From NCBI GenBank assembly GCA_016879935.1, contig JAACJQ010000343.1, forward strand, positions 1 to 64,000: a stretch of 64,000 bases of DNA, in the 5' to 3' direction. A model generated the notes under the pieces. It did not search any database. It was not told where the DNA came from and saw only the letters and a program-made list of their open reading frames with translations. Numbering within the stretch: position 1 is the first letter of the stretch; each line of letters opens with the position of its first letter. Position numbers and translations under genes: made by a program. Origin of the DNA: Archangiaceae bacterium. GTDB taxonomy: Bacteria; Myxococcota; Myxococcia; Myxococcales; Myxococcaceae. Below are positions 1 through 64,000 of this stretch, piece after piece.

Positions 1-234
1 ACGGGCGGCGGCCTCGCAACAGGCGGCGGCAACGCAACAGGCGGCGGCAACGCGACGGGCGGCGGTATCGCGACGGGCGGCGGCAACGCAACGGGCGGCG
101 GTATCGCGACGGGCGGCGGTATCGCGACGGGCGGCGGAAATCCAACGGGCGGCGGAAATCCAACGGGTGGCGGTATCGCGACGGGTGGCGGCATCGCAAC
201 GGGCGGCGGCATCGCAACGGGCGGCGGAAGCGCC
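1..234 (+). repeat. 13 tandem 18-bp units coding a TGGGxA linker
   Basis: Thirteen consecutive 18-bp units of the form ACGGGCGGCGGNNNNNGCN are read in frame. They differ mainly in the fifth and sixth codons (Asn-Ala, Ile-Ala, Asn-Pro, Leu-Ala). The array is cut by the window edge, so the true copy number is higher. It codes for the flexible linker of the fibronectin-III protein. Confidence 0.9.
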
Positions 235-3200
235 GGCGGCTCGGTCGTGCCCATGCCCCCTGCGAGGCCCACCAACCTCACCGCAATTCCCGGCGACGGG
301 CAGATCACCCTCACCTTCACCGGCTCGCCCGGAGCGACGAGCTACCGCCTCTACTGGGGCACGCAGGCGACGGTCTCGAAGACGACTGGAACCTCGCTCG
401 GCACCGTCACCAGCCCCGCGCTGCACCAGGGTCTCACCAACGGCACCAGCTATTTCTACGTCGTCACTGCCGTGAACAACGCTGGCGAAAGCGCCGACTC
501 CGTCGTCGCCTCCGCCATTCCTTCGCTGATGGCTGCCTCGCTGAACCCACAGGTGCTCTCGCGACGGCCCGACCTCGACGCGACCGCCGTGCGCGTCGGC
601 TCACGCGTCGATGCCCGCTTCGATCGCGATCTCTCGGGAGCCACCGCCATCAGCGCCAACGTCTCGCTGCAGCTCCCCGACGGCGGGGTGGTGCCCGCCT
701 CCATCGCCTCGGCCGGCCCGGTCGTCACCATCACGCCGTCGACGCCGCTCGCCTTCGAGACGACGTACCGGGTGACGCTCGGCACCGGCCTGCGCGACAG
801 CGCGAATCGACCGCTCGCGCGCGCCGACTCGTGGGCGTTCACCACCGGCTCTCCGCCGCCGGTCGCCACGCCGCACGTCGGAGACTCCTCCGCGACCCTC
901 ACGTGGACCGAGGTGCCGGGCATGCTCTACGCCGTCGTCACCCGCACCCGCGTCGGCACCGCCAACTCGACCCAGCAATACACGGTGCACGGCACCACCT
1001 TCACCGACACCAACCTGGTCAACGGCGGGCAGTACGCCTTCAACGTCGCGGTGTGGACACCCTTCGGGCTCAGCGCGCCATCTTCCGACGTGCTGGTGAC
1101 ACCACAGCCGTCACGCCCCAACCCGCCGACCGGGCTCTCGTTGCTGACGGGCCGCACCACGGCGCTCCTCTCGTGGAGCGCGGCGACCGGCGCCACCGGC
1201 TACAGCGTCTACCGCTCCAACCGGGCCGCGGGCACGTACACGCGCATCGCCACCAACTTCCAGAGCACCACCTTCCTCGACACGGGGCTGCCTGCGGACG
1301 CAGTCGTCTCGTACGTGGTCGAGACCGAGTCGCTCAACGGCACCAGCGCCTGGTCGAATGAGGCCGTCTCACGCACCGAAGAGACGCTCCTGCCGGCGCC
1401 CGCCCTCACGGCCACGGCCGGCAACAACTGGGCGCGGCTGACCTGGAGCCCGGTGCCTGGCGCGAGCAGCTACGTCATTCGGCGCGCGCTGTGGCCCAAC
1501 GGTGATGTCGTCGACCTCGCGCTGGTGACGCAGGGCACGAGCTTCGACGATCTCACCGCGTACGTCGGCTCCACATACCGTTACTTCGTCGGCGCGGTCA
1601 GCCAGACCGTCATCGGCGATCTCGCCGAAGCGACGGCATCGCCGATTCCGGGGTTGCCGCTGCCGACGCCCGTGCTGGTCGCTCCGTCAGTCGACGTGAA
1701 CCGCGTGTCGGTGAGCAGCACGGGCGCGACCGTCGCGAGCGTGACGCTCGAGGTGTTCCGTTCGACGAGCCCCGACGCCGGCTTCGTGCCCGTCAGCCCC
1801 AACGACACCAGCGCCATCGGAGGCACCCGCTACTTCTACGTGGGCCGCTACACGCTGGGCACCGCGACGTCGGAGTTCTCGACGCCGATCGAGATCACGC
1901 CAGCGGCGGCCGTCACACCAGCGATGCCGCAGAACGTGGCCGTCACCGTCGCCAGCCAGGGAGCCGACGTCACCTTCGACGTCGTGCCCAACGCCACTGG
2001 CTATCAAGTGGGCTCCGCCACCACGCCCGGGGGCACCGTCACCGTGCGCTGCAACAGCTACGAGCCCTTCGAGAACCGGTGTGTCACCAGCCTCATCGAC
2101 AACCAGACCGTCTACCTGTCGGTGCGTGCGATGAACAACTCCACGCCGGGCCCGTGGAGCACCGAGGTGCAGGTCAGACCGACGAACGTGGGCACCAGCG
2201 CAGGCCTGCCCACGCCCACCGTCGGCACGCAGGAGGGCTCGAACTTCGTCACCGTCTCGTGGTCGCAGGTTCCCAACGCGGCGCAGTATCGCGTCTACCG
2301 GCGCACCCGGTTGACGCCCTGGGTGCTGCAGACGACGACCGCCCTGCTCTGGTTCCAGGACACGACCGCGAGCAACGGCGTCGAGTACCGGTATGCCGTG
2401 CAGGCGACGAACCTGACGCCGCCCAACACGCGCTTCTCGGTGCCGGCCCTCACCGCCTTCGTGCGGCCGACCGAGCTCGCCCCGCCACGGCCCACGGGCG
2501 TCACCGTCATTCCCATCAACGGCGGCGCGATCGTGCGGTGGGCGCCGATCGCCGGGGTGCGGTCGTACCTCGCTCGCGCAGCCTTCAACGCGGGTGGAGC
2601 GCCTTCGAACAGCCAGACGTCGTGCACCACCTTCGACCCCTGGGTGACCGAGTGCGAGCTGCTCCTGGCGAACGGCACTCAGTACGTCGTGAGCGTCTCG
2701 GCGGTGGGGCAGGCCCCGAACGGCTCGAGCGGATGGTCGGACGAGGTGACGGTGACGCCCAACCCCTCGGGGCCCCCGCGGCCGCAGGGCGTCGATGCCA
2801 CGGTGGCTGACGGGCGGTTGATCGTCTCGGCCACTCCGACGCCGAACACGGTGTATCGCCTGCGACGTCGAACGGCAGGGCGACCTGCGGTCGATCTGGG
2901 TCCGATCGCGGCGCCGTGGGTGGTCGAGAGCCAGCCGAATGGCCTTCGTTTCATCTACCAATTCCAGGCCGAGACACCGCAGGGCTTCAGCGCGACCGTC
3001 GAGACTGGCGCGGCGGCGGCCTCGGCGCTCGCGCCTCCCCCGCCCTCGATGATCGAGCTCGTGCCGGGCGCAGGCCGATTGACGGCGTGGTGGGCGCCCG
3101 TGATGGGAACGAGTTCGTACCGGCTCCGCATGGCCGACGCGCCCACCGGCCCGTGGACGGCCAACACCAACACGTACGATCCCTTCCGCAGCACGGTGTC

Positions 3201-4113
3201 GCTGACGGCCCCCAACGGCCAGCAGAAGTACGTGACGGTCGAGGCGATCTCGACGTCGGGCACCAGCGCGCCCTCGGAGCCGCTCGCCGCCACCGCGAGT
3301 GCGTCGACGCTCGCAGCGCCGCAGGTCTCGTTCATCAACGGGAACCAGGCCGTGCAGCTGTGGTGGGCCGCCGTGCCCGGCGCGGTCGGGTACCAGGTGC
3401 TGCGGCGTGGCCCGACGTCGGCGTGGGCCCTGCTCACCTCACTCACCGCGCTGCGCTACACCGACTTCGACGTCGAGAACGGCGAGACCTGGAGCTACCA
3501 GGTGCGCGCGATGGGCCCGACCGAGCCCGGCCCCTGGAGCTTCGAGTCGAGCGAGCAGGTGGTGCTCGCCACCGTGCCAGCCCAACCCGCACCGCCGACC
3601 GTGCGCGCGGCGAACGGTGGCGTCTTCGTCGAGTGGACGCCCACCGCGCTTGCCACCGGCTACAACGTGCTCTTCGCCAGCGAGAGCGATGGGCCATTCA
3701 CGTCGTCGGGGTGTGCGACGACAGGCCAGTTCGAGACGCGGTGCCGGGCTCCGACGACGACGCCGTTCTTCGTGGTGGTGCGCGCGACCTCGGCGGCGGG
3801 CTCGAGCGTCACCTCGACGCCGGTGGCCGGAGCTCCGAACGCGGGGCTGCCGCTGCAGCCGTCGGTGACGGTGACGGCTCCCGGTGGTGCAGGCTCGTTG
3901 CGCGTCGCCTGGGGCGCCATCGGCGGCACGCCGACGTACCGTGTCTACCGCAGGCTGCCGAACGGCCTGCCCACCGAGGTGAACCAGACGACTGGCACCT
4001 CGTTCGTCGACATGGGGCTCACGAGTGGCCAGCAGTACACGTATTACGTCGAAGCGGAGAACGGAGTAGGCCGCGGCGCCTGGTCCACTCCCGACACCGC
4101 GACGGCACCCTGA
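1..4113 (+). CDS. Fibronectin type III repeat surface protein, 5' end outside the window
   Basis: The reading frame is open from base 1, so the start lies upstream of the window. The first 78 residues are a TGGG-[NIL]-[AP] hexapeptide linker. The rest is roughly a dozen beta-sandwich modules of about 90-100 residues with fibronectin-III hallmarks, such as W-x-x-V-x-G-A-x-x-Y-x-V-Y-R and G-x-x-Y-x-Y-x-V near module ends. One module near residues 165-275 instead resembles a bacterial Ig-like (Big_5) domain. The layout fits a secreted or lipid-anchored myxobacterial surface protein: lipobox (not visible here), Gly-rich linker, then adhesion-type modules. No enzyme domain is visible. The exact role is unknown. 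Confidence 0.8.
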   Translation, partial: TGGGLATGGGNATGGGNATGGGIATGGGNATGGGIATGGGIATGGGNPTGGGNPTGGGIATGGGIATGGGIATGGGSAGGSVVPMPPARPTNLTAIPGDGQITLTFTGSPGATSYRLYWGTQATVSKTTGTSLGTVTSPALHQGLTNGTSYFYVVTAVNNAGESADSVVASAIPSLMAASLNPQVLSRRPDLDATAVRVGSRVDARFDRDLSGATAISANVSLQLPDGGVVPASIASAGPVVTITPSTPLAFETTYRVTLGTGLRDSANRPLARADSWAFTTGSPPPVATPHVGDSSATLTWTEVPGMLYAVVTRTRVGTANSTQQYTVHGTTFTDTNLVNGGQYAFNVAVWTPFGLSAPSSDVLVTPQPSRPNPPTGLSLLTGRTTALLSWSAATGATGYSVYRSNRAAGTYTRIATNFQSTTFLDTGLPADAVVSYVVETESLNGTSAWSNEAVSRTEETLLPAPALTATAGNNWARLTWSPVPGASSYVIRRALWPNGDVVDLALVTQGTSFDDLTAYVGSTYRYFVGAVSQTVIGDLAEATASPIPGLPLPTPVLVAPSVDVNRVSVSSTGATVASVTLEVFRSTSPDAGFVPVSPNDTSAIGGTRYFYVGRYTLGTATSEFSTPIEITPAAAVTPAMPQNVAVTVASQGADVTFDVVPNATGYQVGSATTPGGTVTVRCNSYEPFENRCVTSLIDNQTVYLSVRAMNNSTPGPWSTEVQVRPTNVGTSAGLPTPTVGTQEGSNFVTVSWSQVPNAAQYRVYRRTRLTPWVLQTTTALLWFQDTTASNGVEYRYAVQATNLTPPNTRFSVPALTAFVRPTELAPPRPTGVTVIPINGGAIVRWAPIAGVRSYLARAAFNAGGAPSNSQTSCTTFDPWVTECELLLANGTQYVVSVSAVGQAPNGSSGWSDEVTVTPNPSGPPRPQGVDATVADGRLIVSATPTPNTVYRLRRRTAGRPAVDLGPIAAPWVVESQPNGLRFIYQFQAETPQGFSATVETGAAAASALAPPPPSMIELVPGAGRLTAWWAPVMGTSSYRLRMADAPTGPWTANTNTYDPFRSTVSLTAPNGQQKYVTVEAISTSGTSAPSEPLAATASASTLAAPQVSFINGNQAVQLWWAAVPGAVGYQVLRRGPTSAWALLTSLTALRYTDFDVENGETWSYQVRAMGPTEPGPWSFESSEQVVLATVPAQPAPPTVRAANGGVFVEWTPTALATGYNVLFASESDGPFTSSGCATTGQFETRCRAPTTTPFFVVVRATSAAGSSVTSTPVAGAPNAGLPLQPSVTVTAPGGAGSLRVAWGAIGGTPTYRVYRRLPNGLPTEVNQTTGTSFVDMGLTSGQQYTYYVEAENGVGRGAWSTPDTATAP

Positions 4114-4126
4114 CTTCCTCCTCGAC

Positions 4127-5227
4127 ATGACCTCTGAACTCAACCGGCTGGCTGCAGGCCTCTTCGTGGTGGGGTTCCCCGGCACGACGGCCGACGACGA
4201 CGTGAAGCGCCTCATCGACGACGGCGTCGCGGGCGTCATTCTCTTCAAGCGCAACGTGGGCACGCTCGAGCAGACGCTCGGGCTCGTGCAGTCGTTGAAG
4301 GCCCACGCGGGGCGGCTTTTGCTCGCGGCCGTCGATCAAGAAGGTGGGCGCGTGGCGCGGCTGCGGGGAGCGCCGTTCACTGCACTGCCTCCGATGCGCG
4401 TGCTGGGGAAGACGCGCGACGCAGCGCTACTCGAGCGGGTGGGCCGGCTCCTGGCGATGGAGACGCGCGCGGCGGGCTTCGACTGGGACTACGCGCCGGT
4501 GCTCGACATCGACACGAACCCGGCGAACCCGGTGATTGGCGATCGATCGTTGCACCATGAGCCGGCCGAGGTGGCGCGGCTGGGCGTCGCGCTGGCGAAG
4601 GGTATGGAGGCCGGCGGCGTGGCGTCGTGCGCGAAGCACTTCCCCGGCCACGGCGACACCACGAAGGACTCGCACCTCGATCTGCCCTCGTTGCCGCACG
4701 CGATGGAGCGCCTCGAGGCCGTCGAGCTGGTGCCGTTCAAGGCGTACGCGCAAGCGAACCTCGCGTCGGTGATGACGGCGCACGTGGTGTTCGACGCGCT
4801 CGATGCGCGGGTGCCGGCGACGATGAGTCGAAAGGTGATGACGGGCCTGTTGCGCGAGCAGCTCGGGTTCAAGGGCGTCATCGTGTCGGATGATCTCGAG
4901 ATGAAGGCCGTGGCCGATCACTTCCCCATCGAGCGGGCGGTCGTCGAGGGCCTCGATGCGGGGGTCGACTGTTTCCTCGTGTGTCATCACGCCGAGGTGC
5001 AGCGAAAGGCGATCGCGGCGGTCGTCAACGCGGTGCAGAGCGGGCGGCTGAGTGAGGCGCAGCTGAGAGCGGCACATCAACGGGTGGCGTCGATGTCGAG
5101 GCGGTTCGCGCGTGGAGCTGACTCGCGAGCCCCGGTGCTTGGGAGCGAGGAGCACCAGACGCTCGCCGCAGGGCTCGATGCGCAGGCGTTCGTAGGCAAA
5201 GACCCGACCGAGGTGCTGCTCGCCTGA
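4127..5227 (+). CDS. nagZ: Beta-N-acetylhexosaminidase, GH3 family (NagZ)
   Basis: NagZ releases N-acetylglucosamine from 1,6-anhydro-muropeptides during peptidoglycan recycling in the cytoplasm. The 366-residue protein is near family length and has no signal peptide. The NagZ catalytic loop KHFPGHGDTTKDSHLDLP is intact at about residues 170-187 and carries the His/Asp acid-base pair. The nucleophile motif VSDDLEM lies at about residue 253. The ATG follows the upstream stop by 13 bases. The C-terminal part after residue 290 is less conserved, as usual. Confidence 0.93.
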   Translation: MTSELNRLAAGLFVVGFPGTTADDDVKRLIDDGVAGVILFKRNVGTLEQTLGLVQSLKAHAGRLLLAAVDQEGGRVARLRGAPFTALPPMRVLGKTRDAALLERVGRLLAMETRAAGFDWDYAPVLDIDTNPANPVIGDRSLHHEPAEVARLGVALAKGMEAGGVASCAKHFPGHGDTTKDSHLDLPSLPHAMERLEAVELVPFKAYAQANLASVMTAHVVFDALDARVPATMSRKVMTGLLREQLGFKGVIVSDDLEMKAVADHFPIERAVVEGLDAGVDCFLVCHHAEVQRKAIAAVVNAVQSGRLSEAQLRAAHQRVASMSRRFARGADSRAPVLGSEEHQTLAAGLDAQAFVGKDPTEVLLA

Positions 5228-5282
5228 AGACGCGGCGTCGGTTCGCTCCGGTTGGGCGTTCGTCCCGAGCTACACTGATCGA

Positions 5283-6887
5283 ATGAGCAAAGCGGTCAGG
5301 GGGATCCTGTTTCTTCTGCTGGCGGGCTGTCCGGAGCCGATTGGTGATCGTTGTGGCGACCAACTCCCGCAATGTCCCGATGGATTCACCTGCGTTGGTT
5401 CCCGGTGCACCGTGGTCGATGGCGGCCAATCGGGCGGCGGCCAATCCGGTGGCGGGCAAGCAGGTGGCGGGCAAGCAGGTGGCGGGCAAGCAGGTGGCGG
5501 CCAAGCAGGTGGCGGCCAAGCAGGCGGCGGCGGCCAAGCAGGCGGCGGCCAAGCAGGCGGCGGCCAAGCAGGCGGCACTGTCCTGGTAGTGGTGCGGGAT
5601 GTCGATGAGCACGTTCAGCTGGACGGCTCGGTCGCGGCCTATCCGCGCAACGGCCAGGTCATCAGCCTCATCGAATTCTTGGGAGATGGAGGCCTGCTCC
5701 GCCTGCCAATGGCAACGGATGGCGGCGGTACTTTTGTGCGCAGTGTCACGAGCAGTGGACCAAGAACTGTTGAAGCGATTCGACCGGGCCAGTTCCCCAT
5801 TCTTGTTCAATCGTCAGCAGACGAGTTCGACATCTCGGACCTTCTGCTTTCGGGGCGTCCAGGAACCACACTCACCTCGCAATCTATTCCACTCCAACTC
5901 AGCTTCGCAGCATGGGAACCCGACGACTATCTTCATGCCGTATCGCTCACCGCAGGCACGATGTTCCAAATTCGTCTTTCTGCGCCTACTTCGAGCACTT
6001 CGTATTCCGGAATGGGGATTCTCCTTCCACAAGAGGGATCTGAGATTACCCGGACGGACGACCTTCAACTCCGCCAGTTTAGGCCCGAGATGTCCGATGC
6101 GGGGCTTGTCTATGACTCGCTGGTGTCAGCCGGAACCGCCTTGGGTTTCTCCGTGCCCGGCGACAGCATTTCGATGACGCTCAGTCCAACGCTTCAGACC
6201 GGGTCGGTCAGTGCCCCTGCGAATATGTCGACACTGGTTGCGCTGATTGGCGGTGCAGTAAACGACTGCACTCTTCAGGTGCACGAATCAATGGCTGGCT
6301 GGCGACCGGCAAACGCACCACAACTTCTCATGGCATCGCTAAACCCATCAGTTAATACCATTTTCCCGGTACGATATCTGGGAAGCACCACCGCAGTTTC
6401 GTCCTATCTCTGTACTCGGGTGCGACAATCGACAATTCCAATGGAGGATGGTGGGATAGAAGACGGCGGCGTGCCCGTCGTCAGCATCATCCTGAGCCGC
6501 AATCTTGTGAGCTTGAACGGCGGGACTGTTGTTGCACCTCAACTTGCCATTCCGAATGCGATTGCCCTCGACGGACGTTCGTCTGGTCTCGTGAGTTCAG
6601 CGAACCCTGTTGCGAGTTGGGCCATCCCCACTATCGGTACGCCCAACTCGTACCGCGTTACTCTTCTCGAAGTACGCCAAGCACCGTTTGGCTTCGACAG
6701 AGTCCCTGTTGCAGAGCTTCGTACTACCCAGCTGAGCATCAGGGTTCCCTCGAGCTACCTCGTTTCTGGCCGTCGATATGCCCTCGAGGTTGTCGCACGA
6801 ACTGCCGTTTCGCCACTCCGTGCCGTCGACAGTCGAATTCCAACGAACGAATCGATTGCCCAGTCGCCGGTCTTCATCATCCAGTGA
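5283..6887 (+). CDS. Hypothetical lipoprotein with GGGQA repeat linker
   Basis: The protein begins [19 protein letters not shown], a lipoprotein signal with lipobox LAGC. A short Cys-rich segment ([19 protein letters not shown]) and about ten Gly-Gly-Gly-Gln-Ala/Ser repeats follow, then about 430 residues that I do not recognise. The body looks like a secreted beta-rich domain; one stretch near the C-terminus ([15 protein letters not shown]) resembles a fibronectin-like strand. From about 5620 to 6960 the DNA has visibly lower GC and more mixed third positions than its neighbours, and long antisense open frames disappear. That suggests a different origin or relaxed codon selection. Confidence 0.75.
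5425..5576 (+). repeat. 15-bp tandem repeats coding GGGQA
   Basis: About ten in-frame units close to GGTGGCGGGCAAGCA encode the Gly-Gly-Gly-Gln-Ala/Ser linker of the lipoprotein. Adjacent units are nearly identical, and one unit carries an extra GGC codon, so slippage is likely. Boundaries are approximate. Confidence 0.85.
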
Positions 6888-7027
6888 AGCGAGGCACGCT
6901 CGCGGAACCATGTCGAACCGGCTACTGCGAGGCGCCAAGCCGCCGGCGGTGATGCAGCTTTGACACGCCCAGCCACCAGACCAACTGAACCGCGCTCGGA
7001 GCAGCTCGAGCGGGTACACTCGCAGGC

Positions 7028-7657
7028 GTGTCACGAATCGCGCTCTTCGGTGGCAGCGGCAAGCTCGGCAGCAAGCTCCTCACCCGCGCGTTGGATCACG
7101 ACCACCGCGTCAACGCGCTCACGCGCGACCCGGCCACCATCAAGCGCCACGCCGAGAACCTCACCCTCATCAAAGGCAACGCCGAGACGGGTGATGGGGT
7201 CGCGGCCACGGTGCGCGGCTGCCGGTGGGTCATCATCTCGTTGAGCTCGACGAAGCCCGTCATCGCCCAGTGCCTCTCGCACATCGTTCGTGAGCTGCAG
7301 GCCAGCCGCGTCGCCGAACGCATCATCTTCGTCTCGCGCATCGGAGTCGGTGACAGCAAGGATCAGGGGCGCAAGGTCTCGGGCCTCATTCAGCCGTACA
7401 TGCCCGTGGTGAAGCGCCCCCTCTTCGACGACCTCGCCGAAGCCGAAGAGCTGCTGCGCATCAGCGGGCTCGCCACGCTCATTCTCCGCGCGACGCTGCT
7501 GACCGACGACGAGAGCCCGCGGCCCGTCGTCACCGCGAGCCCAACCGACGCTCCGCCGCACCGCATCGGTCGCACGGCGCTGGCGAACACCATGCTCGAG
7601 CTGCTCGAAGCGCAGACGTGGTCGCCCGGTGAGCTGACCGTGGGCTCTGCGAAGTAG
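7028..7657 (+). CDS. NAD(P)H-binding Rossmann protein (atypical SDR)
   Basis: The 209-residue protein starts with GTG and opens SRIALFGGSGKLGSKLL, whose GGSGKLG is the GxxGxxG dinucleotide loop of atypical short-chain dehydrogenases (NmrA/SDR a5-like). A later segment, ERIIFVSRIGVGDSK, sits where these proteins usually carry VSSxG. The active-site Tyr-Lys pair is not obvious, so it may be a reductase or a redox sensor. It stands alone, 140 bases after the lipoprotein gene. Confidence 0.75.
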   Translation: MSRIALFGGSGKLGSKLLTRALDHDHRVNALTRDPATIKRHAENLTLIKGNAETGDGVAATVRGCRWVIISLSSTKPVIAQCLSHIVRELQASRVAERIIFVSRIGVGDSKDQGRKVSGLIQPYMPVVKRPLFDDLAEAEELLRISGLATLILRATLLTDDESPRPVVTASPTDAPPHRIGRTALANTMLELLEAQTWSPGELTVGSAK

Positions 7658-7694
7658 CGCCTTCACCTCGCAGTGCCATGCTGTCGTTCCGCCC

Positions 7695-8792
7695 GTGACG
7701 CCCCGTCTCGTCGTCCTCACCAGCCTGCTCGTCAGCACCGTCTCGCACGGAGCCGACGTCATTCTCGCGGGCTCGGCGTCGCTCGATTACCGGCTCGTCT
7801 CGGGAGCGGCGCCTCCGACGAACCCCTCCCCGCTCGGCATCAACGGCATGACGTTCGAGCTCGCGCAGAAGGTGGTCGTCGACGTCGGCCACGGCGTCTC
7901 GTTCACGGTGAAGGCCTGCGGCGGCTGTCACGGCCTCGAGGTCGACCAGGGCTTCGGCGAGCTGCACGTGCGCCGCTTCTTCAACGTGCGCGCGGGGCGC
8001 CTCAACGTGCCCGTCGGCGAGTTCACCGTGCGCCACGACCCGACGAACTTCTCGACCCCGTCGAAGCCGCTGCCGTTCGCGATGGGCGACATGCTCCAGT
8101 ACGGGCGCTCGGCCTTCAACCTCGGCATCGTTCCCGCGCCCGCCGTCGACAACGGCGTCGAGGTGTTCGGCTCGCTCGGCCTCGGGAAGCGCGTGTCGCT
8201 CGACTACACGGTGAGCCTCATCAAGGGCCTGGCGGGCGACAACGACCTCGACTTCGCGCGCTCGCGGGTCTGGGTCGACAACAACCGAACCCCGGCCGTC
8301 GCCGCGCGCGTCGTGCTCACCGGGCCAGACTGGTCGTTCGGCGCCTCGGGAACGGCCGGCGCGTACGACGCGAAGGACTCCCTCTGGTACGCCATCGCGG
8401 GAGTGGAGGCCTACGCACGGCTGGGCATCGTCACGCTGCGCGCCGAAGCGCTCGCCCGCCGCACCGACCTCGACGCGACCGCGACGGGCTACCCGTTTCA
8501 GCTCATCGACGCGTGGTTCCTCAAGGCTGGCTGGTACGCGCAGGCCGACGTGCAGCTCCATCGGCTCGTCACCCTCGTGCTGCGGAGCGACGGCCTGCAT
8601 CGGTTCGGCATGCCCCTGCCCGACAGTGAGCTGACGACTGCGTCGGCGGGCGTGCAGCGTCAGACGGTGGCGGCCTTCGTGCGCGCGAACGACTTCGTCG
8701 CCTTCAAGGCCGATTACGAGCTGTGGACCTTCACCGGCACCACCTTCCCCCTTCGCCACGTCGGGCGCGTCGCGCTCGTGCTCGGGTACTGA
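7695..8792 (+). CDS. Outer-membrane beta-barrel protein with one CxxCH motif
   Basis: GTG start, then a signal peptide (MTPRLVVLTSLLVSTVSHGA). The rest is amphipathic strands with many Tyr/Phe/Trp and ends in tyrosine (VGRVALVLGY), as outer-membrane barrels do. Residues 75-79 read CGGCH, a c-type heme attachment motif, in an early loop. Asp/Asn-rich turns and the absence of other domains fit a porin of 12-16 strands. Its stop is 3 bases from the start of a diheme cytochrome c gene, so the pair is probably co-expressed and may form an electron conduit across the outer membrane. Heme binding by the barrel is inferred from the motif alone. Confidence 0.7.
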   Translation: MTPRLVVLTSLLVSTVSHGADVILAGSASLDYRLVSGAAPPTNPSPLGINGMTFELAQKVVVDVGHGVSFTVKACGGCHGLEVDQGFGELHVRRFFNVRAGRLNVPVGEFTVRHDPTNFSTPSKPLPFAMGDMLQYGRSAFNLGIVPAPAVDNGVEVFGSLGLGKRVSLDYTVSLIKGLAGDNDLDFARSRVWVDNNRTPAVAARVVLTGPDWSFGASGTAGAYDAKDSLWYAIAGVEAYARLGIVTLRAEALARRTDLDATATGYPFQLIDAWFLKAGWYAQADVQLHRLVTLVLRSDGLHRFGMPLPDSELTTASAGVQRQTVAAFVRANDFVAFKADYELWTFTGTTFPLRHVGRVALVLGY

Positions 8793-8795
8793 CCG

Positions 8796-9419
8796 ATGCT
8801 CGCGCTCCTCGTCACCTTGAGCCTCGCTGCGCCCCCCAGCACGCGGCTGCTGTACGAGCAGAAGTGTCTGTACTGCCACTCCGAAGAGGTCTCGGAGCGC
8901 GTGCGTCTCACCGAGCCACAGTGGCGGCGCCTCATCGAGCAGATGCGGCAACGAGCGCCGGTGCTCATCACGCGCGGAGATGTCTTCACGTTGAGCCGGT
9001 ACATGGTGAACGGGTTGAAGCTGGTGCCCGCGCAGAAACCGGTGGTCGCCGTCACGAAGCCCGACTCGCTCGGAGCCGACCTGCGCCTTGCCGACGCGGG
9101 CGTTCCCCGCGACGTTCCCCTGCCGACGCCCATCGATCCGCTCCCCGAGGAGCCGAACGCCGACGAGCTCGCGCTGGCCGAAGAGGGCTTCGCGCTGATG
9201 CAGACCAGGTGTTCACGGTGCCACACGCTCGGGCGGGTCTACGGAAAGCTCGACACGCTGGAGCGGTCGCTCAACGTCATCGAGCGCATGTCGCTCAAGA
9301 CGGGCTCGGGCATCACCGAAGACGATCTGCGGGTGCTCGAGGCGTACCTGCGCTCGCAGTTCGAGCGGCCACTGCAGAGCGCAGCAGAACCGGTGGGTCG
9401 AGCCACGTCGCCGCGGTGA
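8796..9419 (+). CDS. Diheme cytochrome c
   Basis: The 207-residue protein starts MLALLVTLSLAAPPS, a short signal peptide. Two c-type heme sites are visible: CLYCH at residues 24-28 and CSRCH at residues 139-143, each followed by a helix-rich domain with Met residues that could be axial ligands (for example RMSLKTG near 165-170). A Pro-rich linker (about 100-122) separates the domains. It lies 3 bases behind the barrel protein that also carries a CxxCH motif, which suggests periplasmic electron transfer to that partner. Confidence 0.82.
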   Translation: MLALLVTLSLAAPPSTRLLYEQKCLYCHSEEVSERVRLTEPQWRRLIEQMRQRAPVLITRGDVFTLSRYMVNGLKLVPAQKPVVAVTKPDSLGADLRLADAGVPRDVPLPTPIDPLPEEPNADELALAEEGFALMQTRCSRCHTLGRVYGKLDTLERSLNVIERMSLKTGSGITEDDLRVLEAYLRSQFERPLQSAAEPVGRATSPR

Positions 9420-9450
9420 TGGGCTCACACCAGTCGCGGCTGCGCGCCCG

Positions 9451-11313
9451 TCACAGACAGCAACGGAACCCGAGGTGACTGGAGCCACCCTGCCCCGGCA
9501 GTGAGTAGTCGCGCACGTCGCAGGCCAGCTTCGCGTCGCTCTGCAGGTACGAGCCGCCCCGAATCACGCGCTGGGGTTTGCCCTCGGTGAAGGGCGTCGA
9601 GGTCCACTCCGCGACGTTGCCGACGAGATCGGCCACACCCGATGGACCAACACACCTCTTGAACGAGCCCGCCGGCGCCGGCCCCTTCGCGCCCTTCGTC
9701 ACGCAGCGCCTGGGCCCGGGCGCCGCATCGCCCCACGGAAACTTCGCGTGTGTGGGGCCCGAGCACGCCGACTCCCACTCCGCCTCGGAGCACAGGTGTT
9801 TGCCCACGCCCTCGCAGAGCTTCACCGCGTCGTCGTAGTCGACCTTCGTCGCCGGCCGCATGCCTTCACGGTTCGGGTACTCGAACCGATCGATGAAGAC
9901 GGCTCCGACGTGCACCATGTTGCTGTGCAGCGCAGTCGAGAGCCGTTTGTTTTCGACCACGAGCGCGTCGTCATCGGGCAGCGCGCCGAGCCGCCTGAGC
10001 GCGTCGAGGCGAACCTTCGCGTCGTCTGACGAGTCACGGGCGAGGGCCTGCTGCGCTTCGGCACGCAGGTTCGTGGCGAGTCGACCCTTGAGCGCGACCC
10101 ACTCCGCGCGCCCGGGGAACGAGACCTCTGCCGCGAGCAACGAATCGACGGCCGTGTCACCCGCCCGCCCCACGAGCGCACCGGCATCGAGCCGCGCCTC
10201 GACGCTCTCGACGGCCAGCTTCACCGCCTGCGCGATGGGGTCGACGGCGGGCTCCACCGGCTGCACCACCGGGGGCGCAGGTCGCGTGACGAACCAGCCG
10301 ATACCTGCGAGCACGATCAAAGCGCCCACGCCGAGCGCGATGAACGGAGCCCGGCTGCGAACGACCGGAGCCACCGGCTGCTGGGCGAGCGAGCGCTTCA
10401 GCTCGAGCAGCTGCTCACGAACGACTGCCGCGGATGCCGGGCGCGCCACGGCTTCGATGTCCATCAACGAACGAATGAGCGTGTCGAGCGCGTCTGGCAC
10501 GTCGGGCCGCAACGTCTTCGCGTGGGGGCGCGGCTCGCTCTGGTGCATCGAGATGAGCCGGTTCGCGTCGGCGTGGGCGAAGGGCAGCTTTCCCGTGAGC
10601 AGCTCGTACAGCACGACGCCGAACGCGTAGAGGTCGGCCTTGGGGCCCACGCGCTTGTTCGCAGCCTGCTCGGGCGCCACGTAGTCGGGCGTGCCCATGG
10701 CGAACGTCGAGCCCTGCTTCACCTTCATCGCCAGGCCGAGGTCGAGCACCTTGTAGATGGGCGGCCGGTTCGGGCGTTGGTGAATGAAGAGGTTGCCAGT
10801 CTTGATGTCGCGGTGAACGAAGCCCGCCGCGTGCGCCGCTTCGAGCGCGTGCAGAATGGGAATCGCCAGCTCGAGCACCTCGTCGACCGAGAGCTGCTTC
10901 TGCCGCTTGAGCCGTGTCTCGAGCGACTCACCGTCGAGCAGCTCCATCACCAGGTACGCGCGGCCGTCGGGCAGCTTGCCGAACCCGAAGACGTCGACGA
11001 TGCCTTCGTCACCGATGGAGTTCACCGCGCGCGCTTCCGACAACAGCGTGGGCAGGTTCGGGTCGTCGCTCAGGTGTTGATGAACGATCTTCAGCGCCAC
11101 CCTGCGGCCGATGTTCGTCTCGACCGCTTCGTACACGGCGCTCATGCCACCGAGGCCCAGACGGCGCTCGACGCGATACGAGCTGACGACCTGGCCCACG
11201 AGCGGATCATTGTCGGCCGAGACGAGCTCGGTGCCATCGTCGGGGCACACGACCGCGTTCGGAGGGACGGCGACTCCGCACGCCGGGCAGTTGGTGACGA
11301 TGACCGGGCTCAG
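9451..11313 (-). CDS. Ser/Thr protein kinase with C-terminal FGE/sulfatase-like domain
   Basis: Order of parts: N-terminal zinc ribbon (CPACG, later CPDDGTEL), PknB-type kinase with glycine loop [16 protein letters not shown] lysine, HRDIKTGN catalytic loop, DLG in place of DFG, and VAPEQ; a membrane helix ([19 protein letters not shown]); then a periplasmic SUMF1/FGE-like domain with [10 protein letters not shown] and [12 protein letters not shown] at 11250 is the first standard start, but it cuts off half of the zinc ribbon. In frame upstream, the only plausible start is CTG at 11313, overlapping the upstream TGA stop as CTGA. I therefore extend the gene. It is probably coupled to the cupredoxin lipoprotein gene. 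Confidence 0.88.
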
Positions 11314-11942
11314 CGAACCACCTCGATCGCGCCTGCCATGCCGCTGCCGTTCGGCGAGCCGTGGCGTGTGCAGTAGTAGCCGAAGACCCCGAGCGCCTTG
11401 TCGAACGTGATGGAGACGGCGCTGCCGCTGCTCTGCTCGAACGCCGGCACGGTGATGGGGCCGCAGGCCTGCGTCATCGGGTGGGAGCCGAAGTCACCGC
11501 CCTGGAAGGTGACGCTCTGCCCGAAACGAACGCGCACGCAGGCGGGCGTGTAGCGATCGTTCCCTCCGGGGAAGCGCACCACCTTCGTCGCGGCGTCCGT
11601 GAGATCCGTCCACGAGGTGCAACGCACGGCGGTGCCACAGACCGCTTGCGGAGCAGCACAACGGCTGCCCACGCAGAGCCCCGAGCCGCAGTCGAGCGAA
11701 GTGACGCACCGGCCATTGAGCGAGCAGGGAGCACACGCGCCGCCGCAGTCGACGTCGGTCTCGGTGCCGTTCTGCATCGTGTCGGAGCACGTCTGGGGCG
11801 CCCCACCGCCGCTGCCGCCTGCCATCGCGCCACCATCGGTGGAGGCGCTGCCCCCGCCCATCGCGCCGGCGTCTGAGTCGATGGGCGGGCCGACCTGCGG
11901 CAGACACGAAGCGAGCGCGACGAAGCACACCAGGAAACGCAC
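11310..11942 (-). CDS. Cupredoxin-like copper-binding lipoprotein
   Basis: Starts VRFLVCFVALASC, a lipoprotein signal with lipobox LASC. A Gly/Ser linker and a Cys-rich disulfide segment (CSDTMQNGTETDVDCGGACAP) of myxobacterial lipoproteins follow. The C-terminal domain of about 100 residues is a plastocyanin/azurin-type fold: the type-1 copper ligands His (in GSHPM), Cys (in YYCTRHG), His (same segment) and Met (in GSGMAGAI) all appear in the expected order. It probably acts as an electron carrier or copper sink at the envelope. Another GTG at 11960 is possible; 11942 gives the more compact signal. Its stop overlaps the proposed start of the kinase gene. Confidence 0.83.
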   Translation of the reverse strand: MRFLVCFVALASCLPQVGPPIDSDAGAMGGGSASTDGGAMAGGSGGGAPQTCSDTMQNGTETDVDCGGACAPCSLNGRCVTSLDCGSGLCVGSRCAAPQAVCGTAVRCTSWTDLTDAATKVVRFPGGNDRYTPACVRVRFGQSVTFQGGDFGSHPMTQACGPITVPAFEQSSGSAVSITFDKALGVFGYYCTRHGSPNGSGMAGAIEVVR

Positions 11943-11993
11943 GGGCTCACTGCGTAGCACGGGCCCTGCGCATCCATCGCGCCATGAGAGGCC

Positions 11994-13445
11994 TCAGGAG
12001 CCGTGCTCCCATCCTCCGCCGAGCGCCTGGTAGAGGTTCACCATGGCGTGCAGCAGGCGCTTCTTCGTCTCGATGAGCTCGAGCTCGGCGTCGAGGGAGT
12101 CGCGGCGGGTGAGCAGCACCTCCATGTAGTCGGCGCGCGCCGACTGGAAGAGCACGTTCGAGACGTCGACCGACTGCTTGAGCGTGTCGACCTGCCGACG
12201 CTCGAGCTCGTACCGCTTCTTCACGTTCTCGTACGTCACCAGCAGGTTCGCGACCTCGGTGAACGACTGCAGCAGCGTGCGCTCGTACGAGAACACCGCC
12301 TGCAGCTGTCTGGCATTGGCCGAGCGGTACTGCGCCTCGATGGCCGTGCGGTTGAGCAGCGGCGCGGTGAGGTTGCCTGCCAGGTTGTACAGCAACGACT
12401 CTGGCGTCGTGACGAGGTGCACGATGTTGAACGAGTTGTAGCCGAGCCCGGCGTCGAGGCTGAGCGCGGGGAAGAAGCTGGCCCACGCCGACTTCACGTT
12501 CAGCTTCGAGGCCTCGAGCTCGAGCTCGGCCTGCCGCACGTCGGGGCGGTTCTTGAGGAGCTGCGACGGCAGGCCCGACTCGATGACCTCGGGCAGCGGC
12601 GCGAGCATGCCCTGCGCGTCGCGGGTCACCGGCTGCGGGAAGCGGCCCACCAGGAAGTTGAGGCGGTTCTCGGCCTGCACGCGCTCCTGCTCGAGGTCGT
12701 AGATGCGGCCCGTGTTCTTCAGCACCTCGGCCGAGAAACGCAGCACCGCGAGCTCGGTCACGCGCGCGGCCTGCTTCTCGCTCTTCACCACCTCGAGCGC
12801 GTCACTCTGAAGCTTGAGGTTGCGCTGGAGCACCTCGAGCTGCAAGTCGAGGGCGCACAGCTCGTAGTAGGTGCGCGCGATCTCGGCGACGAGCTGCGTC
12901 ACCATGAAGTCCTTCGCGGCCGCCGACGCTTCGGCGCGCGCCGTGGCTGACTTCGCTGCGTTGCGCAGCTTGCCCCAGACGTCGACCTCCCAGGTCGCGG
13001 TGAGCCCGAACCCGAAGTTCCCGAGGTTCTCGGGCACGCCGGTCGCCTTGTCGGAGAAGCCCTGGCTCGTGAAGCCACCGACCTTCTCGACGCCGACGCC
13101 GAGGCCTGCGTTCACCCGCGGCAGGTACTCACCGCGCCGCGCGGCTGCCTCGTTGTGGGCGATGATGATCTCCTGCATGCGAACGTTGAGCTCCTGGTTG
13201 TTCTTCAGCGCGAGCTCGACGAGCTGCTGCAGCTCCTTGTCGGCGAAGAACTGCTTCCAGGGGCGCAGGCCTGCGTTCGGGGGAACACCGCCGTCGGCCT
13301 CTGCCTCGGCCACGCCGGCGTCGGCGCCCCGTTGAAAGGCGCCGGGCAGATACTGGCTCGCGTCACGCGGCGGGTTCTCGACGAGCGTGGGAATGCACGC
13401 CGACCACGCCAGCAGCACCACCGCCACCAGCCCCTTACGCATCAT
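11994..13445 (-). CDS. RND efflux outer-membrane factor lipoprotein (TolC/NodT family)
   Basis: A 483-residue protein with lipoprotein signal MMRKGLVAVVLLAWSAC and two outer-membrane-factor repeats (long coiled helices with periplasmic and barrel strands). Typical segments include WEVDVWGKLRNA near residue 165, LLKNRPDVRQAELELEASK near 310 and the FTEVANLLVTYE stretch near 400. It forms the trimeric exit duct for the pump encoded just upstream. Its start codon overlaps the pump stop by 11 bases, so translation is probably coupled. Confidence 0.93.
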   Translation of the reverse strand: MMRKGLVAVVLLAWSACIPTLVENPPRDASQYLPGAFQRGADAGVAEAEADGGVPPNAGLRPWKQFFADKELQQLVELALKNNQELNVRMQEIIIAHNEAAARRGEYLPRVNAGLGVGVEKVGGFTSQGFSDKATGVPENLGNFGFGLTATWEVDVWGKLRNAAKSATARAEASAAAKDFMVTQLVAEIARTYYELCALDLQLEVLQRNLKLQSDALEVVKSEKQAARVTELAVLRFSAEVLKNTGRIYDLEQERVQAENRLNFLVGRFPQPVTRDAQGMLAPLPEVIESGLPSQLLKNRPDVRQAELELEASKLNVKSAWASFFPALSLDAGLGYNSFNIVHLVTTPESLLYNLAGNLTAPLLNRTAIEAQYRSANARQLQAVFSYERTLLQSFTEVANLLVTYENVKKRYELERRQVDTLKQSVDVSNVLFQSARADYMEVLLTRRDSLDAELELIETKKRLLHAMVNLYQALGGGWEHGS

Positions 13446-16400
13446 GGCGGTGCCCCTCGGTCAGCGGCTCTTCGTGCTCGTCTCTGATGAGGCTCTTGCC
13501 CTCCGAGAGGGTGCCGAAGATGAAGTACAGGCCCGGCACGATGGCGACGCCGAAGACGGTGCCGAAGAACATGCCGCCGAGCGCCGAAGCGCCGATGGTG
13601 CGATTGCCGATGGCGCCTGGCCCCGTGGCCACGACGAGGGGAATCAGGCCGGCGATGAAGGCGAACGACGTCATCAGAATCGGGCGGAACCGCACCTTCG
13701 CGCCTTCGATGGCCGCCTCGAGCACGGTGCTGCCTGCCTTGTGCTTCTGCACGGCGAACTCGACGATGAGCACGGCGTTCTTTCCGAGCAGACCGACGAG
13801 CATCACGAGACCGAGCTGCGCGTAGATGTCGTTGGCCAGCCCCAGCATCTGCACCAGGAACAACGAGCCGAAGACGCCGGTGGGCAACGACAGAATGACC
13901 GCGAGCGGCAACAAGAAGCTCTCGTATTGCGCCGCGAGCACCAGGTACACGAAGGCGAGCACGATGGCGAAGATGATGATGGCTTCGTTGCCGCGCGCGG
14001 CCTCGTCGTACGACAGACCTTCCCAGGCGATGTCGTAGCCACGCGGGAGCGTCGCGGCGGCGACCTCTTTCACGGCATTGATGGCATCGCCGCTCGTGTA
14101 ACCCTTCACAGGCTCGCCACGAATGGCCGACGAGTTGTACAGGTTGTATCGGGTGATCTCGTTGGGGCCCTGCGTCTTCTTGAGGGTCATGAACGCCGAG
14201 TAGGGCACCATCTCGTCGCGATCGTTCTTCACGTAGAAGTTCAGCAGGTCAGACGGCATGCGGCGCGCTTCAGGAGACGCCTGCACGTACACCTTGAAGA
14301 AGTTGCCGAACCGGATGAAGCCCTGCTCGTAGGTACTGCCGATGAGAATGTCGAGATTCTCCATCGCCTTCTTGATCGACACGCCCTTCTGCATGGCGAG
14401 CTCGTTGTCGATGACGATCTCGTACTGCGGGTAGTTGGCAGCGAAGAACGTGAAGAGGCCGGTCAATTCCTTCCGCTTGCGAAGGTTGTCCATGAACTCC
14501 TGATTGACCTTGTCGAACTCGCGGTAATCCGTGTCATTGGTCTTGTCGAGCAACCGCAGCGCGAAGCCACCGGCGGCGCCGTAGCCGGGCACGGCGGGCG
14601 GCTGGAAGAACTCGACGACGGCGCCGATCTCCTGTGACTTCTTCTCGAGCTCTTCGATGATCTCGTTCACCGAGTGTTTGCGCTGCGACCAGGTCTTCAG
14701 GTTGATGAGACAGGTGCCGGCGTTCGAGCCGCGGCCCTCGGTCAGCACCTCGTAGCCTGCGAGCGACGAGACCGACTCGACGCCCTCGACGGTGGCCGCC
14801 AGCCGCTGCAGCTCGCGTGAGACGTCGTTCGTGCGCTCGAGGGTGGTGCCCGGCGGCGTCTGCACGATGGCGTAGATCATGCCTTGGTCTTCGTTGGGCA
14901 CGAACCCCGACGGCAGCACGCGGTTGACCCACACGATGCCGAAGCCGAACACCGTCAGCGCGAGGAAGGTGACGAGGCGGCGGTGCGCGACCAGCTTCAG
15001 CACGCTCACGTAGCGGTTGGTGCCGCGCTCGAACAGCCGGTTGAAGGCGTCGAGGGCGAGGTTGATGGGCGTCTTGCGCTTCGGCACGCCATGGTTCGGC
15101 TTCTTCAGAATCATCGCGCACAGCACCGGCGTCAGCGTGAGCGCGACCACGCCCGACAGCACGATGGACGAGGCCATGGTGATGGCGAACTGCCGATAGA
15201 ACACGCCGACCGGGCCGGTCATGAAGGCCACGGGCACGAACACCGCCGTCATCATGAGCGTGATGGCGATGACGGCGCCGCTGATCTCACCGAGCACCTT
15301 CTGCACGGCGGGGTACGGAGCGAGATCCTCCGACTCCATCTTCGCGTGCACCGCTTCGACGACGACGATCGCGTTGTCGACGACGACGCCGATGGCCATG
15401 ACGAGCGCGAACAGCGTGATGAGGTTGATGGTCAACCCGAAGGCCTGCATCGCCACGAAGGCGCCGATGAGCGACACCGGCACGGCGAGCGTGGGAATCA
15501 ACGTCGAGCGCCAGTCTCCGAGGAAGAAGAACACCACGAGCGCGACCAGCAGGAACGCCTCGCCCAGGGTGTGCACCACCTTCTCGGTCGACGCGTCGAG
15601 GAAGCTCGAGACGTCGTAGCTGACCTGGTAGTCCATACCCTTGGGGAACGACGAGACCTTCAGCTCCTCGAGCTTCTGCTTCACGTTCTCGATGACCTCG
15701 CTCGCGTTGCTGCCGTACGTCTGCTTGAGCACGATGGCGGCCGACGGGTGGCCGTCGAGGTTCGAGTAGATGTCGTAGAACTCGCTGCTGAGCTCGACCT
15801 GCGCGAGGTCTTTCAGGTGCAGCTGTTTGCCGCCGGCCTTCGCGCGAATGATGATGTTCTCGTACTGCTCGGGCTTGTTGAACCGGCCCTCGTAGACGAG
15901 CACGTACTCGAGCGCCTGCGACTGTTTGCCCGTCGCCTGCCCCAGACGGCCCGGGCGGCCGATGACGCTCTGCTCGGCGATGGCCTCCATCACCTCGTCG
16001 GTCGACACGTTGTACGCGCGCATGCGGTCGGGCTTGAGCCAGATGCGCATGGCGTACTGTCGAGAGCCGAGAATGCGGGTCTGCGAGATGCCCTTGATGC
16101 GGCTGAGCTCGGGCAGCAGGTTGACGTTGGCAAAGTTGTACAAGAACTTCTGATCAGCATCCTTCTCGGTGCTGTACAGGTTCACGTACATCAGCATGCT
16201 GGGCTGTACCGGGTTGACGATGACGCCTTCGAGCTGCACCAGCGGCGGGAGGCGGTTCATCATCTGGTCGACGCGGTTCTTCACGTTGACCAGCGCCTGG
16301 TTCGGGTCGGTGCCCAGCTCGAAGACGACCTGAATCGTCGCTTCACCGGCGCTCGTCGCGTCCGACACGATGTAGCTCATGTGCGGCACGCCGTTGATGG

Positions 16401-16602
16401 CGCGCTCGAGCGTGATGAGCGACGACTTCACGAGCACGTCGGCGCTCGCGCCGGGGAAGGCCAGCGACACCATCACGCGCGGCGGCGAGATCTCGGGAAA
16501 CTGCGAGACCGGCAGCGTGCGCATCGCCAGCGCGCCGAGGAAGACGACGAGCACGGACAACACGATCGCCAGCACAGGCCGGTGGATGAAACGTTCGAAC
16601 AT
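13435..16602 (-). CDS. RND multidrug efflux pump inner-membrane protein (HAE1/AcrB family)
   Basis: At 1055 residues this matches AcrB-type pumps. The N-terminus MFERFIHRPVLAIVLSVLVVFLGALAM is TM1 of the family; two large periplasmic loops and 12 membrane segments follow. The segment EDQGMIYAIVQTPPGTTLERT begins the second loop. The TM4 proton-relay segment reads GVVVDNAIVVVEAVH; one of the usual adjacent Asp pair is Asn, as in some HAE1 members. It exports amphiphilic compounds in exchange for protons. It lies between adaptor and outer-membrane factor in a three-gene operon. Confidence 0.95.
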   Translation of the reverse strand: MFERFIHRPVLAIVLSVLVVFLGALAMRTLPVSQFPEISPPRVMVSLAFPGASADVLVKSSLITLERAINGVPHMSYIVSDATSAGEATIQVVFELGTDPNQALVNVKNRVDQMMNRLPPLVQLEGVIVNPVQPSMLMYVNLYSTEKDADQKFLYNFANVNLLPELSRIKGISQTRILGSRQYAMRIWLKPDRMRAYNVSTDEVMEAIAEQSVIGRPGRLGQATGKQSQALEYVLVYEGRFNKPEQYENIIIRAKAGGKQLHLKDLAQVELSSEFYDIYSNLDGHPSAAIVLKQTYGSNASEVIENVKQKLEELKVSSFPKGMDYQVSYDVSSFLDASTEKVVHTLGEAFLLVALVVFFFLGDWRSTLIPTLAVPVSLIGAFVAMQAFGLTINLITLFALVMAIGVVVDNAIVVVEAVHAKMESEDLAPYPAVQKVLGEISGAVIAITLMMTAVFVPVAFMTGPVGVFYRQFAITMASSIVLSGVVALTLTPVLCAMILKKPNHGVPKRKTPINLALDAFNRLFERGTNRYVSVLKLVAHRRLVTFLALTVFGFGIVWVNRVLPSGFVPNEDQGMIYAIVQTPPGTTLERTNDVSRELQRLAATVEGVESVSSLAGYEVLTEGRGSNAGTCLINLKTWSQRKHSVNEIIEELEKKSQEIGAVVEFFQPPAVPGYGAAGGFALRLLDKTNDTDYREFDKVNQEFMDNLRKRKELTGLFTFFAANYPQYEIVIDNELAMQKGVSIKKAMENLDILIGSTYEQGFIRFGNFFKVYVQASPEARRMPSDLLNFYVKNDRDEMVPYSAFMTLKKTQGPNEITRYNLYNSSAIRGEPVKGYTSGDAINAVKEVAAATLPRGYDIAWEGLSYDEAARGNEAIIIFAIVLAFVYLVLAAQYESFLLPLAVILSLPTGVFGSLFLVQMLGLANDIYAQLGLVMLVGLLGKNAVLIVEFAVQKHKAGSTVLEAAIEGAKVRFRPILMTSFAFIAGLIPLVVATGPGAIGNRTIGASALGGMFFGTVFGVAIVPGLYFIFGTLSEGKSLIRDEHEEPLTEGHRHDA

Positions 16603-16640
16603 GGTGATTCACCTGGTGACGGAGCGATGAACGAACGTGC

Positions 16641-17741
16641 TCACTCTGACGGCGCTTCGAGATGCGCGAGCACCTCGACGGGCTTCTGGTACTTCGGCTC
16701 GATCACGCTGCCCTCGCGAACCTTGCGAAGACCCTCGAGCAGAATCTTGTCTTTCTCGTCGACGCCCTTCGCCACCACGTAGACCTGCGGCAGCTCGGCC
16801 TTCACGGTGATGGCGCGCGAGCGCACGACGTTCTGCTCGTCGACGACGAACACGTACTTCTTGTCGAGCACGTCGAACGTCGCCGCCTGCGGAATGACGA
16901 GCGCGTCGTCCAACGTCTCGCTCACGAGGATCTTCCCGGTCTCGCCGTGCCGCAGCAGCTGCTTCGGGTTGGGAAACGTGGCGCGAAACGCGATGGCGCC
17001 CGTCTCGTTGTCGAAGTCGGCTTCGATGGTCTCGACCACGCCGGGCTGGTCGAAGATCTTCCCGTCAGCCATCAGCAGCCGCACCGCCCAGGGCTTCTTG
17101 CCCTCGGACTCGGCCTTGTACGTGAGGTACTCGGCCTCGGTGACGTTGAAGTACACCCACATCGTGCTGTTGTCCGAGAGGGTGGTGAGCAGGTCGCCTT
17201 CGTCGACGAGGCTGCCCTTTCGTGCGCTGAACAACCCCATCATGCCGCCGAACGGCGCCCGAATCTGGGTCAGGCCCTGATGCGTGGTGGCGAGGTTGAG
17301 CTGCGCCTGCGCCTTGTTGAAGTTCGCCCGCCCAATGGCGAGCTCGTTCTGAGAGACGACGTTCTTCTCGGCGAGCGCTCGCGTGTTGTCGTATTCGATC
17401 TGTGCGCGCTCGGTCTCGGCCTGGGCCTTCTGCACCTCGGCCTGGTAGATCATCGGCATGATTTGAAACATGCGCTGGCCGCTCTTCACGAACTGGCCTT
17501 CGTCGACGAAGATGTCCTGCAGGTAGCCGCGCTCGAGCGCCCGCACTTCGATGTGCTGAAACGCCCGAATCTGCGCGACGTACTCGCGGGTGATCTCGGT
17601 GGGCTTGCGGAGCGGGTTGGTGACGGCCAGCTGCCGCTTCTCTTCGACTTCGACCTTCTCGGTGGGACAGGCCGAGAGCACGAGCGCGACCAGGCTGACG
17701 AGCGCTCGACCCTTCGCGAACCATCGATTCGTCTTCTGCAC
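16641..17741 (-). CDS. RND efflux periplasmic adaptor lipoprotein (HlyD/MFP family)
   Basis: GTG at 17741 gives VQKTNRWFAKGRALVSLVALVLSAC, a lipoprotein signal with lipobox LSAC, and is preceded by a purine-rich AGGCGGAAGC ribosome site. An in-frame GTG at 17822 would add 27 residues in front and spoil the signal. The mature protein has the lipoyl half-motifs around a coiled hairpin (ALERGYLQDIFVDEGQFVKSG and later TQIRAPFGGMMGLFSARKG), then beta-barrel and membrane-proximal domains. It links the pump to its outer-membrane duct. It is first in the operon, 38 bases before the pump gene. Confidence 0.92.
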   Translation of the reverse strand: MQKTNRWFAKGRALVSLVALVLSACPTEKVEVEEKRQLAVTNPLRKPTEITREYVAQIRAFQHIEVRALERGYLQDIFVDEGQFVKSGQRMFQIMPMIYQAEVQKAQAETERAQIEYDNTRALAEKNVVSQNELAIGRANFNKAQAQLNLATTHQGLTQIRAPFGGMMGLFSARKGSLVDEGDLLTTLSDNSTMWVYFNVTEAEYLTYKAESEGKKPWAVRLLMADGKIFDQPGVVETIEADFDNETGAIAFRATFPNPKQLLRHGETGKILVSETLDDALVIPQAATFDVLDKKYVFVVDEQNVVRSRAITVKAELPQVYVVAKGVDEKDKILLEGLRKVREGSVIEPKYQKPVEVLAHLEAPSE

Positions 17742-17881
17742 GCTTCCGCCTCTGGTGTGGGTCGCTGGTGTGTGCGGCGCCGGGGGTGACTGACGGCCAC
17801 CACTCAGCACCCGGCGTGCCATGTCGGATGCCCCAGAAACGCCTCACGCACACGTGGAAGACTGACTCAACGGGCCCCAAA

Positions 17882-17898
17882 CGAGTCGGAATGACTCG
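17882..17898. promoter_or_regulatory. Inverted repeat between divergent efflux and molybdate operons
   Basis: CGAGTC-GGAAT-GACTCG is a perfect 6-bp inverted repeat with a 5-base spacer in the 222-bp divergent intergenic region. It could be an operator for either operon. It does not resemble the ModE box. A TTGACA sits at 17932-17937 but lies too close to the modA start and has no partner -10. Function is a guess. Confidence 0.3.
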
Positions 17899-17963
17899 CT
17901 CGGGCAGGCCGACGCGCGTGATTGACAAGGGGCGATGGGTCTCGAAGAAGGCGTTCTTCCCTC

Positions 17964-18731
17964 ATGAAGGCCCCGCTCCTCGTCGCCGCTGTGCTGCTCT
18001 CGGCCTGCAAACCGGCGCCAGAGAAAGAGCTCGTGGTGTTCGCGGCCTCGAGCCTGAAAGATGTCTTCGGCGCGCTGGGTGGAACGTTCAAACAGCAGCA
18101 CCCGGAGGCGCAGGTCAGCTTCAACTTCGCGGGCACCCAGGAGCTGCGCACCCAGCTCGAGCACGGCGCGCCCGCCGACGTCTTCGCCTCGGCCGACGTC
18201 AGACACATGGCCGACCTCGAGCGCGCGGGCCGTGTGCAGCCGTCGGTGCCCTTCGCGAGGAACGAGCTGGTGCTGGTGGTCTCGCCAGAGGCCTCACGCC
18301 TGGTGAAGCGCTTCGAAGACGCCACTTCGCTCGAGCGCATCGTCATGGGCGGGCCCGACGTGCCCATCGGCCGGTACACGCGGGAGCTGCTCCAGCGGGC
18401 CTCGATGTCGCCCCTCGGCCCCGCCTTCGTGGAGCGCTTCGAGGCCCACGTCGTCTCGAAGGAGCTGAGCGCACGGCAGGTGCTGGCGCGGGTCTCGCTC
18501 GGTGAAGCCCAGGCCGCCTTCGTCTATCGCACCGACGCTCGGTCGGTCGCCGATGCAGGCGTCGACGAGGTGCCGCTCCCGGAAGACCTGCGCGTCGTCG
18601 CCGAGTACCCCATCGCGCTCGTGACGAAGCCTGCGCACCCTGCCCTCGCCGCCGCCTGGGTCGACCTCGTGCGCTCTGCAGAGGGGCAACGGCAGCTCTC
18701 GTCGGCGGGGTTCCTTCCGGTCTCACCATGA
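17964..18731 (+). CDS. modA: Molybdate ABC transporter substrate-binding lipoprotein ModA
   Basis: ATG at 17964 yields MKAPLLVAAVLLSAC, a lipoprotein signal. An upstream in-frame start at 17922 would add 14 Arg-rich residues in front and is less likely. The mature protein shows ModA hallmarks: LVVFAASSLKDVF, FNFAGTQELRTQLEHGAPADVFASAD, and a late PIALVTKP segment. It captures molybdate or tungstate outside the inner membrane and hands it to ModB. The stop overlaps the modB start as ATGA. Confidence 0.93.
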   Translation: MKAPLLVAAVLLSACKPAPEKELVVFAASSLKDVFGALGGTFKQQHPEAQVSFNFAGTQELRTQLEHGAPADVFASADVRHMADLERAGRVQPSVPFARNELVLVVSPEASRLVKRFEDATSLERIVMGGPDVPIGRYTRELLQRASMSPLGPAFVERFEAHVVSKELSARQVLARVSLGEAQAAFVYRTDARSVADAGVDEVPLPEDLRVVAEYPIALVTKPAHPALAAAWVDLVRSAEGQRQLSSAGFLPVSP

Positions 18732-19509
18732 CGAGGTGGCGTCGCCAGCAGCTGGTGCTCGGCCTCATCGGCGGCGTGCTGGCGCTCTACCTCTTCACGC
18801 CGCTGGCGGTGCTCATCGGCTCGACGGGCACCGGCTTCTTCTCGGGCCTCGCGCACCCGCTCGTCTGGCCGGCGATGAAGTTGAGCCTGTCGACGACGCT
18901 CACGAGCCTGCTGGTGGTCGTGGTGCTCGGCACACCGCTCGCCTGGGTCGTGGCGCGCAGCAGCTCGCGCGGTGCGCGGGTGCTCGAGTCGTTGCTGCAG
19001 CTGCCGGTGGTGGTGCCGCCAGCGGTCGCCGGGGTGGCGCTGCTGCTCACCTTCGGCCGCCGCAGCCTGTTGAGCGCCGCCTTCAGCCCCGATGGGTGGT
19101 CTCCCTCGTTCACCAGCCTCGCGGTGGTCATGGCCGAGGCCTTCGTCTCGGCGCCCTTCTTCCTCCAGGCGGCCATCAGCGCCTTCCGCCGCATCGACGC
19201 CAACCTGGTGACGGTCGCGCGAACGCTGGGGGCCTCTCCGCTTCGGGTCTTCTTCTCCATCGGCCTGCCGCTCGCTGCGCCGGGGCTGGTCGCGGGTGGA
19301 GCGACGAGCTGGGCCCGCGCGCTCGGTGAGTTCGGCGCGACGTTGATGTTCGCCGGCAACCTCGAGGGGCGAACGCAGACGCTGCCGCTCGCCATCTACA
19401 CGGCGCTCGAGACCGACCTCAAAGTGGCCCAGAGCATCTCGGTGGTGCTGATCATCGCGGCGCTCGCGCTGCTCGTGCTGGTGCGCCTCGTCACCAGAGA
19501 GCGCACGCC

Positions 19510-19513
<4 letters not shown>
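18728..19513 (+). CDS. modB: Molybdate ABC transporter permease ModB
   Basis: A 261-residue inner-membrane protein with five to six hydrophobic segments and the BPD-transport signature near residues 190-210 ([33 protein letters not shown]), which contacts the ATPase. The [12 protein letters not shown] stretch is typical of ModB/CysT permeases. Both ends overlap neighbours as ATGA (modA stop, modC start), so the three genes are translationally coupled. Confidence 0.94.
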
Positions 19514-20253
<740 letters not shown>

Positions 20254-20371
20254 CCGTTCGTCTGGGCGGTGCCGCCGCTCGTCGCCCGGCCGGGGCAGCG
20301 CCACCGCGTGAGCGCATTCTTCGTGCATCGCGACGCGCACTCGAGCGCGCGCGCCACCGAAGGAGTCGCTC

Positions 20372-21346
20372 ATGTCATCGCTCTTCGCCGTCATCGGGGG
20401 CACCGGGTTCGCGGGGGCCGCCACCGTCAACGCGTTCGTCGAACGTGGCCACCGGGTTCGCGTCATCTCGCGCCACGTGAAGGCCGACGTGCGGGCGAAG
20501 GTGGAGACCACGGCGGCCGACGCGACCGACGTCGCCGCCCTCACGCAGGCGCTCGAGGGCGTTCACGCGGCGGTCTTGTGCGCACGCCCCGACTACTGGC
20601 GCTGGCCCCAGGAGCTCGTGCCCATGTTCCAGCGGGCCATCGACGCCGCCTCGCGAACGGGCACGCGGCTGGTCCTCTGCGACAACCTGTACGCGTACGG
20701 CGTTCCCGACGGGCCGCTCACCGAGTCGTCACCCCTGCGTCCCCATGGGCCCAAGGGCCGCGCCCGGAAAGCGGGTGCCGAGCTGCTGATGCGGGCGCAC
20801 GAGCAGGGCCAGGTGCAGGTCGCCATCGGCCGCGCCGCCGACTTCTACGGCCCGGGCATCGACTACCCCAACCTGAAGCTGCTCTTCGGCAACGCGGTCG
20901 AGGGCAAGACCGTGCGGCTCCTGGGCTCGGGAGAAGCGCTGCACTCGGTCTCGTTCATCAAAGACGTCGGGCACGCCCTCGTGACGCTGACCGAGAACGA
21001 CTCGGCGTTCGGCGACGTCTGGCACCTGCCGGTCGCTCCGCCGATGCCGGAGAAGGAGCTCGTGCGCCGCATCGTCGACCTCGCTGGAACCGGAGCGACG
21101 ATCGCCTCGACGCCTGCCTGGGCCGTTCACGCGTTGTTCAAGGTGATGGGGCTCTTCAGCCCGATGATGCGTGAGCTCCCCGAGGTGCAGTACCAGCACG
21201 AGCTGCCGTTCGTGGTCGATGATTCACGCTTCGTGAAGGCGTTCGGGCAGCGCGCGACCCCGATGGATGAAGCGGTGCTCGAGACCCTGGCGTTCTGGCG
21301 CGAACGGCTTGGCCTGACGCGCGCCTCGGTCGCGAGCGCGGCGTGA
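20372..21346 (+). CDS. NAD-dependent epimerase/dehydratase family protein
   Basis: An extended SDR-type protein of 324 residues. The dinucleotide loop is GGTGFAG at the N-terminus. NLYAYGVPDG followed by PHGPKGRARKAGAELL is typical of the uncharacterised epimerase group whose active site lacks the plain YxxxK. The start is set by a good AAGGAG ribosome site 7 bases upstream of ATG. The substrate cannot be told. The gene is convergent with the next gene; their stops abut without a gap. Confidence 0.82.
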   Translation: MSSLFAVIGGTGFAGAATVNAFVERGHRVRVISRHVKADVRAKVETTAADATDVAALTQALEGVHAAVLCARPDYWRWPQELVPMFQRAIDAASRTGTRLVLCDNLYAYGVPDGPLTESSPLRPHGPKGRARKAGAELLMRAHEQGQVQVAIGRAADFYGPGIDYPNLKLLFGNAVEGKTVRLLGSGEALHSVSFIKDVGHALVTLTENDSAFGDVWHLPVAPPMPEKELVRRIVDLAGTGATIASTPAWAVHALFKVMGLFSPMMRELPEVQYQHELPFVVDDSRFVKAFGQRATPMDEAVLETLAFWRERLGLTRASVASAA

Positions 21347-21907
21347 CTACGCGAGCGCGGTGCTTCCCTTCAGGAACTCCTGCGCCGAGACGGTCATGAT
21401 GGTGGTCTCGACGGGCAGCACGCGGCCCTTGCGCAGCTCGGACAGCTCAGGCGGCTTCACGATGACGGCGTAGTGCGGGTCGCCTTGAACCGGCAGCAAC
21501 ACGAACGGCACGTAGGCGTACGTCGCGCGGAGTGCCTGGAGACGCTCGAGCGCGGGCGCGCGCACACCACGAAGAAACCGAGACTGGCCCGGTGCGCCGT
21601 AGAGCGTGGCGATGGTGTGCTCGTGGGCGTCAGCGGGCTCCTTGAGCGCGTTGATGAAGTCTCGCGCGCAGGCGTCGGTGTGGGGCTCGACGACGACCAC
21701 GTCGAAGGTGTGCGCGGCCAGCAGCTCGAACGCGTCGCTCACGCCCGCTGCGAGCACCAGCTGGGCGCCACGCTGGTCGAGCGTCGAGCGCAACGAGAGC
21801 GGCACCTCGCCGACCAGCAGCACCAGCCGCTTGCGCCGGGCGCGCAGGCCCTGCTCACCCCACTGCGCTTCAGGCGCGGCAGACCCGGGTGGAATCGAGC
21901 GGCTCAT
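21347..21907 (-). CDS. Receiver-like protein lacking the phospho-acceptor Asp
   Basis: The 186-residue protein (ATG at 21907; a start at 21928 is also possible) has a CheY-like pattern: KRLVLLVGEVPLSLRSTLDQRGAQLVLAAGVSDAFELL, then TFDVVVVEPHT. The strand-3 position that normally carries the acceptor Asp is Glu, and the acidic pair in strand 1 is missing. It is therefore probably a pseudo-receiver or an unrelated Rossmann fold. A C-terminal stretch of about 60 residues is unrecognised. It stands just after the PhnD-like gene on the same strand. Confidence 0.5.
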   Translation of the reverse strand: MSRSIPPGSAAPEAQWGEQGLRARRKRLVLLVGEVPLSLRSTLDQRGAQLVLAAGVSDAFELLAAHTFDVVVVEPHTDACARDFINALKEPADAHEHTIATLYGAPGQSRFLRGVRAPALERLQALRATYAYVPFVLLPVQGDPHYAVIVKPPELSELRKGRVLPVETTIMTVSAQEFLKGSTALA

Positions 21908-21967
21908 CGCCCGCGAGGGTATTCCCACCGGCTCCCGGGACGCGAGAGCCCCATCGGCTTGATGGCG

Positions 21968-22786
21968 TCAGAGGCTCGCGAGGGCCACGCGGTACAGCGC
22001 GCGATAGCCCATGCGCGGCGCGGGCTCGAACCGATCGGCGTGGAACAGGTCCTTGAGCACCTGCGCACCTGCAGGCGAGTCCTTCATCGCCAGCATCGCC
22101 TTCTCGAGCTCGGTCACCATCGGCCCATTCATCGACATCGACACCGCGACGCCGTCGTTGGGCGACTCGTCGGTGAAGGTCAGCACCCGAAACGCCGACT
22201 CCTGGCCGGGCCACACCTCGGCGAGACCGGTCGTGTGGCCCTGCCCCGCCTTCGCAGCGGGAGCGAACAGGCTCGTCACGTCGACCGACCCCTTCGCGAC
22301 GAGCTCGAGCGCGCTCTTGTAGTTGCCGACGAAGTCCTGGCGGAAGAACAGCTTCGCGGGGTCGTGCCCCTGCTCGCGCAGCCACGCCATGGGGAGCAGG
22401 TAACCACCGACCGAGTCGCGATCGCTCCACGCGGCCGACGTTCCCTGCAGGGTGTCTTTCGTCACGTTGGCGTCGGCGCGGCAGACGAGGGCAGCGCGAT
22501 AGGTCGACGCGCCATTGCGCACGCCACGCACCAGCACGCGCACGCCCATGGCCTCGATGCGCGCACAGACGAACGGGGGCGCCCACGCGGCGTCGACCTT
22601 TCCAGCGAGCAGATCTTTCGCGAGCGTCTCGTACGACGTGGGCACCACGACCTCGGCCGGCTTGCCGAGCGCTTCGGTGAGGTAGCTCTGCAGCGCGGCC
22701 GAGCGCTCGTGCACGTCACCGAGCGTCGGAGGCACCGCGAAGCGCAGCGTCGTGCGGGCTGGCCTGGGAGGGTTCGAGTTCGCCAT
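21968..22786 (-). CDS. PhnD-like substrate-binding domain protein without signal peptide
   Basis: The protein resembles PhnD/phosphonate-type binding proteins: TLRFAVPPTLGDVHERSAAL, SYETLAKDLLAGKVDAAWAPP, GYLLPMAWLREQGHDPAKLF and the SVDVTSLF segment match the periplasmic-binding fold. Unlike transport components it has no signal peptide or lipobox (N-terminus MANSNPPRPARTT), and no permease or ATPase gene is adjacent. It may be a cytoplasmic ligand sensor. ATG at 22786 (or GTG at 22789) overlaps the stop of the TerB-like gene. Confidence 0.78.
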   Translation of the reverse strand: MANSNPPRPARTTLRFAVPPTLGDVHERSAALQSYLTEALGKPAEVVVPTSYETLAKDLLAGKVDAAWAPPFVCARIEAMGVRVLVRGVRNGASTYRAALVCRADANVTKDTLQGTSAAWSDRDSVGGYLLPMAWLREQGHDPAKLFFRQDFVGNYKSALELVAKGSVDVTSLFAPAAKAGQGHTTGLAEVWPGQESAFRVLTFTDESPNDGVAVSMSMNGPMVTELEKAMLAMKDSPAGAQVLKDLFHADRFEPAPRMGYRALYRVALASL

Positions 22787-23613
22787 CACGCCTCCGCCGT
22801 CAGCTTCTTCACTTCGTCGTCGGCCAGGCCGAACGTGCTCTGCAGCAGCTCGAGCACCTTGAGCTCGGCCTTGCCCGGCCCCGACTCGCCCGCGTTCGCC
22901 ACCCGCACCGCGAGCTGGAACGCCTTCTTGCGCTGCCCCCGCGTCGTCAGCCCGCGCGCGAGCGCTGCCAGCCGGCGAGGGAGCCCTTCGTTCGCGACGT
23001 TGGTGATGGCCGTTCGCAACGCCGCCTCGGCCGCCGCGCGCGAGACGTCGTGAAAAACGGGGTCGCCCGCGAGGTTCTCGAACATCGCCATCAGCTCGCT
23101 CTCGCGCACCACGCCATCGGCCGCGCCCACGAGCACCATCGTCTCGGTGAAGAGCAGCTCGGGCGGGTCGCCGAGCACGTCGGCGAGCGATTCGCCGCGC
23201 TGCACGGTGTCGACCACGCGCTGCACCTCGGCCTCCGAGATGCCCAGCGCCGACTGAATCGTCTTCAGCAGCCCGAGCTCTTCCCGACTGGCCTTGCGAT
23301 CGGCGAAGGCCACCGACGCTGCGAGCCCGAAGGCCAGCAGGCGGTTGCGGTGCTCGGGCAGGCGCTCGCGAAGACTGGAGAGCACGTCTTCGAGCTTTGC
23401 CGCCTGTGAGAGCCGCTTCGCCGACGACTCCACCAGGGCGTTCAAGGCCTCGGCGTCGGTGCCTTCGAACTCGGGCCGCTCGATGACGCGGGCGATGAGA
23501 ATCTGCAGCTCGCGGGGCTCGACGCGGCCGTCGGCGCTGGCGGCCAGCAACATCGTCTCGATGAGGGCGGCGTTGCGCTCGGTGCGCGCCGTACGAATCG
23601 ACTCATGCGCCAT
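22786..23613 (-). CDS. Tandem TerB-like domain protein
   Basis: The 275-residue protein contains two all-helical TerB-type repeats. Each opens with an acidic loop: AADGRVEPRELQ near residue 26, AFADRKASREELGLL near 106, and AADGVVRESELM near 165, ending in GKAELKVLELLQSTFGLADDEV. TerB domains are metal-associated helical bundles linked to envelope stress and tellurite resistance. It lies between ttcA and the PhnD-like gene with overlaps at both ends. No Ter operon partners (TerC/TerD) are present, so a ter function is not implied. Confidence 0.75.
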   Translation of the reverse strand: MAHESIRTARTERNAALIETMLLAASADGRVEPRELQILIARVIERPEFEGTDAEALNALVESSAKRLSQAAKLEDVLSSLRERLPEHRNRLLAFGLAASVAFADRKASREELGLLKTIQSALGISEAEVQRVVDTVQRGESLADVLGDPPELLFTETMVLVGAADGVVRESELMAMFENLAGDPVFHDVSRAAAEAALRTAITNVANEGLPRRLAALARGLTTRGQRKKAFQLAVRVANAGESGPGKAELKVLELLQSTFGLADDEVKKLTAEA

Positions 23614-24466
23614 GACGGTCTCCCCCGGTGCTCGAAGCGGCTTCGCCGAACTTCAGCGGCACCAGCCCTTCGGCGGTCTTCAGCTGGGCGCGTGGTGGCG
23701 CCTCTTCGGTCGGCGCGCTCCACAGCTGCTTGTCGAGCAGATGCGAGACGTGCAGGTTGCCCATCGCCGACATGATGCTGCTCTTGAGGTTCGGAATGTC
23801 TTTCGAGAGCTCTTCCACCAGGCGCTTCACCTTCTTGCGCTGCAGGTTCTCCTGCGAGCCGCAGAGGTCGCAGGGAATGATGGGGAAGGCCTTGAGCTCG
23901 GCGAAGCGCGCGATGTCGGCCTCGTTCGCGTAGCAGAGCGGGCGAATGACGGTGTTGCGCCCGTCGTCGCTGTGCAGCAACGGCGGCATGGTGGCCGAGG
24001 CGCCCGCGAAGAAGAGGTTGAGCAGATAGGTGTGGATCAGATCGTCGCGGTGATGGCCGAGCGCGATCTTGTTGCAGCCGAGGTCGACGGCCGCGTTGTA
24101 CAGAATGCCGCGGCGCAGGCGGCTGCAGAGCGAGCACTGCGTCTGCCCCGGCTTCAGCTTGTCGAGCACGATGCTGTACGTGTCTTCCTTCAGCATGCGG
24201 TACGCGTAGCCGTTGGCCTTCAGCCACCCCTCGAGCAGGTGGCCGGGGTAGCCGGGGTGGCCCTGGTCGAGGTTGACGGCGACGAGCTCGAACCGAACGG
24301 GCGCGCGGCGGCGCAGCTGCTCGAGCACGTGCAGCATCGTGTACGAGTCCTTGCCGCCCGAGAGGCAGACCATGATGCGGTCGCCGTCCTCGATGAGGTT
24401 CCAATCGGCGACGGCCTTGCCGGCGGCCGACACGATGCTCTTCTCCAGCTTGTCGAGCTCGTTCAT
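23603..24466 (-). CDS. ttcA: tRNA 2-thiocytidine(32) synthetase TtcA
   Basis: TtcA thiolates cytidine 32 in tRNA using ATP and an iron-sulfur cluster. The PP-loop SGGKDSYTMLHVLEQLRRR follows at about residue 37. Two Cys pairs are present, CSLCSRLRRGILY (about residue 115) and CDLCGSQE (about residue 205), as in the TtcA family. ALGHHRDDLIHTYLLNLFF is another family signature. The true start is ATG at 24466 (MNELDKLEKSI); the long upstream open frame is antisense to RNase D. The stop overlaps the next gene by 11 bases. Confidence 0.95.
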   Translation of the reverse strand: MNELDKLEKSIVSAAGKAVADWNLIEDGDRIMVCLSGGKDSYTMLHVLEQLRRRAPVRFELVAVNLDQGHPGYPGHLLEGWLKANGYAYRMLKEDTYSIVLDKLKPGQTQCSLCSRLRRGILYNAAVDLGCNKIALGHHRDDLIHTYLLNLFFAGASATMPPLLHSDDGRNTVIRPLCYANEADIARFAELKAFPIIPCDLCGSQENLQRKKVKRLVEELSKDIPNLKSSIMSAMGNLHVSHLLDKQLWSAPTEEAPPRAQLKTAEGLVPLKFGEAASSTGGDRHGA

Positions 24467-24536
24467 CGTCAAGGGTCTCTTCCCGTTCGCGGCGCGGCCG
24501 TAGCCCAAACGCGAGGTTGTTGCTAGTCGCCCGCCC

Positions 24537-25685
24537 GTGCCGATTCCTGAAGTGGTGGTGGACGTCACCCGCGCGTCACAGCTCGACGAGGTGAAGCGCG
24601 GGCTGGCGCAGGTGAAGGAGTTCTCGGTGGACGTCGAGGCCGACTCGATGCACCACTTCAAGGCGAGCTTGTGCTTCGTCCAGGTGGGCTCCGACGAGCA
24701 CATCTGGCTGCTCGACACGCTGCTGCCCGAGGTGAAGGTGTCGGCCCTGGCCGACGTGTTCGCCGACGAGAAGCGCACGAAGATCTTTCACGCGGCCATG
24801 GGAGACCTGCAGTACCTCGCCGAGGCCGGCATTCGCGTCGCGGGCCTGTTCGACACGCACCGCGCGGCGACGTTGCTCAACTGGCCGAAGGTGGGCCTGG
24901 GCGATCTCGTGCTCGAGAAGCTCGGCGCGACGCTGAAGAAGGAGCACCAGCAGGCCGACTTCTCGGTGCGCCCGCTGCCCGCCGAGCTGCGCGCGTACAT
25001 CGCCGACGACGTGCGCTACCTCACCGAGCTGGGCCGCATGGTGAAGCAGGCCTGCGTCGACGCCGACATTCTCGAAGAGGTCGAGCTCGACTGCGCACGC
25101 ATGTGTGCCGAGGCGCAGGTGCGACCCGACATCTCGCAGACCGAGCTGAAGCTGCCGAAGCAGGGCCTGACGCCGAAGCAGGTCGCGCTGGCGCAGGGCA
25201 TCGCGAAGAAGCTGCACGCGCTCCGCCTGGTGCTCGCCGAGAAGGCCGACGTGCCGATGGGCCGCATGTTGTCGAACACGGCGCTCGGTGAAGTCGCAGC
25301 GAAGGCGCCCACGCAGGCAAAGGAGCTCACGCGCATCAAGAACGTGCGCGGCCAGTTCGTGCGCGATCACGGCGAGCAGGTCGTCGAGCTGATCAAGCAG
25401 TGCATCGAAGAGCAGCGCGCGGGAACGCTCGTGGTCGAAGAAGAGAAGAAGGAGCGCGAGCCCGGAAAGCGCCGCCGTGAAGACGCGCTGCTGGCCTTCC
25501 GCAAAGAAGCGGCGGCGAAGCGCAAGGTGACGGGCTCGGTCATTCTGTCGAACCCGCTCATCGAAGAGATCGCCTCGCTCAACCCGAAGACGCCCGAGGA
25601 GCTGAAGGTGCTGCCGTACTTCGGCGCGAAACGACTCTCGCTGTACGGCGAAGCCATCGTCGCCACGCTCGCCGCGGTGCGCTGA
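24537..25685 (+). CDS. rnd: Ribonuclease D with two HRDC domains
   Basis: GTG start. The 3'-5' exonuclease domain (residues 1-200) shows DEDD motifs: FSVDVEADSM (Asp, Glu), FHAAMGDLQYL (Asp) and YIADDVRYL (YxxxD). Two HRDC-type helical domains follow: one near residues 220-285 (LVLAEKADVPMGRMLSN) and one near 315-382 (SVILSNPLIEEIASLNPKTP). The family trims tRNA 3' ends. It is divergent from ttcA across 70 bases. Its stop overlaps the following start by one base (TGATG). Confidence 0.93.
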   Translation: MPIPEVVVDVTRASQLDEVKRGLAQVKEFSVDVEADSMHHFKASLCFVQVGSDEHIWLLDTLLPEVKVSALADVFADEKRTKIFHAAMGDLQYLAEAGIRVAGLFDTHRAATLLNWPKVGLGDLVLEKLGATLKKEHQQADFSVRPLPAELRAYIADDVRYLTELGRMVKQACVDADILEEVELDCARMCAEAQVRPDISQTELKLPKQGLTPKQVALAQGIAKKLHALRLVLAEKADVPMGRMLSNTALGEVAAKAPTQAKELTRIKNVRGQFVRDHGEQVVELIKQCIEEQRAGTLVVEEEKKEREPGKRRREDALLAFRKEAAAKRKVTGSVILSNPLIEEIASLNPKTPEELKVLPYFGAKRLSLYGEAIVATLAAVR

Positions 25686-26587
25686 TGCTCGCGTTGCTGG
25701 TCGGCTGCTTCACCCTGGGCGCCATCGCGCGCCGGGTGCCGTCGCTGCCCAGAGAGACGCCGAAGGTGCTCAACACGTGGGTGCTGTACGTGTCGTTGCC
25801 AGCGCTGGTGCTGAAGACCGTGCACGGCGTCGCGCTGGAGTCGCGATTCCTGGTCGCGGCCGTCGTGTTGTGGGCGCTGTTCGGCCTCGCGGCGCTGGCG
25901 GCCATCATCGCGGTGAAGCGCGGCTGGGCGACGAAGGAGGTCGCGGGTGCGCTCGCGCTGAGTACGGGCCTGGGAAACACGGCGTTCATCGGCGTGCCGT
26001 TGATGGAGGCCCTCGGTGGGCCGGGCGCCGTCGTCCCCGCTGCGATGATGGATCAGCTGGGCAGCTTCTTCGTCTTCGCGTTCGGCGCGGTGCCCTTCGC
26101 GATGTCGTTCGGGGGTGAGAGCACGCGCCCTGCGGTGGTGCTGAAGCGGCTCTTCACCTTCCCTCCCTTCATCTCGCTGCTGCTCGCGTTCGCGCTGCGC
26201 CCGGTGGACTTTCCGCCGTCGCTGGTCGCCGTGCTGACGCGCTTTGCAGACATGCTCACGCCGCTCGCTCTGGTGTCGGTCGGGTGGCAGCTCGAGCTCT
26301 CGGGACTGAAGGGCAACGGCGGGAAGCTCGCGCTCGGGCTCGGGTGGAAGCTGGTGGGCGCTCCGCTGGTGATGCTCGGCGTGCTGCTCGCGATTGGTGG
26401 TTCGTTCACGCTGACCGATCGGGTCGCGGTGGCGCAGGCGGCGATGGCGCCGATGGTGACGGCCGCCGTGCTCGCGGCGGAGTACCGCTTGTCGACGTCA
26501 CTCTCGGCCGCGATGTCGGCGGTCGGCGCGCTGGTGTCGTTCGCGACGGTGCCCGCGTGGTGGGCGTTCACGGAGCGCTTCCGATGA
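25685..26587 (+). CDS. AEC-family (auxin efflux carrier-like) transporter
   Basis: A 300-residue membrane protein with about ten hydrophobic segments. Family hallmarks are the early NTWVLYVSLPALVLKTVH and GLGNTAFIGVPLMEALGG in the crossover region, and LTPLALVSVGWQLEL at the start of the second half. AEC carriers move organic anions or related solutes; the substrate is unknown here. Starts with TGATG overlap after RNase D and ends with ATGA overlap into the next gene. Confidence 0.9.
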   Translation: MLALLVGCFTLGAIARRVPSLPRETPKVLNTWVLYVSLPALVLKTVHGVALESRFLVAAVVLWALFGLAALAAIIAVKRGWATKEVAGALALSTGLGNTAFIGVPLMEALGGPGAVVPAAMMDQLGSFFVFAFGAVPFAMSFGGESTRPAVVLKRLFTFPPFISLLLAFALRPVDFPPSLVAVLTRFADMLTPLALVSVGWQLELSGLKGNGGKLALGLGWKLVGAPLVMLGVLLAIGGSFTLTDRVAVAQAAMAPMVTAAVLAAEYRLSTSLSAAMSAVGALVSFATVPAWWAFTERFR

Positions 26588-27852
26588 GACTCGAGCTGTC
26601 GCCCAGTGGCCGAGCGACCTGCCGAACCTGCGAGACGCGCATCGAGCGCGGAGCCCTGCGCATCGCAGAGACCACCACGCAGCACGACCACGTCGTCGAG
26701 CGCTATCACCACCTCAGCTGCGTCGTGGAGGACCAGCCCAACGGCGCCCTGGTCGCGATGCTGGCAGCGCCTCCCGAGCTCCGGAGCGCGGCAGAGAGCC
26801 TCGTGAACGGGCAGCAGGCGTTCCTGGCGTCGGTTGCCCGTGCCGCGGCGGGGAAAGCAGCGGTTGCCGCGGCCAGCAACGACGAGTTCGACGCCGAGAC
26901 CGAGGCGTTGATCGAGAAGCTGGCGCCCAACCCCCGCGAGGCGTCGGTGCTCAGCGTGCTGCACGATCATCTCCAGGAGCGTGGGCTGCCGCGCGGTGAG
27001 CTGATCGCGCTCGAGCTGGCGAAAGCGCCCGAGACCGCGCGGCTGGTGGAGCTCAAACGGCAGCTCTGGCCCGTGGTGAAAGACGTTCGCGTGACGTGGG
27101 GCACCGGCTTCCTGCGCACCATGAGCGTTCAGGTGCGCGACCAGGCGTCGTCTGGAGCCGCGGTGCAGGCGCTCCGTCACCCGAGCGCGCGGTTGCTCGA
27201 AGAGCTCTCGCTCCAGCGCTGGGTCGGGCCGCTGCCACCAATTCCCCCATCGCTGCGGCGGCTCGAGTTTCAATGGTGCGAAGGCGCGAGCCCCTCGATC
27301 GAGACGCTCCCACGGCTCGTTCACCTGCAGCTCAACCACGTCGAAGACGCGGAGCAGATTCGCAGCCAGTCACTCACCTCGCTCGGCTTCGGGCCCGACA
27401 TCGTCTCGGTGCCGCTCGCGAAGTCGGTTCCGCAGGTTCACACGCTGGTGTTCGAAGCGCCGCAGTCGGTCGAGCTGCTCGCCTCGGCTGGCCTGTTGAA
27501 GCAGGCGCGCGTGTTGGTGCTGCCGCTGCTGTGGGGCGAAGCGGTGCTCGACGCGCTCGCCGCGACGAACTGCACGTGGGAGCAGCTCGTCGTTGCCCGC
27601 TTCGTGCCGAAGGACGACCAGCGACAGCGACTGAAGCGGCTCGCGCGGCGCTGTGCCGTCGCCCTGACCGACGGCGTCCCCTCGTGGGTCACCCATACGA
27701 GCCGGCCGGAGTGGGGACTGGGACGGGTGCTGACGAGAACGGCGTCGACGCTCGAAGTGGCGTTCGACTCCGGGGTTCGCAGCTTCCCTGCCAACACGAC
27801 GGTGCTCTCGGGGGTCGAGGTGATCGACGAGGTCACGGGCGGCAGCTCTTGA
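26584..27852 (+). CDS. PARP-type zinc finger / TIGR02996 repeat-companion protein
   Basis: ATG at 26584 overlaps the transporter stop. The N-terminus GRATCRTCETRIERGALRI with Cys13, Cys16, a His at 42/43 and Cys46 is a PARP-type zinc-finger pattern, used elsewhere for nicked DNA or protein contacts. Residues 115-160 (LSVLHDHLQERGLPRGELIALELAK) match the TIGR02996 repeat-companion domain, followed by weak leucine-rich repeats. The C-terminus (WGLGRVLTRTASTLEVAFDSG) looks like a small SH3/Tudor-like beta barrel. No catalytic residues are seen; the role is unknown. It overlaps the convergent lipoprotein gene by 20 bases. Confidence 0.72.
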   Translation: MRLELSPSGRATCRTCETRIERGALRIAETTTQHDHVVERYHHLSCVVEDQPNGALVAMLAAPPELRSAAESLVNGQQAFLASVARAAAGKAAVAAASNDEFDAETEALIEKLAPNPREASVLSVLHDHLQERGLPRGELIALELAKAPETARLVELKRQLWPVVKDVRVTWGTGFLRTMSVQVRDQASSGAAVQALRHPSARLLEELSLQRWVGPLPPIPPSLRRLEFQWCEGASPSIETLPRLVHLQLNHVEDAEQIRSQSLTSLGFGPDIVSVPLAKSVPQVHTLVFEAPQSVELLASAGLLKQARVLVLPLLWGEAVLDALAATNCTWEQLVVARFVPKDDQRQRLKRLARRCAVALTDGVPSWVTHTSRPEWGLGRVLTRTASTLEVAFDSGVRSFPANTTVLSGVEVIDEVTGGSS

Positions 27853-28759
27853 ACGGCGTACCCGAACACGTCCACCCCTGAGGGCACTCTGCCGCCGAGT
27901 TGCAGCGATGCGTGCAGGTGTTGCTCACGCAGTGACCGCCGGTGCAGCCAGTGACGCACGGGCCGCCGACGTCGGGGTACGAGACCGAGCGGCAGACGTT
28001 GGCCGTCGAACGCGGCGTGCCTTCGCGCCCGCTCATGCAGACGCGGCCGCCTTGCGAGGTGGCTTCGCAGATCCAGTCGAGGGGGCAGTCGTTCGCCGTC
28101 GTGCACGCCTTCGTGCAGATGAACGACGGGCTCGCACCGAAGCAGAGGCCCGACTGACACTGCGTGCCGACGGAGCAGTCTTTGCCGAGGTCGCTCACCG
28201 AGCACGTCTGGGCCGTGCCGCCGCCGGTCGAAGCGGTGCCACCGCCAGCGCCCGAACAGGTCGAGGGCCCAGCATTGCTCCCGCCAACGAACCCGCCGCT
28301 CGAGATGCCGAGCCAGCACGTGCCAAAGCCTGCGCACGCGCCAGGACATGCCTGCGCCCCGTCGAGACAACGATTGTTCACGCAGCGCTTCGAGTTCACC
28401 GGCGGCCCGCTCCGGCACTCGCAGACGACGTTCGGGCAGTCTTCGCCCACCGAGCAGAAGGGTGCGGTGGTGTTCGCCGTTCCGCCGCCCGCTGCGCTGC
28501 CGCCGCCGGCCGCGAGCCCGCCGCCTGACGCCGTTCCCGCCCCCGCGCCGCGCCCGAAGCAACTGCCCGCCGTGCACACCTGGGTCGAGTTGCAGCTGCT
28601 GCACGACGCCGCACCGCGCCCGCACGCTCCGTCAGCGTTTCCGGGAAGGCACTGGCCCGTCGACGTGCAACAGCCGCTGCACGACCGGAGATCGCACGGC
28701 GGCGGAACTCCGCAGGCCATCAACGACAGCGACACCACCAACACGCGAATGCTCGACAT
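27833..28759 (-). CDS. Cys-rich lipoprotein with Gly-rich linkers
   Basis: ATG at 28759 gives MSSIRVLVVSLSLMAC, a lipoprotein signal (lipobox LMAC). The mature protein is three to four disulfide-type Cys-rich modules separated by GGGSAAGGGTA-type linkers; typical pieces are CDLRSCSGCCTSTGQCLPG, CPLDWICEATSQGGRVC and CPQGWTCSGTPFKSC. Such modules are frequent in myxobacterial surface lipoproteins and have no assigned function. An upstream GTG at 28891 would add 44 Arg/Pro-rich residues and is unlikely. Confidence 0.75.
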   Translation of the reverse strand: MSSIRVLVVSLSLMACGVPPPCDLRSCSGCCTSTGQCLPGNADGACGRGAASCSSCNSTQVCTAGSCFGRGAGAGTASGGGLAAGGGSAAGGGTANTTAPFCSVGEDCPNVVCECRSGPPVNSKRCVNNRCLDGAQACPGACAGFGTCWLGISSGGFVGGSNAGPSTCSGAGGGTASTGGGTAQTCSVSDLGKDCSVGTQCQSGLCFGASPSFICTKACTTANDCPLDWICEATSQGGRVCMSGREGTPRSTANVCRSVSYPDVGGPCVTGCTGGHCVSNTCTHRCNSAAECPQGWTCSGTPFKSCRP

Positions 28760-28814
28760 GGACCCCTCGTGGAATGAACCGACGAGGGTGATTGGGGAGC
28801 GCCCACCACTTCCG

Positions 28815-29222
28815 TCACGGCGGCAGCGAATAGGTGACGACGGCGTGCGCGCAGACGTCGGTCGACGAGGCGGAGCGCAGCGCGACCTCACCCACTGCGA
28901 GCGTGCGGCCGAGCTTGAGCATCGTCGCGTCGGCGATGAGATCCTCCGCCTTTGGCCGGCGCAGGAAGTTGATCGACAGGTTCGTCGTCACCGCGAGCGG
29001 CACTTCGCCGATGGCCGACAACACCAGCGCGTACATGGCGGTGTCAGCCAGGGCCATCATCGTCGGCCCCGAGATGGTGCCGCCCGGCCGCAGGTGGGTC
29101 GGGTGAAACTCGATCGCGAGCTGCGCGGTCTTCCCGTCGGCGGTTCGCACCCTGGGAATGTCGACGCCAGGGAACGCCTTCACCAGAAACGCTTCGATCT
29201 CGGCAGCAGTCATTCCAGCCAT
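28815..29222 (-). CDS. PaaI-family hotdog-fold thioesterase
   Basis: The 135-residue protein has the hotdog signature HLRPGGTISGPTMMALADTAMYALV, with the active-site Asp in ADTAMY, and a matching beta stretch (LAVTTNLSINFLRRP). PaaI-type thioesterases hydrolyse acyl- or aryl-CoA thioesters. ATG at 29222 is preferred; a second ATG lies 9 bases inside. The long upstream frame is the antisense of the DUF6986 gene. The two genes start 43 bases apart and diverge. Confidence 0.87.
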   Translation of the reverse strand: MAGMTAAEIEAFLVKAFPGVDIPRVRTADGKTAQLAIEFHPTHLRPGGTISGPTMMALADTAMYALVLSAIGEVPLAVTTNLSINFLRRPKAEDLIADATMLKLGRTLAVGEVALRSASSTDVCAHAVVTYSLPP

Positions 29223-29264
29223 GCGCGGCTTCTCCTCCGCGGGGCGGCACCGTACAAGCGGCGC

Positions 29265-30557
29265 ATGGTTCTCTCCGACGCCGTCGTCATCGATCTCGTC
29301 AAGGCCGCGCAGGCCGACTTCACCGCGCGCTTCCCGGGAGATCGCGGCCGGCGGCAACCGCTCCACGTCGTCTACGGCGGCATGCACCTCTTCTCGGCCG
29401 AGACGCCGGCGAAGCTGGCCCAGGTCGCGAGCACGATGCTGCAGACGTACGCGCCGACGCCGGCCGACCTCGCCAGGCTCTTCTCGCTCGACGAAGCCAT
29501 CGCCGCAGAGGTGCACGCGCGCGTGACGACGAAGCTCGCGACCGAAGCCGTCGAGGACTACCGAATCGACTCTGAAGACGGCTACGGCCATCGGCCCGAC
29601 GAGGAAGAGAGCGGTCACGCGAAGCAGGCGGCGGAGCAGGTCGCGAAGCTCATCTCGACGGGAACACCGCCGCCCTTCCTCGGGCTGCGCATCAAGCCGC
29701 TGTCGGTCGAGCTGGCGACGCGCGCGCTGACCACGCTGGGCATCTTCCTCACGACGCTCGGCAACAAGACGCCGCCGGGCTTCATCATCACGCTGCCGAA
29801 GGTGACCGACCCGCGGCAACTGCGGGCGCTCGTCGCGGCGCTGGAGCGGGTCGAGTCGCGGCTGTCACTTCCTCCGCTCCGCATCGAGGCGATGATCGAA
29901 TCGGGTCCCGGGCTGTACGACTCGAAGGGGCGACTCACCCTGCCCTCGCTGATCGATGCGTCGAAGGGCCGGCTCTTCGCAGCGCACGTCGGCGCGTACG
30001 ACTACACGGCATCGCTCGACATCGCCGCGCCGAAGCAGCGGCTCGACCACCCCGCGTGCGATCACCTGCGCCACCTGATGAAGACGGCCTTCGCGGGCAC
30101 CGGCGTCTTCCTCGCCGATGGAGCGACGACCCAGCTCCCCATCGCTCCGCACAAGGCAGCCACGACGGACGCGCAGCGGGCCGAGAACGCGAGTGCGATT
30201 CATGCGGCCTGGCGAGCCCACGCGAAGAACATCGAGCACGCGCTCGATCAGGGCTTCTTCCAGGGCTGGGACCTGCACCCCGGTCAGCTCGTGCCACGCT
30301 ACGTGAGCTCGTTCGCGTTCTTCCTGAGTCAGCGCGAGGCGATGACGAAGCGGCTGTCGAACTTCGTTGCGCAGCTGGGACAGGCGACCGCGGTGGGAAC
30401 GTCGTTCGACGACGCGGCGACGGGGCAAGGCCTGCTCAACTTCTTCCTGCGCGGCTGGTCGTGTGGCGCATTCACCGAAGCCGAAGTGCAGGCGACCGGG
30501 CTCACGCTCGAGCAGCTGCGCACGCGCGACTTCGCGAAGCTCCGCGCGATGCGCTGA
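29265..30557 (+). CDS. Aldolase/citrate lyase-like protein (DUF6986 family)
   Basis: The 430-residue protein resembles the pyruvate kinase-like TIM-barrel group (HpcH/HpaI, citrate lyase beta, malate synthase). FLGLRIKPLSVELATRAL, IEAMIESGPGLYDSKGR (a Glu typical of metal binding), LFAAHVGAYDYTASLDIA (an Asp/Tyr pair as in citrate lyases), FQGWDLHPGQLVPRY are visible. It probably cleaves or condenses an oxo-acid with acetyl-CoA or pyruvate, but the substrate is unknown. ATG at 29265; the long upstream frame is antisense to the lipoprotein. Confidence 0.75.
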   Translation: MVLSDAVVIDLVKAAQADFTARFPGDRGRRQPLHVVYGGMHLFSAETPAKLAQVASTMLQTYAPTPADLARLFSLDEAIAAEVHARVTTKLATEAVEDYRIDSEDGYGHRPDEEESGHAKQAAEQVAKLISTGTPPPFLGLRIKPLSVELATRALTTLGIFLTTLGNKTPPGFIITLPKVTDPRQLRALVAALERVESRLSLPPLRIEAMIESGPGLYDSKGRLTLPSLIDASKGRLFAAHVGAYDYTASLDIAAPKQRLDHPACDHLRHLMKTAFAGTGVFLADGATTQLPIAPHKAATTDAQRAENASAIHAAWRAHAKNIEHALDQGFFQGWDLHPGQLVPRYVSSFAFFLSQREAMTKRLSNFVAQLGQATAVGTSFDDAATGQGLLNFFLRGWSCGAFTEAEVQATGLTLEQLRTRDFAKLRAMR

Positions 30558-31526
30558 TCAGCCCCACTTCACCGAGTCGCCGAACCGGTCGCTCAGCTTC
30601 TTCTTCGTCGCGCGGCTGGCATCGACGCGCAGCAGGTCGAGTCGCTTGAGTCCAGGAAGCAGTTCGGGATCGGCGAAGCGAACGAGCAGCTCGTCGCTCA
30701 GCTCGTTCTCACTCAGCTCGAGGCGCTGCAGCCCGTCGTGTTCGCCTTCGAACAACAGCTCGAACGCTTCATCGGTCAGCTCGTTGGCGGCGAGCGACAG
30801 GTGCCGCAGCCCCATCGAGAAATCAGACGCGAGGAACGCGGCCACCCCTTCGTCCGTCACACCGGCGCGCGAGAGAAAGAGCGTGTCGACCGACAGCTCA
30901 CAGTCGTCGAACGCCGCGAGACCGTCATCACCGATCTCCGAGCCCGAGAGGCTCAACCGGCGCAGCGCCTTGAAGTCCTGCTTCAGCAACGCGCGCAGGC
31001 CATCACCTGACAGCCCACCGCCAGCACACGTGAGCGCCGACAGCCTCGCGACCCTCGGCTTCGCCAACGCGCCGGCCCACGCGTCGAGCGCACCCGACAC
31101 CCGCAGGTGCTCGATGCGATCGAAACACTCGGCCTGCATCGTCTTCGCGAGCTCGGTGCCACGCGGCAGGGAGACGATCAGGTTCGTGATCGGCTCGAGC
31201 GCCATCATCGAGGGCAGCGCGCCGAGGTTGTCTTCGGGAATCATCAACTCGATGACGAAGCCGCGATCGAAACGGAGGTTCGACGCGCCCGCCTTCGTGA
31301 GGTCCGCCGTCCAGCTCGAGAGGTGCGACCGCTCCAACGCGACCTTCTTCGCCAGCAGCTGCTTGCGCTTCGCCGGGTTCGGGCGGCTCGCGAGCTGAAT
31401 GGACGTCGCGACGAACTCTCCGCGCGGCTCGTTCTGCTCCTGCCACCAGTCGGCGTAGACCTGCCTCGGCTCGGGCGCGTCGGGACGATCGGCGATGACC
31501 TGCAACAGCTGCTCGTTGCGCTTCAT
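30558..31526 (-). CDS. TIGR02996 repeat-companion protein with leucine-rich repeats
   Basis: ATG at 31526 overlaps the reverse transcriptase stop as ATGA. The N-terminal region (LLQVIADRPDAPEPRQVYADWWQEQNEPRGEF, residues 5-36) is a clear TIGR02996 domain. Residues 130-320 form leucine-rich repeats (FKALRRLSLSGSEIGDDGLAAF, GLRHLSLAANELTDEAFELLF, GLQRLELSENELSDELLVRF). Such proteins are common in myxobacteria and planctomycetes and are of unknown function. The position makes this a candidate partner or effector of the retron. The stop directly abuts the convergent DUF6986 stop. Confidence 0.82.
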   Translation of the reverse strand: MKRNEQLLQVIADRPDAPEPRQVYADWWQEQNEPRGEFVATSIQLASRPNPAKRKQLLAKKVALERSHLSSWTADLTKAGASNLRFDRGFVIELMIPEDNLGALPSMMALEPITNLIVSLPRGTELAKTMQAECFDRIEHLRVSGALDAWAGALAKPRVARLSALTCAGGGLSGDGLRALLKQDFKALRRLSLSGSEIGDDGLAAFDDCELSVDTLFLSRAGVTDEGVAAFLASDFSMGLRHLSLAANELTDEAFELLFEGEHDGLQRLELSENELSDELLVRFADPELLPGLKRLDLLRVDASRATKKKLSDRFGDSVKWG

Positions 31527-32926
31527 CCCTGCCCCCGCGTCAGCGCCTTCACCTCGCGCTGCCACTTCGCGCCGAGCTCTGGATGCACCATGCGCACCCA
31601 GCTCGCGTAGCCCTCGAGCCACGACTTGAAGTCTTCACGCCCGCGCGCCTGCGACTCGAGCCCGTGCTTCTTCACGTTGTGCAGAATCGCTTTGAAGCGG
31701 CGCCGGTCTTCTCTCGGAATCGAGACCTTCTGATTCACCACGAGCCCCGTCACCATGCGGCGCCCACCAGACCGCATCACGCGGCGTTTGCCGTCGTTCT
31801 CCGAGAAGCCCTCCTGCTGGCAGATGGAGTTCACCCACCACAGGAAACGGCCGAGCCGCTCGGGCTGCTTCTGAAACGAGAACGCGAGGTCGTCGGCGTA
31901 GCGCGTGTACGTCGCGCCGAAGCGGGCACACAGCGCCGTGAGCCGCGCATCGAGCCGGCGGCAGACGATGTTGGCAATGGCGGGAGACGTCGGCGCTCCC
32001 TGCGGCAGACAGCCAGGCCACGCGACGCGGCCATCAGGCAACTTCGCGCGCCACGTCGTCAGGCCCGCGAGCGTCGAGGCCACCTCGGTGTTGTAGCCGT
32101 ACGCCTCGAAGAGCCCTCGTACGCGGCGGTAGTGCACCGAGGGAAAGAACTCCTCGAGGTCGACCTTGACGACGATGGAGGCCCCGACGTGCAGCTGCGC
32201 GTTGGTGACGACCGAACGATCGATCGCGAACCCGTGCGCCGCGCCGTGCAGCGGAATCTTCGAGAGCACCTGGTCGAGCAGCGCGCGTTGAGCCGTGCGC
32301 AGCTTCGCGCGAGGGGCCGCGATTCGACGCGTGCCACCGCTGCGTTTGGGAACATCGAACTCGACGTAGCCCGAGCCTGACGCTGAGCCCGGCCGCATGA
32401 ACGCGGTGAGCTCTTCTTCGGTGACGCCGACCAGCTTCGCGACGTCGGCGCGCGACGAGAGCTTCGGCAGCGACACCTTCGGAGGCGGCTTCGAGCTGCG
32501 GCCGAACAGGCCAGCCCACCAGCCAGACGGGTTCCAGCCTCCAGGCACCAGCGGCGATTCACGATCGGGCGTCCACCGGGAGTCGGGCAGCGCGACGTCG
32601 GCGAGCTTCAGACGTCGAACGCCCGCGCGTGCAGCAGCAGACACGCTGCGGCTCGGGTCCTTCACCATCTTGCGCAGGAGCCTCGCGGCCGGCGCGCGCG
32701 GAAACAGCCCCGACAGACTTCGCACCGCGGCGAGGCGCTCTTTCGGGTCGACGTTCTTGAGCCGCCGCTCCACGCCGACTTCGACGGCGCGGCCAGCGAC
32801 CGCGCGGGCCACCTCGAACTCGGCGAGGTCTGCGTGCTGCTCCAGCAGCTTGACGATCGCGTCGGCGTTCTCGTCGGGTTTCTGAAGCAGCTCCTTCAGG
32901 TCGAGCAGCAGCTCAGCAAGCGCCAT
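31523..32926 (-). CDS. ret: Retron reverse transcriptase with N-terminal HEAT-like domain
   Basis: The 467-residue protein carries RT motifs: VKVDLEEFFPSV (catalytic Asp256), CLPQGAPTSPAIANI (302-320) and YTRYADDLAFSF (YADD at 343-346). Retron hallmarks are NAQLH (242-246, the NAxxH motif) and MVTGLVVNQ (391-399, the VTG motif). The first 110 residues form HEAT-like helical repeats (RLAAVRSLSGLFPRAPAARLLRKMVKDPSRSVSAAARAGV region). Retron RTs copy a neighbouring ncRNA into msDNA, primed from a branching guanosine. Two candidate msr-msd copies lie directly upstream on the same strand. No Shine-Dalgarno is evident before the ATG. Confidence 0.93.
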   Translation of the reverse strand: MALAELLLDLKELLQKPDENADAIVKLLEQHADLAEFEVARAVAGRAVEVGVERRLKNVDPKERLAAVRSLSGLFPRAPAARLLRKMVKDPSRSVSAAARAGVRRLKLADVALPDSRWTPDRESPLVPGGWNPSGWWAGLFGRSSKPPPKVSLPKLSSRADVAKLVGVTEEELTAFMRPGSASGSGYVEFDVPKRSGGTRRIAAPRAKLRTAQRALLDQVLSKIPLHGAAHGFAIDRSVVTNAQLHVGASIVVKVDLEEFFPSVHYRRVRGLFEAYGYNTEVASTLAGLTTWRAKLPDGRVAWPGCLPQGAPTSPAIANIVCRRLDARLTALCARFGATYTRYADDLAFSFQKQPERLGRFLWWVNSICQQEGFSENDGKRRVMRSGGRRMVTGLVVNQKVSIPREDRRRFKAILHNVKKHGLESQARGREDFKSWLEGYASWVRMVHPELGAKWQREVKALTRGQG

Positions 32927-32947
32927 GGCTCGACTTGAGCAGACGAC

Positions 32948-33104
32948 GCTCCCGGAGTCGCGCTTGAGGTTACCTGCCTGCAGAGGAGAGCATGAGTGAA
33001 GAAGCCGCGAGGCGACTCACGCGCCAATTCATTCTTCATGGTGAATCGTGTTCACCCGCGACGTGACATCGCGGAGATGGCTAGCCGAACACGACTCCGG
33101 GAGC
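32948..33104 (-). ncRNA. Retron msr-msd RNA, copy A (RT-proximal)
   Basis: Read on the minus strand, the element begins with GCTCCCGGAGTCGTG (a1, 33104 to 33090) and ends with CGCGACTCCGGGAGC (a2, 32962 to 32948). They pair over 15 bp with one G-U, plus two more U-G/U-A pairs inside. Downstream of a1 come GGCTAGCC (possible branching G in TAGC), a perfect hairpin CCGCGA-TGTCACG-TCGCGG, then an msd-like hairpin GCGTGAGT/ACTCATGC. The 3' end is 22 nt upstream of the RT start codon, the usual msr-msd-ret order. Confidence 0.82.
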
Positions 33105-33146
33105 CGCGAGACCACAGCAGCCCGTTGGCGGTCGTGCAAGGCAGAC

Positions 33147-33303
33147 GCTCCCGGAATCGCGTCTGTGGTTACCTGCCTGCAGAGGACGCCGGGAGTGAAG
33201 AAGCCGCAAGGCGACTCCCGGGCGAATTCATTCTTCATGATGAGTCGTGTTCACCCGCGACGTGACATCGCGGAGATGGCTAGCCGAACGCGACTCCGGG
33301 AGC
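33147..33303 (-). ncRNA. Retron msr-msd RNA, copy B (distal duplicate)
   Basis: Same length (157 nt) and layout as copy A, 199 bp further upstream. a1 is GCTCCCGGAGTCGCG (33303 to 33289); a2 is CGCGATTCCGGGAGC (33161 to 33147), pairing over 15 bp with one G-U, plus two inner pairs. The msr hairpin CCGCGA/TCGCGG is identical. The msd hairpin has become CGGGAGT/ACTCCCG, so both sides changed together relative to copy A. a1 starts 13 bases after the stop of the HEAT/AKR gene on the same strand, so transcription may enter from there. Confidence 0.78.
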
Positions 33304-33315
33304 CGCGGCACCACA

Positions 33316-36036
33316 TCAGGAGCGCGACGGGCCTTCAAGCGGCGAACGAACCTGCGCGCGAAATCGGCGGTCCATCATTCGAACGTGCTCGCCATGCTTC
33401 CGCAGGGCGGCCTCGCGCTCCGCACTCAGTGGAACCGATTCCAGCACGTTGAGGTTCTCTTCGAGCTCGTCGAACGCGCGCGGGGCCGAAAGCACGGTCG
33501 CGACCGAAGGCCCGTGGAGTGCGAAGCGGTAACACTCCTCCGCCGTCGGGAGCGGAGCGGGCGGCACCACCCCGTCGACCTCACGAAGCAGCTGACCGTA
33601 CGACGTCGTCGTGAACGCGATGACGGGAACGCCCTGCGCTTTCGCAGCCGGGAGCAGCCGTCGCTCCGCGCCGGGATGCGCGGCCGAGTAGCGCGTCATC
33701 ACCACCGGCCAACGTCCACGCTCGAGCGCGTCGGCGCCGACGTCACGCAGGTGGGTCGAGAAGCCGAAGGTGTGAATGAGCCCTTCGTGGCGCAACTGCT
33801 CGAGCGTCTCGAGGTTCTCGTCAGACAACCGTGATGGCGAGCGCACCCAGAAGAGCAGGAAGACGTCGAGCGCATCTCTCCGGAGCAACCGCAGCTGGCG
33901 CGTGACGTCCCGGCGTAGAGCCGCGCTCCCCGACTCGTAGCTGCCTGCGATGACCGAGAGCGGTGCCGCGGGCCGGTGCGAGAGGAAGCGCGTGAGCTCG
34001 CGTGAATCGGGCTCCCAGAAGAATGACGTGACACCACGCTCGACGGCGGCGGCGTAGCCAGACGGATCCAGTCCGTTCGCGCCGGAGATCGTGAGTGACG
34101 AGACCTGTACGCCACCGAGCAGCCGAAGGTCTTTGCCGGGAGGAAGCGGTGCATGACGAGCAACCACCGGAGCACTCACCCGTCTCGTCGGCCTCAGCGC
34201 ACGCACCTCGGGGAAGGAGGCCAGCTGCTCGTCGGAGAAGAGGATGGTGAGCGCGAGCAGGTGTTCTCGAACGAGCGCGTCTTCATCGATTCTGCGCAAC
34301 GCTTCATCGAGCACCTGCAGCGCGCCCGCGTCTGCGCCCTTGAGCAAGAACGAATACGCCGTTCGCCGGAGCAGTGGATCTCGCTCTGTCGAGAGGAACG
34401 CCTTCAACGACGCGTGCAGGTTCGAGAGATGCTCGATGGCGGCGACGAACGCCGAGCGCACGGCCTCCGATTCGTCACGCGAGAGCCCGAGCAGCGCCGG
34501 CAGCAGCTCGACGTCCTCAGGAGCGACGAGCGAGCAGGCCGTCACGCGAAGGTGCGCATCGGGTTGGTCGAGAAGTGCGTGGAACGCGGCACGTCGCTCG
34601 CCTGGTTTCAGCGACGCGCGGTGTTTGAGCAGCAACGCCGCAGCCGCCCGTCGCGTCGACGGATCGGGATCTGTCTTCACGACGGCCAGCGCGTGATGTG
34701 GCGTCAGCGCTGCCCGGCGATGCCATGGGTCCTCTGCGGTCCCAGCACGCTCGGCAACCGGCAGCCCCTCGATCGCGAGCGCTCCGGGGGCACCTTCGAG
34801 CGAAGCGCTCTCTCGCAGCACGTCGATTCTCTCGAGCGCACGAGCGGCGAGCACGCGCGCCACCGCCGTCGAAGGGCCGTTCAGAATCGTCTCCGCGATG
34901 GCCTTCAGGTCGGGTCGGCGAACCTGTTCCCACCAGCGAACGATCACCTCGAAGACGTCGGCATGCCGCATCGCCGCCACGACCAGCGCTTCGTTCGACG
35001 GGTCCGACACGAGCGACACCGCAGCCGCGCCTCGAAGCGCCGGTGACTGGTGCGCCAGCAAGCCACGGAGCAGCTCGAGATCGTTCGACTCGCCTTGCTT
35101 CGCCAGCACCGCGCACGCGTACGCGGCCTGACCTGCTCCAATCGCTTTCGCCAGCACGCGCCGTGAGAGCTCAGCGTGATCGATCGGCATCGCCTCGAGA
35201 CAAGCGACCGCGGTGCGGGCCGCGTGAGGAACCCGAGGTTCATCCAGCCACGCGAGCACCAGCTCGGCGACGACGAGGTCCGCGTTTCGGGAGAGCCGCT
35301 TTCGAACCGCCCAGCGCAGCGAGTCGTGCGGCTCTCCCAGCAGCGCGACCAGCGTCGTGCCGTCGACCTCGAGCGACGACCATTGCGCCGCCGTGACCGC
35401 AGGGTCGGCATCGAGGCCCGGCAACGTCGGCGTCGGAGCCGCTTCGTCGCCCTCGTCCGACAGCAGCCACGCAGCCGCGCCGCGCACGAGCGCCGACGGA
35501 GACGACCGCAACGCCTCGAGTCGGGAGACGAGCCGACGATCGTTCCCCAATCGCCGCCACAACGACTGCGTCGCCGAGAGCCGCACCCGCCAGAACGGAT
35601 CATCGAAGGCGGTGAGAATGACGTCGACGCTCTCGTCACTCGCCACCTGCGCCAGCGCCCGAATCACCGCGCGGCGAACCCACCAGGTGTCGTCGTCACG
35701 CAGCGCCTGACGCGCCACCGCCACCAACTCCACGGCGCGACGACGGCCCAGCGCATTCCATGCCGCTTCGCGCACCGACGGCCGTTCGTCACCAACGGCC
35801 TGCAGCAACCACGCAACGACGCGAGCATCGTCGACCTCCGCCAACCGTGGCGGCACGAGCGCACGAACGCCTGCGTCTTCGTCGAAGAGCAGCACCTCAC
35901 GCAACGCGAAGAGATCGGCCGACGACGACGGCACGAGGCGCGTCACCGCCCGTTTACGAACCGCGACGGCGTCGTCGAACAACTCGAAGCGCACGAGTTC
36001 GTCGGGTCGCAGCGTCATCGCCGTGAGATGTGCCAC
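33316..36036 (-). CDS. HEAT-repeat protein fused to a degenerate aldo-keto reductase domain
   Basis: A 906-residue protein (ATG at 36036, or 36018). Residues 1 to about 620 are HEAT/PBS-type repeats (for example DERPSVREAAWNALGRRRAVELV, DPSTRRAAAALLLKHRASL). Residues 630-906 look like an aldo-keto reductase barrel: LRLLGGVQVSSLTISGANG, RRDALDVFLLFWVRSP, LRHEGLIHTFGFSTH and a late EELEENL helix. The catalytic tetrad is not recognisable: the usual DxxxxYG site reads EPDSRELTRF, the Lys strand reads SVIAGSYES, and the catalytic His is replaced in FLLFW. It probably binds a ligand or cofactor without reductase activity. It ends 13 bases before retron RNA copy B. Confidence 0.78.
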   Translation of the reverse strand: MAHLTAMTLRPDELVRFELFDDAVAVRKRAVTRLVPSSSADLFALREVLLFDEDAGVRALVPPRLAEVDDARVVAWLLQAVGDERPSVREAAWNALGRRRAVELVAVARQALRDDDTWWVRRAVIRALAQVASDESVDVILTAFDDPFWRVRLSATQSLWRRLGNDRRLVSRLEALRSSPSALVRGAAAWLLSDEGDEAAPTPTLPGLDADPAVTAAQWSSLEVDGTTLVALLGEPHDSLRWAVRKRLSRNADLVVAELVLAWLDEPRVPHAARTAVACLEAMPIDHAELSRRVLAKAIGAGQAAYACAVLAKQGESNDLELLRGLLAHQSPALRGAAAVSLVSDPSNEALVVAAMRHADVFEVIVRWWEQVRRPDLKAIAETILNGPSTAVARVLAARALERIDVLRESASLEGAPGALAIEGLPVAERAGTAEDPWHRRAALTPHHALAVVKTDPDPSTRRAAAALLLKHRASLKPGERRAAFHALLDQPDAHLRVTACSLVAPEDVELLPALLGLSRDESEAVRSAFVAAIEHLSNLHASLKAFLSTERDPLLRRTAYSFLLKGADAGALQVLDEALRRIDEDALVREHLLALTILFSDEQLASFPEVRALRPTRRVSAPVVARHAPLPPGKDLRLLGGVQVSSLTISGANGLDPSGYAAAVERGVTSFFWEPDSRELTRFLSHRPAAPLSVIAGSYESGSAALRRDVTRQLRLLRRDALDVFLLFWVRSPSRLSDENLETLEQLRHEGLIHTFGFSTHLRDVGADALERGRWPVVMTRYSAAHPGAERRLLPAAKAQGVPVIAFTTTSYGQLLREVDGVVPPAPLPTAEECYRFALHGPSVATVLSAPRAFDELEENLNVLESVPLSAEREAALRKHGEHVRMMDRRFRAQVRSPLEGPSRS

Positions 36037-36092
36037 GCGCCTCGCGCGAAGAGAATCAGCGAATCACGAGCGCTGCGTCTACAGTGCGCGCC

Positions 36093-36758
36093 ATGCCCGA
36101 CATGATGGCCATCGTGAGCAAGGCGGTCTTCGAGAAGGAGCACCCTGGCGCGAAACCCGGCTCGACCCTGCCCATCGAGGTCTACCGCTCGACGCACAAG
36201 GCGTTCGAGAAGCTGAAGACGGGTGGCCGGCTCTTCCTCGTCACCGCGCGGCCCGACGATGTGCTCTGGCTCGTGGCCGTGCTCGACGGGCTCACCTTCG
36301 ACGGCAAGCAGTGGAACTCGAAGCCCAACCGCACGCCCATCACCGACATCACGCCGCTCAAGGGCAGCCTCACGTTCGACTCGGGCAAGGGCATCACCGC
36401 GGCGCCCGGTCAGCTCGGCATGTCGCTGCAGACTCCGCGCGTGTTGACGCCGGCCGACGCTCAACTGCTCGGTGGAAGTGGCGCTGCCTCGGAGGGCGCA
36501 CCGGCCAGCGCGACGCGAAACCTCACCGCGCACGAGCCCGTCACCGCCCTGCCCTGTCTGTGCAGCAAGTGCATCGCGAAGGCGCCCGAACGCGCGACCG
36601 CGAAAGACATGAGCTTCTTCCGCATGTCGGCCGAAGCGCACGGCCGCACGCTGCACTTCTGGGTTCCCGACGAGCTGGCGGAGACGAAGCGCGCCGTGCA
36701 GCAGTCCGTCGCTGGAGCGATGCGCGTGAAGCTGAAGAAGGCGCGCGTCAGCCCTTGA
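36093..36758 (+). CDS. Hypothetical protein with CLCSKC cysteine cluster
   Basis: A 221-residue cytoplasmic-type protein starting MPDMMAIVSKAVFEKEHPG. The first half (GGRLFLVTARPDDVLWLVAVLDGLTFDG) looks like a small alpha/beta domain. Near residue 155, LPCLCSKC could bind zinc through its three Cys, followed by FFRMSAEAHGRTLHFWVPDEL. I do not recognise the family. The start was chosen from MPDM; an upstream ATG at 36030 would add 21 residues inside the divergent region. It overlaps the convergent Skp-like gene by 11 bases. Confidence 0.7.
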   Translation: MPDMMAIVSKAVFEKEHPGAKPGSTLPIEVYRSTHKAFEKLKTGGRLFLVTARPDDVLWLVAVLDGLTFDGKQWNSKPNRTPITDITPLKGSLTFDSGKGITAAPGQLGMSLQTPRVLTPADAQLLGGSGAASEGAPASATRNLTAHEPVTALPCLCSKCIAKAPERATAKDMSFFRMSAEAHGRTLHFWVPDELAETKRAVQQSVAGAMRVKLKKARVSP

Positions 36759-37077
36759 GCGGGCCGCCGGCGTCGACCTTCGCGATGACTTCCTTCGTGA
36801 GGTCTTCGCCCGTCGACCACACCACGGCGCCCTTCTCGAGCACCGCGTCGAGCTTCTTCTGCTTGGCGAGCTCGGCAATAACCGGCTTCGCGCGGTCGAT
36901 CACCTGCTGACGAAGGCTCGCCCGCTTCTGCTCGAGCTGCGCCAGCACCTCGCGCTTCTTGTCCTCGGGCTGCGACTTGGCGTCGGCCCACGTCTTCTCG
37001 AGCGCCTTCGCGGCGTCGGCGCCGACCTTGCTCGAATCCAGCAGCTGCGCGGTGTCGATGATTCCAATGGTGGCCAT
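36748..37077 (-). CDS. OmpH/Skp-like coiled-coil protein without signal peptide
   Basis: The 109-residue protein begins MATIGIIDTAQLLDSSKVG and continues as a long charged helix (EKTWADAKSQPEDKKREVLAQ...), ending KLDAVLEKGAVVWSTGEDLTKEVIAKVD. This is the Skp/OmpH pattern (short strand, coiled-coil arm, closing strand), but the usual cleaved signal peptide is missing, so the protein would stay in the cytoplasm unless an upstream start is used. The upstream in-frame stretch to 37380 is antisense to the next gene and contains no plausible signal. Confidence 0.7.
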   Translation of the reverse strand: MATIGIIDTAQLLDSSKVGADAAKALEKTWADAKSQPEDKKREVLAQLEQKRASLRQQVIDRAKPVIAELAKQKKLDAVLEKGAVVWSTGEDLTKEVIAKVDAGGPLKG

Positions 37078-37114
37078 ATGGATCTTTTCTAGTGCCTCGG
37101 CATAGGGTGCCGCC

Positions 37115-38224
37115 ATGCCCAATGTGTCTGGCCCGTCCGGCCCCCGTCCGCTCCCTGGTACTGGCTCCGTCTCGTCGACCACTCCGACTGCGCCTACCGC
37201 TCCGACCACCCCCACCGAGACCACCCAGAGCACCGGTTGGGCTGCCGGCACTGGCAGCCGGGGCACGGTGAACCCGAACGTCGCGCCGCCGCCTCCGAGC
37301 GCCGCCGACGTGCAGGCGACGTTGCCGAACCCGGTGCGCCAGGCGGTGAACGCGAACATCGATCGCCTCAACTCGCGCATCGAGACGGCGCTCGGTCACG
37401 ACGCGATGAGCATGGCCCGGGGCCGCACTCCGGTTCGTGAAGGTGACGTGCTCACCGACGCGCAGCAGACCGAGCTCAAGAACGCCTCCATCGACTTCAT
37501 GAAGGACATGCCCATCGGCGCGCTCTCGCCCGAGATCGCCGGCGCGGTGCAGGAGCGCCTCTCGGCCGCTGGCATTCAGGTTCGCGACATCAACAGCACC
37601 AAGCTCGGCGACCTCGGCAACATCGGCGGCGACATCGCCAAAGACCTGCTGAAGGACCTCAAGCAGGACTCGCCCGCGGCGTTCTACGGCCTCGCGGCCG
37701 GCGCAGCGGTGGCGGCTGGCTACGCGGCGTACTCGGGCGGCAGCCAGAAGCTGCAGAAGCTCGGCATCAAGCCCGAGATCAAACAGAAGTTCTTCGACGA
37801 CAAGCTCGAGGTGAAGCTGCGCGGTGACTGGCAGTCGCACTTCAAGGACTTCAAGGTCTCGGGCAGCGCCACGTACACGCAGCAGATCGACAACTGGAAG
37901 CTGTCGGGCTCCATCTCGGCCGACTCGACCGGCCTCACGGGCGCCGGCCTGCGCGCGCAGTACGACACGAGCACGCTCTCGGCGAACGCCTACGTCAACG
38001 CGAACCGCAACGGCCTCGAGAACGTGGGCGGCTCGGTCGTCTACCGGCCCAACGACAACTTCCGTCTCTCGGCGGGCGTCGATCACAACTTCCAGACCAA
38101 CCGCACCACAGCGAACGCGGAAGCAGCGTGGAAGGTGCGCGACAACGTCGACTTCGCGCTCTCGGCCAGCCACGACAGCCAGGGCGACTCGCGCATCGGC
38201 GCCGGCCTTCGCATCAGCTGGTAA
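37115..38224 (+). CDS. Putative beta-strand-repeat envelope protein
   Basis: A 369-residue protein of unknown family. It starts with a Pro/Thr/Ser-rich tail without a signal peptide, then a helical region (residues 75-180) and one hydrophobic helix (AAFYGLAAGAAVAAGYAAY, near 190-208). The last 150 residues alternate polar and hydrophobic positions in strand pairs (FKVSGSATYTQQIDNWKLSGSISAD, FRLSAGVDHNFQ) and end GLRISW with a terminal aromatic residue, as in outer-membrane barrels. The route to the envelope is unclear. It diverges from the Skp-like gene across 37 bases. Confidence 0.6.
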   Translation: MPNVSGPSGPRPLPGTGSVSSTTPTAPTAPTTPTETTQSTGWAAGTGSRGTVNPNVAPPPPSAADVQATLPNPVRQAVNANIDRLNSRIETALGHDAMSMARGRTPVREGDVLTDAQQTELKNASIDFMKDMPIGALSPEIAGAVQERLSAAGIQVRDINSTKLGDLGNIGGDIAKDLLKDLKQDSPAAFYGLAAGAAVAAGYAAYSGGSQKLQKLGIKPEIKQKFFDDKLEVKLRGDWQSHFKDFKVSGSATYTQQIDNWKLSGSISADSTGLTGAGLRAQYDTSTLSANAYVNANRNGLENVGGSVVYRPNDNFRLSAGVDHNFQTNRTTANAEAAWKVRDNVDFALSASHDSQGDSRIGAGLRISW

Positions 38225-38244
38225 CGCGAGCATCGAGTCGTGCA

Positions 38245-38273
38245 GCTGATCAGGCTGTAGCACCCTGATCAGC
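38245..38273. terminator. Palindromic stem GCTGATCAGG/CCTGATCAGC
   Basis: A perfect 10-bp inverted repeat with a 9-base loop lies 20 bases after the barrel protein gene. It could act as a terminator or as an operator; no T tract follows, so intrinsic termination is uncertain. Confidence 0.35.
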
Positions 38274-38360
38274 CGCCCACGAATCTCCACGGCGATCTGA
38301 CGGCGTTGTCGTGGTGCCGGTCTCTCCTCTCAGTTACGGTGCCCGCCCGCACGTGGCCTG

Positions 38361-38380
38361 GGATCAGTTCGCGCTGATCC
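38361..38380. promoter_or_regulatory. Second palindrome GGATCAG/CTGATCC upstream of the motor operon
   Basis: GGATCAG-TTCGCG-CTGATCC is a perfect 7-bp inverted repeat, 34 bases before the first gene of the 38.4 kb operon. It shares the CTGATC core with the hairpin at 38245-38273, about 110 bases away. Both could be sites for one regulator or a leader hairpin. Confidence 0.35.
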
Positions 38381-38413
38381 GGCAACAAGGGCCCGGGCCT
38401 CACGAGGAGTCAC

Positions 38414-39142
38414 ATGGCTTTGCCGTTGCACCAGCGCCGGGCCGTGAAAATCGGTCTGGCCGCGGTGGCCATCGCGATGACGACGGGGTGCGTGACGGTC
38501 TACCAGCCGCTGGTGGGCCTGCAGCGGCCCATCGCGCTCGACCCTCAGACGCCGACGAACTTCACCGACAACACGCGCGTGCTGGTGCGGTGTCACCCGG
38601 GTGATGGCGTCGAGGCCGACGTGCTCTGCCGCAACGTGCGCAGCTCGCTGTCGAAGCAGGGCGCGACCGTCACCACCGAGGTCGTTCGTCCTTCTGGCAA
38701 GGTGGCCGCGCCAGACCGCATCGAGACGCCGCCGCAGTTCATCATCGACATCACCTCGAAGCTCATTCACCACGACGACAGCGCGCTGCTCTCGCTGCTT
38801 TGCATCGCCTCGTTCACCCTCATCCCCGCGGTCGAGGAGTGGACCTTCGGCCAGGAGATTCGCATTCGCGACGCGCAGGGTTTTCTGCTCGCGCAGCAGT
38901 CGTTTCAGGAGCGGTTCGTGGAGTCGTTCGGGCTCGGCGTCTGGGCCCTCAACGGCATCATCGACCTGCTGATCAGACCGAAGAGCGAACAGGTGACGGG
39001 CGACGGCTACAAAGAGGAGTTCACCCGCGACCTGCACGGGCACCTCGCGCAGCTGCTCTACAACGCGAAGGTGCGCGCACGCGTGATGAACAGCTTCGCG
39101 CCCGAGCCGAGCGCCGAGAAGCCGAAGGGTACCGCGCCATGA
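38414..39142 (+). CDS. Outer-membrane lipoprotein, first gene of the motor-like operon
   Basis: The 242-residue protein begins MALPLHQRRAVKIGLAAVAIAMTTGC, a lipoprotein signal (lipobox TTGC), behind a GAGGAG ribosome site. NTRVLVRCHPGDGVEADVLCRNVRSSLSKQGATVTTEV looks like the CsgG/LpoB type of alpha/beta domain, which is inferred from pattern only. A hydrophobic helix (LLSLLCIASFTLIPAVEEW) lies in the middle. The stop overlaps the next start as ATGA. Confidence 0.7.
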   Translation: MALPLHQRRAVKIGLAAVAIAMTTGCVTVYQPLVGLQRPIALDPQTPTNFTDNTRVLVRCHPGDGVEADVLCRNVRSSLSKQGATVTTEVVRPSGKVAAPDRIETPPQFIIDITSKLIHHDDSALLSLLCIASFTLIPAVEEWTFGQEIRIRDAQGFLLAQQSFQERFVESFGLGVWALNGIIDLLIRPKSEQVTGDGYKEEFTRDLHGHLAQLLYNAKVRARVMNSFAPEPSAEKPKGTAP

Positions 39143-39762
39143 ACCGCGCCCTTCTGCTCTGTGCGCTCAGCAGCTGCGCCATCGACACGCTGGCTTTCAA
39201 GACGAAGGCCGAGCGGCGAAACCTCGACTGCCAGCGGCTCTCCGACGTCGAGGCCGCCGCGCGCTACCCGGGCCAGGTGCCGCCGCCGCCGGCGAAGGAG
39301 CTCGCAGGTGGCGTCGGTGACGTGCTCGCGTGCTCGACGCGCTATCTGGAGACGGGGGAACGGCCGAACCGTGACGAGGCCATCCTCTCCAGCTTGTCGA
39401 CGCAGGTGACCGAGCTCGCCGACAGCGCCGGCGCGATGGCGCCGCAGACGACGCGCTGGCACGTCGACGCCTTCTACCCGTCGCTGCCGGTCGCCCAGAA
39501 GATCGCCGTCGCCGCACGCACCACGCTGGCCCAGCGCGGCTTCATCGTCTCTGACCGCGTACCGACGCTCGCCGCCGGTGACGTCGCGTTCCTGGTCACG
39601 CTGCCGCAGAGCGAGGTCTACCGAATCGCGTGCGCCCGCTCGTTCGTGACCGAAGTGCTGGGCCCCGACGAGGCGCTGCTGGGGTTGATGATCGTCGACC
39701 CGAAGGAGACCCAGCTGCACGGTGGCGTCTGTCTTCGGGGCGAGTGGAGGTGGCTGCCGTGA
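39139..39762 (+). CDS. Small lipoprotein of the motor-like operon
   Basis: MNRALLLCALSSCAIDTLAF is a lipoprotein signal (lipobox LSSC). The 207-residue protein has a Pro-rich segment after residue 45 and a C-terminal alpha/beta stretch (FYPSLPVAQKIAVAARTTLAQRGFIVSDR) reminiscent of the lipoprotein encoded before it. No known family is recognised. The ATG overlaps the upstream stop and its own stop overlaps the next GTG as GTGA. Confidence 0.7.
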   Translation: MNRALLLCALSSCAIDTLAFKTKAERRNLDCQRLSDVEAAARYPGQVPPPPAKELAGGVGDVLACSTRYLETGERPNRDEAILSSLSTQVTELADSAGAMAPQTTRWHVDAFYPSLPVAQKIAVAARTTLAQRGFIVSDRVPTLAAGDVAFLVTLPQSEVYRIACARSFVTEVLGPDEALLGLMIVDPKETQLHGGVCLRGEWRWLP

Positions 39763-40940
39763 GGGCCGCGCTCCTCTTCAGCCTCGTGTCGACGGTCGCC
39801 TTCGCGGAGGAGGTCGACCTGAACGCGAAACAGGTCGAGCTGCTGCGCGCCGAGGTCGCGAGCGACGTGCAGCTGCAGGCGGCCGAGCTCATCGACGAGC
39901 TCGTCTACGGGTGGACCAAGGAGAGCCCCTTCGACGTCGACACGGGCGTGGTGCTGGCGGGGGTCTCGGTGCCGGTCTCGCTGGGCACCGGGCTCGAGGC
40001 GTACCTCGAGAACCACGTCGCCGGCCTCGTCGTGAAGAACCCGAAGACGCACGTGCAGTTCGTGCACTGCCCGGCGTGCTCGGCGTGGGTCGTTCACTCG
40101 GGCGCGAAGGGCACCGTGGTGACGCGCGGCTACGACGACCCCGAAGCGCTCGCGCAGGCAGGCATCTCGTCTGGCGCGAAGCACGCCCTCTTCCTCGACT
40201 TCGAAGCCGAAGGCGCCTCGCTCGTGCTGCGCGCGCGCATCACCACGCTCGAGCCGTCGCTGCGCATCGTCTCGGCGCGCACCTTGTCGACCGCGACCTC
40301 GACGCCCGCGATGCTCCGTGACGGCGCGAAGCTCACGAGCGTGGCCGAGGCCCGCAAGGAGTACCTCGACGCGCTCGGCGGCCGCGGCTTGTTCCTGGTG
40401 CCGGTGCGCGTCGGCATTCGCAACTACGCCTCGGGCACGCAGTCGACGACCAACGCGACGCCGTTTCTGTGGGTGAGCGCCGGCTTCGAGGCGGCCTTCA
40501 CGCAGGCGCGCGCGTGGACGGCGAGCCTCAACGCCGCGTTCAGCTGGTTGCCGCAGTCGCACGTCGCCGTGATGGCGCAGGGTCGCATCTCGAGGCTGCT
40601 CACCGGCAGCGCGACGTCACTGACGTGGCCCGATCTCTACGCCTTCGTCGGCGCTGGCGTTCTCTTCGGCCAGGGGCGCGGCATGCTCATCTTCCGCACC
40701 AGCCAGAACCCCACCATCGACGAGATTCTCAACACGAGCACCAACAACGAGCCGCGCTCGACGCTGGGCATTCTCACCATCGGCGCAGAGCTGCGCGTGA
40801 AGAACCGCATCAGCCTCATCGCCTTCCTCGAGACGCTGCCGGCGCTCGAGAACGAAGACAACATCGGCACGTACGTCACGATTCCGCTCATCAACCTGCG
40901 CTTCCAGTCGTTCGGCGTGGAGGTGTCGTTCTGCTTCTGA
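39759..40940 (+). CDS. FlgO/CsgG-like N-domain with C-terminal barrel, copy 1
   Basis: GTG at 39759 gives VRAALLFSLVSTVAFAEEV, a cleaved signal. Residues 20-200 follow a CsgG/FlgO-like pattern: a helix, VVTRGYDDPEALAQAGISSGAKHALFLDF, then SLVLRARITTLEPSLRIVSARTLS. The second half alternates beta strands (GLFLVPVRVGIRNYASG, AFVGAGVLFGQGRGMLIFR) and ends VEVSFCF, fitting an outer-membrane barrel. A two-Cys HCPAC motif lies near residue 92. It probably forms part of an outer-membrane ring or channel. The family assignment is by pattern, not search. Confidence 0.65.
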   Translation: MRAALLFSLVSTVAFAEEVDLNAKQVELLRAEVASDVQLQAAELIDELVYGWTKESPFDVDTGVVLAGVSVPVSLGTGLEAYLENHVAGLVVKNPKTHVQFVHCPACSAWVVHSGAKGTVVTRGYDDPEALAQAGISSGAKHALFLDFEAEGASLVLRARITTLEPSLRIVSARTLSTATSTPAMLRDGAKLTSVAEARKEYLDALGGRGLFLVPVRVGIRNYASGTQSTTNATPFLWVSAGFEAAFTQARAWTASLNAAFSWLPQSHVAVMAQGRISRLLTGSATSLTWPDLYAFVGAGVLFGQGRGMLIFRTSQNPTIDEILNTSTNNEPRSTLGILTIGAELRVKNRISLIAFLETLPALENEDNIGTYVTIPLINLRFQSFGVEVSFCF

Positions 40941-41908
40941 CGCGCGCGCTCTGTGTGGCGGTGCTGGTGTCGTCGCTCCCGGCGATGGCGCAACGTGAGG
41001 CCACGCGTGGAGCGCTGGCGCGCCTCGAGGAGTCGTTGCCCCGCCGCCTCAACGACGGCGTGCTCTCGCTGAAAGACCTCACGCCGGCCATCGTCGTCAG
41101 CACCCAGCCGGCCTTCGAGCAGACGCGCGCCTGGTACCCGGCGGCCGCCATCACCTCCCTCGCTCGCGTGCTGGGCGCCGGTTCGCTGCGCGCGTGTGAA
41201 GCGTGCATGGCGCAGCGGCTCACGGTGGAGGACGGCCGCATGGAGCAGGTCGCCACCAGCCTCTCGGTGCAGGACCTGGTGCGCCTCGACGAGCTCACCC
41301 GTGGAGCGTCGGCGCGCGCGGTGACCGCCATCTGGCTCGACGAGACGATGGAGGGCGTGGCGGTGCGCATCGTCGACCTGCGCAACGGCCGTATTCTCAT
41401 CGCCGAGAACGTCGACCAGAACCTCGCCTCGGTCGCCGCCAGCCGCACGACCACGACGCAGGCCGAAGAGCTCGAGCGGCGCATCGCGGGCAAGAGCCTC
41501 ACCCACGCCTTCGCCGACTTCGGCCTGCTGCCGCAGCAGCACATCGCGCTCGAGTGGCACGAGCAGTGGGGCCCCGACAACGCGAACCTCTCGGGCTTCG
41601 CGGTCTCGATCATCGACCCGTTCATCGGGCTCGGCGTCAGCTACTTCCGCGTCATTCCTCCAGCGTTCAACCTGATGGTGGGCGGCAAGTTCTTCGTCAG
41701 CGTGCCCAACGCCATCATCAACGCGCTCAACCCCGACAACCCGCAGGCGCTGCTGGGTGACAACACCTTCACCGGCGTGTTCTCGCTACGCCTGCCGCTC
41801 TTCAAGACGAACTACGCGCTCTTCGCCTCGGTCTCGACGAACGGCCGCGTCTCGGTCGGCATCTCGCTGCTCAACGTCTCTCTTCTGCCGCTGCCCTTCC
41901 TGCCATGA
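40937..41908 (+). CDS. FlgO/CsgG-like N-domain with C-terminal barrel, copy 2
   Basis: No ATG, GTG or TTG gives a full signal; CTG at 40937 (CTGA overlap with the upstream stop) yields LTRALCVAVLVSSLPAMAQ, a good signal, while GTG at 40955 would lack the basic residue. Residues 20-190 repeat the architecture of the preceding protein (VAVRIVDLRNGRILIAENVDQN), with CEACM near 80. The C-terminus is strand-rich (YFRVIPPAFNLMVGGKFFVSV) and ends LLPLPFLP. Probably a paralogue of the preceding gene. It ends with an ATGA overlap. Confidence 0.65.
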   Translation: MTRALCVAVLVSSLPAMAQREATRGALARLEESLPRRLNDGVLSLKDLTPAIVVSTQPAFEQTRAWYPAAAITSLARVLGAGSLRACEACMAQRLTVEDGRMEQVATSLSVQDLVRLDELTRGASARAVTAIWLDETMEGVAVRIVDLRNGRILIAENVDQNLASVAASRTTTTQAEELERRIAGKSLTHAFADFGLLPQQHIALEWHEQWGPDNANLSGFAVSIIDPFIGLGVSYFRVIPPAFNLMVGGKFFVSVPNAIINALNPDNPQALLGDNTFTGVFSLRLPLFKTNYALFASVSTNGRVSVGISLLNVSLLPLPFLP

Positions 41909-42537
41909 ACCGACTGCTCATCATCGCTGCCTGCGTGTCGTGCGCGTCGTGCGCGGCGAGGAACTACACGTATTACCTGATCGAACCGACGGTGAAGAAG
42001 AACACCACGCTGAAGGAGGACGACACGCTCGTGCGTCCCTTCGGGTACGGCTCGACGACGGTGATGAAGGTGCGGTGGAACGACGGCAAGGTGATGACCG
42101 AGGTCGACGTGCCGGTGCTCGCTTCGGGCCAGCGCATCGTGGTGGAGCACGGCGCCGGAAACTCGGGCGTGAAGACCATCGCCCCGATGCGGGTGGTGCC
42201 GCCGCCTCCGACGAAGGCCGACACCTCGCTGGTCGAGGCGTACCGCTCCCGCGGCCTCAAGATCGACGAAGACGCGCCCGACGTTTCCATCACGCGCGCG
42301 CAGAACCTGATGCAGGAGGCCACGCGCGCCGGGAACTACGCGCTCGCGCTCGAGTGGTGCGAGACGGTGCTGCAACGCTACAAAGCGCACCCCGAGTTCC
42401 TGCGGGCCAAGGCGTCGCTGCTGCTGATGATGGGCGAGCGCGACAAGGCCATCGAAGTCTACGAGGCGGCCGAGGCCGTCGAGAGTGACCCCGCCGTGCG
42501 CAAGAAGCTCGAAGAGCTGCGCCGGCAGCAACCCTGA
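41905..42537 (+). CDS. TPR-containing lipoprotein
   Basis: The 210-residue protein starts MNRLLIIAACVSCASCAARNY, a signal with Cys suited to lipidation. After a beta-rich part (MKVRWNDGKVMTEVDVPVL) the last 75 residues form TPR helices (AQNLMQEATRAGNYALALEW; RAKASLLLMMGERDKAIEVYEAAEAV). TPR lipoproteins commonly organise multi-protein envelope machines; here it precedes the stator pair. Confidence 0.75.
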   Translation: MNRLLIIAACVSCASCAARNYTYYLIEPTVKKNTTLKEDDTLVRPFGYGSTTVMKVRWNDGKVMTEVDVPVLASGQRIVVEHGAGNSGVKTIAPMRVVPPPPTKADTSLVEAYRSRGLKIDEDAPDVSITRAQNLMQEATRAGNYALALEWCETVLQRYKAHPEFLRAKASLLLMMGERDKAIEVYEAAEAVESDPAVRKKLEELRRQQP

Positions 42538-42555
42538 CGAAACGAAGGAGACACC

Positions 42556-43269
42556 GTGCAGCTGCTCGGAATCGCCGTGCTTGCATTCATCGTGTGGTTT
42601 GGCTTCGCCGATCGCGACTCGACTCGCGCGGTCTCGGCGTTCGACCTTCACGCGCTCATCATGGTCGTCGTCGGCTCGTCGTCTGCGGTGCTGCTCTCGT
42701 CGTCGGCCCGCAACGCCCTGCGCACCCTGCTCGCCCTCAAGGAGCTGGTGCCCGGCCTGCGCTCGTTTCACGCCACCACCGAGACGATGGAGAAGGAGCG
42801 CGAGGAGATCTGCACGCTCTGGAAGAACGGGCAACGCAGCGCCGCCGTCGCGCTCGCCGAGAAGTCGTCGTTCTCGTCGACGAAGCACGTGCTCGAGCTC
42901 CTGCTCCAGCGCGCGCCCGAGGCCTCGAGCGCGAAGGTCTTCACCGAGCTGCGCCACGACGAGATCAGCGACTGGCAGCCCGCGATTCACAACTGGGAGA
43001 TGCTCTCGAAGCTCGGGCCCGCGTTCGGAATGGTCGGCACCATCACCGGCATGATTCAGCTCTTCAAGAACATGTCGTCGGAGAACCTGAACATCGGCGC
43101 GGCCATGTCGTTGGCGCTGCTCGCGACCTTGTACGGCGTGGCGTTCGGCGCAGGCATCGCGGGCCCCATCGGCCACTTCTGGAACGGGCTGCTCGACGAG
43201 CGCCTCGGCCTGCTGGAGCGCTGCGAGAAAAGCGTGAACGAGCTCGCGTCGCGCGGAGCGGGGGCGTGA
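42556..43269 (+). CDS. MotA-type stator protein
   Basis: GTG start behind AAGGAG. The 237-residue protein follows MotA topology: two N-terminal helices (LLGIAVLAFIVWFGF; DLHALIMVVVGSSSAVLL), a cytoplasmic loop of about 95 residues with a charged segment (FTELRHDEISDWQPA), then two helices. The third helix carries the MotA/TolQ signature LGPAFGMVGTITGMIQLFKN and the fourth MSLALLATLYGVAFGAG. It would form a proton channel with the MotB-like protein encoded next. Shorter than flagellar MotA (about 290 residues) and too short for ZorA. Confidence 0.88.
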   Translation: MQLLGIAVLAFIVWFGFADRDSTRAVSAFDLHALIMVVVGSSSAVLLSSSARNALRTLLALKELVPGLRSFHATTETMEKEREEICTLWKNGQRSAAVALAEKSSFSSTKHVLELLLQRAPEASSAKVFTELRHDEISDWQPAIHNWEMLSKLGPAFGMVGTITGMIQLFKNMSSENLNIGAAMSLALLATLYGVAFGAGIAGPIGHFWNGLLDERLGLLERCEKSVNELASRGAGA

Positions 43270-43270
43270 G

Positions 43271-43894
43271 ATGAGACGACGCTCCGGAGGAGAGGAGTCG
43301 TGGCTCTTGAGCTACGCCGACCTCATCACCAACCTGCTGCTGTTCTTCGTGGTGCTGCTCACCGCGGCGAACTTGAGCAAGGGCCGCATGCAGCAGATCG
43401 CCAAGAGCCTCTCGGGCGCCGAACAACCGGCCAGCCTCGAGTCGATTCGCAAGGAGATCGATCAGCGCATCGCCGACCAGCAGCTCAAGGACCTCGTCTC
43501 GACGACGGTGACGAACGACGGCCTCGAGATCTCGCTGAACTCGGGCCTCGTCTTCGACTCGGGCAAGGCCGCCGTGCGCCCCGAGATGGAGTCGGTCGTG
43601 ACCAGCATGCTCAAGACGCTGGAGCCCTACGGCAAGCGCTACAGCTTCGCGGTCGAGGGCCACACCGACTCGAACCCGGTGGCCGCGGGCGGCGCGTTTC
43701 AGAGCAACTGGGACCTCGCGGCCGAGCGCGCCATCGTGGTGCGCGAACGCCTCGAGAACGTCGGCATCCCCCGCGAGCGGGTGCGCGTCGAGGGCTACGC
43801 CGACACCAAGCCCCTTCCCGTCGAACAAACCCAGGGCCTCACGGTGGAGCAGAAGAACGCCCGCCTGCGCCGTGTGGTGGTGAGGATCTACTGA
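43271..43894 (+). CDS. MotB-type stator protein with OmpA peptidoglycan-binding domain
   Basis: The 207-residue protein begins with a basic tail, then WLLSYADLITNLLLFFVVLL; Asp17 matches the proton-binding Asp32 of MotB. A plug/linker segment follows, then an OmpA-like domain: FDSGKAAVRPEM, VEGHTDSNPVA, NWDLAAERAIVVRERL, VEGYADTKPL. This anchors the stator to peptidoglycan. The start lies 2 bases after the MotA-type stop and the stop overlaps the next gene (TGATG). Together with the MotA-like protein it should form a proton-driven stator. Confidence 0.92.
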   Translation: MRRRSGGEESWLLSYADLITNLLLFFVVLLTAANLSKGRMQQIAKSLSGAEQPASLESIRKEIDQRIADQQLKDLVSTTVTNDGLEISLNSGLVFDSGKAAVRPEMESVVTSMLKTLEPYGKRYSFAVEGHTDSNPVAAGGAFQSNWDLAAERAIVVRERLENVGIPRERVRVEGYADTKPLPVEQTQGLTVEQKNARLRRVVVRIY

Positions 43895-45732
43895 TGCGAA
43901 CGACCCTGCTTCTCACGTTGTTCGCCTCGGTGGCCCTCGCGCAGCCGGCCGCCACGCCACCTCCGCCTGCCGCAGCGCCCGTGGCGGCCCCTGCGCCTGT
44001 CCCGCCACAACGAACGATTCCTCCGCAGATCGTGCTCGAGGTGCGTGAGCTCGAGCGGCAGTTCGATCAGGCGCTCCTGCGTGACTGCGCGCCCGAGCGA
44101 TGCTCGTCGAAGGGCTGCGTGTATCGCGAACACCTCGCGGTCGACCTTCCCGCGAACACGACGTCCCTCCCCGGTCTCGGGGCCAACGAAGGCCCGGGCA
44201 CCACGGCGCCGCAGCTGTACCTGACCCAGGCGCGCTGCGAGTTCACGCACGAGAAGTCGGTGCCCGCGCGCGACGTCGAAGCGCTCTCGCGGCGATTGGA
44301 GCAGCGGCTCTCGAAGGGGTTCCTGCGCGTCGTCGTCTCGCGCCAGGTGCTCGAGCCGATCTCTCCGTCGCTCGCCGACTCGCCACCGCCCAAAGAAGAC
44401 AAACCGCCAGAGAAGAAAGAGGAGCCCAAAGTCGACCTGCCGCCTCCGCCGCCACCGAAGTGGGACGCCGACGTGGCGCTTCGCGAACTCTGGCAGGCGC
44501 TATTGCCGCACTTCAGCTGGATGATCGCCGTCTTCCTCGCGACCCTCGCGACGATGACCATCATCTGGGCCGCGCGCCGGCTCGGGAAGGAGTCGCTCGA
44601 GGAGAAGGCGATGGCCGCGCAGCTCGCCAACGCCACGCCCGAGAAGAAGGAAGAGCCTGTCGAAGAGAAGAAAGAAGAACCGGCTCCAGACGCCGACGCG
44701 GCCTTCGTCACCGAGCAGCAGAACGCGTGGGCCAAACGCATCTCCGACGCGCCGCTCGAGAAAGACGACGCGCTGGTGGGGCACCTGCTCCGTGAGTGGC
44801 TGCGGCAGGGCGAGTTCGCGCTGCTGGCCAAGGCGACGGTCATGTTCGGCGACCGCCTGTCGATGGCGTTCCAGGCCGACTCGACGCTCGCGCCGCGCAA
44901 GTCGGAGCTCGCGCAGTTCCTCAAGGCGCTCGACCCGGCGACGTTGCCGACCGACGCGCAGTTCTTCCGCACGCTGAACCAGAACGCGGTCGCGGCGTCG
45001 TTGCTCGCGCAAGCCGACACCGAGGTCTACCGCAGCCTGCAGGACGAGTTCGGCTCGGCAGCGCTGGTGCAGATGATCGAGAAGCTGCCACCGAGGCAGG
45101 GCGCGTTGTTGTTCGCGCTCGCGCCGCTGGACCGGCAGGACGAGGTGGCGCGCCTGCTCCCCTACCCGCTCAAAGTGGGCGTCGCGCACCAGCTGCTCCA
45201 GTCGAACCGCAGCTCGAAGCAGGAGCGCGCGGCGCTGTTCGACGCCGTCGGCAACGCGCGTGAAGGCCGGCCGCTCAAAAACGGACATCACCCGATGCCC
45301 GACGTGCTCGACCAGGGCCAGGAGTTCGACGCGGCGGGCGCCTTGTCGGTGTTGCTCTCGCACCTCGAAGACGCCGACCGGAAGCAGCTCTTCGAGCAGG
45401 CGCTGTCGGGTGACGGCTTCCCCGGCTGGTACGAGAACATTCTGTCTCCGCAGATGCTCCTGCGCGTTCCCGCAGAGCAGCGCGCCGACCTGCTGCTCGA
45501 GGTCGACGTGCGTGGCCTCGCGGCGTGGCTGTCGCTGCAACCCGCCGCGCGACGTGACGCGCTGGTGAATCAGCTCTCGGGCTCGGTGCAGACGGCCATC
45601 AAAGCCAGCATGTCGTTCGGCTCGCGGGTGGAGCAGCTCGACCTCGCGCGCAAAGGCCAGGGAGAGCTGGTGGCCTCGGTGAAGCGCCGCATCGCGCGCG
45701 GCGCCCTCTCGTTCCCCGAGCTCGTGAACTGA
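43894..45732 (+). CDS. Membrane protein with FliG-like C-terminal domain (possible rotor)
   Basis: 612 residues: signal peptide (to AQ, residue 17), periplasmic domain of about 150 residues with five Cys, a Pro/Lys-rich stalk (163-189), one membrane helix (206-228), an acidic linker, and a cytoplasmic helical part. Residues 380-435 have an ARM-like pattern (LPPRQGALLFALAPLDRQDEVARLLP). Residues 518-605 match the FliG torque domain layout: QRADLLLEVDVRGLAAWL, then RRDALVNQLSGSVQTAIK and a closing helix ending RRIARGALSF. This FliF-like anchor plus FliG-like end, next to MotA/MotB genes, suggests a rotor. The domain claim rests on pattern and context. Confidence 0.72.
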   Translation: MRTTLLLTLFASVALAQPAATPPPPAAAPVAAPAPVPPQRTIPPQIVLEVRELERQFDQALLRDCAPERCSSKGCVYREHLAVDLPANTTSLPGLGANEGPGTTAPQLYLTQARCEFTHEKSVPARDVEALSRRLEQRLSKGFLRVVVSRQVLEPISPSLADSPPPKEDKPPEKKEEPKVDLPPPPPPKWDADVALRELWQALLPHFSWMIAVFLATLATMTIIWAARRLGKESLEEKAMAAQLANATPEKKEEPVEEKKEEPAPDADAAFVTEQQNAWAKRISDAPLEKDDALVGHLLREWLRQGEFALLAKATVMFGDRLSMAFQADSTLAPRKSELAQFLKALDPATLPTDAQFFRTLNQNAVAASLLAQADTEVYRSLQDEFGSAALVQMIEKLPPRQGALLFALAPLDRQDEVARLLPYPLKVGVAHQLLQSNRSSKQERAALFDAVGNAREGRPLKNGHHPMPDVLDQGQEFDAAGALSVLLSHLEDADRKQLFEQALSGDGFPGWYENILSPQMLLRVPAEQRADLLLEVDVRGLAAWLSLQPAARRDALVNQLSGSVQTAIKASMSFGSRVEQLDLARKGQGELVASVKRRIARGALSFPELVN

Positions 45733-45734
45733 CG

Positions 45735-47795
45735 ATGCCCTCGACGCGCGCCACGCACCGGTTGCTGATGACCGTTCTGGCGGGCGTCGTCTCGTCGTGC
45801 GTGATCGACCCCATCAGCGGGCTGCCCGTCGGCTGCGGCAAGGTGGGCATCACCGACATCAACGCGAGCTTCGCCATCTCAGACGTGAGCTGGTTCGAAG
45901 ACGAGCAGACGATGTTCGTCTTCTATCGCGCCGACGCGGAGCAGGGCTTCGGGCCCGAGACCGTCATCGAGCTGAAGTACCGCACCGACGACGTCGACGT
46001 GCCGTGGACGATCCTCGACAAGTTCACGCCGGTGCACACGCACCTCGCGGTCGACTGTGGAGAGAAGGCGCGCTGCGGCAGCTTGAGCCTCAAGGTCGAG
46101 AAGGTGCCGCGCGACGTGGGGCTGCGCCTTCGCTACCACCGCAACGGTTCGACGGCGCTCACCTCGACGGTGAACCTCAACATCGTCGGCCTCGGCCCCG
46201 CCAACCTCGTGCGCAGCCTCGCGGTGTACGGCGTGTTCGACGAGAAGAACCAGCAGGTGCAGTGGCGCTCGCGCAACCAGTTCCCCACCATTCGCAACGA
46301 GCAGGCCACCGAGCTGGGGCTGCGTCGAACGTTCAAGGTGACCGACGCGACGTACGGCACCTCGCAGCTGCCCGGCCCCGAAAACCCGTACGCGTATGCG
46401 TTCTCGCCCGTCTGCCCGGCCGACTTCACGAGCCTGCCGTGGCCCGAGCGCACGACCCTGGAGCGCGCCATCTTCGAGCCGAGCGCCTTGCCGCTGGCGG
46501 CGTCGACGTCACCAGTCGTCTGCGCCAACGCGACCGTCACCGACGCCATCGGCGAGTACACGACCGCGGCCATCGCGCGAAAGAACCCCGAGGTGCGGCC
46601 CGCCTTCCCCGCGCTGCGCAGCCCGATTCGGCCCAACACGCCCGTCGGCTTCATCTTGCGCATCTGCAATCGCGTCATCTCGCAGGAGCACCTCGACATG
46701 CAGATTCAGCGGCTGCTCGTCTCGGGCGAGCCGGAGATCTGCCTCGACGACTTCGACTCCGAGCGCTTCTCGGAGCGCGTGGCGTCGACCATCAAGACGC
46801 GCATCGACGCCGTGCGCCTGAGTGGGCAAGACATGGTGCTCGTGCTCGTGGTGCATCACGACGACACGACGGGGAAGATCGGCAAGGTCATCGAGTCGGC
46901 GCTCGAGCAGGTGCTGATTCCCGAGCGCGACAAGAGCTCTCCACGGGTGAGCGGCGCGTTCCTCTTCGACAGCTCGGCGTACCGCATCACCTCGAACCCG
47001 CTGAAGTCGGTGGTGCTCTGGTGCCCGTCGCGGCTCATCAGCATGTTCGACATCGACGTGGTGCCCGCGGCCTCGGAGCGTGACTGCTCCATCGTGCCCG
47101 ACCAACCCGACCTCGTGCTCGGGCCGTTCAAGCTGAACCAGCTGCCGATTCTCGCGACCCGCGAGCAGTACCTGAAGTTCATCGCCAAGTACTCGGCGGC
47201 GCAGGCCGGGTTGATGAAGAAGATCTCGTACTCGGCACCCGAGCGCACCGCGATCTCCGAGAACGTGGCCGTCGGCGAGGTCGGGCTCGTCACCAAGTTC
47301 AACAACGAGACCATCAGCGCCGCACCCGAAGACGCATTCTCGTTCTGCGCCAGCGAAGACCAGGGCGTGGCGCGCGTGGTGGTGCAGCCCGTCGGAACGC
47401 CCGCAGGCACGCTCGTGCAGCTCAACCTGCTGCCGCGCCTGCATCGTGAAATGCCGTTTCAGCTCTACGCGCTCGGGCTGGCCTGGGAGTCGCCGTTTCT
47501 GATTCGGGCCGAGTACCAGACGAGCCTCGCTGCTTCGGCCACCGTCGCGGGCTTCACCGTGCCCTTCGGCATCAACAGCGCCGACGAGGACTACCTGGGC
47601 AACGAGCAGTGGAAGCGCGACGTGTTCCCGCTCTCTGACGCGCTCGCGCAGTGCACGCGGTTCTGCGACCACCCGACCTTCGACTCCGACGGCGTGTTCC
47701 AACCGCTGGCGTCGTTTCGCGTCGCGTTCGGGGAGCAGTGTTACCGGCCAAAGTTCCCCATTCCGAACGAGGGAGGGTTCCCTCGTGATCCTTGA
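45735..47795 (+). CDS. Large lipoprotein of the motor-like operon
   Basis: The 686-residue protein begins MPSTRATHRLLMTVLAGVVSSC, a lipoprotein signal (lipobox VSSC). The body is beta-rich with several Cys pairs. One stretch (QDMVLVLVVHHDDTTGKIGKVIESALEQVLIP, residues 370-400) resembles an alpha/beta (Rossmann-like) segment. No family is recognised. Its 3' end overlaps the next gene by 11 bases, so it is part of the operon. Confidence 0.75.
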   Translation: MPSTRATHRLLMTVLAGVVSSCVIDPISGLPVGCGKVGITDINASFAISDVSWFEDEQTMFVFYRADAEQGFGPETVIELKYRTDDVDVPWTILDKFTPVHTHLAVDCGEKARCGSLSLKVEKVPRDVGLRLRYHRNGSTALTSTVNLNIVGLGPANLVRSLAVYGVFDEKNQQVQWRSRNQFPTIRNEQATELGLRRTFKVTDATYGTSQLPGPENPYAYAFSPVCPADFTSLPWPERTTLERAIFEPSALPLAASTSPVVCANATVTDAIGEYTTAAIARKNPEVRPAFPALRSPIRPNTPVGFILRICNRVISQEHLDMQIQRLLVSGEPEICLDDFDSERFSERVASTIKTRIDAVRLSGQDMVLVLVVHHDDTTGKIGKVIESALEQVLIPERDKSSPRVSGAFLFDSSAYRITSNPLKSVVLWCPSRLISMFDIDVVPAASERDCSIVPDQPDLVLGPFKLNQLPILATREQYLKFIAKYSAAQAGLMKKISYSAPERTAISENVAVGEVGLVTKFNNETISAAPEDAFSFCASEDQGVARVVVQPVGTPAGTLVQLNLLPRLHREMPFQLYALGLAWESPFLIRAEYQTSLAASATVAGFTVPFGINSADEDYLGNEQWKRDVFPLSDALAQCTRFCDHPTFDSDGVFQPLASFRVAFGEQCYRPKFPIPNEGGFPRDP

Positions 47796-48576
47796 GGCGT
47801 TGGCCATCGTGGTGATGGCTGCGGCGCCCGATGGAGGCGTCGCGGCGGGCCCAGTCGACCCCACACCTGACACGAGCATCGAGCGCTACCGCACGCCGCT
47901 CGAGGCGTTGACGGAGCGGCCGGTCGGGGAAGCGTCGCGCGCGGTTCGTTTCGACTGGCGCCGCTCGCGCGTGGGCTTCGGCGTCATCAGCAGCAGCCTG
48001 CTCGAGCTGAACAACTACTCGTCGTTCCGCATCGGCGGCTACGTACGCAAGGCGCTGGGCAACGTGATGCTCGATGCCTCGGTCACGTACGTCTTCGTCT
48101 TCGGCTCCGACGCGACCAGCAAGCTGGCCCTCACGCCGTACCGCCAGTACGGCCGGCCCAACCGCCTCGAGCTCGACATCAACTTTGGCTACGCGATCGC
48201 CGAAGGCGTCGTCACCTCACGGCCCGGCATCGTGCCCGCAGCGCAGATGGTGCTGACGGCCAACGCAGGCGTGCGGTACCTCTTCTATCCCGGTGGGCTC
48301 GCGGGCGTACCCGCGCTCGACGTCGCCGGAGCCATCTTCAACCCGCGCATCAGCGACGCCGAGATCAAGAACCTCGACAAGGTGCGCCTCGCCGCGATGC
48401 AGGTCGATCGCGCGCGCTACTAATTGCTGGCCGGCTTCACGCTCGACATCTACTTCCAGCCGGGCGTCGCGGTGACGCCACGGGTGATGATGGCGATTCC
48501 CGTCTTCGGCGGCATTCAGGGCGCAGGCCTGGGCTGGTGGTGGGAGCTGTCGCTCGCCGTCGGAGCCGCGCTGTGA
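47785..48576 (+). pseudogene. Outer-membrane barrel gene interrupted by an in-frame stop
   Basis: GTG at 47785 (after a GAGGGAGGG site) gives a signal (MILEALAIVVMAAAPDGG) and amphipathic strands up to residue 212, where TAA at 48421-48423 stops translation (last residues DRARY). The same frame then runs on for 50 codons with barrel-like sequence (LLAGFTLDIYFQPGVAVTP, then GLGWWWELSLAVGAAL) to TGA at 48574-48576. The next gene starts with GTG at 48573, overlapping that TGA as GTGA, the standard junction in this operon. The upstream TAA is therefore most likely a recent nonsense mutation or a sequencing error. The truncated product is 212 residues. Confidence 0.78.
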
Positions 48577-50459
48577 GCCTCGCGCTGGTGCTCTCGGTGC
48601 TCGCGGCCGCACCGGCGCCCATCGACGAGGTGCCCAGACAGACCGCCGTCTTCTTCAACGCCCGCGTCGCGCAACGACAGAAGAAGCACGCCGAGGTGCT
48701 CTCGCTGTGGCTGTTGCGCAATGGGCTCGTCGACGCCGGCAAACACGGCACGCACGACGGGCCGTTCCGTTCGCTCGTCTGGGCGGCGACCGGTGCCATC
48801 GGCATCTGCCAGGACGGCTTCCCACGCGACGACGAAGACGATGGCGCCGGGCTGTGGCCGCTCGGCCTGCACAACCACATTCTCACCGCGAAGCAGGCTG
48901 ACGAGCTGCCCACGCCGTACGAAGCGTTCGACGTCGGCCGGCAGCAGCGGCTCATCTCGCTCAACGACGTGCTCGACGACGAAGAGCTCGAGTCGGTGAC
49001 CTTCTCGCAGACGAGCTGTTTCACGCCTGCCATCGCGCTCTTCGAGTACGGGTACAACCCGCTGGGCGACTTGTCAGACCGGCTCGTGTCGGGGCCGTTG
49101 CTGCGGCGGCTGCTGGTGAAGTCGCTCGAGACGGTGCGGCGAGATCGCGTCACCACCGTCGCGGCCATCGAGGCGCGCATCTTCGATCTCGATCTCGCGC
49201 TCACCGAGCTGCGCAACCGCAAGAAGAAGGAGGTCGCCGTCGACGTCGCCTCCGAGGTGCGCGGCGCGAACATGTCGGTCGCCGCGGGCAAGCAGGCGGG
49301 CGCGCAGGCCGCGAAGAAGCTCGACGAGCCACGACAGGTCGCCTTCCTGCAACGCACGCTGCGCTGGCAGCCGGCCGAGTGGCTCACGCTGAGCAAGACG
49401 CGCCGCGAGTTCCTCTTCTCGCATGCCCGGAAGCAGGCGACCGATCACCCGGCGCTCCAGCAGCTCACGCTCGGCATCGTCGACGCGCTGGTGGCGAAGA
49501 ACGAGGGCGCCGAAGCAATGGGGTGGATCGGCACCATCGAGGCCGAGTTCGAGCGTCGCGACGTGTGGGACGGCGCGCGAGGTGAGCGGCTGCTCTCGCT
49601 CTCCGACGACTCCGGTTTCCGCGAGCGCTCCGTCATCGCGTTGCACCGCGGTGTCGAGCAGCTGGAGCGTGGCGCACTGGCTGACTCGCTGCGCAGCTTC
49701 GCGTTCGCGCTCAAACACTCCGAGACGTCGACGATCGACTCGACCGTTCACCCGCTCGCGCGCCGGTGGTTGTCGTACGTGCTGTCGCGCTACGAGACGA
49801 ACGCCGAGATCCTCGCGACGCTGAAGGCGCTCGTCCCCCGGCAGGACTTCAACCCCATCATCGAAGACCTCATCTGGGCTGCGGCGCTGCGGGCCGATGC
49901 GGTGTCGTTCGATCGCCTCGCGAACAGCGTGCAGCGCGGTGGCTCGTTCGACTCGAAGGTCGACCGGCTCTCGCTCATCGCGCACGGCAAGGCGGGCGAG
50001 CTGATTGGCCAGTTGAAGGCGAGCGCCGAAGAGGGCCCGTACGACACGCTGCGCTTCACGCGGCAGCTCGTCGACACGCTCGAGCGCGAAGAGGCCGACG
50101 TGCGCCGCGCGAACCGCGTGTTGCTGCAGCAGCTCATCGGCGTGCTCGACACCATCGCGACGCAACCGAACGCGGCGAAGACGACCGAGAAGACCGCGCG
50201 CGAGCTCGCCGGCCGCGTGCAGGCCTTGCTCGAAGCGATGGGGAGCGGCGCCGGGCCCAACGCAGACGTTCGCGCGATGAACCTCGCCCACTCGGCGTTC
50301 GCTGGCTCGTTGCGACTCGCTCCGTCTGATCCCCTGCCATGGCCCTTCGTGCCACCGAACGTCGAAGCACCCTCGGCCTTCACGCCATTTCAGCTCGTGC
50401 CCCTCGAGTGGCGTGACGAACACGGCAAGCTCGTCTTCGGTTGGAGGATCACCGAGTGA
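48573..50459 (+). CDS. Secreted helical-repeat protein of the motor-like operon
   Basis: GTG at 48573 gives VSLALVLSVLAAAPAPIDEV, a signal peptide. The 628-residue mature protein is mostly helical with TPR-like spacing (LQQLTLGIVDALVAKNEGAEAMGWIGTIEAEFERRDVW; AALRADAVSFDRLANSVQRGG). It likely sits in the periplasm as a scaffold. I do not recognise the family. GTG overlaps the ancestral stop of the barrel gene, and its stop overlaps the following GTG. Confidence 0.72.
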   Translation: MSLALVLSVLAAAPAPIDEVPRQTAVFFNARVAQRQKKHAEVLSLWLLRNGLVDAGKHGTHDGPFRSLVWAATGAIGICQDGFPRDDEDDGAGLWPLGLHNHILTAKQADELPTPYEAFDVGRQQRLISLNDVLDDEELESVTFSQTSCFTPAIALFEYGYNPLGDLSDRLVSGPLLRRLLVKSLETVRRDRVTTVAAIEARIFDLDLALTELRNRKKKEVAVDVASEVRGANMSVAAGKQAGAQAAKKLDEPRQVAFLQRTLRWQPAEWLTLSKTRREFLFSHARKQATDHPALQQLTLGIVDALVAKNEGAEAMGWIGTIEAEFERRDVWDGARGERLLSLSDDSGFRERSVIALHRGVEQLERGALADSLRSFAFALKHSETSTIDSTVHPLARRWLSYVLSRYETNAEILATLKALVPRQDFNPIIEDLIWAAALRADAVSFDRLANSVQRGGSFDSKVDRLSLIAHGKAGELIGQLKASAEEGPYDTLRFTRQLVDTLEREEADVRRANRVLLQQLIGVLDTIATQPNAAKTTEKTARELAGRVQALLEAMGSGAGPNADVRAMNLAHSAFAGSLRLAPSDPLPWPFVPPNVEAPSAFTPFQLVPLEWRDEHGKLVFGWRITE

Positions 50460-51103
50460 CGCGCCGGGAGCTGCGAGCGGCGATGAAGGCCCAGCGCGCC
50501 GCGATGAAGGAGCAGATGCGCGAGGTGAAAGCGCGCACCGAGGCCGCGCTCGCGAACGACCCGCACGTACAGAAGGCCCGACGGAGCCGGCGCCTCAAGC
50601 GCATCGCCGCCATCGCGCTGTTGCTGCTCCTGTTGCTGTTGATTCGCTGTGAAGGCCCGGGTGGCCCCGGCGAACCGGTCGCCCTCGCCGACGCAGGCAC
50701 GCCCGTCGAGAAGGAGCTCGCGAAGAAGCCGGTGGCGAAGTCGAAGCCGAAGAAGGTCTCGATCGCGCCGAAGCCCGTCGAGCGGCCCGACTTCGACGCG
50801 CCGTCTCGCCTGCAAGCCGCGTGGGTCGACGAATTCCGCATGCAGGTGGCGGCGCGTTCTCCCCGGCTCTCGGCGTGTTTCATCGGCAGCAACCGGCCGG
50901 GCGCGTTGCGGTGGACGACGCTCGTCTCGTTGCAGACCGGCGCCGTCGGCAATCACGAGTTCGAGTCGATGGGCGTGGCGGCCGACCTCACGAAGGCGCA
51001 GCTCGAGTGTCTTCAGGCCGTGCTGACGAAGCCGGAGTACCACCTCGGCGACGCTGCCATCGAAGGCCTGCCCGAGCGCGTGAGTCTGGTGCTCGAGTTC
51101 TAG
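50456..51103 (+). CDS. AgmX/PglI-type C-terminal domain membrane protein
   Basis: GTG at 50456 overlaps the previous stop as GTGA. The protein has a charged cytoplasmic helix (residues 3-40), one membrane helix (LKRIAAIALLLLLLLLIRC, about 45-63), a Lys/Pro-rich periplasmic linker, and a terminal domain of about 85 residues (LSACFIGSNRPGALRWTTLVSL ... LECLQAVLTKPEYHLGD). This is the TonB-like AgmX/PglI C-terminal layout; AgmX was first linked to gliding motility in Myxococcus. As last gene of the operon it may couple the inner-membrane motor to the periplasm. Confidence 0.72.
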   Translation: MTRRELRAAMKAQRAAMKEQMREVKARTEAALANDPHVQKARRSRRLKRIAAIALLLLLLLLIRCEGPGGPGEPVALADAGTPVEKELAKKPVAKSKPKKVSIAPKPVERPDFDAPSRLQAAWVDEFRMQVAARSPRLSACFIGSNRPGALRWTTLVSLQTGAVGNHEFESMGVAADLTKAQLECLQAVLTKPEYHLGDAAIEGLPERVSLVLEF

Positions 51104-51144
51104 GAGCGCTTGTCGGTGGCGCGCACATCGGCGACACGGGTCGC

Positions 51145-52539
51145 ATGCGAGTGATGCGCTGGTGCAGTGCCTTCTTCGTGCTGACTGCGTGCAGGTCGTT
51201 GCCGAGCGCTGAGCCGCTCCCGGCCCGACCAGAGCTGCAGCACCTGCAGAGCCGAGCGAGTGAGGCGACCACGTTGGCGACGTCGCTGTGTGACTCGGCG
51301 GGCCCGCGGCTGTCCGGTTCGCCCGGCAGCGCGCTGGCCGTCACGTGGGCCGTCGAGACGATGACGCGTCTGGGCCTCTCGAACGTTCACACCGAACCCG
51401 TCACGGTGCCGCACTGGGTGCGCGGCCTCGAGGAAGCGGCGGTCGTCTCGCCAGGCGTTCACCCGCTGGCTGTGACCGCACTTGGAGGGAGCATCGCGAC
51501 GCCGGACGGCGGCGTGGAGGCCGAGGTCGTCGAGGTGTCGTCGCTTGCGGTGCTGAAGGCGCTCGATGGTGGAAGCCTCGCGGGGAAGATCCTCTTCGCG
51601 AACGTGCCCATGCGACGCGCGGTCGACGGCTCGGGGTACGGCGAGACAGCAGGCGTGCGGCGACTGGCTCCGATTCAGGGCGCGATGGCGGGCGCCGTGG
51701 CCGTGGTGATTCGGTCAGTGGGCACCGACGTGAACCGCCTTCCCCACACCGGAGCGCTCGGTGCCGAGGCCTCGGCGATTCCCGCAGCAGCGCTCTCGAT
51801 TCCCGACGCCGAGCTCGTGCACCGGCTGCTGAGCGCAGGGCCCGTGCGACTTCGACTGCGGCTCACGCCACGCCTCGAGGCACCCGCGCAGGGCGCCAAC
51901 GTGGTGGGAGACGTGCCCGGGCGGGAAGAGCCAGGGCAGGTGGTGCTGCTGGGCGCGCACCTCGACTCGTGGGACCTCGGCACTGGAGCCCTCGACGACG
52001 GCGCCGGAGTCGGTGTGATTCTCGATGCCGCTCACGCGCTCCTTGGCCTGACGCAGCGCCCGCGCAGGACGGTGCGGGTGGTGTTGTTCGCGAACGAAGA
52101 GAACGGGCTCGCTGGTGCGAAGGCCTATGCGGCGGCGCATGCTGCCGAGCTGCCGCAACACGTGGCCGCGCTGGAGATCGACGCGGGAGGCGGCATGGCG
52201 CGTTCGGTACGAGTGCTCGCTCAGCCCTCGGCGCTTGCGGCCGTGCAGGCGTGGGAGCCGTCGCTGGCGCCGCTGTCGGTGCACGTCGAGACAGGCTCCG
52301 CAGAAGGCGGTGCAGACACCAGTGTCTTGAGAGCAGCTGGCGTTCCGCAGCTCGACGTGCGCCAGGACGTGTCGCAGTACTTCGACGTTCACCACACCGC
52401 CAACGACACCGTCGACAAGATCGATCCCGTGCAGCTCACGCAGCTCGCACGCACCACCGCGACCGTCGCGTGGCTGGCTGCCGAGCAGGGCATCGACTTC
52501 GGTCGCGTTCCCGAGCCGCAGCGCACACGCGCGCACTGA
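51145..52539 (+). CDS. M28-family metallopeptidase lipoprotein
   Basis: The ATG at 51145 gives MRVMRWCSAFFVLTAC, a lipoprotein signal. The 464-residue protein is a carboxypeptidase-Q-like M28 peptidase: a PA-type insertion (residues 90-230), then the zinc sites VLLGAHLDSWDLGTGALDDGAG (His, Asp), LFANEENGLAG (Glu pair), IDAGGG (Asp) and FDVHHTANDTVDKID (His). It should cleave small peptides at the outer membrane. All expected ligands are present. Confidence 0.88.
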   Translation: MRVMRWCSAFFVLTACRSLPSAEPLPARPELQHLQSRASEATTLATSLCDSAGPRLSGSPGSALAVTWAVETMTRLGLSNVHTEPVTVPHWVRGLEEAAVVSPGVHPLAVTALGGSIATPDGGVEAEVVEVSSLAVLKALDGGSLAGKILFANVPMRRAVDGSGYGETAGVRRLAPIQGAMAGAVAVVIRSVGTDVNRLPHTGALGAEASAIPAAALSIPDAELVHRLLSAGPVRLRLRLTPRLEAPAQGANVVGDVPGREEPGQVVLLGAHLDSWDLGTGALDDGAGVGVILDAAHALLGLTQRPRRTVRVVLFANEENGLAGAKAYAAAHAAELPQHVAALEIDAGGGMARSVRVLAQPSALAAVQAWEPSLAPLSVHVETGSAEGGADTSVLRAAGVPQLDVRQDVSQYFDVHHTANDTVDKIDPVQLTQLARTTATVAWLAAEQGIDFGRVPEPQRTRAH

Positions 52540-52670
52540 GGCGTCAGGCCGCAGCAGACGATGGAAGAGGTGTCGTGCTCCCGCTCCTCGCAGAGGGCAA
52601 CGTGCTGCATCGCGCTCGACCGTCGCTGACGTGGTGCCACCGCGCTGAGCCCATGGCAGGGTTCGCCTTC

Positions 52671-53309
52671 ATGCGCGCTTCGTTGCTGCTGTCCCTCCTC
52701 GCCGTCACCGCCTTCGCCAAACCGCTCGAGGGCGTTCCCTCCTCTGGAGCCACCGCCGCCGACTTCGCGCCGAAAGGCTGGGTCGTGGAGTCCTCGCTCG
52801 AAGGCGATCTCAACGGCGACAAGACCCCCGACCTCGTCGTCGTGCTCATTCAGGAAGGAGACGGCGATCGGTCGCGAGCCCTTCTCTGGCTGCACGGCGC
52901 GGCGAAGGGCTTCACGCTGGTCGACTCGAACGTGGGCCTCGTCGCCTGCTTCTCGTGTCTGGGCATGAAGGGCGGCGACGCGAAGCCCGAGCTCGAGATC
53001 AAGAAGAAGGTGCTCGTCGTCACGCAGTGGGGCGGCTCGCGTGAGAGCTACGGCGCAGTGCACCGCTTCAGGCTCGAGAAGGGCGTGGTGCGGCTCATCG
53101 GCGTCGACCACTCCGAGATGGACACGATGACGGGCGCGAGCACCACCACGAGCGAGAACCTGCTCACGGGCACGACCATCGTCGAGAAGATGCCGCCGCA
53201 GGTCGACGAGAACGACAAGCCCATCACGGCAAAGCCGAAGAAGACGACCACGAAGAAGAAGCCCGCGCCGCTGCCCGCCTTCAACGCCGTGAAGGAATAC
53301 GGCGAGTGA
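52671..53309 (+). CDS. Secreted FG-GAP-like hypothetical protein
   Basis: ATG at 52671 gives MRASLLLSLLAVTAFAKPL, a signal peptide. The 212-residue protein has an Asp-rich calcium-type loop (LEGDLNGDKTPDLVVVL), as in FG-GAP/VCBS beta-propeller repeats, followed by LLWLHGAAKGFTLVDSN. It ends in a Lys-rich tail (KPKKTTTKKKPAPLPAF). Function unknown. Its stop overlaps the next start as GTGA. Confidence 0.7.
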   Translation: MRASLLLSLLAVTAFAKPLEGVPSSGATAADFAPKGWVVESSLEGDLNGDKTPDLVVVLIQEGDGDRSRALLWLHGAAKGFTLVDSNVGLVACFSCLGMKGGDAKPELEIKKKVLVVTQWGGSRESYGAVHRFRLEKGVVRLIGVDHSEMDTMTGASTTTSENLLTGTTIVEKMPPQVDENDKPITAKPKKTTTKKKPAPLPAFNAVKEYGE

Positions 53310-54058
53310 CGTCGACGGCGGCCTCTGAGCTCGAACGGTCACTGCATGAACAGCCTGAGAGCTGGCTCCCCTTCGACCGAAACCGCTATCTGCTCCTCGC
53401 CGGGCCGATTGGTGGCCGCGAGGCGTTCTTCGACGCGAGCGGTGCGCTGTTCGCTTACGCGCCGTTGAGCGAATGGGCCGTGAAGGCTGCGCTCGAGAGG
53501 GCGCGAGCCGCCAACGCCTCACTCGAGCCCGTTCCGGCCCAGACGCTGGCGCTCCTGACGAAGGGCGAGGCCGCCTACCTCGAGCTGCGCGACCGCCTCG
53601 CCACCGGCTCCATCGGCTGGAGGATTCACGCGGGCCTGCTCGTCATCGAGCTTGCGAGCGGGCTCTACAACACCGAGTTCCAGGGCGACGTCGCGACGAG
53701 TTTCACGAAGCTCGCCGACGCAGGAGCGCTCTTCCTCCGGGCCGAGCAGCTGAAGCGCGCGACCTTCGGTACAGCTGCGGCCACGACTCACGACGTGCGC
53801 CCAGCCCAGTACCAAAGCCTCATCGAGGTCGTCGCCAAGCAGGACTCGACGCCCGAGTTGCTCCTCGCTGCCATGGAGCGTGGGGAGTTGGAGCTCGTGG
53901 GCGGAGGCCCGACGTCGGACCAGCTCTGGTCGCTCTCGTTCTCCTCGGGTGTGTTCACCGAGCGCTCGATGGGCGAGTCACGTGACTGCTCTCGGGAAGA
54001 GGTGCTCGGGGTGCTCTCCCGCCGCGGGTACCACACGGTGCACTGGCGACAGCGCTGA
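53306..54058 (+). CDS. Hypothetical cytoplasmic protein
   Basis: GTG at 53306 overlaps the preceding stop. The 250-residue protein has no signal or membrane segment and no motif that I recognise. It looks alpha/beta (GPIGGREAFFDASGALFAY; YQSLIEVVAKQDSTPELLLAAMERGELELVGGG). It is translationally coupled to the FG-GAP-like protein. It ends 2 bases before the convergent stop of the BamA-like gene. Confidence 0.65.
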   Translation: MTSTAASELERSLHEQPESWLPFDRNRYLLLAGPIGGREAFFDASGALFAYAPLSEWAVKAALERARAANASLEPVPAQTLALLTKGEAAYLELRDRLATGSIGWRIHAGLLVIELASGLYNTEFQGDVATSFTKLADAGALFLRAEQLKRATFGTAAATTHDVRPAQYQSLIEVVAKQDSTPELLLAAMERGELELVGGGPTSDQLWSLSFSSGVFTERSMGESRDCSREEVLGVLSRRGYHTVHWRQR

Positions 54059-54060
54059 CG

Positions 54061-55800
54061 TCAGGGCGGGAGCGCGCGATCGAGAATGTCGGGCCGAAGG
54101 TCGTTCACCTGGCCCCACGTCGCGTTGAGACGATCGAGCCCGGGCGTCTGCGCGAAGTTGTTGATGTGCACGCCGAAGTCGAAGCGCAGCACCTCGAAGT
54201 TGAAGTACGGCAGCAACAGCCGCATGCCGAAGCCGGCCGTGTGCTGCAGCAGCGGCGTCGCGTCGAACGCCGAGCCCACGTCGTAGAAGAGAACGAAGCC
54301 CAGGTACGTGCCGAGCACGAAGGCGAGCGGGCGCGTGCGGTACTCGAGGTTCGCGAGCACCAGGTTGCGACCGGTGAACTGCTCCGCGAACGTGCCGCGC
54401 AGGCCCTGCGAGCCGCCGAGCAGCACCTGCCGGTTGTTCAGATCGTTCCAGCGCAGGTCGACCATCAGCCGCGTCACGAAGCGGCCGCCCTCGAAGGTGG
54501 GCGAGTAGTTGATCACCTCGGCCGCGAAGCGCTCGTTGGCGATGGTGGTGCCCGGCCGAAACCGCGCGCCGCCCGAGGCCGAGACGGTGAAGAGATCGTC
54601 CCACCGGTAGAAGCGATAGCGGGCCGCGCCGCCCACCTCGACGAACTGCTGCGTGGTGAGCGGTGATGGAAACGCCCAGCGCGCTCCGGCCGTGGCGCGG
54701 AAGCCCAGCTGGTAGTCCTCCGAGAGCTGGTACGTGTCGAGGTTCTTCAGAATGCGGAACTCGTTGGTGAACGCGGTGGCGATGCCCTCGACGAACGTCG
54801 CGTTCTCGCTGCGCGGCAGGTAGTTCGCGGTGAGCCACCTCACCTGCTCGGCGCCCAGGTTCGACTCGGCCATCGGCGTGTACTGCCGCACGTACGCACC
54901 GGCGTTCAGCGTGAGGTCGACCTTCACGCCGTCTCCGAAGCGGCGGGTGACGGTGGCGTCGAGGCCGAGCTCCTTCTGGTCGAACTGAAAGGGCACGCGC
55001 TCCGACCCGCTCGTGTCGGGGTACGGCAGCTGCCACACGCTCGCGCCGCGGTAGATGCGCCGCTTGCGCACGTTCCACGCGCCGTCGATGAGGAAGCCCC
55101 ACGGCTGATCGAGCGTGATGATGGGGTAGCCCACGAGCACCTGGCCGACGGTGCCTTCGACCGCGCCGGTCTGGCGGTTGAAAACGAGGTTCGCGGCCTC
55201 GGAGAAGCTGAAGCGCGAGCCGAAGAGCCGCCGCTCGGTGAACGACTGGCCGAGCGCGAAGGTGTCGAGCCGGAGCGTGGTGTCGATGGAGAGGCTCTGC
55301 CCCCAGCCGTTGAAGTTCACCTCGACGAGCGTGAGCTGGAGGAACTGGAGCAGCGTTCCGATGAGCGTGAACGAGTTCGAGAGGCGCAGGCTCCAGCGGT
55401 CTTGCGTGACCACGAGCACGCTGACCTTCCCGTTCGGCGCCTTCACGGGCACGACCTTCGCCACCGAGAGAATGAAGATGCGGCGCAGGTTGCGTTCGGT
55501 CTCGAGCGCGCGGTCGGCGCTCCACGTGTCGCCGGGTTTCAGCAGCACCTCGCGGCGCACGACCGAGTCACGCGTCTTGATGTGGAGGATGTCGAAGAAC
55601 TTCGGGTTCTCTTCCGGGAAGATCTCTTCGCGCTCGACGAAGACCTGGTCGATGGCTTTGCCGTTCGGCGTCGGGTCGAGGTCGAGATCGCGGCGCGAGA
55701 GGCCCCACTGCACCAGGCGCTCTTCGGGGCCGGCAGCCGACGTGTCGGGCGAGGCCGAGAGCAGGGCTGAGACGAGGAGCGCGAACCCGGTCACCGCCAC
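54061..55800 (-). CDS. BamA/D15-like outer-membrane barrel protein
   Basis: GTG at 55800 gives MAVTGFALLVSALLSASPDTSA, a signal peptide. Residues 40-140 contain one to two POTRA-like segments (DSVVRREVLLKPGDTWSADRALETERNLRRI). The rest is a barrel, with the surface-antigen hallmark LLGGSQGLRGTFAEQFTGRNLVLANLEYR near residue 460 and a late YFNFEVLRFDFGVHIN strand. Members insert or secrete proteins at the outer membrane. At 579 residues with few POTRA repeats it is not the essential BamA; Omp85-type or TamA-like is more likely. Confidence 0.84.
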   Translation of the reverse strand: MAVTGFALLVSALLSASPDTSAAGPEERLVQWGLSRRDLDLDPTPNGKAIDQVFVEREEIFPEENPKFFDILHIKTRDSVVRREVLLKPGDTWSADRALETERNLRRIFILSVAKVVPVKAPNGKVSVLVVTQDRWSLRLSNSFTLIGTLLQFLQLTLVEVNFNGWGQSLSIDTTLRLDTFALGQSFTERRLFGSRFSFSEAANLVFNRQTGAVEGTVGQVLVGYPIITLDQPWGFLIDGAWNVRKRRIYRGASVWQLPYPDTSGSERVPFQFDQKELGLDATVTRRFGDGVKVDLTLNAGAYVRQYTPMAESNLGAEQVRWLTANYLPRSENATFVEGIATAFTNEFRILKNLDTYQLSEDYQLGFRATAGARWAFPSPLTTQQFVEVGGAARYRFYRWDDLFTVSASGGARFRPGTTIANERFAAEVINYSPTFEGGRFVTRLMVDLRWNDLNNRQVLLGGSQGLRGTFAEQFTGRNLVLANLEYRTRPLAFVLGTYLGFVLFYDVGSAFDATPLLQHTAGFGMRLLLPYFNFEVLRFDFGVHINNFAQTPGLDRLNATWGQVNDLRPDILDRALPP

Positions 55801-55832
55801 GAACGCTAGCGCAAGCGCTCAGCCACGCCGCG

Positions 55833-56216
55833 TCAGTTCTGGGGCACCCACGTGAGGAACTCGAGGGTGAAATCGGGCCTTCGCGACGGCCAACGCTCGG
55901 CAAACAGCTCGACGCGCACCGGCTTGCCGATCGTCGTCTCGTCGAAGAGGTTCGTACGGGGCTCGAAGCAGGTCTCGACCCAGACGGCAGGCGATGGCTC
56001 GGTGCCGACGCACGACAGAATGGTCTGTGTCTCGTTCGGCAGGTTGGCGGCGACTCCGATGAGGTCGGCGTTGAAGCCACCCGGGTCGAGCGTGATGGTG
56101 AAGAGCGGGTCCTCTCCGCCTGCCGTCAGGACGTCAGGCGCATCGGCGAGCACGGACTTGAAGGGGCTGCAGGCCGAGACGGTGGCGACGAGCAGAAGCG
56201 GGAGCAGCGGACGCAT
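55833..56216 (-). CDS. Small lipoprotein
   Basis: ATG at 56216 gives MRPLLPLLLVATVSAC, a lipoprotein signal (lipobox VSAC). The 127-residue protein has two further Cys and a beta-rich pattern (FTITLDPGGFNADLIGVAAN). Family not recognised. It precedes the BamA-like gene on the same strand by 32 bases, so co-transcription is possible. Confidence 0.68.
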   Translation of the reverse strand: MRPLLPLLLVATVSACSPFKSVLADAPDVLTAGGEDPLFTITLDPGGFNADLIGVAANLPNETQTILSCVGTEPSPAVWVETCFEPRTNLFDETTIGKPVRVELFAERWPSRRPDFTLEFLTWVPQN

Positions 56217-56353
56217 GCACGAGGGCACTGCAAGAGCGAGACCTCGTGGTGGTCCCCGGGACAGCGACAGCTTTGGCGCAATCGAGCGGCAGCGCGTACC
56301 GCTCCCCCTGACAGCGGTGTCGGCCCGCAGGATGAACCGATAGGGTCTCGCGC

Positions 56354-56617
56354 GTGATGACGATGCCCCGCCTCGTGTTGCTGCTTCTCGTCGTGAGCTG
56401 TGCACCGCCGCCGGGGAAGTGCGTGAAGCAGACCGACTGCGCGGCCGATCAGGTGTGCTCCTTCGTCGTGGAGCCAGATGGAGGCACGTGCACCCGCCGC
56501 TGTAACGACGACGCCGAGTGCGCCTCTGAGAGCCCTCGAACGAAATGCGGGAAGTTCTACGGCCCGAACAACCCCGATGGTGGTGCAGTCGCGGGCTACG
56601 CCTGCAACTCGCGGTAG
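56354..56617 (+). CDS. Short Cys-rich lipoprotein
   Basis: GTG at 56354, or ATG at 56357 or 56363, gives MTMPRLVLLLLVVSCAPPP, a lipoprotein signal. The remaining 70 residues hold eight Cys in the C-x5-C-x4-C spacing (CVKQTDCAADQVC, CTRRCNDDAEC, KCGKF) seen in the N-terminal modules of the longer lipoproteins in this window. It may be a stand-alone version of that module. Confidence 0.65.
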   Translation: MMTMPRLVLLLLVVSCAPPPGKCVKQTDCAADQVCSFVVEPDGGTCTRRCNDDAECASESPRTKCGKFYGPNNPDGGAVAGYACNSR

Positions 56618-57288
56618 GCACTCCAGACGAGGAAGCCGTCAGGGGCGAGCCGGGCGCTCACGTCGCTGCGGTCGAACGCCGTGACCGACGCGACGAAGGA
56701 CTGGAGCGGGTCTGCAGTTCGAACGCGCTCCCAGACTTCGGTCCACGCGGTGAAGAACGCGTACACCGCGGTTCCCGGCTTCACGTCACGACGCAGCTCA
56801 CGCGGCAGCACGTCGCGAAAGAGCCACGGAGAGAAGCCGCGCGCTCCGTCGGTGTGCAGCACCAGCGCCTCCTTCGACAACGCCTCGCCCCGACGGCGCA
56901 GCACCCAGAATGCCGAGACGTGCCCTTCGATGTCGGTGCTGCCTTCGAGACACACGCCGCCGTCGACGAGCAGCGGCAGCACGTCGGCGTGAAGCGTTTC
57001 CGCTCCATCTTTGGTGAGCCCACGCCCCACGTTCGCGAGGCGAATGAGCGCTGACCTGGGCTCCGTACGAAGCGTCTGCAGGTCTCCCTCGAGGAACCGG
57101 AGCTGCGGGAAGTCGCGACGCCCCGTCTCGACGTGCGCGCCATTCACCTCGACGCCCACGACTTCCCGATCGGGAAACGCGAGTGACAGCTCGTGCGTGG
57201 TGACAGCCGAGATGCCGAAGCCGACGTCGGTGAAACGCCCGGCGGGCAGCGAGCCGCTCAGCTCGAGCCAGCGATTGAACGCGTGCAG
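56596..57288 (-). CDS. Class I SAM-dependent methyltransferase, non-standard start
   Basis: The protein binds S-adenosylmethionine: FTDVGFGISAVTTHELSL is motif I, VVGVEVN motif II (acidic residue) and FPQLRFLEGDLQTL motif III. Motif I lies upstream of the first standard start (GTG at 57159). The same frame is open back to TGA at 57319-57321 but contains no ATG, GTG or TTG; CTG at 57288 (LHAFNRWLELSG) or 57315 are the candidates. I extend to 57288. The substrate is unknown. It follows the BsuPI lipoprotein and overlaps the convergent small lipoprotein by 22 bases. Confidence 0.72.
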   Translation of the reverse strand: MHAFNRWLELSGSLPAGRFTDVGFGISAVTTHELSLAFPDREVVGVEVNGAHVETGRRDFPQLRFLEGDLQTLRTEPRSALIRLANVGRGLTKDGAETLHADVLPLLVDGGVCLEGSTDIEGHVSAFWVLRRRGEALSKEALVLHTDGARGFSPWLFRDVLPRELRRDVKPGTAVYAFFTAWTEVWERVRTADPLQSFVASVTAFDRSDVSARLAPDGFLVWSAYRELQA

Positions 57289-57323
57289 CCGGCCAGGTCG
57301 AGTGCGAGCCCGCAGGCGTCAGC

Positions 57324-58415
57324 TCACTGCTGAACGCGAACCGAGAAGGTGCTGGTCGCGACGGGCGCGGAGCCGGCGTTCGCCGAGGGAATCAGGCGCG
57401 CGCGGGCGGTGAACGAGCCATCGAGCTGCAAACCGTCGCGGTCAGCCAGGGGCAGCTCGGCGGTCCACGTGCGGCTCTGGCCCGCGGCGAGCGTCACCGA
57501 GGTGAGCGCCATCGTGCACGCGCGGTCATCGGAGAGGCGCTTCACGACGAGCCCGCTCGACGAGACGACCTCGATGTCCATCTGGCAGCCGGTGCGGAAG
57601 TTCCACGTCTGCGAGGTGGCGCTGCCGTTGGTGACGGTGAACGTGGCGCGCGCGTTCGCGGTGACCTCGTTCGACGGGCACGGCGTGGTGATGCAGCGAA
57701 TCGTGTTGGGCAGGTTCACGTACGAGGTCTTGTCGAGCGTGAGGCTCGCGGTGACGGTGCCGTTCGCCGCGGGGAACCGCTTGGTGCCGACGGTCGCGGT
57801 CTTGAGCGTGAAGCGCTCGCCACGGCCCGTGCGGAAGCCGACGAGGCCGACGTTCGCGGCGAAGGTGAGCTCGGTGAACGCAGGCGGCGCGCAGAGGGCC
57901 GTCTTGCTGGGAATCTGCTCGATGGCGATGGTGCGCGTGTCGGTGAAGGCGCCCGCGGCCGTCGTCGCCGTCACGCCCGTCGCGCTGCGGCGGTACTTCG
58001 CGCCCGTGCAGGCTTCGGTGCCGACGTTCCACGACGAGCTCGCGAAGCCGAAGCGCAGCCACGAGGTCCACGCGCGCGAGGCGTCGTCCCACTTCATCAG
58101 CGTGTTCGCCGAGGTCGAGCTGACGCCAACCCACGTCGCCGAGGTCGCGAGGCCGGTGAGCGCGCCCATGCCGTTCGAGACGGAGTCGAGGCGGAGCGTA
58201 CGCGTGGCTCCGGTCGTCGACTCGAACGTCCACGTGTTGCCGTTGGCCATCGGGAACCACACGGCCGCGCTGCTCGACGAGGTCAGCTCACCCTCGGTCG
58301 TGGCGACGGACTCGTCGGTGTCGACATCCTGCGCGTCGATGAGCATCTCCGCACTCGGGCCGCAGGCGGCGAGGACGAGGGCGATGGACGAGACGAACAG
58401 TGCGCGAATGGTCAT
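57324..58415 (-). CDS. Lipoprotein with BsuPI-type proteinase-inhibitor-like domain
   Basis: MTIRALFVSSIALVLAAC is a lipoprotein signal (lipobox LAAC). Residues 50-225 are a beta-rich domain (VWFPMANGNTWTFESTTG) similar to the repeat found in bacterial surface proteins. Residues 235-363 resemble the BsuPI domain: ARATFTVTNGSATSQTWNF, DIEVVSSSGLVVKRLSDDR, LAAGQSRTWTAELPLADRDG. The BsuPI fold blocks serine proteases in Bacillus; here it may only bind proteins. ATG at 58415. Confidence 0.75.
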   Translation of the reverse strand: MTIRALFVSSIALVLAACGPSAEMLIDAQDVDTDESVATTEGELTSSSSAAVWFPMANGNTWTFESTTGATRTLRLDSVSNGMGALTGLATSATWVGVSSTSANTLMKWDDASRAWTSWLRFGFASSSWNVGTEACTGAKYRRSATGVTATTAAGAFTDTRTIAIEQIPSKTALCAPPAFTELTFAANVGLVGFRTGRGERFTLKTATVGTKRFPAANGTVTASLTLDKTSYVNLPNTIRCITTPCPSNEVTANARATFTVTNGSATSQTWNFRTGCQMDIEVVSSSGLVVKRLSDDRACTMALTSVTLAAGQSRTWTAELPLADRDGLQLDGSFTARARLIPSANAGSAPVATSTFSVRVQQ

Positions 58416-58508
58416 GACAGGCTCCCCACTTGAAAGACGAGGACCCCATGCCCAAGGCCCACAGTGTCGTCAAGTGTGGGCGGGTCGGTTCGTAACGCTG
58501 GAGGTCAG

Positions 58509-58940
58509 ATGAAGAAGACGAACTTGTCGAAGGCGCTCCGAAGGCTGCGGGATGACGAGCGACGCGGTGCTGGGGTGCATCGATTGACCCTGAGAGGAAT
58601 CGCCCTTCAGCGACGACTCTCGAGCGAGCTCGCCGACGAACTGCCGCACGAGTTCTGGCACTGGCTGAGCGACTTCGACGTGAGGAAGAAGTCTGCCGAG
58701 GTCGCTGTCGAACAGAACGCCTTCATCGACGAACTGATCAGACGCTTGGAGAGCGACGAGCGACTCGACGACGAACAAGCGCCGACGCCGAAGCCGCAGA
58801 ACCAGAGACGTCGCATTCTATTGACCGTTCTCGCCTGCCTTGCGACCGCGGCTGCCGTGACAGAAATGCTCCGCACGCGTGCACGAGGGCCAGGGCGCGC
58901 TCAGAGCGAGCACGCGGACGCGGGCATCAACGCCCCTTGA
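58509..58940 (+). CDS. Hypothetical single-pass membrane protein
   Basis: ATG at 58509 after GAGGTCAG. The 143-residue protein is strongly charged and helical (MKKTNLSKALRRLRDDERRG; SAEVAVEQNAFIDELIRRLESD), with one membrane helix near the end (RRRILLTVLACLATAAAVTEML). No family recognised. It could be a small anti-sigma-like or cell-surface regulatory protein, but no zinc motif or partner sigma is seen. Overlaps the convergent SRPBCC gene by 14 bases. Confidence 0.6.
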   Translation: MKKTNLSKALRRLRDDERRGAGVHRLTLRGIALQRRLSSELADELPHEFWHWLSDFDVRKKSAEVAVEQNAFIDELIRRLESDERLDDEQAPTPKPQNQRRRILLTVLACLATAAAVTEMLRTRARGPGRAQSEHADAGINAP

Positions 58941-59307
58941 GCCACGCGACGAACGCCATCGCCACATCGCGCTCGTGCTCCGGCGGCCGGCCGGTCAACG
59001 CATCGAGCTGGTAGTGCATCACGCACCCGCCCTCACGTGCCTCGAACCAGATGTTCCCCGAGACGCCGTCACGCACACCCGACGACGGCACCCACCGCGC
59101 CTTCAGGTTCACGTCGTCCCACGCGTAGACGAGCGCGTACGCGAGCGTCTCGCCGAACTCGTAGAACACCTCGAGCGCGCGCCCATTCGCGTCTGCGCGA
59201 ACGAGCTTCACCTTCTTGATTCCCGGCACCCAGCGACGCTGCTGCTCGACGTCGGTGAAGGCGCGAAACGCGTCGGCGGCAGAGATCGTGAGCGGCTGAA
59301 CTTCCAT
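58927..59307 (-). CDS. SRPBCC (START-like) domain protein
   Basis: The 126-residue protein has the helix-grip pattern of the SRPBCC/polyketide-cyclase family: LTISAADAFRAFTDVEQQRRWVPGIKKVKLV, then GRALEVFYEFGE and a closing helix (ERDVAMAFVAWLKG). Such domains bind hydrophobic ligands or lipids. It is a cytoplasmic monodomain protein. Ligand unknown. Confidence 0.78.
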   Translation of the reverse strand: MEVQPLTISAADAFRAFTDVEQQRRWVPGIKKVKLVRADANGRALEVFYEFGETLAYALVYAWDDVNLKARWVPSSGVRDGVSGNIWFEAREGGCVMHYQLDALTGRPPEHERDVAMAFVAWLKGR

Positions 59308-59364
59308 GAACCACGCAGTGTGCCGCCGTCGTCAGAAGCCGCTGTGACGACCACGTAACATCGC

Positions 59365-60207
59365 TCAGGGAATCGCGACGTCGAAGCCGACGAAGAACTC
59401 TCCCAACTGCCTGTCGACCTTGCCCTTCACGGCCTTGCCACCGAGCGCCTTCGCGAGCGTCTCGGCCGCAGCCATCGTCTTCGCATCGGCCCGCACCACG
59501 ACGCCAGGAGCCGCCTTCGCCGACTCCGAGCCGCCCGTCACCGCGAAGCCGGCGCGTTCGATGAGCAGCTCCTTCTCCTTCCGCTGCTCTTGCGAAGCCA
59601 CGTACACGAACGCCGTGGGGCCGACGAAGGCCTCGACCATCTCGGACGACACGGGCTCTCCACCACCCGCCTCCATCGTGAGCACGAACACCGCGCGCCG
59701 CCCGGTCGGGTCGAGGAACGCCTCGGCCGTCGTCTTGCGAACCTTCTTCCCCATGTTCTCGGCCAGCATGCTGGCGCTCGTGTGAGAGACGCCGAGCCGC
59801 TCGGTCACCAGCTCGACCTTCACGGTCTTTCCAGCACCGCCCCATGCCGTCGCCGGTTTTCCATCGGCGCGAATCGACGTCTTCACCCCGTCGAGCGACG
59901 ACAGCTTCACGATGGGGTTCTTCTGCTTCCACGCCTCCCACTTCGCGGCGTCGGGGCCGGGCTTGAGCGCGCCCTTGCCATCGAGGGGACCGACCTCGAG
60001 CTCGAACTCCTCTTCGGTCGCCTGCAGCTGATGCCGGCTCACCGCCAGCTTCGCGAAGTGCGGAGCGTCACCCCAGGTCACCTTCCTCGACGTGAGCCAG
60101 ACGGTGCGGTCGCCGTCCTGCGTGAACCCGAGGAACTCGCCTTCATCGAACGTGAGGGGAGCGCCAGTCAGCACCACGGCAACGAGGGTCGAGAGCATGC
60201 GCGGCAT
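59365..60207 (-). CDS. Secreted hypothetical protein
   Basis: ATG at 60207 gives MPRMLSTLVAVVLTGAPLTF, a short signal peptide. The 280-residue protein alternates charged helices and strands (ERLGVSHTSASMLAENMGKKVRK; DPTGRRAVFVLTMEAGGGEPVSSEM). I do not recognise the family. It diverges from the membrane M28 peptidase gene across 85 bases. An in-frame start at 60294 would add 29 basic residues and overlap the divergent start. Confidence 0.65.
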   Translation of the reverse strand: MPRMLSTLVAVVLTGAPLTFDEGEFLGFTQDGDRTVWLTSRKVTWGDAPHFAKLAVSRHQLQATEEEFELEVGPLDGKGALKPGPDAAKWEAWKQKNPIVKLSSLDGVKTSIRADGKPATAWGGAGKTVKVELVTERLGVSHTSASMLAENMGKKVRKTTAEAFLDPTGRRAVFVLTMEAGGGEPVSSEMVEAFVGPTAFVYVASQEQRKEKELLIERAGFAVTGGSESAKAAPGVVVRADAKTMAAAETLAKALGGKAVKGKVDRQLGEFFVGFDVAIP

Positions 60208-60292
60208 TGTCTCGACGAACTTTCCCTTCGCAACGAAATCCGAGGGGCGGGCGCGCGCGCGCTCGACGCGGCCGGTGCTATCTGCCGAGGGC

Positions 60293-61516
60293 ATGAGCGC
60301 TGCGCCTCAACTGAACACCTCGCGACCCAGCCCCATCGACCGCATTCGCACGCTCGAAGAGCTCGGTCCGCGCCGCCTCACGGGAACACCAACGGAGCGC
60401 GCCGCGCAGGAGCTCCTCGGCAATGAGCTCGCGGGGCTCGGCTACCACCTCGAGTGGCGCAGCTACCGCTGGTCGCAGAGCCTCTACGCGGTGCTCATGT
60501 TCCACTTCGGGCTCGCGGCGCTCGCCACGGGCATCGGCTTCGCAGCGCCGTGGGTCGGTGCCGGCCTGCACGCGCTCGTCGCGGTCTCGTACACGCTCGA
60601 GTCGACGCGTCGTGCGCTCATCCTCCGCAGCCTCTTCCCCAACATCACCTCACAGAACCTGCTCGCGACGTTGCCCGCGCGTGGTGAACGCAAGAAGCGC
60701 CTCGTGATCGTCGCCCACGCCGACGCCGCGTACACGGGGCTCGTCTTCACGCCCGAGCTGATCAAGGTGGCCACGAAGCAGCCGCCTCCGGGCCTTGGCT
60801 GGTTCAAGAAGCAGCTCGGGCTCGCGACCGCCACCGTCGCCGTGCTCGCCATCGTCGAGGTCATCGCCGCGACGGGCGTGTGGGCGGCTCCAGGCTGGCT
60901 GCGTGGGCTGCTCACGATTCCCGCGATGCTCACGTTCCTCTTCAACGTCGACGTCGTGCTGCGAAACCGCGTGGTGCCCGGTGCCTGCGACAACCTCTCG
61001 GGCTGTTCCGCGTCGGTCGAGCTCGCGCACCGCCTGCAAGGCCGCCTGCCCGACGACGTCGAGTTCGTCATCGTCATCTCGGGCTCTGAAGAGGCCGGCA
61101 CCGGCGGAGCGCTCCGCCTCGCCGAGCAGCTGATGAAGACGAAGGAATGGACGCCTCAGGACACGACGGTGCTGGGCCTCGACACGCTCTCGAACGGAAC
61201 GCTGCGCATGCTCGAAGAAGGTGAGCTGTGGCCGGTGCCGATTCCCGCGCACCTCGAAGCCGCCGTCGTCGCCGAGAACCAGGCCCGCCCCGAGCTGCCG
61301 CCCGTGACGAAGTACGTGATTCCCACCGGCGCGACCGACGTGCTGCCGTTTCTGGTGCGCGGCTTTCCGGCGATGTCGCTCACCTGCATCGACCCCGTCA
61401 TCGGAGCGCCGCGGCACTACCACCGCCCGTCGGACTCCTGGCGCAACATGGACGTGGCCCAGCTCGAGGCGAGCATCGACTTCGCCGAGCGACTCATCGT
61501 GCGACTCTCGAAGTAG
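60293..61516 (+). CDS. M28-family metallopeptidase with internal membrane segments
   Basis: ATG at 60293. The 407-residue protein starts with a cytoplasmic stretch, then two hydrophobic segments (LYAVLMFHFGLAALATGIGF, then APWVGAGLHALVAV). The catalytic part has LVIVAHADAAYTG (His, Asp), VPGACDNLSGCSASVEL (bridging Asp), ISGSEEAGTGG (Glu pair), LGLDTLSNGTL (Asp) and HYHRPSDSW (His), so all zinc sites are present. A further two hydrophobic segments (TATVAVLAIVEVIAATGVW, LTIPAMLTFLFNVDVVL) interrupt the domain between the first and second ligands. It is probably an integral inner-membrane aminopeptidase. Confidence 0.83.
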   Translation: MSAAPQLNTSRPSPIDRIRTLEELGPRRLTGTPTERAAQELLGNELAGLGYHLEWRSYRWSQSLYAVLMFHFGLAALATGIGFAAPWVGAGLHALVAVSYTLESTRRALILRSLFPNITSQNLLATLPARGERKKRLVIVAHADAAYTGLVFTPELIKVATKQPPPGLGWFKKQLGLATATVAVLAIVEVIAATGVWAAPGWLRGLLTIPAMLTFLFNVDVVLRNRVVPGACDNLSGCSASVELAHRLQGRLPDDVEFVIVISGSEEAGTGGALRLAEQLMKTKEWTPQDTTVLGLDTLSNGTLRMLEEGELWPVPIPAHLEAAVVAENQARPELPPVTKYVIPTGATDVLPFLVRGFPAMSLTCIDPVIGAPRHYHRPSDSWRNMDVAQLEASIDFAERLIVRLSK

Positions 61517-61528
61517 CGCGGGCCTTCG

Positions 61529-62653
61529 TCAGCGCGGCCTTCTCGTCGCGCTCGCCAACGCGCGCTGCGTCTTCTCGACAGCCTCGACCAGGGTGGCCTC
61601 TTCGGGCAGCCGCATTCGGTACTCGGCGGCCATCACCTTGTTCGGCAAGCCATCGAGTGCGTACTTCGCGACGGCGTGGTCCTTCTCAGCGCAGAGGATG
61701 AGCCCGACCGGTGGGTTCTCGCCCGCCACCATCCAGTGCTCTCGCGCGTAGTTCAGGTACAGGTGCATCTGGCCGGCATCGGCGTGGGTGAACTTGCCGA
61801 GCTTCAGGTCGATGACGACCAGACAGCGCAGCTCGCGGTGGAAGAAGACGAGGTCGACCCGGTACCACTCGTCGCCGACGCGGAGCCGCCGCTGCCGCCC
61901 GACGAAGGCGAACGCACCACCCAGTTCGAGAAGAAACGTCTCGAGCTGCTTGATGAGCGCCTCCTCGAGCTCGAACTCGGAGTACTCGTCCTTGAGGTCG
62001 AGGAACTCGAGAATGAACGGGTCTTTGATGGCCTCGTCAGGTGAAACCGTGTCGGAGGGTTCAGCGACCTGCCCCTTCGCCAGCATGCGGGCCTTGTTCT
62101 TCGAGAGCAGCGTGCGCTCGTAGAACTGGCTCTGAATCTGCCGGTCGAGCTGCCGACTCGACCAACCTCCTCGAAGTGCTTCGGCTTCGTAGAAGCGCCG
62201 CGCATCGGGGGACCGCACCGCCAGCAAGCGGACATAGTGAGTCCAGGGAAGCGGGAAGGACTTCGCAAGGTGCGCGAGCAGGCCAGATTGTGCAGGCGGT
62301 GCCTGCACGATCCCGCCGACCTCAGATTGTGCAGGCAGCGTCTGCACAATCTCACGGCGCTCCATGAAGAACGCCCGCATCTGAAACAGGTTCCGGCGAC
62401 CGAACCCCCTCCCGAATCGCGTGGTGAGGTCGACCGAGAGCCGCTCCACGAGCTGCTCGCCATAGTTCGCACGTTCTTTGCCCTGCTGCTCCCCTTCGAC
62501 GATTCGTCTCCCGATGAGCCAGTAGGTGGACGTCATCAGCGCGTTGACGCTGCGTGCAGCAGCGCTTCGCGATGCCACGAGCACCGCAGCCACGTCGTCG
62601 AGCACCGCCACGTACTCGCGGTCGCGCACGACGAGAGCCTTGTTCGCGGCCAT
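61529..62653 (-). CDS. DUF1016/PDDEXK nuclease family protein (YhcG-like)
   Basis: The 374-residue protein has the DUF1016 N-terminal helical domain (TYWLIGRRIVEGEQQGKERANYG; GFGRRNLFQMRAFFM; LPWTHYVRLL) and a C-terminal PDDEXK fold (WYRVDLVFFHRELRCLVVIDLKLGKF, with Asp and the IDLK catalytic Asp/Lys; QMHLYLNY). Such proteins are nuclease-like and often sit near mobile elements or restriction systems; none is visible here. Residues 101-123 hold a short repeated stretch (IVQTLPAQS, IVQAPPAQS) encoded by two palindromic DNA units. Start ATG at 62653. Confidence 0.88.
   Translation of the reverse strand: MAANKALVVRDREYVAVLDDVAAVLVASRSAAARSVNALMTSTYWLIGRRIVEGEQQGKERANYGEQLVERLSVDLTTRFGRGFGRRNLFQMRAFFMERREIVQTLPAQSEVGGIVQAPPAQSGLLAHLAKSFPLPWTHYVRLLAVRSPDARRFYEAEALRGGWSSRQLDRQIQSQFYERTLLSKNKARMLAKGQVAEPSDTVSPDEAIKDPFILEFLDLKDEYSEFELEEALIKQLETFLLELGGAFAFVGRQRRLRVGDEWYRVDLVFFHRELRCLVVIDLKLGKFTHADAGQMHLYLNYAREHWMVAGENPPVGLILCAEKDHAVAKYALDGLPNKVMAAEYRMRLPEEATLVEAVEKTQRALASATRRPR
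62288..62352. repeat. Two palindromic units embedded in the DUF1016 gene
   Basis: First unit: GTGCAGGC (62290-62297), GGT, GCCTGCAC (62301-62308). Second unit: AGATTGTGCAG (62324-62334), 7-base loop, CTGCACAATCT (62342-62352), an 11-bp perfect inverted repeat. They share the AGATTGTGCAGGC start and are in frame with the protein. Confidence 0.75.
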
Positions 62654-62853
62654 GCGTTCTCCCTTTTCCGGGAATCAAACTTCGAGCCCGTCTTCTACCG
62701 CGACTGCTGGCGGCGGGGCGGCTCGCGAACCAGCGATGATGCCGCCCTACTCAGACACGTCACCGCCGACGAACGCATCCGCCTCATGATGCATCTGGCG
62801 AGCTCGCAGCAGAGCGAGACCTCGACGCTGCGGTGGCTGCTAGACACCCTGCC
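62654..62853. other. Intergenic gap without a supported gene
   Basis: This 200-bp divergent gap between the DUF1016 gene and the glyoxalase gene contains weak open frames only (one ends [20 protein letters not shown], on the plus strand). None has a ribosome site or clear coding bias. I see no RNA motif; it probably holds the promoters of both flanking genes. Confidence 0.4.
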
Positions 62854-63234
62854 ATGCGAATTCTCCACACCATGCTGCGGGTCGGCGATCTCGACCGGTC
62901 TCTCGCCTTCTACGTCGGCGTGCTCGGCATGAAGCTGCTGCGCAAGAAGGACTACCCCGACGGCCGCTTCACCCTCGCCTTCGTCGGCTACGGCCCCGAG
63001 AGCGAGCAGACCGCCATCGAGCTCACCCACAACTGGGACACGCCAAAGTACGAGCTCGGCACGGGCTACGGCCACATCGCGCTCGAGGTGCGTGACGCGT
63101 ACGCCGCGTGCACCGACATCAAGCAGCGCGGAGGCATCGTGACCCGCGAGGCCGGCCCGATGAAGCACGGCACCACCGTCATCGCGTTCGTGCAGGACCC
63201 CGATGGCTACAAGATCGAGCTCATTCAGAAGTGA
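62854..63234 (+). CDS. gloA: Lactoylglutathione lyase (glyoxalase I)
   Basis: GloA converts the hemithioacetal of methylglyoxal and glutathione to S-lactoylglutathione. The 126-residue protein is of standard length for the nickel-type enzyme. Metal ligands are visible: His5 (RILHTML), Glu56 (AIELTHNW), His74 (GYGHIALEV) and Glu122 (KIELIQK). Other signatures are [21 protein letters not shown] and [11 protein letters not shown]. The ATG at 62854 starts MRILHTML; an upstream ATG at 62833 would only add seven residues. Confidence 0.96.
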
Positions 63235-63362
63235 CTGCGCTCCCGCCACGCATCGGGTGTTTCACGTGAGGCGCTGGTGCTCCCTTCGCTTTCTCGAAGC
63301 CTGAGAACGAAGAACCAACCGGTGCTGGCGGCCGAAGCCTTGTTGACGAGAGGATACCCACC

Positions 63363-64000
63363 GTGACGCCCCCGCCCTCCAGAGTCCTCGCGCTGTTCTT
63401 CGCCGCCCTCGCCGGCTGCACGTGTGGCCCGACGAGCAAGGTCTGCCGCACGTCGGTCGACTGCAACTCAGGCCAGGTCTGCATTCAGGGCCAGTGTCGC
63501 GCCGGGCTCGCGCAGACCACCGTCGACGCAGGCGCGGCTGGTGGCGCTGCGGGTGGTGGCTCGGCGAGCGCTGGCGGTTCGGCGACGGCCGGAGGCTCTT
63601 CGAGCAGCGGTGGCGGCACGGCGACGGTCGACGCGGTCGCGGTCGAGATCGATCCTCCGATGGCCACCATCACCACCACGCCCGGCAACGCGATGTCGAC
63701 GACGTTCACCGCGAAGCTGCGCCTGCGTGACGGCACCTTCCGCACGGCCGGCGTCATTCCCACGTGGAGCACGATGTCGAGGCAGTTCGGCGACATCAAC
63801 AGCGTCACTGGTGAGTTCAACGCCACCGGCGCGCAGGGCGGCGTGGCGACGATTTCTGCGTCGGTCGTGGCTCCGGGTACGGCCACCACGCTCGTCGGCA
63901 CCGCGACCGTCACCATTCAGATCATTCGCACGGTCACCGGCGCGGGCGTGCCTGGCACGGTGCTCCAGAACTTCAACACGCTGCTGCCGTTCGACTCGGC
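63363..64000 (+). CDS. Lipoprotein with Cys-rich module and Gly/Ser linker, 3' end outside the window
   Basis: GTG at 63363 gives VTPPPSRVLALFFAALAGC, a lipoprotein signal (lipobox LAGC). A disulfide module (CGPTSKVCRTSVDCNSGQVC) and a GGSASAGGSATAGGS linker follow, then a beta-rich domain with Ig-like or Big_2 features (TFTAKLRLRDGTFRTAGVIPTWS). The frame stays open to the window end, so the gene is truncated here. It belongs with the other linker lipoproteins in this window. Confidence 0.75.
   Translation, partial: MTPPPSRVLALFFAALAGCTCGPTSKVCRTSVDCNSGQVCIQGQCRAGLAQTTVDAGAAGGAAGGGSASAGGSATAGGSSSSGGGTATVDAVAVEIDPPMATITTTPGNAMSTTFTAKLRLRDGTFRTAGVIPTWSTMSRQFGDINSVTGEFNATGAQGGVATISASVVAPGTATTLVGTATVTIQIIRTVTGAGVPGTVLQNFNTLLPFDS

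What the first reader, a model, noticed from the sequence alone, without database searches (positions are those of the whole stretch)
32945..33321. Differences between the two retron RNA copies preserve the pairing
Where copies A and B differ inside predicted stems, pairing is kept. In the a1/a2 stem each copy carries one G-U at a different position. In the msd-like hairpin, copy A has GTGAGT/ACTCAT and copy B GGGAGT/ACTCCC, including a two-sided T-A to G-C change. The msr hairpin CCGCGA/TCGCGG is unchanged. Loops differ freely. This looks like selection on RNA structure in both copies, not one decaying duplicate.
Basis: seen in the sequence. Interest (0 to 1): 0.7.

Follow-up and report, generated by a model that had tools for sequence, protein, structure and literature searches.

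The report
Twin retron RNAs keep their pairing
A soil bacterium carries two side-by-side copies of a retron RNA (the template a reverse transcriptase copies into DNA) whose differences keep the RNA stems paired, and similar small arrays of differing but still-paired retron RNAs turn up in several other bacterial groups.

Summary
Two retron ncRNA units (B 33147-33303, A 32948-33104, minus strand) lie upstream of a retron RT (31523-32926). A 30-sequence alignment shows significant covariation, but only in the msd stem; a1/a2 varies too little. Caveats: substitutions are not rarer in stems, and copy A's msd stem is weakened. All 28 orthologues carry one copy. Two distant relatives carry tandem copies too: L045 two, L044 three. 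Five PADLOC-confirmed type XIII retron loci plus L066 carry arrays of 2-3. In all eight of these, each a1 pairs best with its own a2; msd stems also differ but stay paired, clearest in L112, L113, L114 and L066. The window pair looks like a young stage of the same process. I call it a XIII-like retron with duplicated ncRNA: new variant of a known kind. msDNA production and any benefit of several msDNAs are inferred.

The parts
31523..32926 (-). Retron-type reverse transcriptase, 467 aa, YADD; N-terminal ~150 aa extension
   Evidence: Pfam RVT_1 2.6e-19; PADLOC best RT_XIII 6.1e-116 over residues 150-464; profile finds retron Ec67/Ec86/Ec78 RTs in the PDB; NAxxH and VTG motifs seen in the sequence (motif meaning recalled)
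32948..33104 (-). ncRNA copy A (RT-proximal), a1 to a2
   Evidence: repeat; cmsearch R1 107.4 bits (A is in the training set); alignment A2
33147..33303 (-). ncRNA copy B (distal), a1 to a2
   Evidence: repeat; cmsearch R1 115.1 bits (B is in the training set)
33088..33104 (-). a1 arm of A
   Evidence: pairs with 32948-32964; duplex -34.9 kcal/mol for the 20 x 22 nt ends
32948..32964 (-). a2 arm of A
   Evidence: also pairs with the a1 of B (-36.8)
33287..33303 (-). a1 arm of B
   Evidence: duplex with own a2 -34.9, with A's a2 -36.8
33147..33163 (-). a2 arm of B
33080..33083 (-). TAGC, presumed branch-point motif of A (orthologues CAGC)
   Evidence: sequence; motif described in PMC6868368 (passage)
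33279..33282 (-). TAGC, presumed branch-point motif of B
   Evidence: as for A
33056..33074 (-). msr triloop hairpin of A (CCGCGATGTCACGTCGCGG)
   Evidence: invariant in 30 of 30 sequences
33255..33273 (-). msr triloop hairpin of B
   Evidence: as for A
33015..33025 (-). msd stem 5' arm, A
   Evidence: A2 columns 82-92
32988..32997 (-). msd stem 3' arm, A
   Evidence: A2 columns 112-121
33214..33224 (-). msd stem 5' arm, B
   Evidence: A2 columns 82-92
33187..33196 (-). msd stem 3' arm, B
   Evidence: A2 columns 112-121
32972..32977 (-). GCAGGT motif before a2, A
   Evidence: GCARGT found in all 7 array copies of the window, L045 and L044
33171..33176 (-). GCAGGT motif before a2, B
33111..33116 (-). 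TGTGGT 7-12 nt before the a1 of A; similar element in orthologues, possible promoter element
   Evidence: function inferred
33310..33315 (-). TGTGGT before the a1 of B
   Evidence: function inferred
30558..31526 (-). LRR/TIGR02996 protein, ATGA overlap with the RT stop; conserved downstream partner
   Evidence: NCBIfam TIGR02996 7.1e-11; found in 23 of 28 orthologue loci (flanks 1500 nt)
33316..36036 (-). HEAT-repeat protein with a C-terminal aldo/keto-reductase-like domain; conserved upstream partner
   Evidence: Pfam HEAT_2, Aldo_ket_red; found in 23 of 28 orthologue loci plus L042 and L044

Best explanation
The locus is a retron of a type XIII-like clade in which the ncRNA gene was tandemly duplicated upstream of one RT. 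The RT probably recognises the parts that never vary (msr triloop hairpin, NAGC branch site, GCARGT before a2), so both copies can prime and template an msDNA. Stems (a1/a2, msd) are free to change sequence provided they stay paired, so duplicated units drift into distinct but functional templates; one RT would then make more than one msDNA. The window pair is an early stage: the msd stem has begun to diverge with compensation, while a1/a2 are still interchangeable between copies. Older arrays (L045, L044, type XIII loci) have a1/a2 arms specific to their own unit and different msd stems. Shown: anatomy, pairing-preserving divergence, recurrence of arrays. Inferred: transcription, msDNA from each copy, any defence function.
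For: 7 of 7 changed pairs kept, 3 two-sided, 0 of 200,000 in each direction by chance. Covariation in the msd stem. GU 29 versus AC 4. msr triloop hairpin without a change among 28 orthologues while the msd stem changes as fast as linkers (1.12 versus 0.86-2.50 per column). Relatives: L045 two copies, L044 three. Type XIII arrays in L064, L066, L105, L112, L113, L114; own a1/a2 stronger than any cross pairing for every a1 in all eight non-window arrays; leave-one-locus-out structure: changed pairs kept 9/9, 15/16, 11/14, 8/10, 10/19, 8/15, 7/13, 5/16.
Against: Copy A's msd stem is not in its minimum-energy fold; with the fold of A alone as reference, 6 of 11 changed pairs are kept and none is two-sided. 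No a1/a2 covariation significance. All 28 orthologues manage with one copy. L105 (5/16) and two L114 comparisons (8/15, 7/13) are weak on the leave-one-out structure, L064 middling (10/19). Single-fold tests for L044 and L045 keep only 3-16 of 8-31 changed pairs. No expression or msDNA data.
Confidence: 0.7

Rival explanations
1. A young, neutral tandem duplication in which only one copy (probably B, or the RT-proximal A) still works; paired differences reflect little time and some luck.
For: One copy suffices in 28 of 28 orthologues. Copy A carries two G-U pairs and loses the msd stem in its best fold. B.a1 pairs slightly better with A.a2 than A.a1 does.
Against: No pair was lost in either copy where about 5.8 losses are expected. 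Both lineages took pair-keeping changes. All motifs are intact in both.
Confidence: 0.17
2. Two-sided changes come from mutation, not selection: template switching inside a quasi-palindrome copies one arm of the msd hairpin onto the other.
For: The msd stem is a short DNA inverted repeat, holds all 3 two-sided A/B changes and 8 of the 10 two-sided pairs of the family. In type XIII arrays whole msd stems are replaced.
Against: Such correction has no reason to leave GU (29) over AC (4), though in type XIII arrays the excess is smaller, 34 to 16. a1/a2 arms, over 100 nt apart, are replaced as pairs too in the other arrays. It does not explain why no pair is lost.
Confidence: 0.12
3. The two units form one compound ncRNA: the a1 of B pairs with the a2 of A, enclosing both msr-msd units.
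For: B.a1 x A.a2 is the strongest of the four pairings, -36.8 kcal/mol; a perfect 15-bp inverted repeat joins them.
Against: In all eight other arrays cross pairing is weaker than own pairing for every a1. Local folding should win in a nascent transcript (inference).
Confidence: 0.06

Closest known systems
Retron type XIII (PADLOC RT_XIII / SWIM_XIII / HEAT-ARM_XIII)
   Same: RT is closest to RT_XIII; msr triloop hairpin of the same kind; six type XIII loci examined here also carry tandem ncRNA arrays
   Different: Window RT matches only the RT domain part of the model; no SWIM gene in the window; partners are a HEAT-aldo/keto-reductase-like protein and an LRR protein with no PADLOC match at E<=5; ncRNA 157 nt instead of about 219-248
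Myxococcal retrons Mx162 / Sa163
   Same: Myxobacterial, N-terminally extended RT, CAGC branch motif in orthologues (PMC6868368, passages)
   Different: Mx162 transcript 241 nt with 162-nt msd (same passages) versus a 155-157 nt unit here; identity of this clade with Mx162 not tested
Retron-Nex1 (Ne160)
   Same: Repeated msr-msd sequences are reported (PMC6868368, section 9 read)
   Different: There without an RT within a kilobase; here directly upstream of the RT

Membership tests
Retron (general) | Retron-clade RT with RVT_1 domain and YADD | tested here: met
   NAxxH and VTG seen (meaning recalled)
Retron (general) | ncRNA upstream of the RT with a1/a2 inverted repeat, NAGC branch site, msr hairpin and msd hairpin | tested here: met
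   present in both copies (msd stem of A only suboptimal)
Retron (general) | msDNA with 2'-5' branch is made | not testable with these tools
   needs an experiment
Retron (general) | Associated effector | tested here: inconclusive
   conserved neighbours HEAT-AKR-like and LRR, no defence-model match
Retron type XIII | RT matches RT_XIII over its length | tested here: inconclusive
   best model, but only residues 150-464 to profile 107-425; true type XIII loci match from residue 1-4 at E 1e-169 to 1e-190
Retron type XIII | SWIM_XIII partner gene next to the RT | tested here: not met
   tblastn of three SWIM proteins against the window: best E 1.1
Retron type XIII | HEAT-ARM_XIII partner | tested here: not met
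   window HEAT-AKR protein: 0 PADLOC families at E<=5
Rfam RNA family | match at gathering score | tested here: not met
   0 matches in the 64 kb window

The most novel reading that the evidence does not exclude
Type XIII and XIII-like retrons include multi-template systems: one RT serves 2-3 tandem ncRNAs with conserved RT-binding parts, a1/a2 arms specific to each unit and diversified msd stems, so that a cell displays several different msDNA hairpins, possibly as parallel sensors or baits for different phage proteins.
Probability: 0.3. Interest if true: 0.85.

Novelty: new variant of a known kind. Interest (0 to 1): 0.62.

Why it matters
Retrons are usually described as one RT with one ncRNA. 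Recurrent tandem arrays would mean one RT can make several msDNAs. The arrays also show by natural variation which ncRNA parts the RT probably needs (fixed) and which only need to pair (free), useful for retron engineering and for asking what msDNA senses.

Tried and rejected
Rfam: no match. Viral collection: 80 loci kept, none aligning to the RT's first 120 residues, best hit 37% in the RT domain. L059 and L223 repeats lie in open reading frames, L060 is a short-period repeat; L155 left unresolved. A weak CM hit on the window's plus strand at 32948-33104 (18.4 bits) is read as the palindromic shadow of copy A. The ncRNA tree groups L044 c3 with L045 proximal (93) on a very long branch; not relied on. 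No ncRNA found beside L041, L046, L048-L051; the L031/L038 contig ends before the upstream region. Structure prediction was not used. Mestre et al. 2020 is not held, so whether arrays are already described there is unknown; the paper searches gave listings and abstract starts, and showed no report of tandem retron ncRNAs; of PMC12548924 and PMC8867640 I saw only passages.

Full report
What is there. On the minus strand, upstream of a 467-aa retron-type RT (31523-32926), lie two ncRNA units, B (33147-33303) and A (32948-33104), repeating every 199 nt at 89% identity. The RT's best PADLOC model is RT_XIII (6.1e-116, residues 150-464), and a profile of ten relatives finds retron RTs Ec67, Ec86 and Ec78 among solved structures. 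The window's own genome has the ncRNA only here.

Orthologues. A protein search of 193 genomes gave 28 further loci with the RT at 62-68% identity over its length and upstream DNA, one more cut by a contig end (L031, 71% over the part present), and a 47% relative in the same genus. Each of the 28 has a single ncRNA, 153-156 nt, upstream of the RT. Alignment A2 holds A, B and the 28. A and B share a 2-nt deletion and a 6-nt insertion absent from all 28, so the duplication is specific to the window's lineage.

Testing the finding. Using a structure from the 28 orthologues only (53 pairs), A and B differ at 16 of 157 positions, 10 in paired columns (103) and 6 in unpaired (54). Seven pairs change; all seven are canonical in both copies: three two-sided (82-121, 85-119, 88-116) and four one-sided. 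With the same substitutions placed at random, about 5.8 pairs are lost on average; no run of 200,000 in either direction reached both the observed zero losses and three two-sided changes. On the family, 10 of 53 pairs show two-sided changes against 3.5 in shuffles (0 of 500), 8 of them in the 12-pair msd stem, 2 of 14 in a1/a2 and none in the msr hairpin, which never varies. An R-scape-like test (Fitch null, 150 simulations) finds 85-119 (E 1.4e-4 within structure, 0.033 over all pairs) and 82-121 (0.025) significant and 88-116 just short (0.07); none in a1/a2. GU cells outnumber AC cells 29 to 4 in Watson-Crick-majority pairs, pointing to RNA on the retron strand.

Against. Stems are not spared substitutions. 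Copy A's msd stem is absent from its minimum-energy fold and costs 2.4 kcal/mol to enforce; copy B's forms. With A's own fold as the reference, 6 of 11 changed pairs are kept and none is two-sided. So both copies look constrained, B more convincingly than A.

Rates. Among 28 orthologues the msd stem changes at 1.12 parsimony steps per column, like the linkers (0.86-2.50), while the msr triloop hairpin and the inner paired region have none. Stem sequence is free, pairing is not, and the msr is fixed, presumably for RT binding.

Not alone. A model from A2 (R1) found two tandem units in L045 (Deltaproteobacteria MAG, RT 55%) and one in L042 and L032; L044 (Planctomycetota MAG, RT 52%) has three, the first at 27 bits, the second and third weak with R1 (17 bits) and strong only with a model trained on them. 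All seven units of window, L045 and L044 carry NAGC, a G-NNA-C triloop and GCARGT. In L045 and L044 each a1 pairs best with its own a2 (own -32.2, -27.8; -11.7, -19.0, -24.7; cross -5.7 to -18.2), whereas in the window all four combinations are alike (-33.0 to -36.8). L044 c1 is the weakest unit (fold z -0.6). Counting distinct loci of this clade with a recognised ncRNA, 3 of 33 are arrays (28 orthologues, window, L032, L042, L044, L045; L040, L043 and L047 repeat genomes already counted and were left out).

Type XIII arrays. Self-comparison of the DNA upstream of 160 RT loci (80 genome, 80 viral; 154 with at least 400 nt upstream) showed further tandem units in L064, L105, L112, L113 and L114; an HMM added L066, whose two units are about 1.45 kb apart. 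RTs of the first five match RT_XIII along their length (E 1e-169 to 1e-190), with SWIM_XIII upstream in L105 and L064 and HEAT-ARM_XIII downstream in L064; L066 was not scanned against PADLOC but carries a SWIM relative. In these six, msr and flanks are alike while a1/a2 arms and msd stems differ between units and stay self-complementary. Own a1/a2 beats cross pairing for every a1. With the structure taken from the other loci, changed pairs kept are L112 9 of 9, L114 c1-c2 15 of 16, L113 11 of 14, L066 8 of 10, L064 10 of 19, L114 c1-c3 8 of 15, c2-c3 7 of 13, L105 5 of 16; slid controls kept 0-5 of 10-25. For L105 the alignment is out of register in the stem (my reading); the units' own folds show long stems in both. 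A model from these units (R3) finds E<1e-9 in 36 of 71 loci searched, 6 of 36 with two or more, all six being training loci, and single copies in 16 of 195 Myxococcota genomes. The loci are best hits of one capped scan, not a random sample.

Neighbours. Upstream is a HEAT-repeat protein with an aldo/keto-reductase-like end, downstream an LRR protein overlapping the RT stop by ATGA; each is found at 23 of 28 orthologue loci within the 1.5-kb flanks, the first also in L042 and L044, the second also in L032, L042, L045, L046 and L049. Neither matches PADLOC, and no SWIM gene is in the window. I therefore call this XIII-like, not type XIII.

Mechanism. Most likely the RT binds each unit through its fixed parts and copies each msd, giving two similar msDNAs; arrays elsewhere would give more distinct sets. 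Transcription, msDNA synthesis, the partner genes' role and phage defence are inferred. What is in print: a review reports repeated msr-msd in Ne160 (PMC6868368, passages and section 9 read); the ten searches listed under Tried and rejected showed no report of tandem arrays upstream of an RT, but the main classification paper is not held.

Noticed in passing
L150 3742-3896 (-), G019: A stand-alone ncRNA of this family (143.7 bits) away from any found RT, about 2 kb from a tyrosine-recombinase-like ORF; G019 also has a normal copy beside its RT.
   Followed up: partly
window 33316-36036 (-): The aldo/keto-reductase-like domain appears to lack the usual catalytic His and Lys (DVFLLFW, VIAGS/T) in window, L040, L042 and L044 (expected motif recalled): perhaps a pseudo-enzyme partner of the retron.
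   Followed up: partly
window 36030-36758 (+): Gene whose relative in L045 is fused to the LRR protein beside the RT, and which has a partial match in L032: possible third partner.
   Followed up: partly
L066 1299-2116: Two ORFs resembling a MqsRA-type toxin-antitoxin pair (by eye, not searched) lie between the two ncRNA units.
   Followed up: no
L062 627-773: Sumerlaeota locus with a plausible single ncRNA, perfect 12-bp a1/a2, weak score.
   Followed up: no
G000:C339 757-1677 (L033): Second retron-like RT in the window's own genome, 47% identical over the RT domain; R1 and R2 found no ncRNA beside it.
   Followed up: partly
L155 about 2270-2540: Viral contig with a 91-nt tandem repeat at 74% identity upstream of an RT, with hairpins; possibly another ncRNA array.
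   Followed up: no

Follow-up and report, generated by a model that had tools for sequence, protein, structure and literature searches.

Twelve open reading frames, here called A to L, lie on the forward strand between positions 38414 and 51103 of the window, the whole 64,000-nt stretch analysed (Table 1). Neighbouring frames overlap by 1-11 bases or lie no more than 18 bases apart, in agreement with a preliminary description of about twelve same-strand, mostly overlapping genes. The sole apparent gap, between J and K, closes because the J frame runs on past an in-frame stop codon to 48575 and overlaps the likely K start at 48573. J orthologues are 252-290 aa long. The order A-L is collinear in distant Myxococcota families, as far as the contigs of the relatives examined reach, and the genes are not scattered. 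Pairwise dN/dS values of 0.13-0.57 place the operon genes under purifying selection. Together, collinearity and constraint indicate that the operon is more than a chance arrangement. A search for further conserved flanking genes turned up only antisense shadow ORFs of A-L.

Table 1. Genes of the operon and regions of protein H, with positions in the window.
Feature	Position	Strand	Description
Gene A	38414..39142	+	242 aa; predicted lipoprotein (ORF, lipobox by eye); conserved first gene
Gene B	39139..39762	+	207 aa; predicted lipoprotein, no known family; conserved in order
Gene C	39759..40940	+	393 aa; exported, probably outer membrane; conserved HCPxC motif
Gene D	40937..41908	+	about 320 aa; exported, probably outer membrane; start non-ATG, uncertain within 40937-40955
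Gene E	41905..42537	+	210 aa; TPR lipoprotein; TPR_19 28 bits
Gene F	42556..43269	+	237 aa; MotA-type stator subunit; MotA_ExbB PF01618 53 bits
Gene G	43271..43894	+	207 aa; MotB-type stator subunit; MotB_plug 52 bits, OmpA 56 bits
Gene H	43894..45732	+	612 aa; FliG-like membrane protein with a signal sequence, a periplasmic domain, a single TM helix and a FliG-like region in the cytoplasm
H periplasmic domain, residues 44-152	44023..44349	+	alpha-beta-beta-alpha-beta, ring-building-motif-like, conserved cysteines (models, Foldseek)
H TM helix, residues about 206-227	44509..44574	+	from sequence; helix 192-230 in model
H MgtE_N match, residues 341-425	44914..45168	+	26.6 bits; cut-off 25.9
H FliG_C match, residues 521-605	45454..45708	+	15.4 and 18.4 bits, below cut-off 23.3
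Gene I	45735..47795	+	686 aa; predicted lipoprotein, no known family; conserved in order
Gene J	47785..48575	+	exported, probably outer membrane; in-frame TAA 48421-48423 interrupts J in this genome
Gene K	48573..50459	+	about 628 aa; exported periplasmic protein, no known family
Gene L	50456..51103	+	215 aa; one TM helix, Lys/Pro-rich linker, conserved C-terminal domain

By sequence, F and G are a flagellar-type stator pair. The MotA-type channel first proposed for F is confirmed by its PF01618 match and by two trees that group it with flagellar MotA rather than TolQ/ExbB, with support of 100/100. The channel prolines P155 and P204 are invariant in the alignment, the cytoplasmic loop has 87 residues versus 82-85 in most flagellar MotA compared, and the nearest solved structures in the PDB are flagellar MotA/PomA. 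The proposal of a MotB anchor with a proton-binding Asp likewise holds for G, as evidenced by its plug and OmpA domains and by a conserved transmembrane Asp17 that aligns with Asp32 of E. coli MotB; among solved structures, flagellar stators come first.

G also scores up to 63 bits against ZorB models, as would be expected if the operon were a phage defence system of the Zorya kind with a ZorA/ZorB motor. Such matches are general among MotB proteins. F has no ZorA match, ZorC/ZorD and ZorE are missing as well, the other operon proteins match no defence model, and the operon holds no nuclease or helicase gene. Moreover, its conservation is fixed and vertical-looking, as opposed to the patchy context of defence islands. 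With G as the only match, a Zorya identity was rejected and can be given almost no credence.

The lipoproteins and exported proteins encoded around the stator genes were assigned from signal sequences and lipoboxes. A Pfam search with A gave no match. The TPR lipoprotein noted earlier is E, which retains about 70% identity in distant relatives. The labels originally attached to C and D (CsgG/FlgO) and to L (AgmX/PglI) had no convincing match in Pfam, NCBIfam or PDB sequences and are not supported. L resembles TonB in layout only, with no convincing match to TonB itself. No substrate, filament or adhesin gene pointing to an output was identified in the operon. What stands of the preliminary description is one conserved unit that joins a flagellar-type stator to a FliG-like protein of the membrane and to proteins of the envelope; motility or transport, as proposed there, may be its output.

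The FliG-like protein H calls for a closer look. The top 13 PDB matches to its predicted model in Foldseek are all FliG, at moderate model confidence (pLDDT 70, pTM 0.43). MgtE_N, whose domain type is akin to the middle domain of FliG, is found by Pfam in 16/16 H orthologues and FliG_C in 8/16. Direct sequence and profile comparisons of H with FliG give marginal scores, and a direct PDB sequence search with H returned nothing useful. H does not keep the charged torque positions of FliG (E. coli K264, R281, D288 and D289), which are mostly S, S/T, A and S/N there, so that any contact with MotA must use other residues. In the periplasmic domain, PrgK is the top Foldseek match and FliF is also found, with OsmC/Ohr scoring comparably; profile comparison of this domain with FliF or with the sister proteins described below gave no signal. 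Remote from FliG by sequence, H has a predicted fold that matches FliG before anything else. The initial FliG-like assignment is upheld by this fold, by the MgtE_N match in all 16 orthologues and by profile transitivity (see below), and is weakened by the sub-threshold FliG_C scores and the absence of the torque residues.

Two sister systems occur in other Myxococcota, for which no published name was found; they are named type II and type III here. As in the operon, genes for MotA, MotB and a signal-peptide-bearing, TM-anchored FliG-like protein lie side by side, so that this adjacency is seen in three locus types. The type II and type III FliG-like proteins share the layout of H and pass the Pfam FliG_C cut-off. 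Type II loci carry a relative of C (C profile against L078, E 1.5e-7) and possibly one of L (profile E 1.7e-4), and their MotA falls in a common clade with F. Type III loci differ from the operon in having two MotB genes and clear homology to both FliG and FliF RBM3, the latter assignment being supported by sequence profiles. The type III protein is a natural FliF(RBM3)-TM-FliG fusion in a single chain that adjoins MotAB. In both types, most of the A-L genes are missing or unrecognisable.

These loci provide the profile link between H and FliG, which runs via the type II and type III proteins and was computed with L073, which is part of the L076 type III protein, left out. They also bear on the possibility that H is unrelated to FliG, being a helical-repeat membrane protein beside MotAB that came to look like FliG by convergence. 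The weak direct profile scores and the absent torque residues would fit such an origin. However, FliG leads the structural matches, MgtE_N is present in all 16 orthologues, the H-FliG profile link far outscores reversed and other-gene controls, and proteins of the same layout in the sister loci have clear FliG homology. Convergence is therefore improbable.

A different role for H follows if the operon is a Ton/Tol-like energiser, in which MotAB would act through L, making it pull an assembly that C, D, J and the lipoproteins form at the outer membrane, and H would be a scaffold rather than a turning rotor. The ExbBD-TonB and TolQR-TolA systems are likewise proton-driven inner-membrane complexes that act on the outer membrane. 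The TonB-like layout of L with its conserved C-terminal domain, the missing torque residues of H and the wealth of outer-membrane proteins in the operon are all consistent with such a mode of action. On the other hand, the operon MotA lies across the 100/100 branch from ExbB/TolQ, G carries the plug and OmpA domains of a flagellar MotB, L lacks a convincing TonB match, and the MotA-MotB-FliG-like adjacency is repeated across three locus types. This explanation is unlikely, if less so than convergence.

The relation to the flagellum was assessed across genomes. No flagellar genes were recognised in the ORF listing of the window, which agrees with the earlier observation that flagellin, hook, rod and export genes are missing there, and profile searches found no export, rod, hook, filament or FliM/FliN genes among A-L. 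A flagellar cluster lies elsewhere in this genome and encodes a MotA, a MotB and a FliG of its own. Among 195 Myxococcota genomes, 27 carry the operon. Fifteen of these carriers have no canonical FliG; 12 of the fifteen genomes, among them that of Archangium lansinium, are at least 95% complete, and 14 of the fifteen also lack a flagellar MotA match. Since the operon persists in these genomes, it is not a flagellar part.

A related idea is that the operon supplies the flagellum with further stators, either accessory ones or a second set, and that H serves as an alternative to its rotor protein. Flagellum and operon do occur together in all seven genomes of the source genus, and in G006 they share one contig. 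The FliG-less carriers speak strongly against this arrangement, as do the many flagellated relatives without the operon and the MotA and MotB that the flagellum already has. It is strongly disfavoured, with only the Zorya explanation less probable.

On balance, the analysis leans towards a self-contained, proton-driven motor that spans the envelope and is distinct from the flagellum. In such a motor, the MotB OmpA domain would tie MotA5MotB2 units to the peptidoglycan, and the units would turn as protons pass at Asp17 of MotB. The MotA cytoplasmic loops would then push the FliG-like cytoplasmic region of H, a protein in which the roles of FliF and FliG may be merged in one chain. With its periplasmic domain, predicted to be ring-building-motif-like, and its single TM helix, H could assemble in the inner membrane as a ring or a row. 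Its movement, rotary or otherwise, may travel via K, I and L to the outer membrane and there reach the lipoproteins A, B and E together with the exported C, D and J, with surface movement or outer-membrane work as the putative output. The proposed motor shares with the flagellar motor a stator of the flagellar branch and a FliG-like predicted cytoplasmic fold, and its periplasmic domain may resemble the ring motifs of FliF. It differs in that the operon encodes no FliM, FliN, export apparatus, rod, hook or filament, and in that the FliG-like part is fused to a TM helix and to a domain in the periplasm.

MotAB stators are familiar as parts of the flagellum. To our knowledge, no account of their non-flagellar relatives ExbBD, TolQR and AglRQS includes a FliG-type rotor. 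A recent survey that covered 379 A subunits assigns the flagellar-type stators to a single group (the FIT branch), which serves the flagellum, and places AglRQS with the generic TolQR/ExbBD types (PMC12505986). The Agl-Glt gliding machinery of Myxococcus xanthus resembles the proposed motor in joining a proton-driven stator relative to a many-protein envelope machine in myxobacteria, but the operon MotA belongs to the flagellar branch, and the parts of the Agl-Glt accounts consulted describe no FliG-type rotor (PMC9120999, PMC9389320). The myxobacterial non-flagellar type III secretion system, also of flagellar ancestry and from the same bacterial group, keeps export and ATPase genes, and MotAB is reported absent (PMC3459982). 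The operon is the reverse, with MotAB present and export and ATPase genes absent.

No description of a non-flagellar MotAB-FliG system was found in the open-access literature, consistent with the first impression that none was known. The twelve-gene set, carried by some soil myxobacteria and among them by species that have no flagella, joins a flagellar-type proton-driven stator to a membrane-anchored FliG-like protein and outer-membrane proteins, and this pairing suggests an undescribed envelope-spanning machine made from flagellar motor parts. Here, flagellar-type stators adjoin FliG-like proteins in bacteria that lack both the FliG and the MotA of the flagellum, making the operon a testable case of a motor without a propeller that bears on the origin or reuse of the flagellar motor. 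It is possible, but doubtful, that the flagellar stator-rotor pair has a third use here, in a motor to which no filament is ever attached, and that MotAB with a FliF/FliG-like rotor is maintained in at least three versions among myxobacteria, one of them with FliF RBM3 and FliG in a single chain. A tree test does not separate an F clade nested in flagellar MotA from one that is sister to it (p-AU 0.49). If the operon-type and type II MotA branch below all flagellar stators, they would be living relatives of a pre-flagellar motor.

The best-supported reading of operon A-L is a proton-driven machine distinct from the flagellum: the MotAB stator (genes F and G) would drive the FliG-like membrane protein H, and H would act on partners at the outer membrane. 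We infer rotation, ring formation by H and an output. The window, contig C316, comes from a 9.5-Mb draft genome. The preliminary description of about twelve same-strand genes with mostly overlapping ends holds: there are twelve, and neighbouring ends overlap or nearly touch. The proposed MotA- and MotB-type pair is confirmed by Pfam matches of F to PF01618 (53 bits) and of G to MotB_plug (52 bits) and OmpA (56 bits), and the proposed TPR lipoprotein is gene E. Apart from E, F, G and H, no operon gene has a convincing Pfam or NCBIfam family. Gene J carries an in-frame TAA while its 14 compared orthologues are intact, with no stop at that position, suggesting either a recent nonsense change that interrupts J in the source genome or a draft error.

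Coordinates of the operon, neighbouring features and related loci
Feature	Sequence	Position	Remarks
Gene just upstream of the operon	window	37115-38224	369 aa, beta-rich repeats; conserved next to A-L in genus members only
Operon A-L	window	38414-51103	
In-frame TAA of J	window	48421-48423	reading frame otherwise stays open to 48575 and overlaps the K start
Type III locus (Myxococcota)	L075	8433-12818	
Type III locus (Myxococcota)	L076	6372-10651	
Type III loci (Myxococcota)	L156, L158, L159		
Flagellar fliG of a genus mate	G006:C39	27 kb	
Operon of the same genus mate	G006:C39	65-78 kb	~40 kb from fliG
Protein with weak FliG_C matches	L002 (G000:C364)	7979-9427	483 aa

The operon behaves as a unit among relatives. 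A search of 60 of them finds H in 7/7 genus members and in scattered family and order members. By tblastn on neighbourhoods, and as far as contigs extend, the order and strand of A-L are kept in 15 related genomes. The same holds for Archangium lansinium, Archangium violaceum and Hyalangium versicolor, as well as for two distant genomes (G182 and G185), where identity is 35-67%. No further flanking gene is conserved in these neighbourhoods. Pairwise dN/dS for operon genes is 0.13-0.57, lowest for MotA. H occurs in 27 of 195 Myxococcota genomes (14 genera, one weak match counted), the group to which the sensitive profile searches were confined; a pattern scan of all GTDB species found 19 H loci, none labelled as another phylum.

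An accessory role for the operon in flagellar function is disfavoured. A flagellar cluster does lie on contig C117 of the source genome, with FliG and MotA identified by profile and search and MotB, FlgD, FlgE, FliM, FliP, FlhB, FlhA and others recognised by eye from sequence and order. However, the operon persists where canonical FliG does not: 12 of the 27 carriers have it and 15 lack it, and 14 of those 15 also lack a flagellar MotA match (the exception, G056, is 86% complete). Twelve of the 15 are at least 95% complete, A. lansinium and further Archangium genomes of 100% completeness among them. The operon is absent from many flagellated relatives.

Profile searches give flagellar MotA/PomA and MotB as the nearest solved relatives of F and G. 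In two trees, the second including named flagellar stators from several phyla, MotA of the window and of the sister type II loci joins flagellar MotA (100/100) as against TolQ, ExbB and seven paralogues from the source genome; placement of the window clade inside versus beside the flagellar clade gives p-AU 0.49 in the second tree. Conservation extends to the MotB aspartate and to two MotA prolines (E. coli positions 173 and 222). The main rival explanation makes L, which has one transmembrane (TM) helix, the working part of a Ton-like energiser; identity with the Zorya phage-defence system is disfavoured.

The proposed likeness of H to FliG stands in its predicted fold and through intermediates, and is marginal as a direct match. 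In H a signal sequence is followed by a periplasmic domain, a single TM helix and a long stretch in the cytoplasm. In Pfam, MgtE_N passes the cut-off whereas FliG_C falls short; among orthologues, MgtE_N is found in 16/16 and FliG_C, weakly, in 8/16. All top 13 PDB matches of the AlphaFold2 model (pLDDT 70, pTM 0.43) are FliG (best E 6e-4), the structure models being predictions from shallow alignments. The periplasmic fragment is modelled as alpha-beta-beta-alpha-beta, the ring-building-motif layout, with PrgK as best PDB match (E 7.9e-4), FliF MS rings next and OsmC/Ohr at similar scores.

Following weak FliG_C matches leads to two sister classes of locus. Type II loci (L078-L082, L150, L151 and others) have adjoining genes for MotA, MotB and a FliG-like protein that bears a signal peptide and whose FliG_C scores exceed the cut-off (two proteins tested, at 26.6 and 33.5 bits); the rotor profile matches in 17 Myxococcota genomes, and A. 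lansinium carries type II alongside the window type. Nearby lie a relative of C (E 1.5e-7) and perhaps one of L (E 1.7e-4). In type III loci, the gene for a FliG-like protein comes first, then another gene (weakly TPR-matching in L076), then MotA and two MotB genes. This protein has a signal peptide, a cytoplasmic part that is clearly FliG (E 8e-23) and a periplasmic part matching the ring-building motif RBM3 and the second TM helix of FliF (94.8%, E 4.8e-8). These profile matches indicate that a FliF(RBM3)-TM-FliG single chain exists in nature beside MotAB; H has the same layout. Some type III carriers, such as G054, have a flagellum elsewhere, and others, such as G015, show no canonical FliG.

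Profile comparison of H gives E 0.006 for FliG, 0.0024 for type II and 0.001 for type III, against 0.09 or worse for the controls (H in reverse and nine further genes of the operon). In a set of 4,100 ORFs, window H scores E 6e-4 with the type II profile, outscored only by other H proteins and by type II and type III proteins, one type II-like fragment included. Together, these values support remote homology of H and FliG via the intermediates; in direct comparison the homology is marginal. E. coli FliG K264, R281, D288 and D289 correspond mostly to S, S/T, A and S/N in H; type II has glutamates at both 288 and 289, and type III keeps R281 together with a glutamate at 289.

The available portions of a recent MotAB-family survey, which describes flagellar-type and generic types, include no myxobacterial FliG-linked stator system (PMC12505986), and those of a 5:2 motor review (PMC9389320) and a gliding review (PMC9120999) mention none; this absence is weak evidence because the papers are open-access only. 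The myxobacterial type III secretion system is reported without FliG (PMC3459982). At one such locus (L002), the 483-aa protein sits between apparent SctJ and FliH/FliI-type genes.
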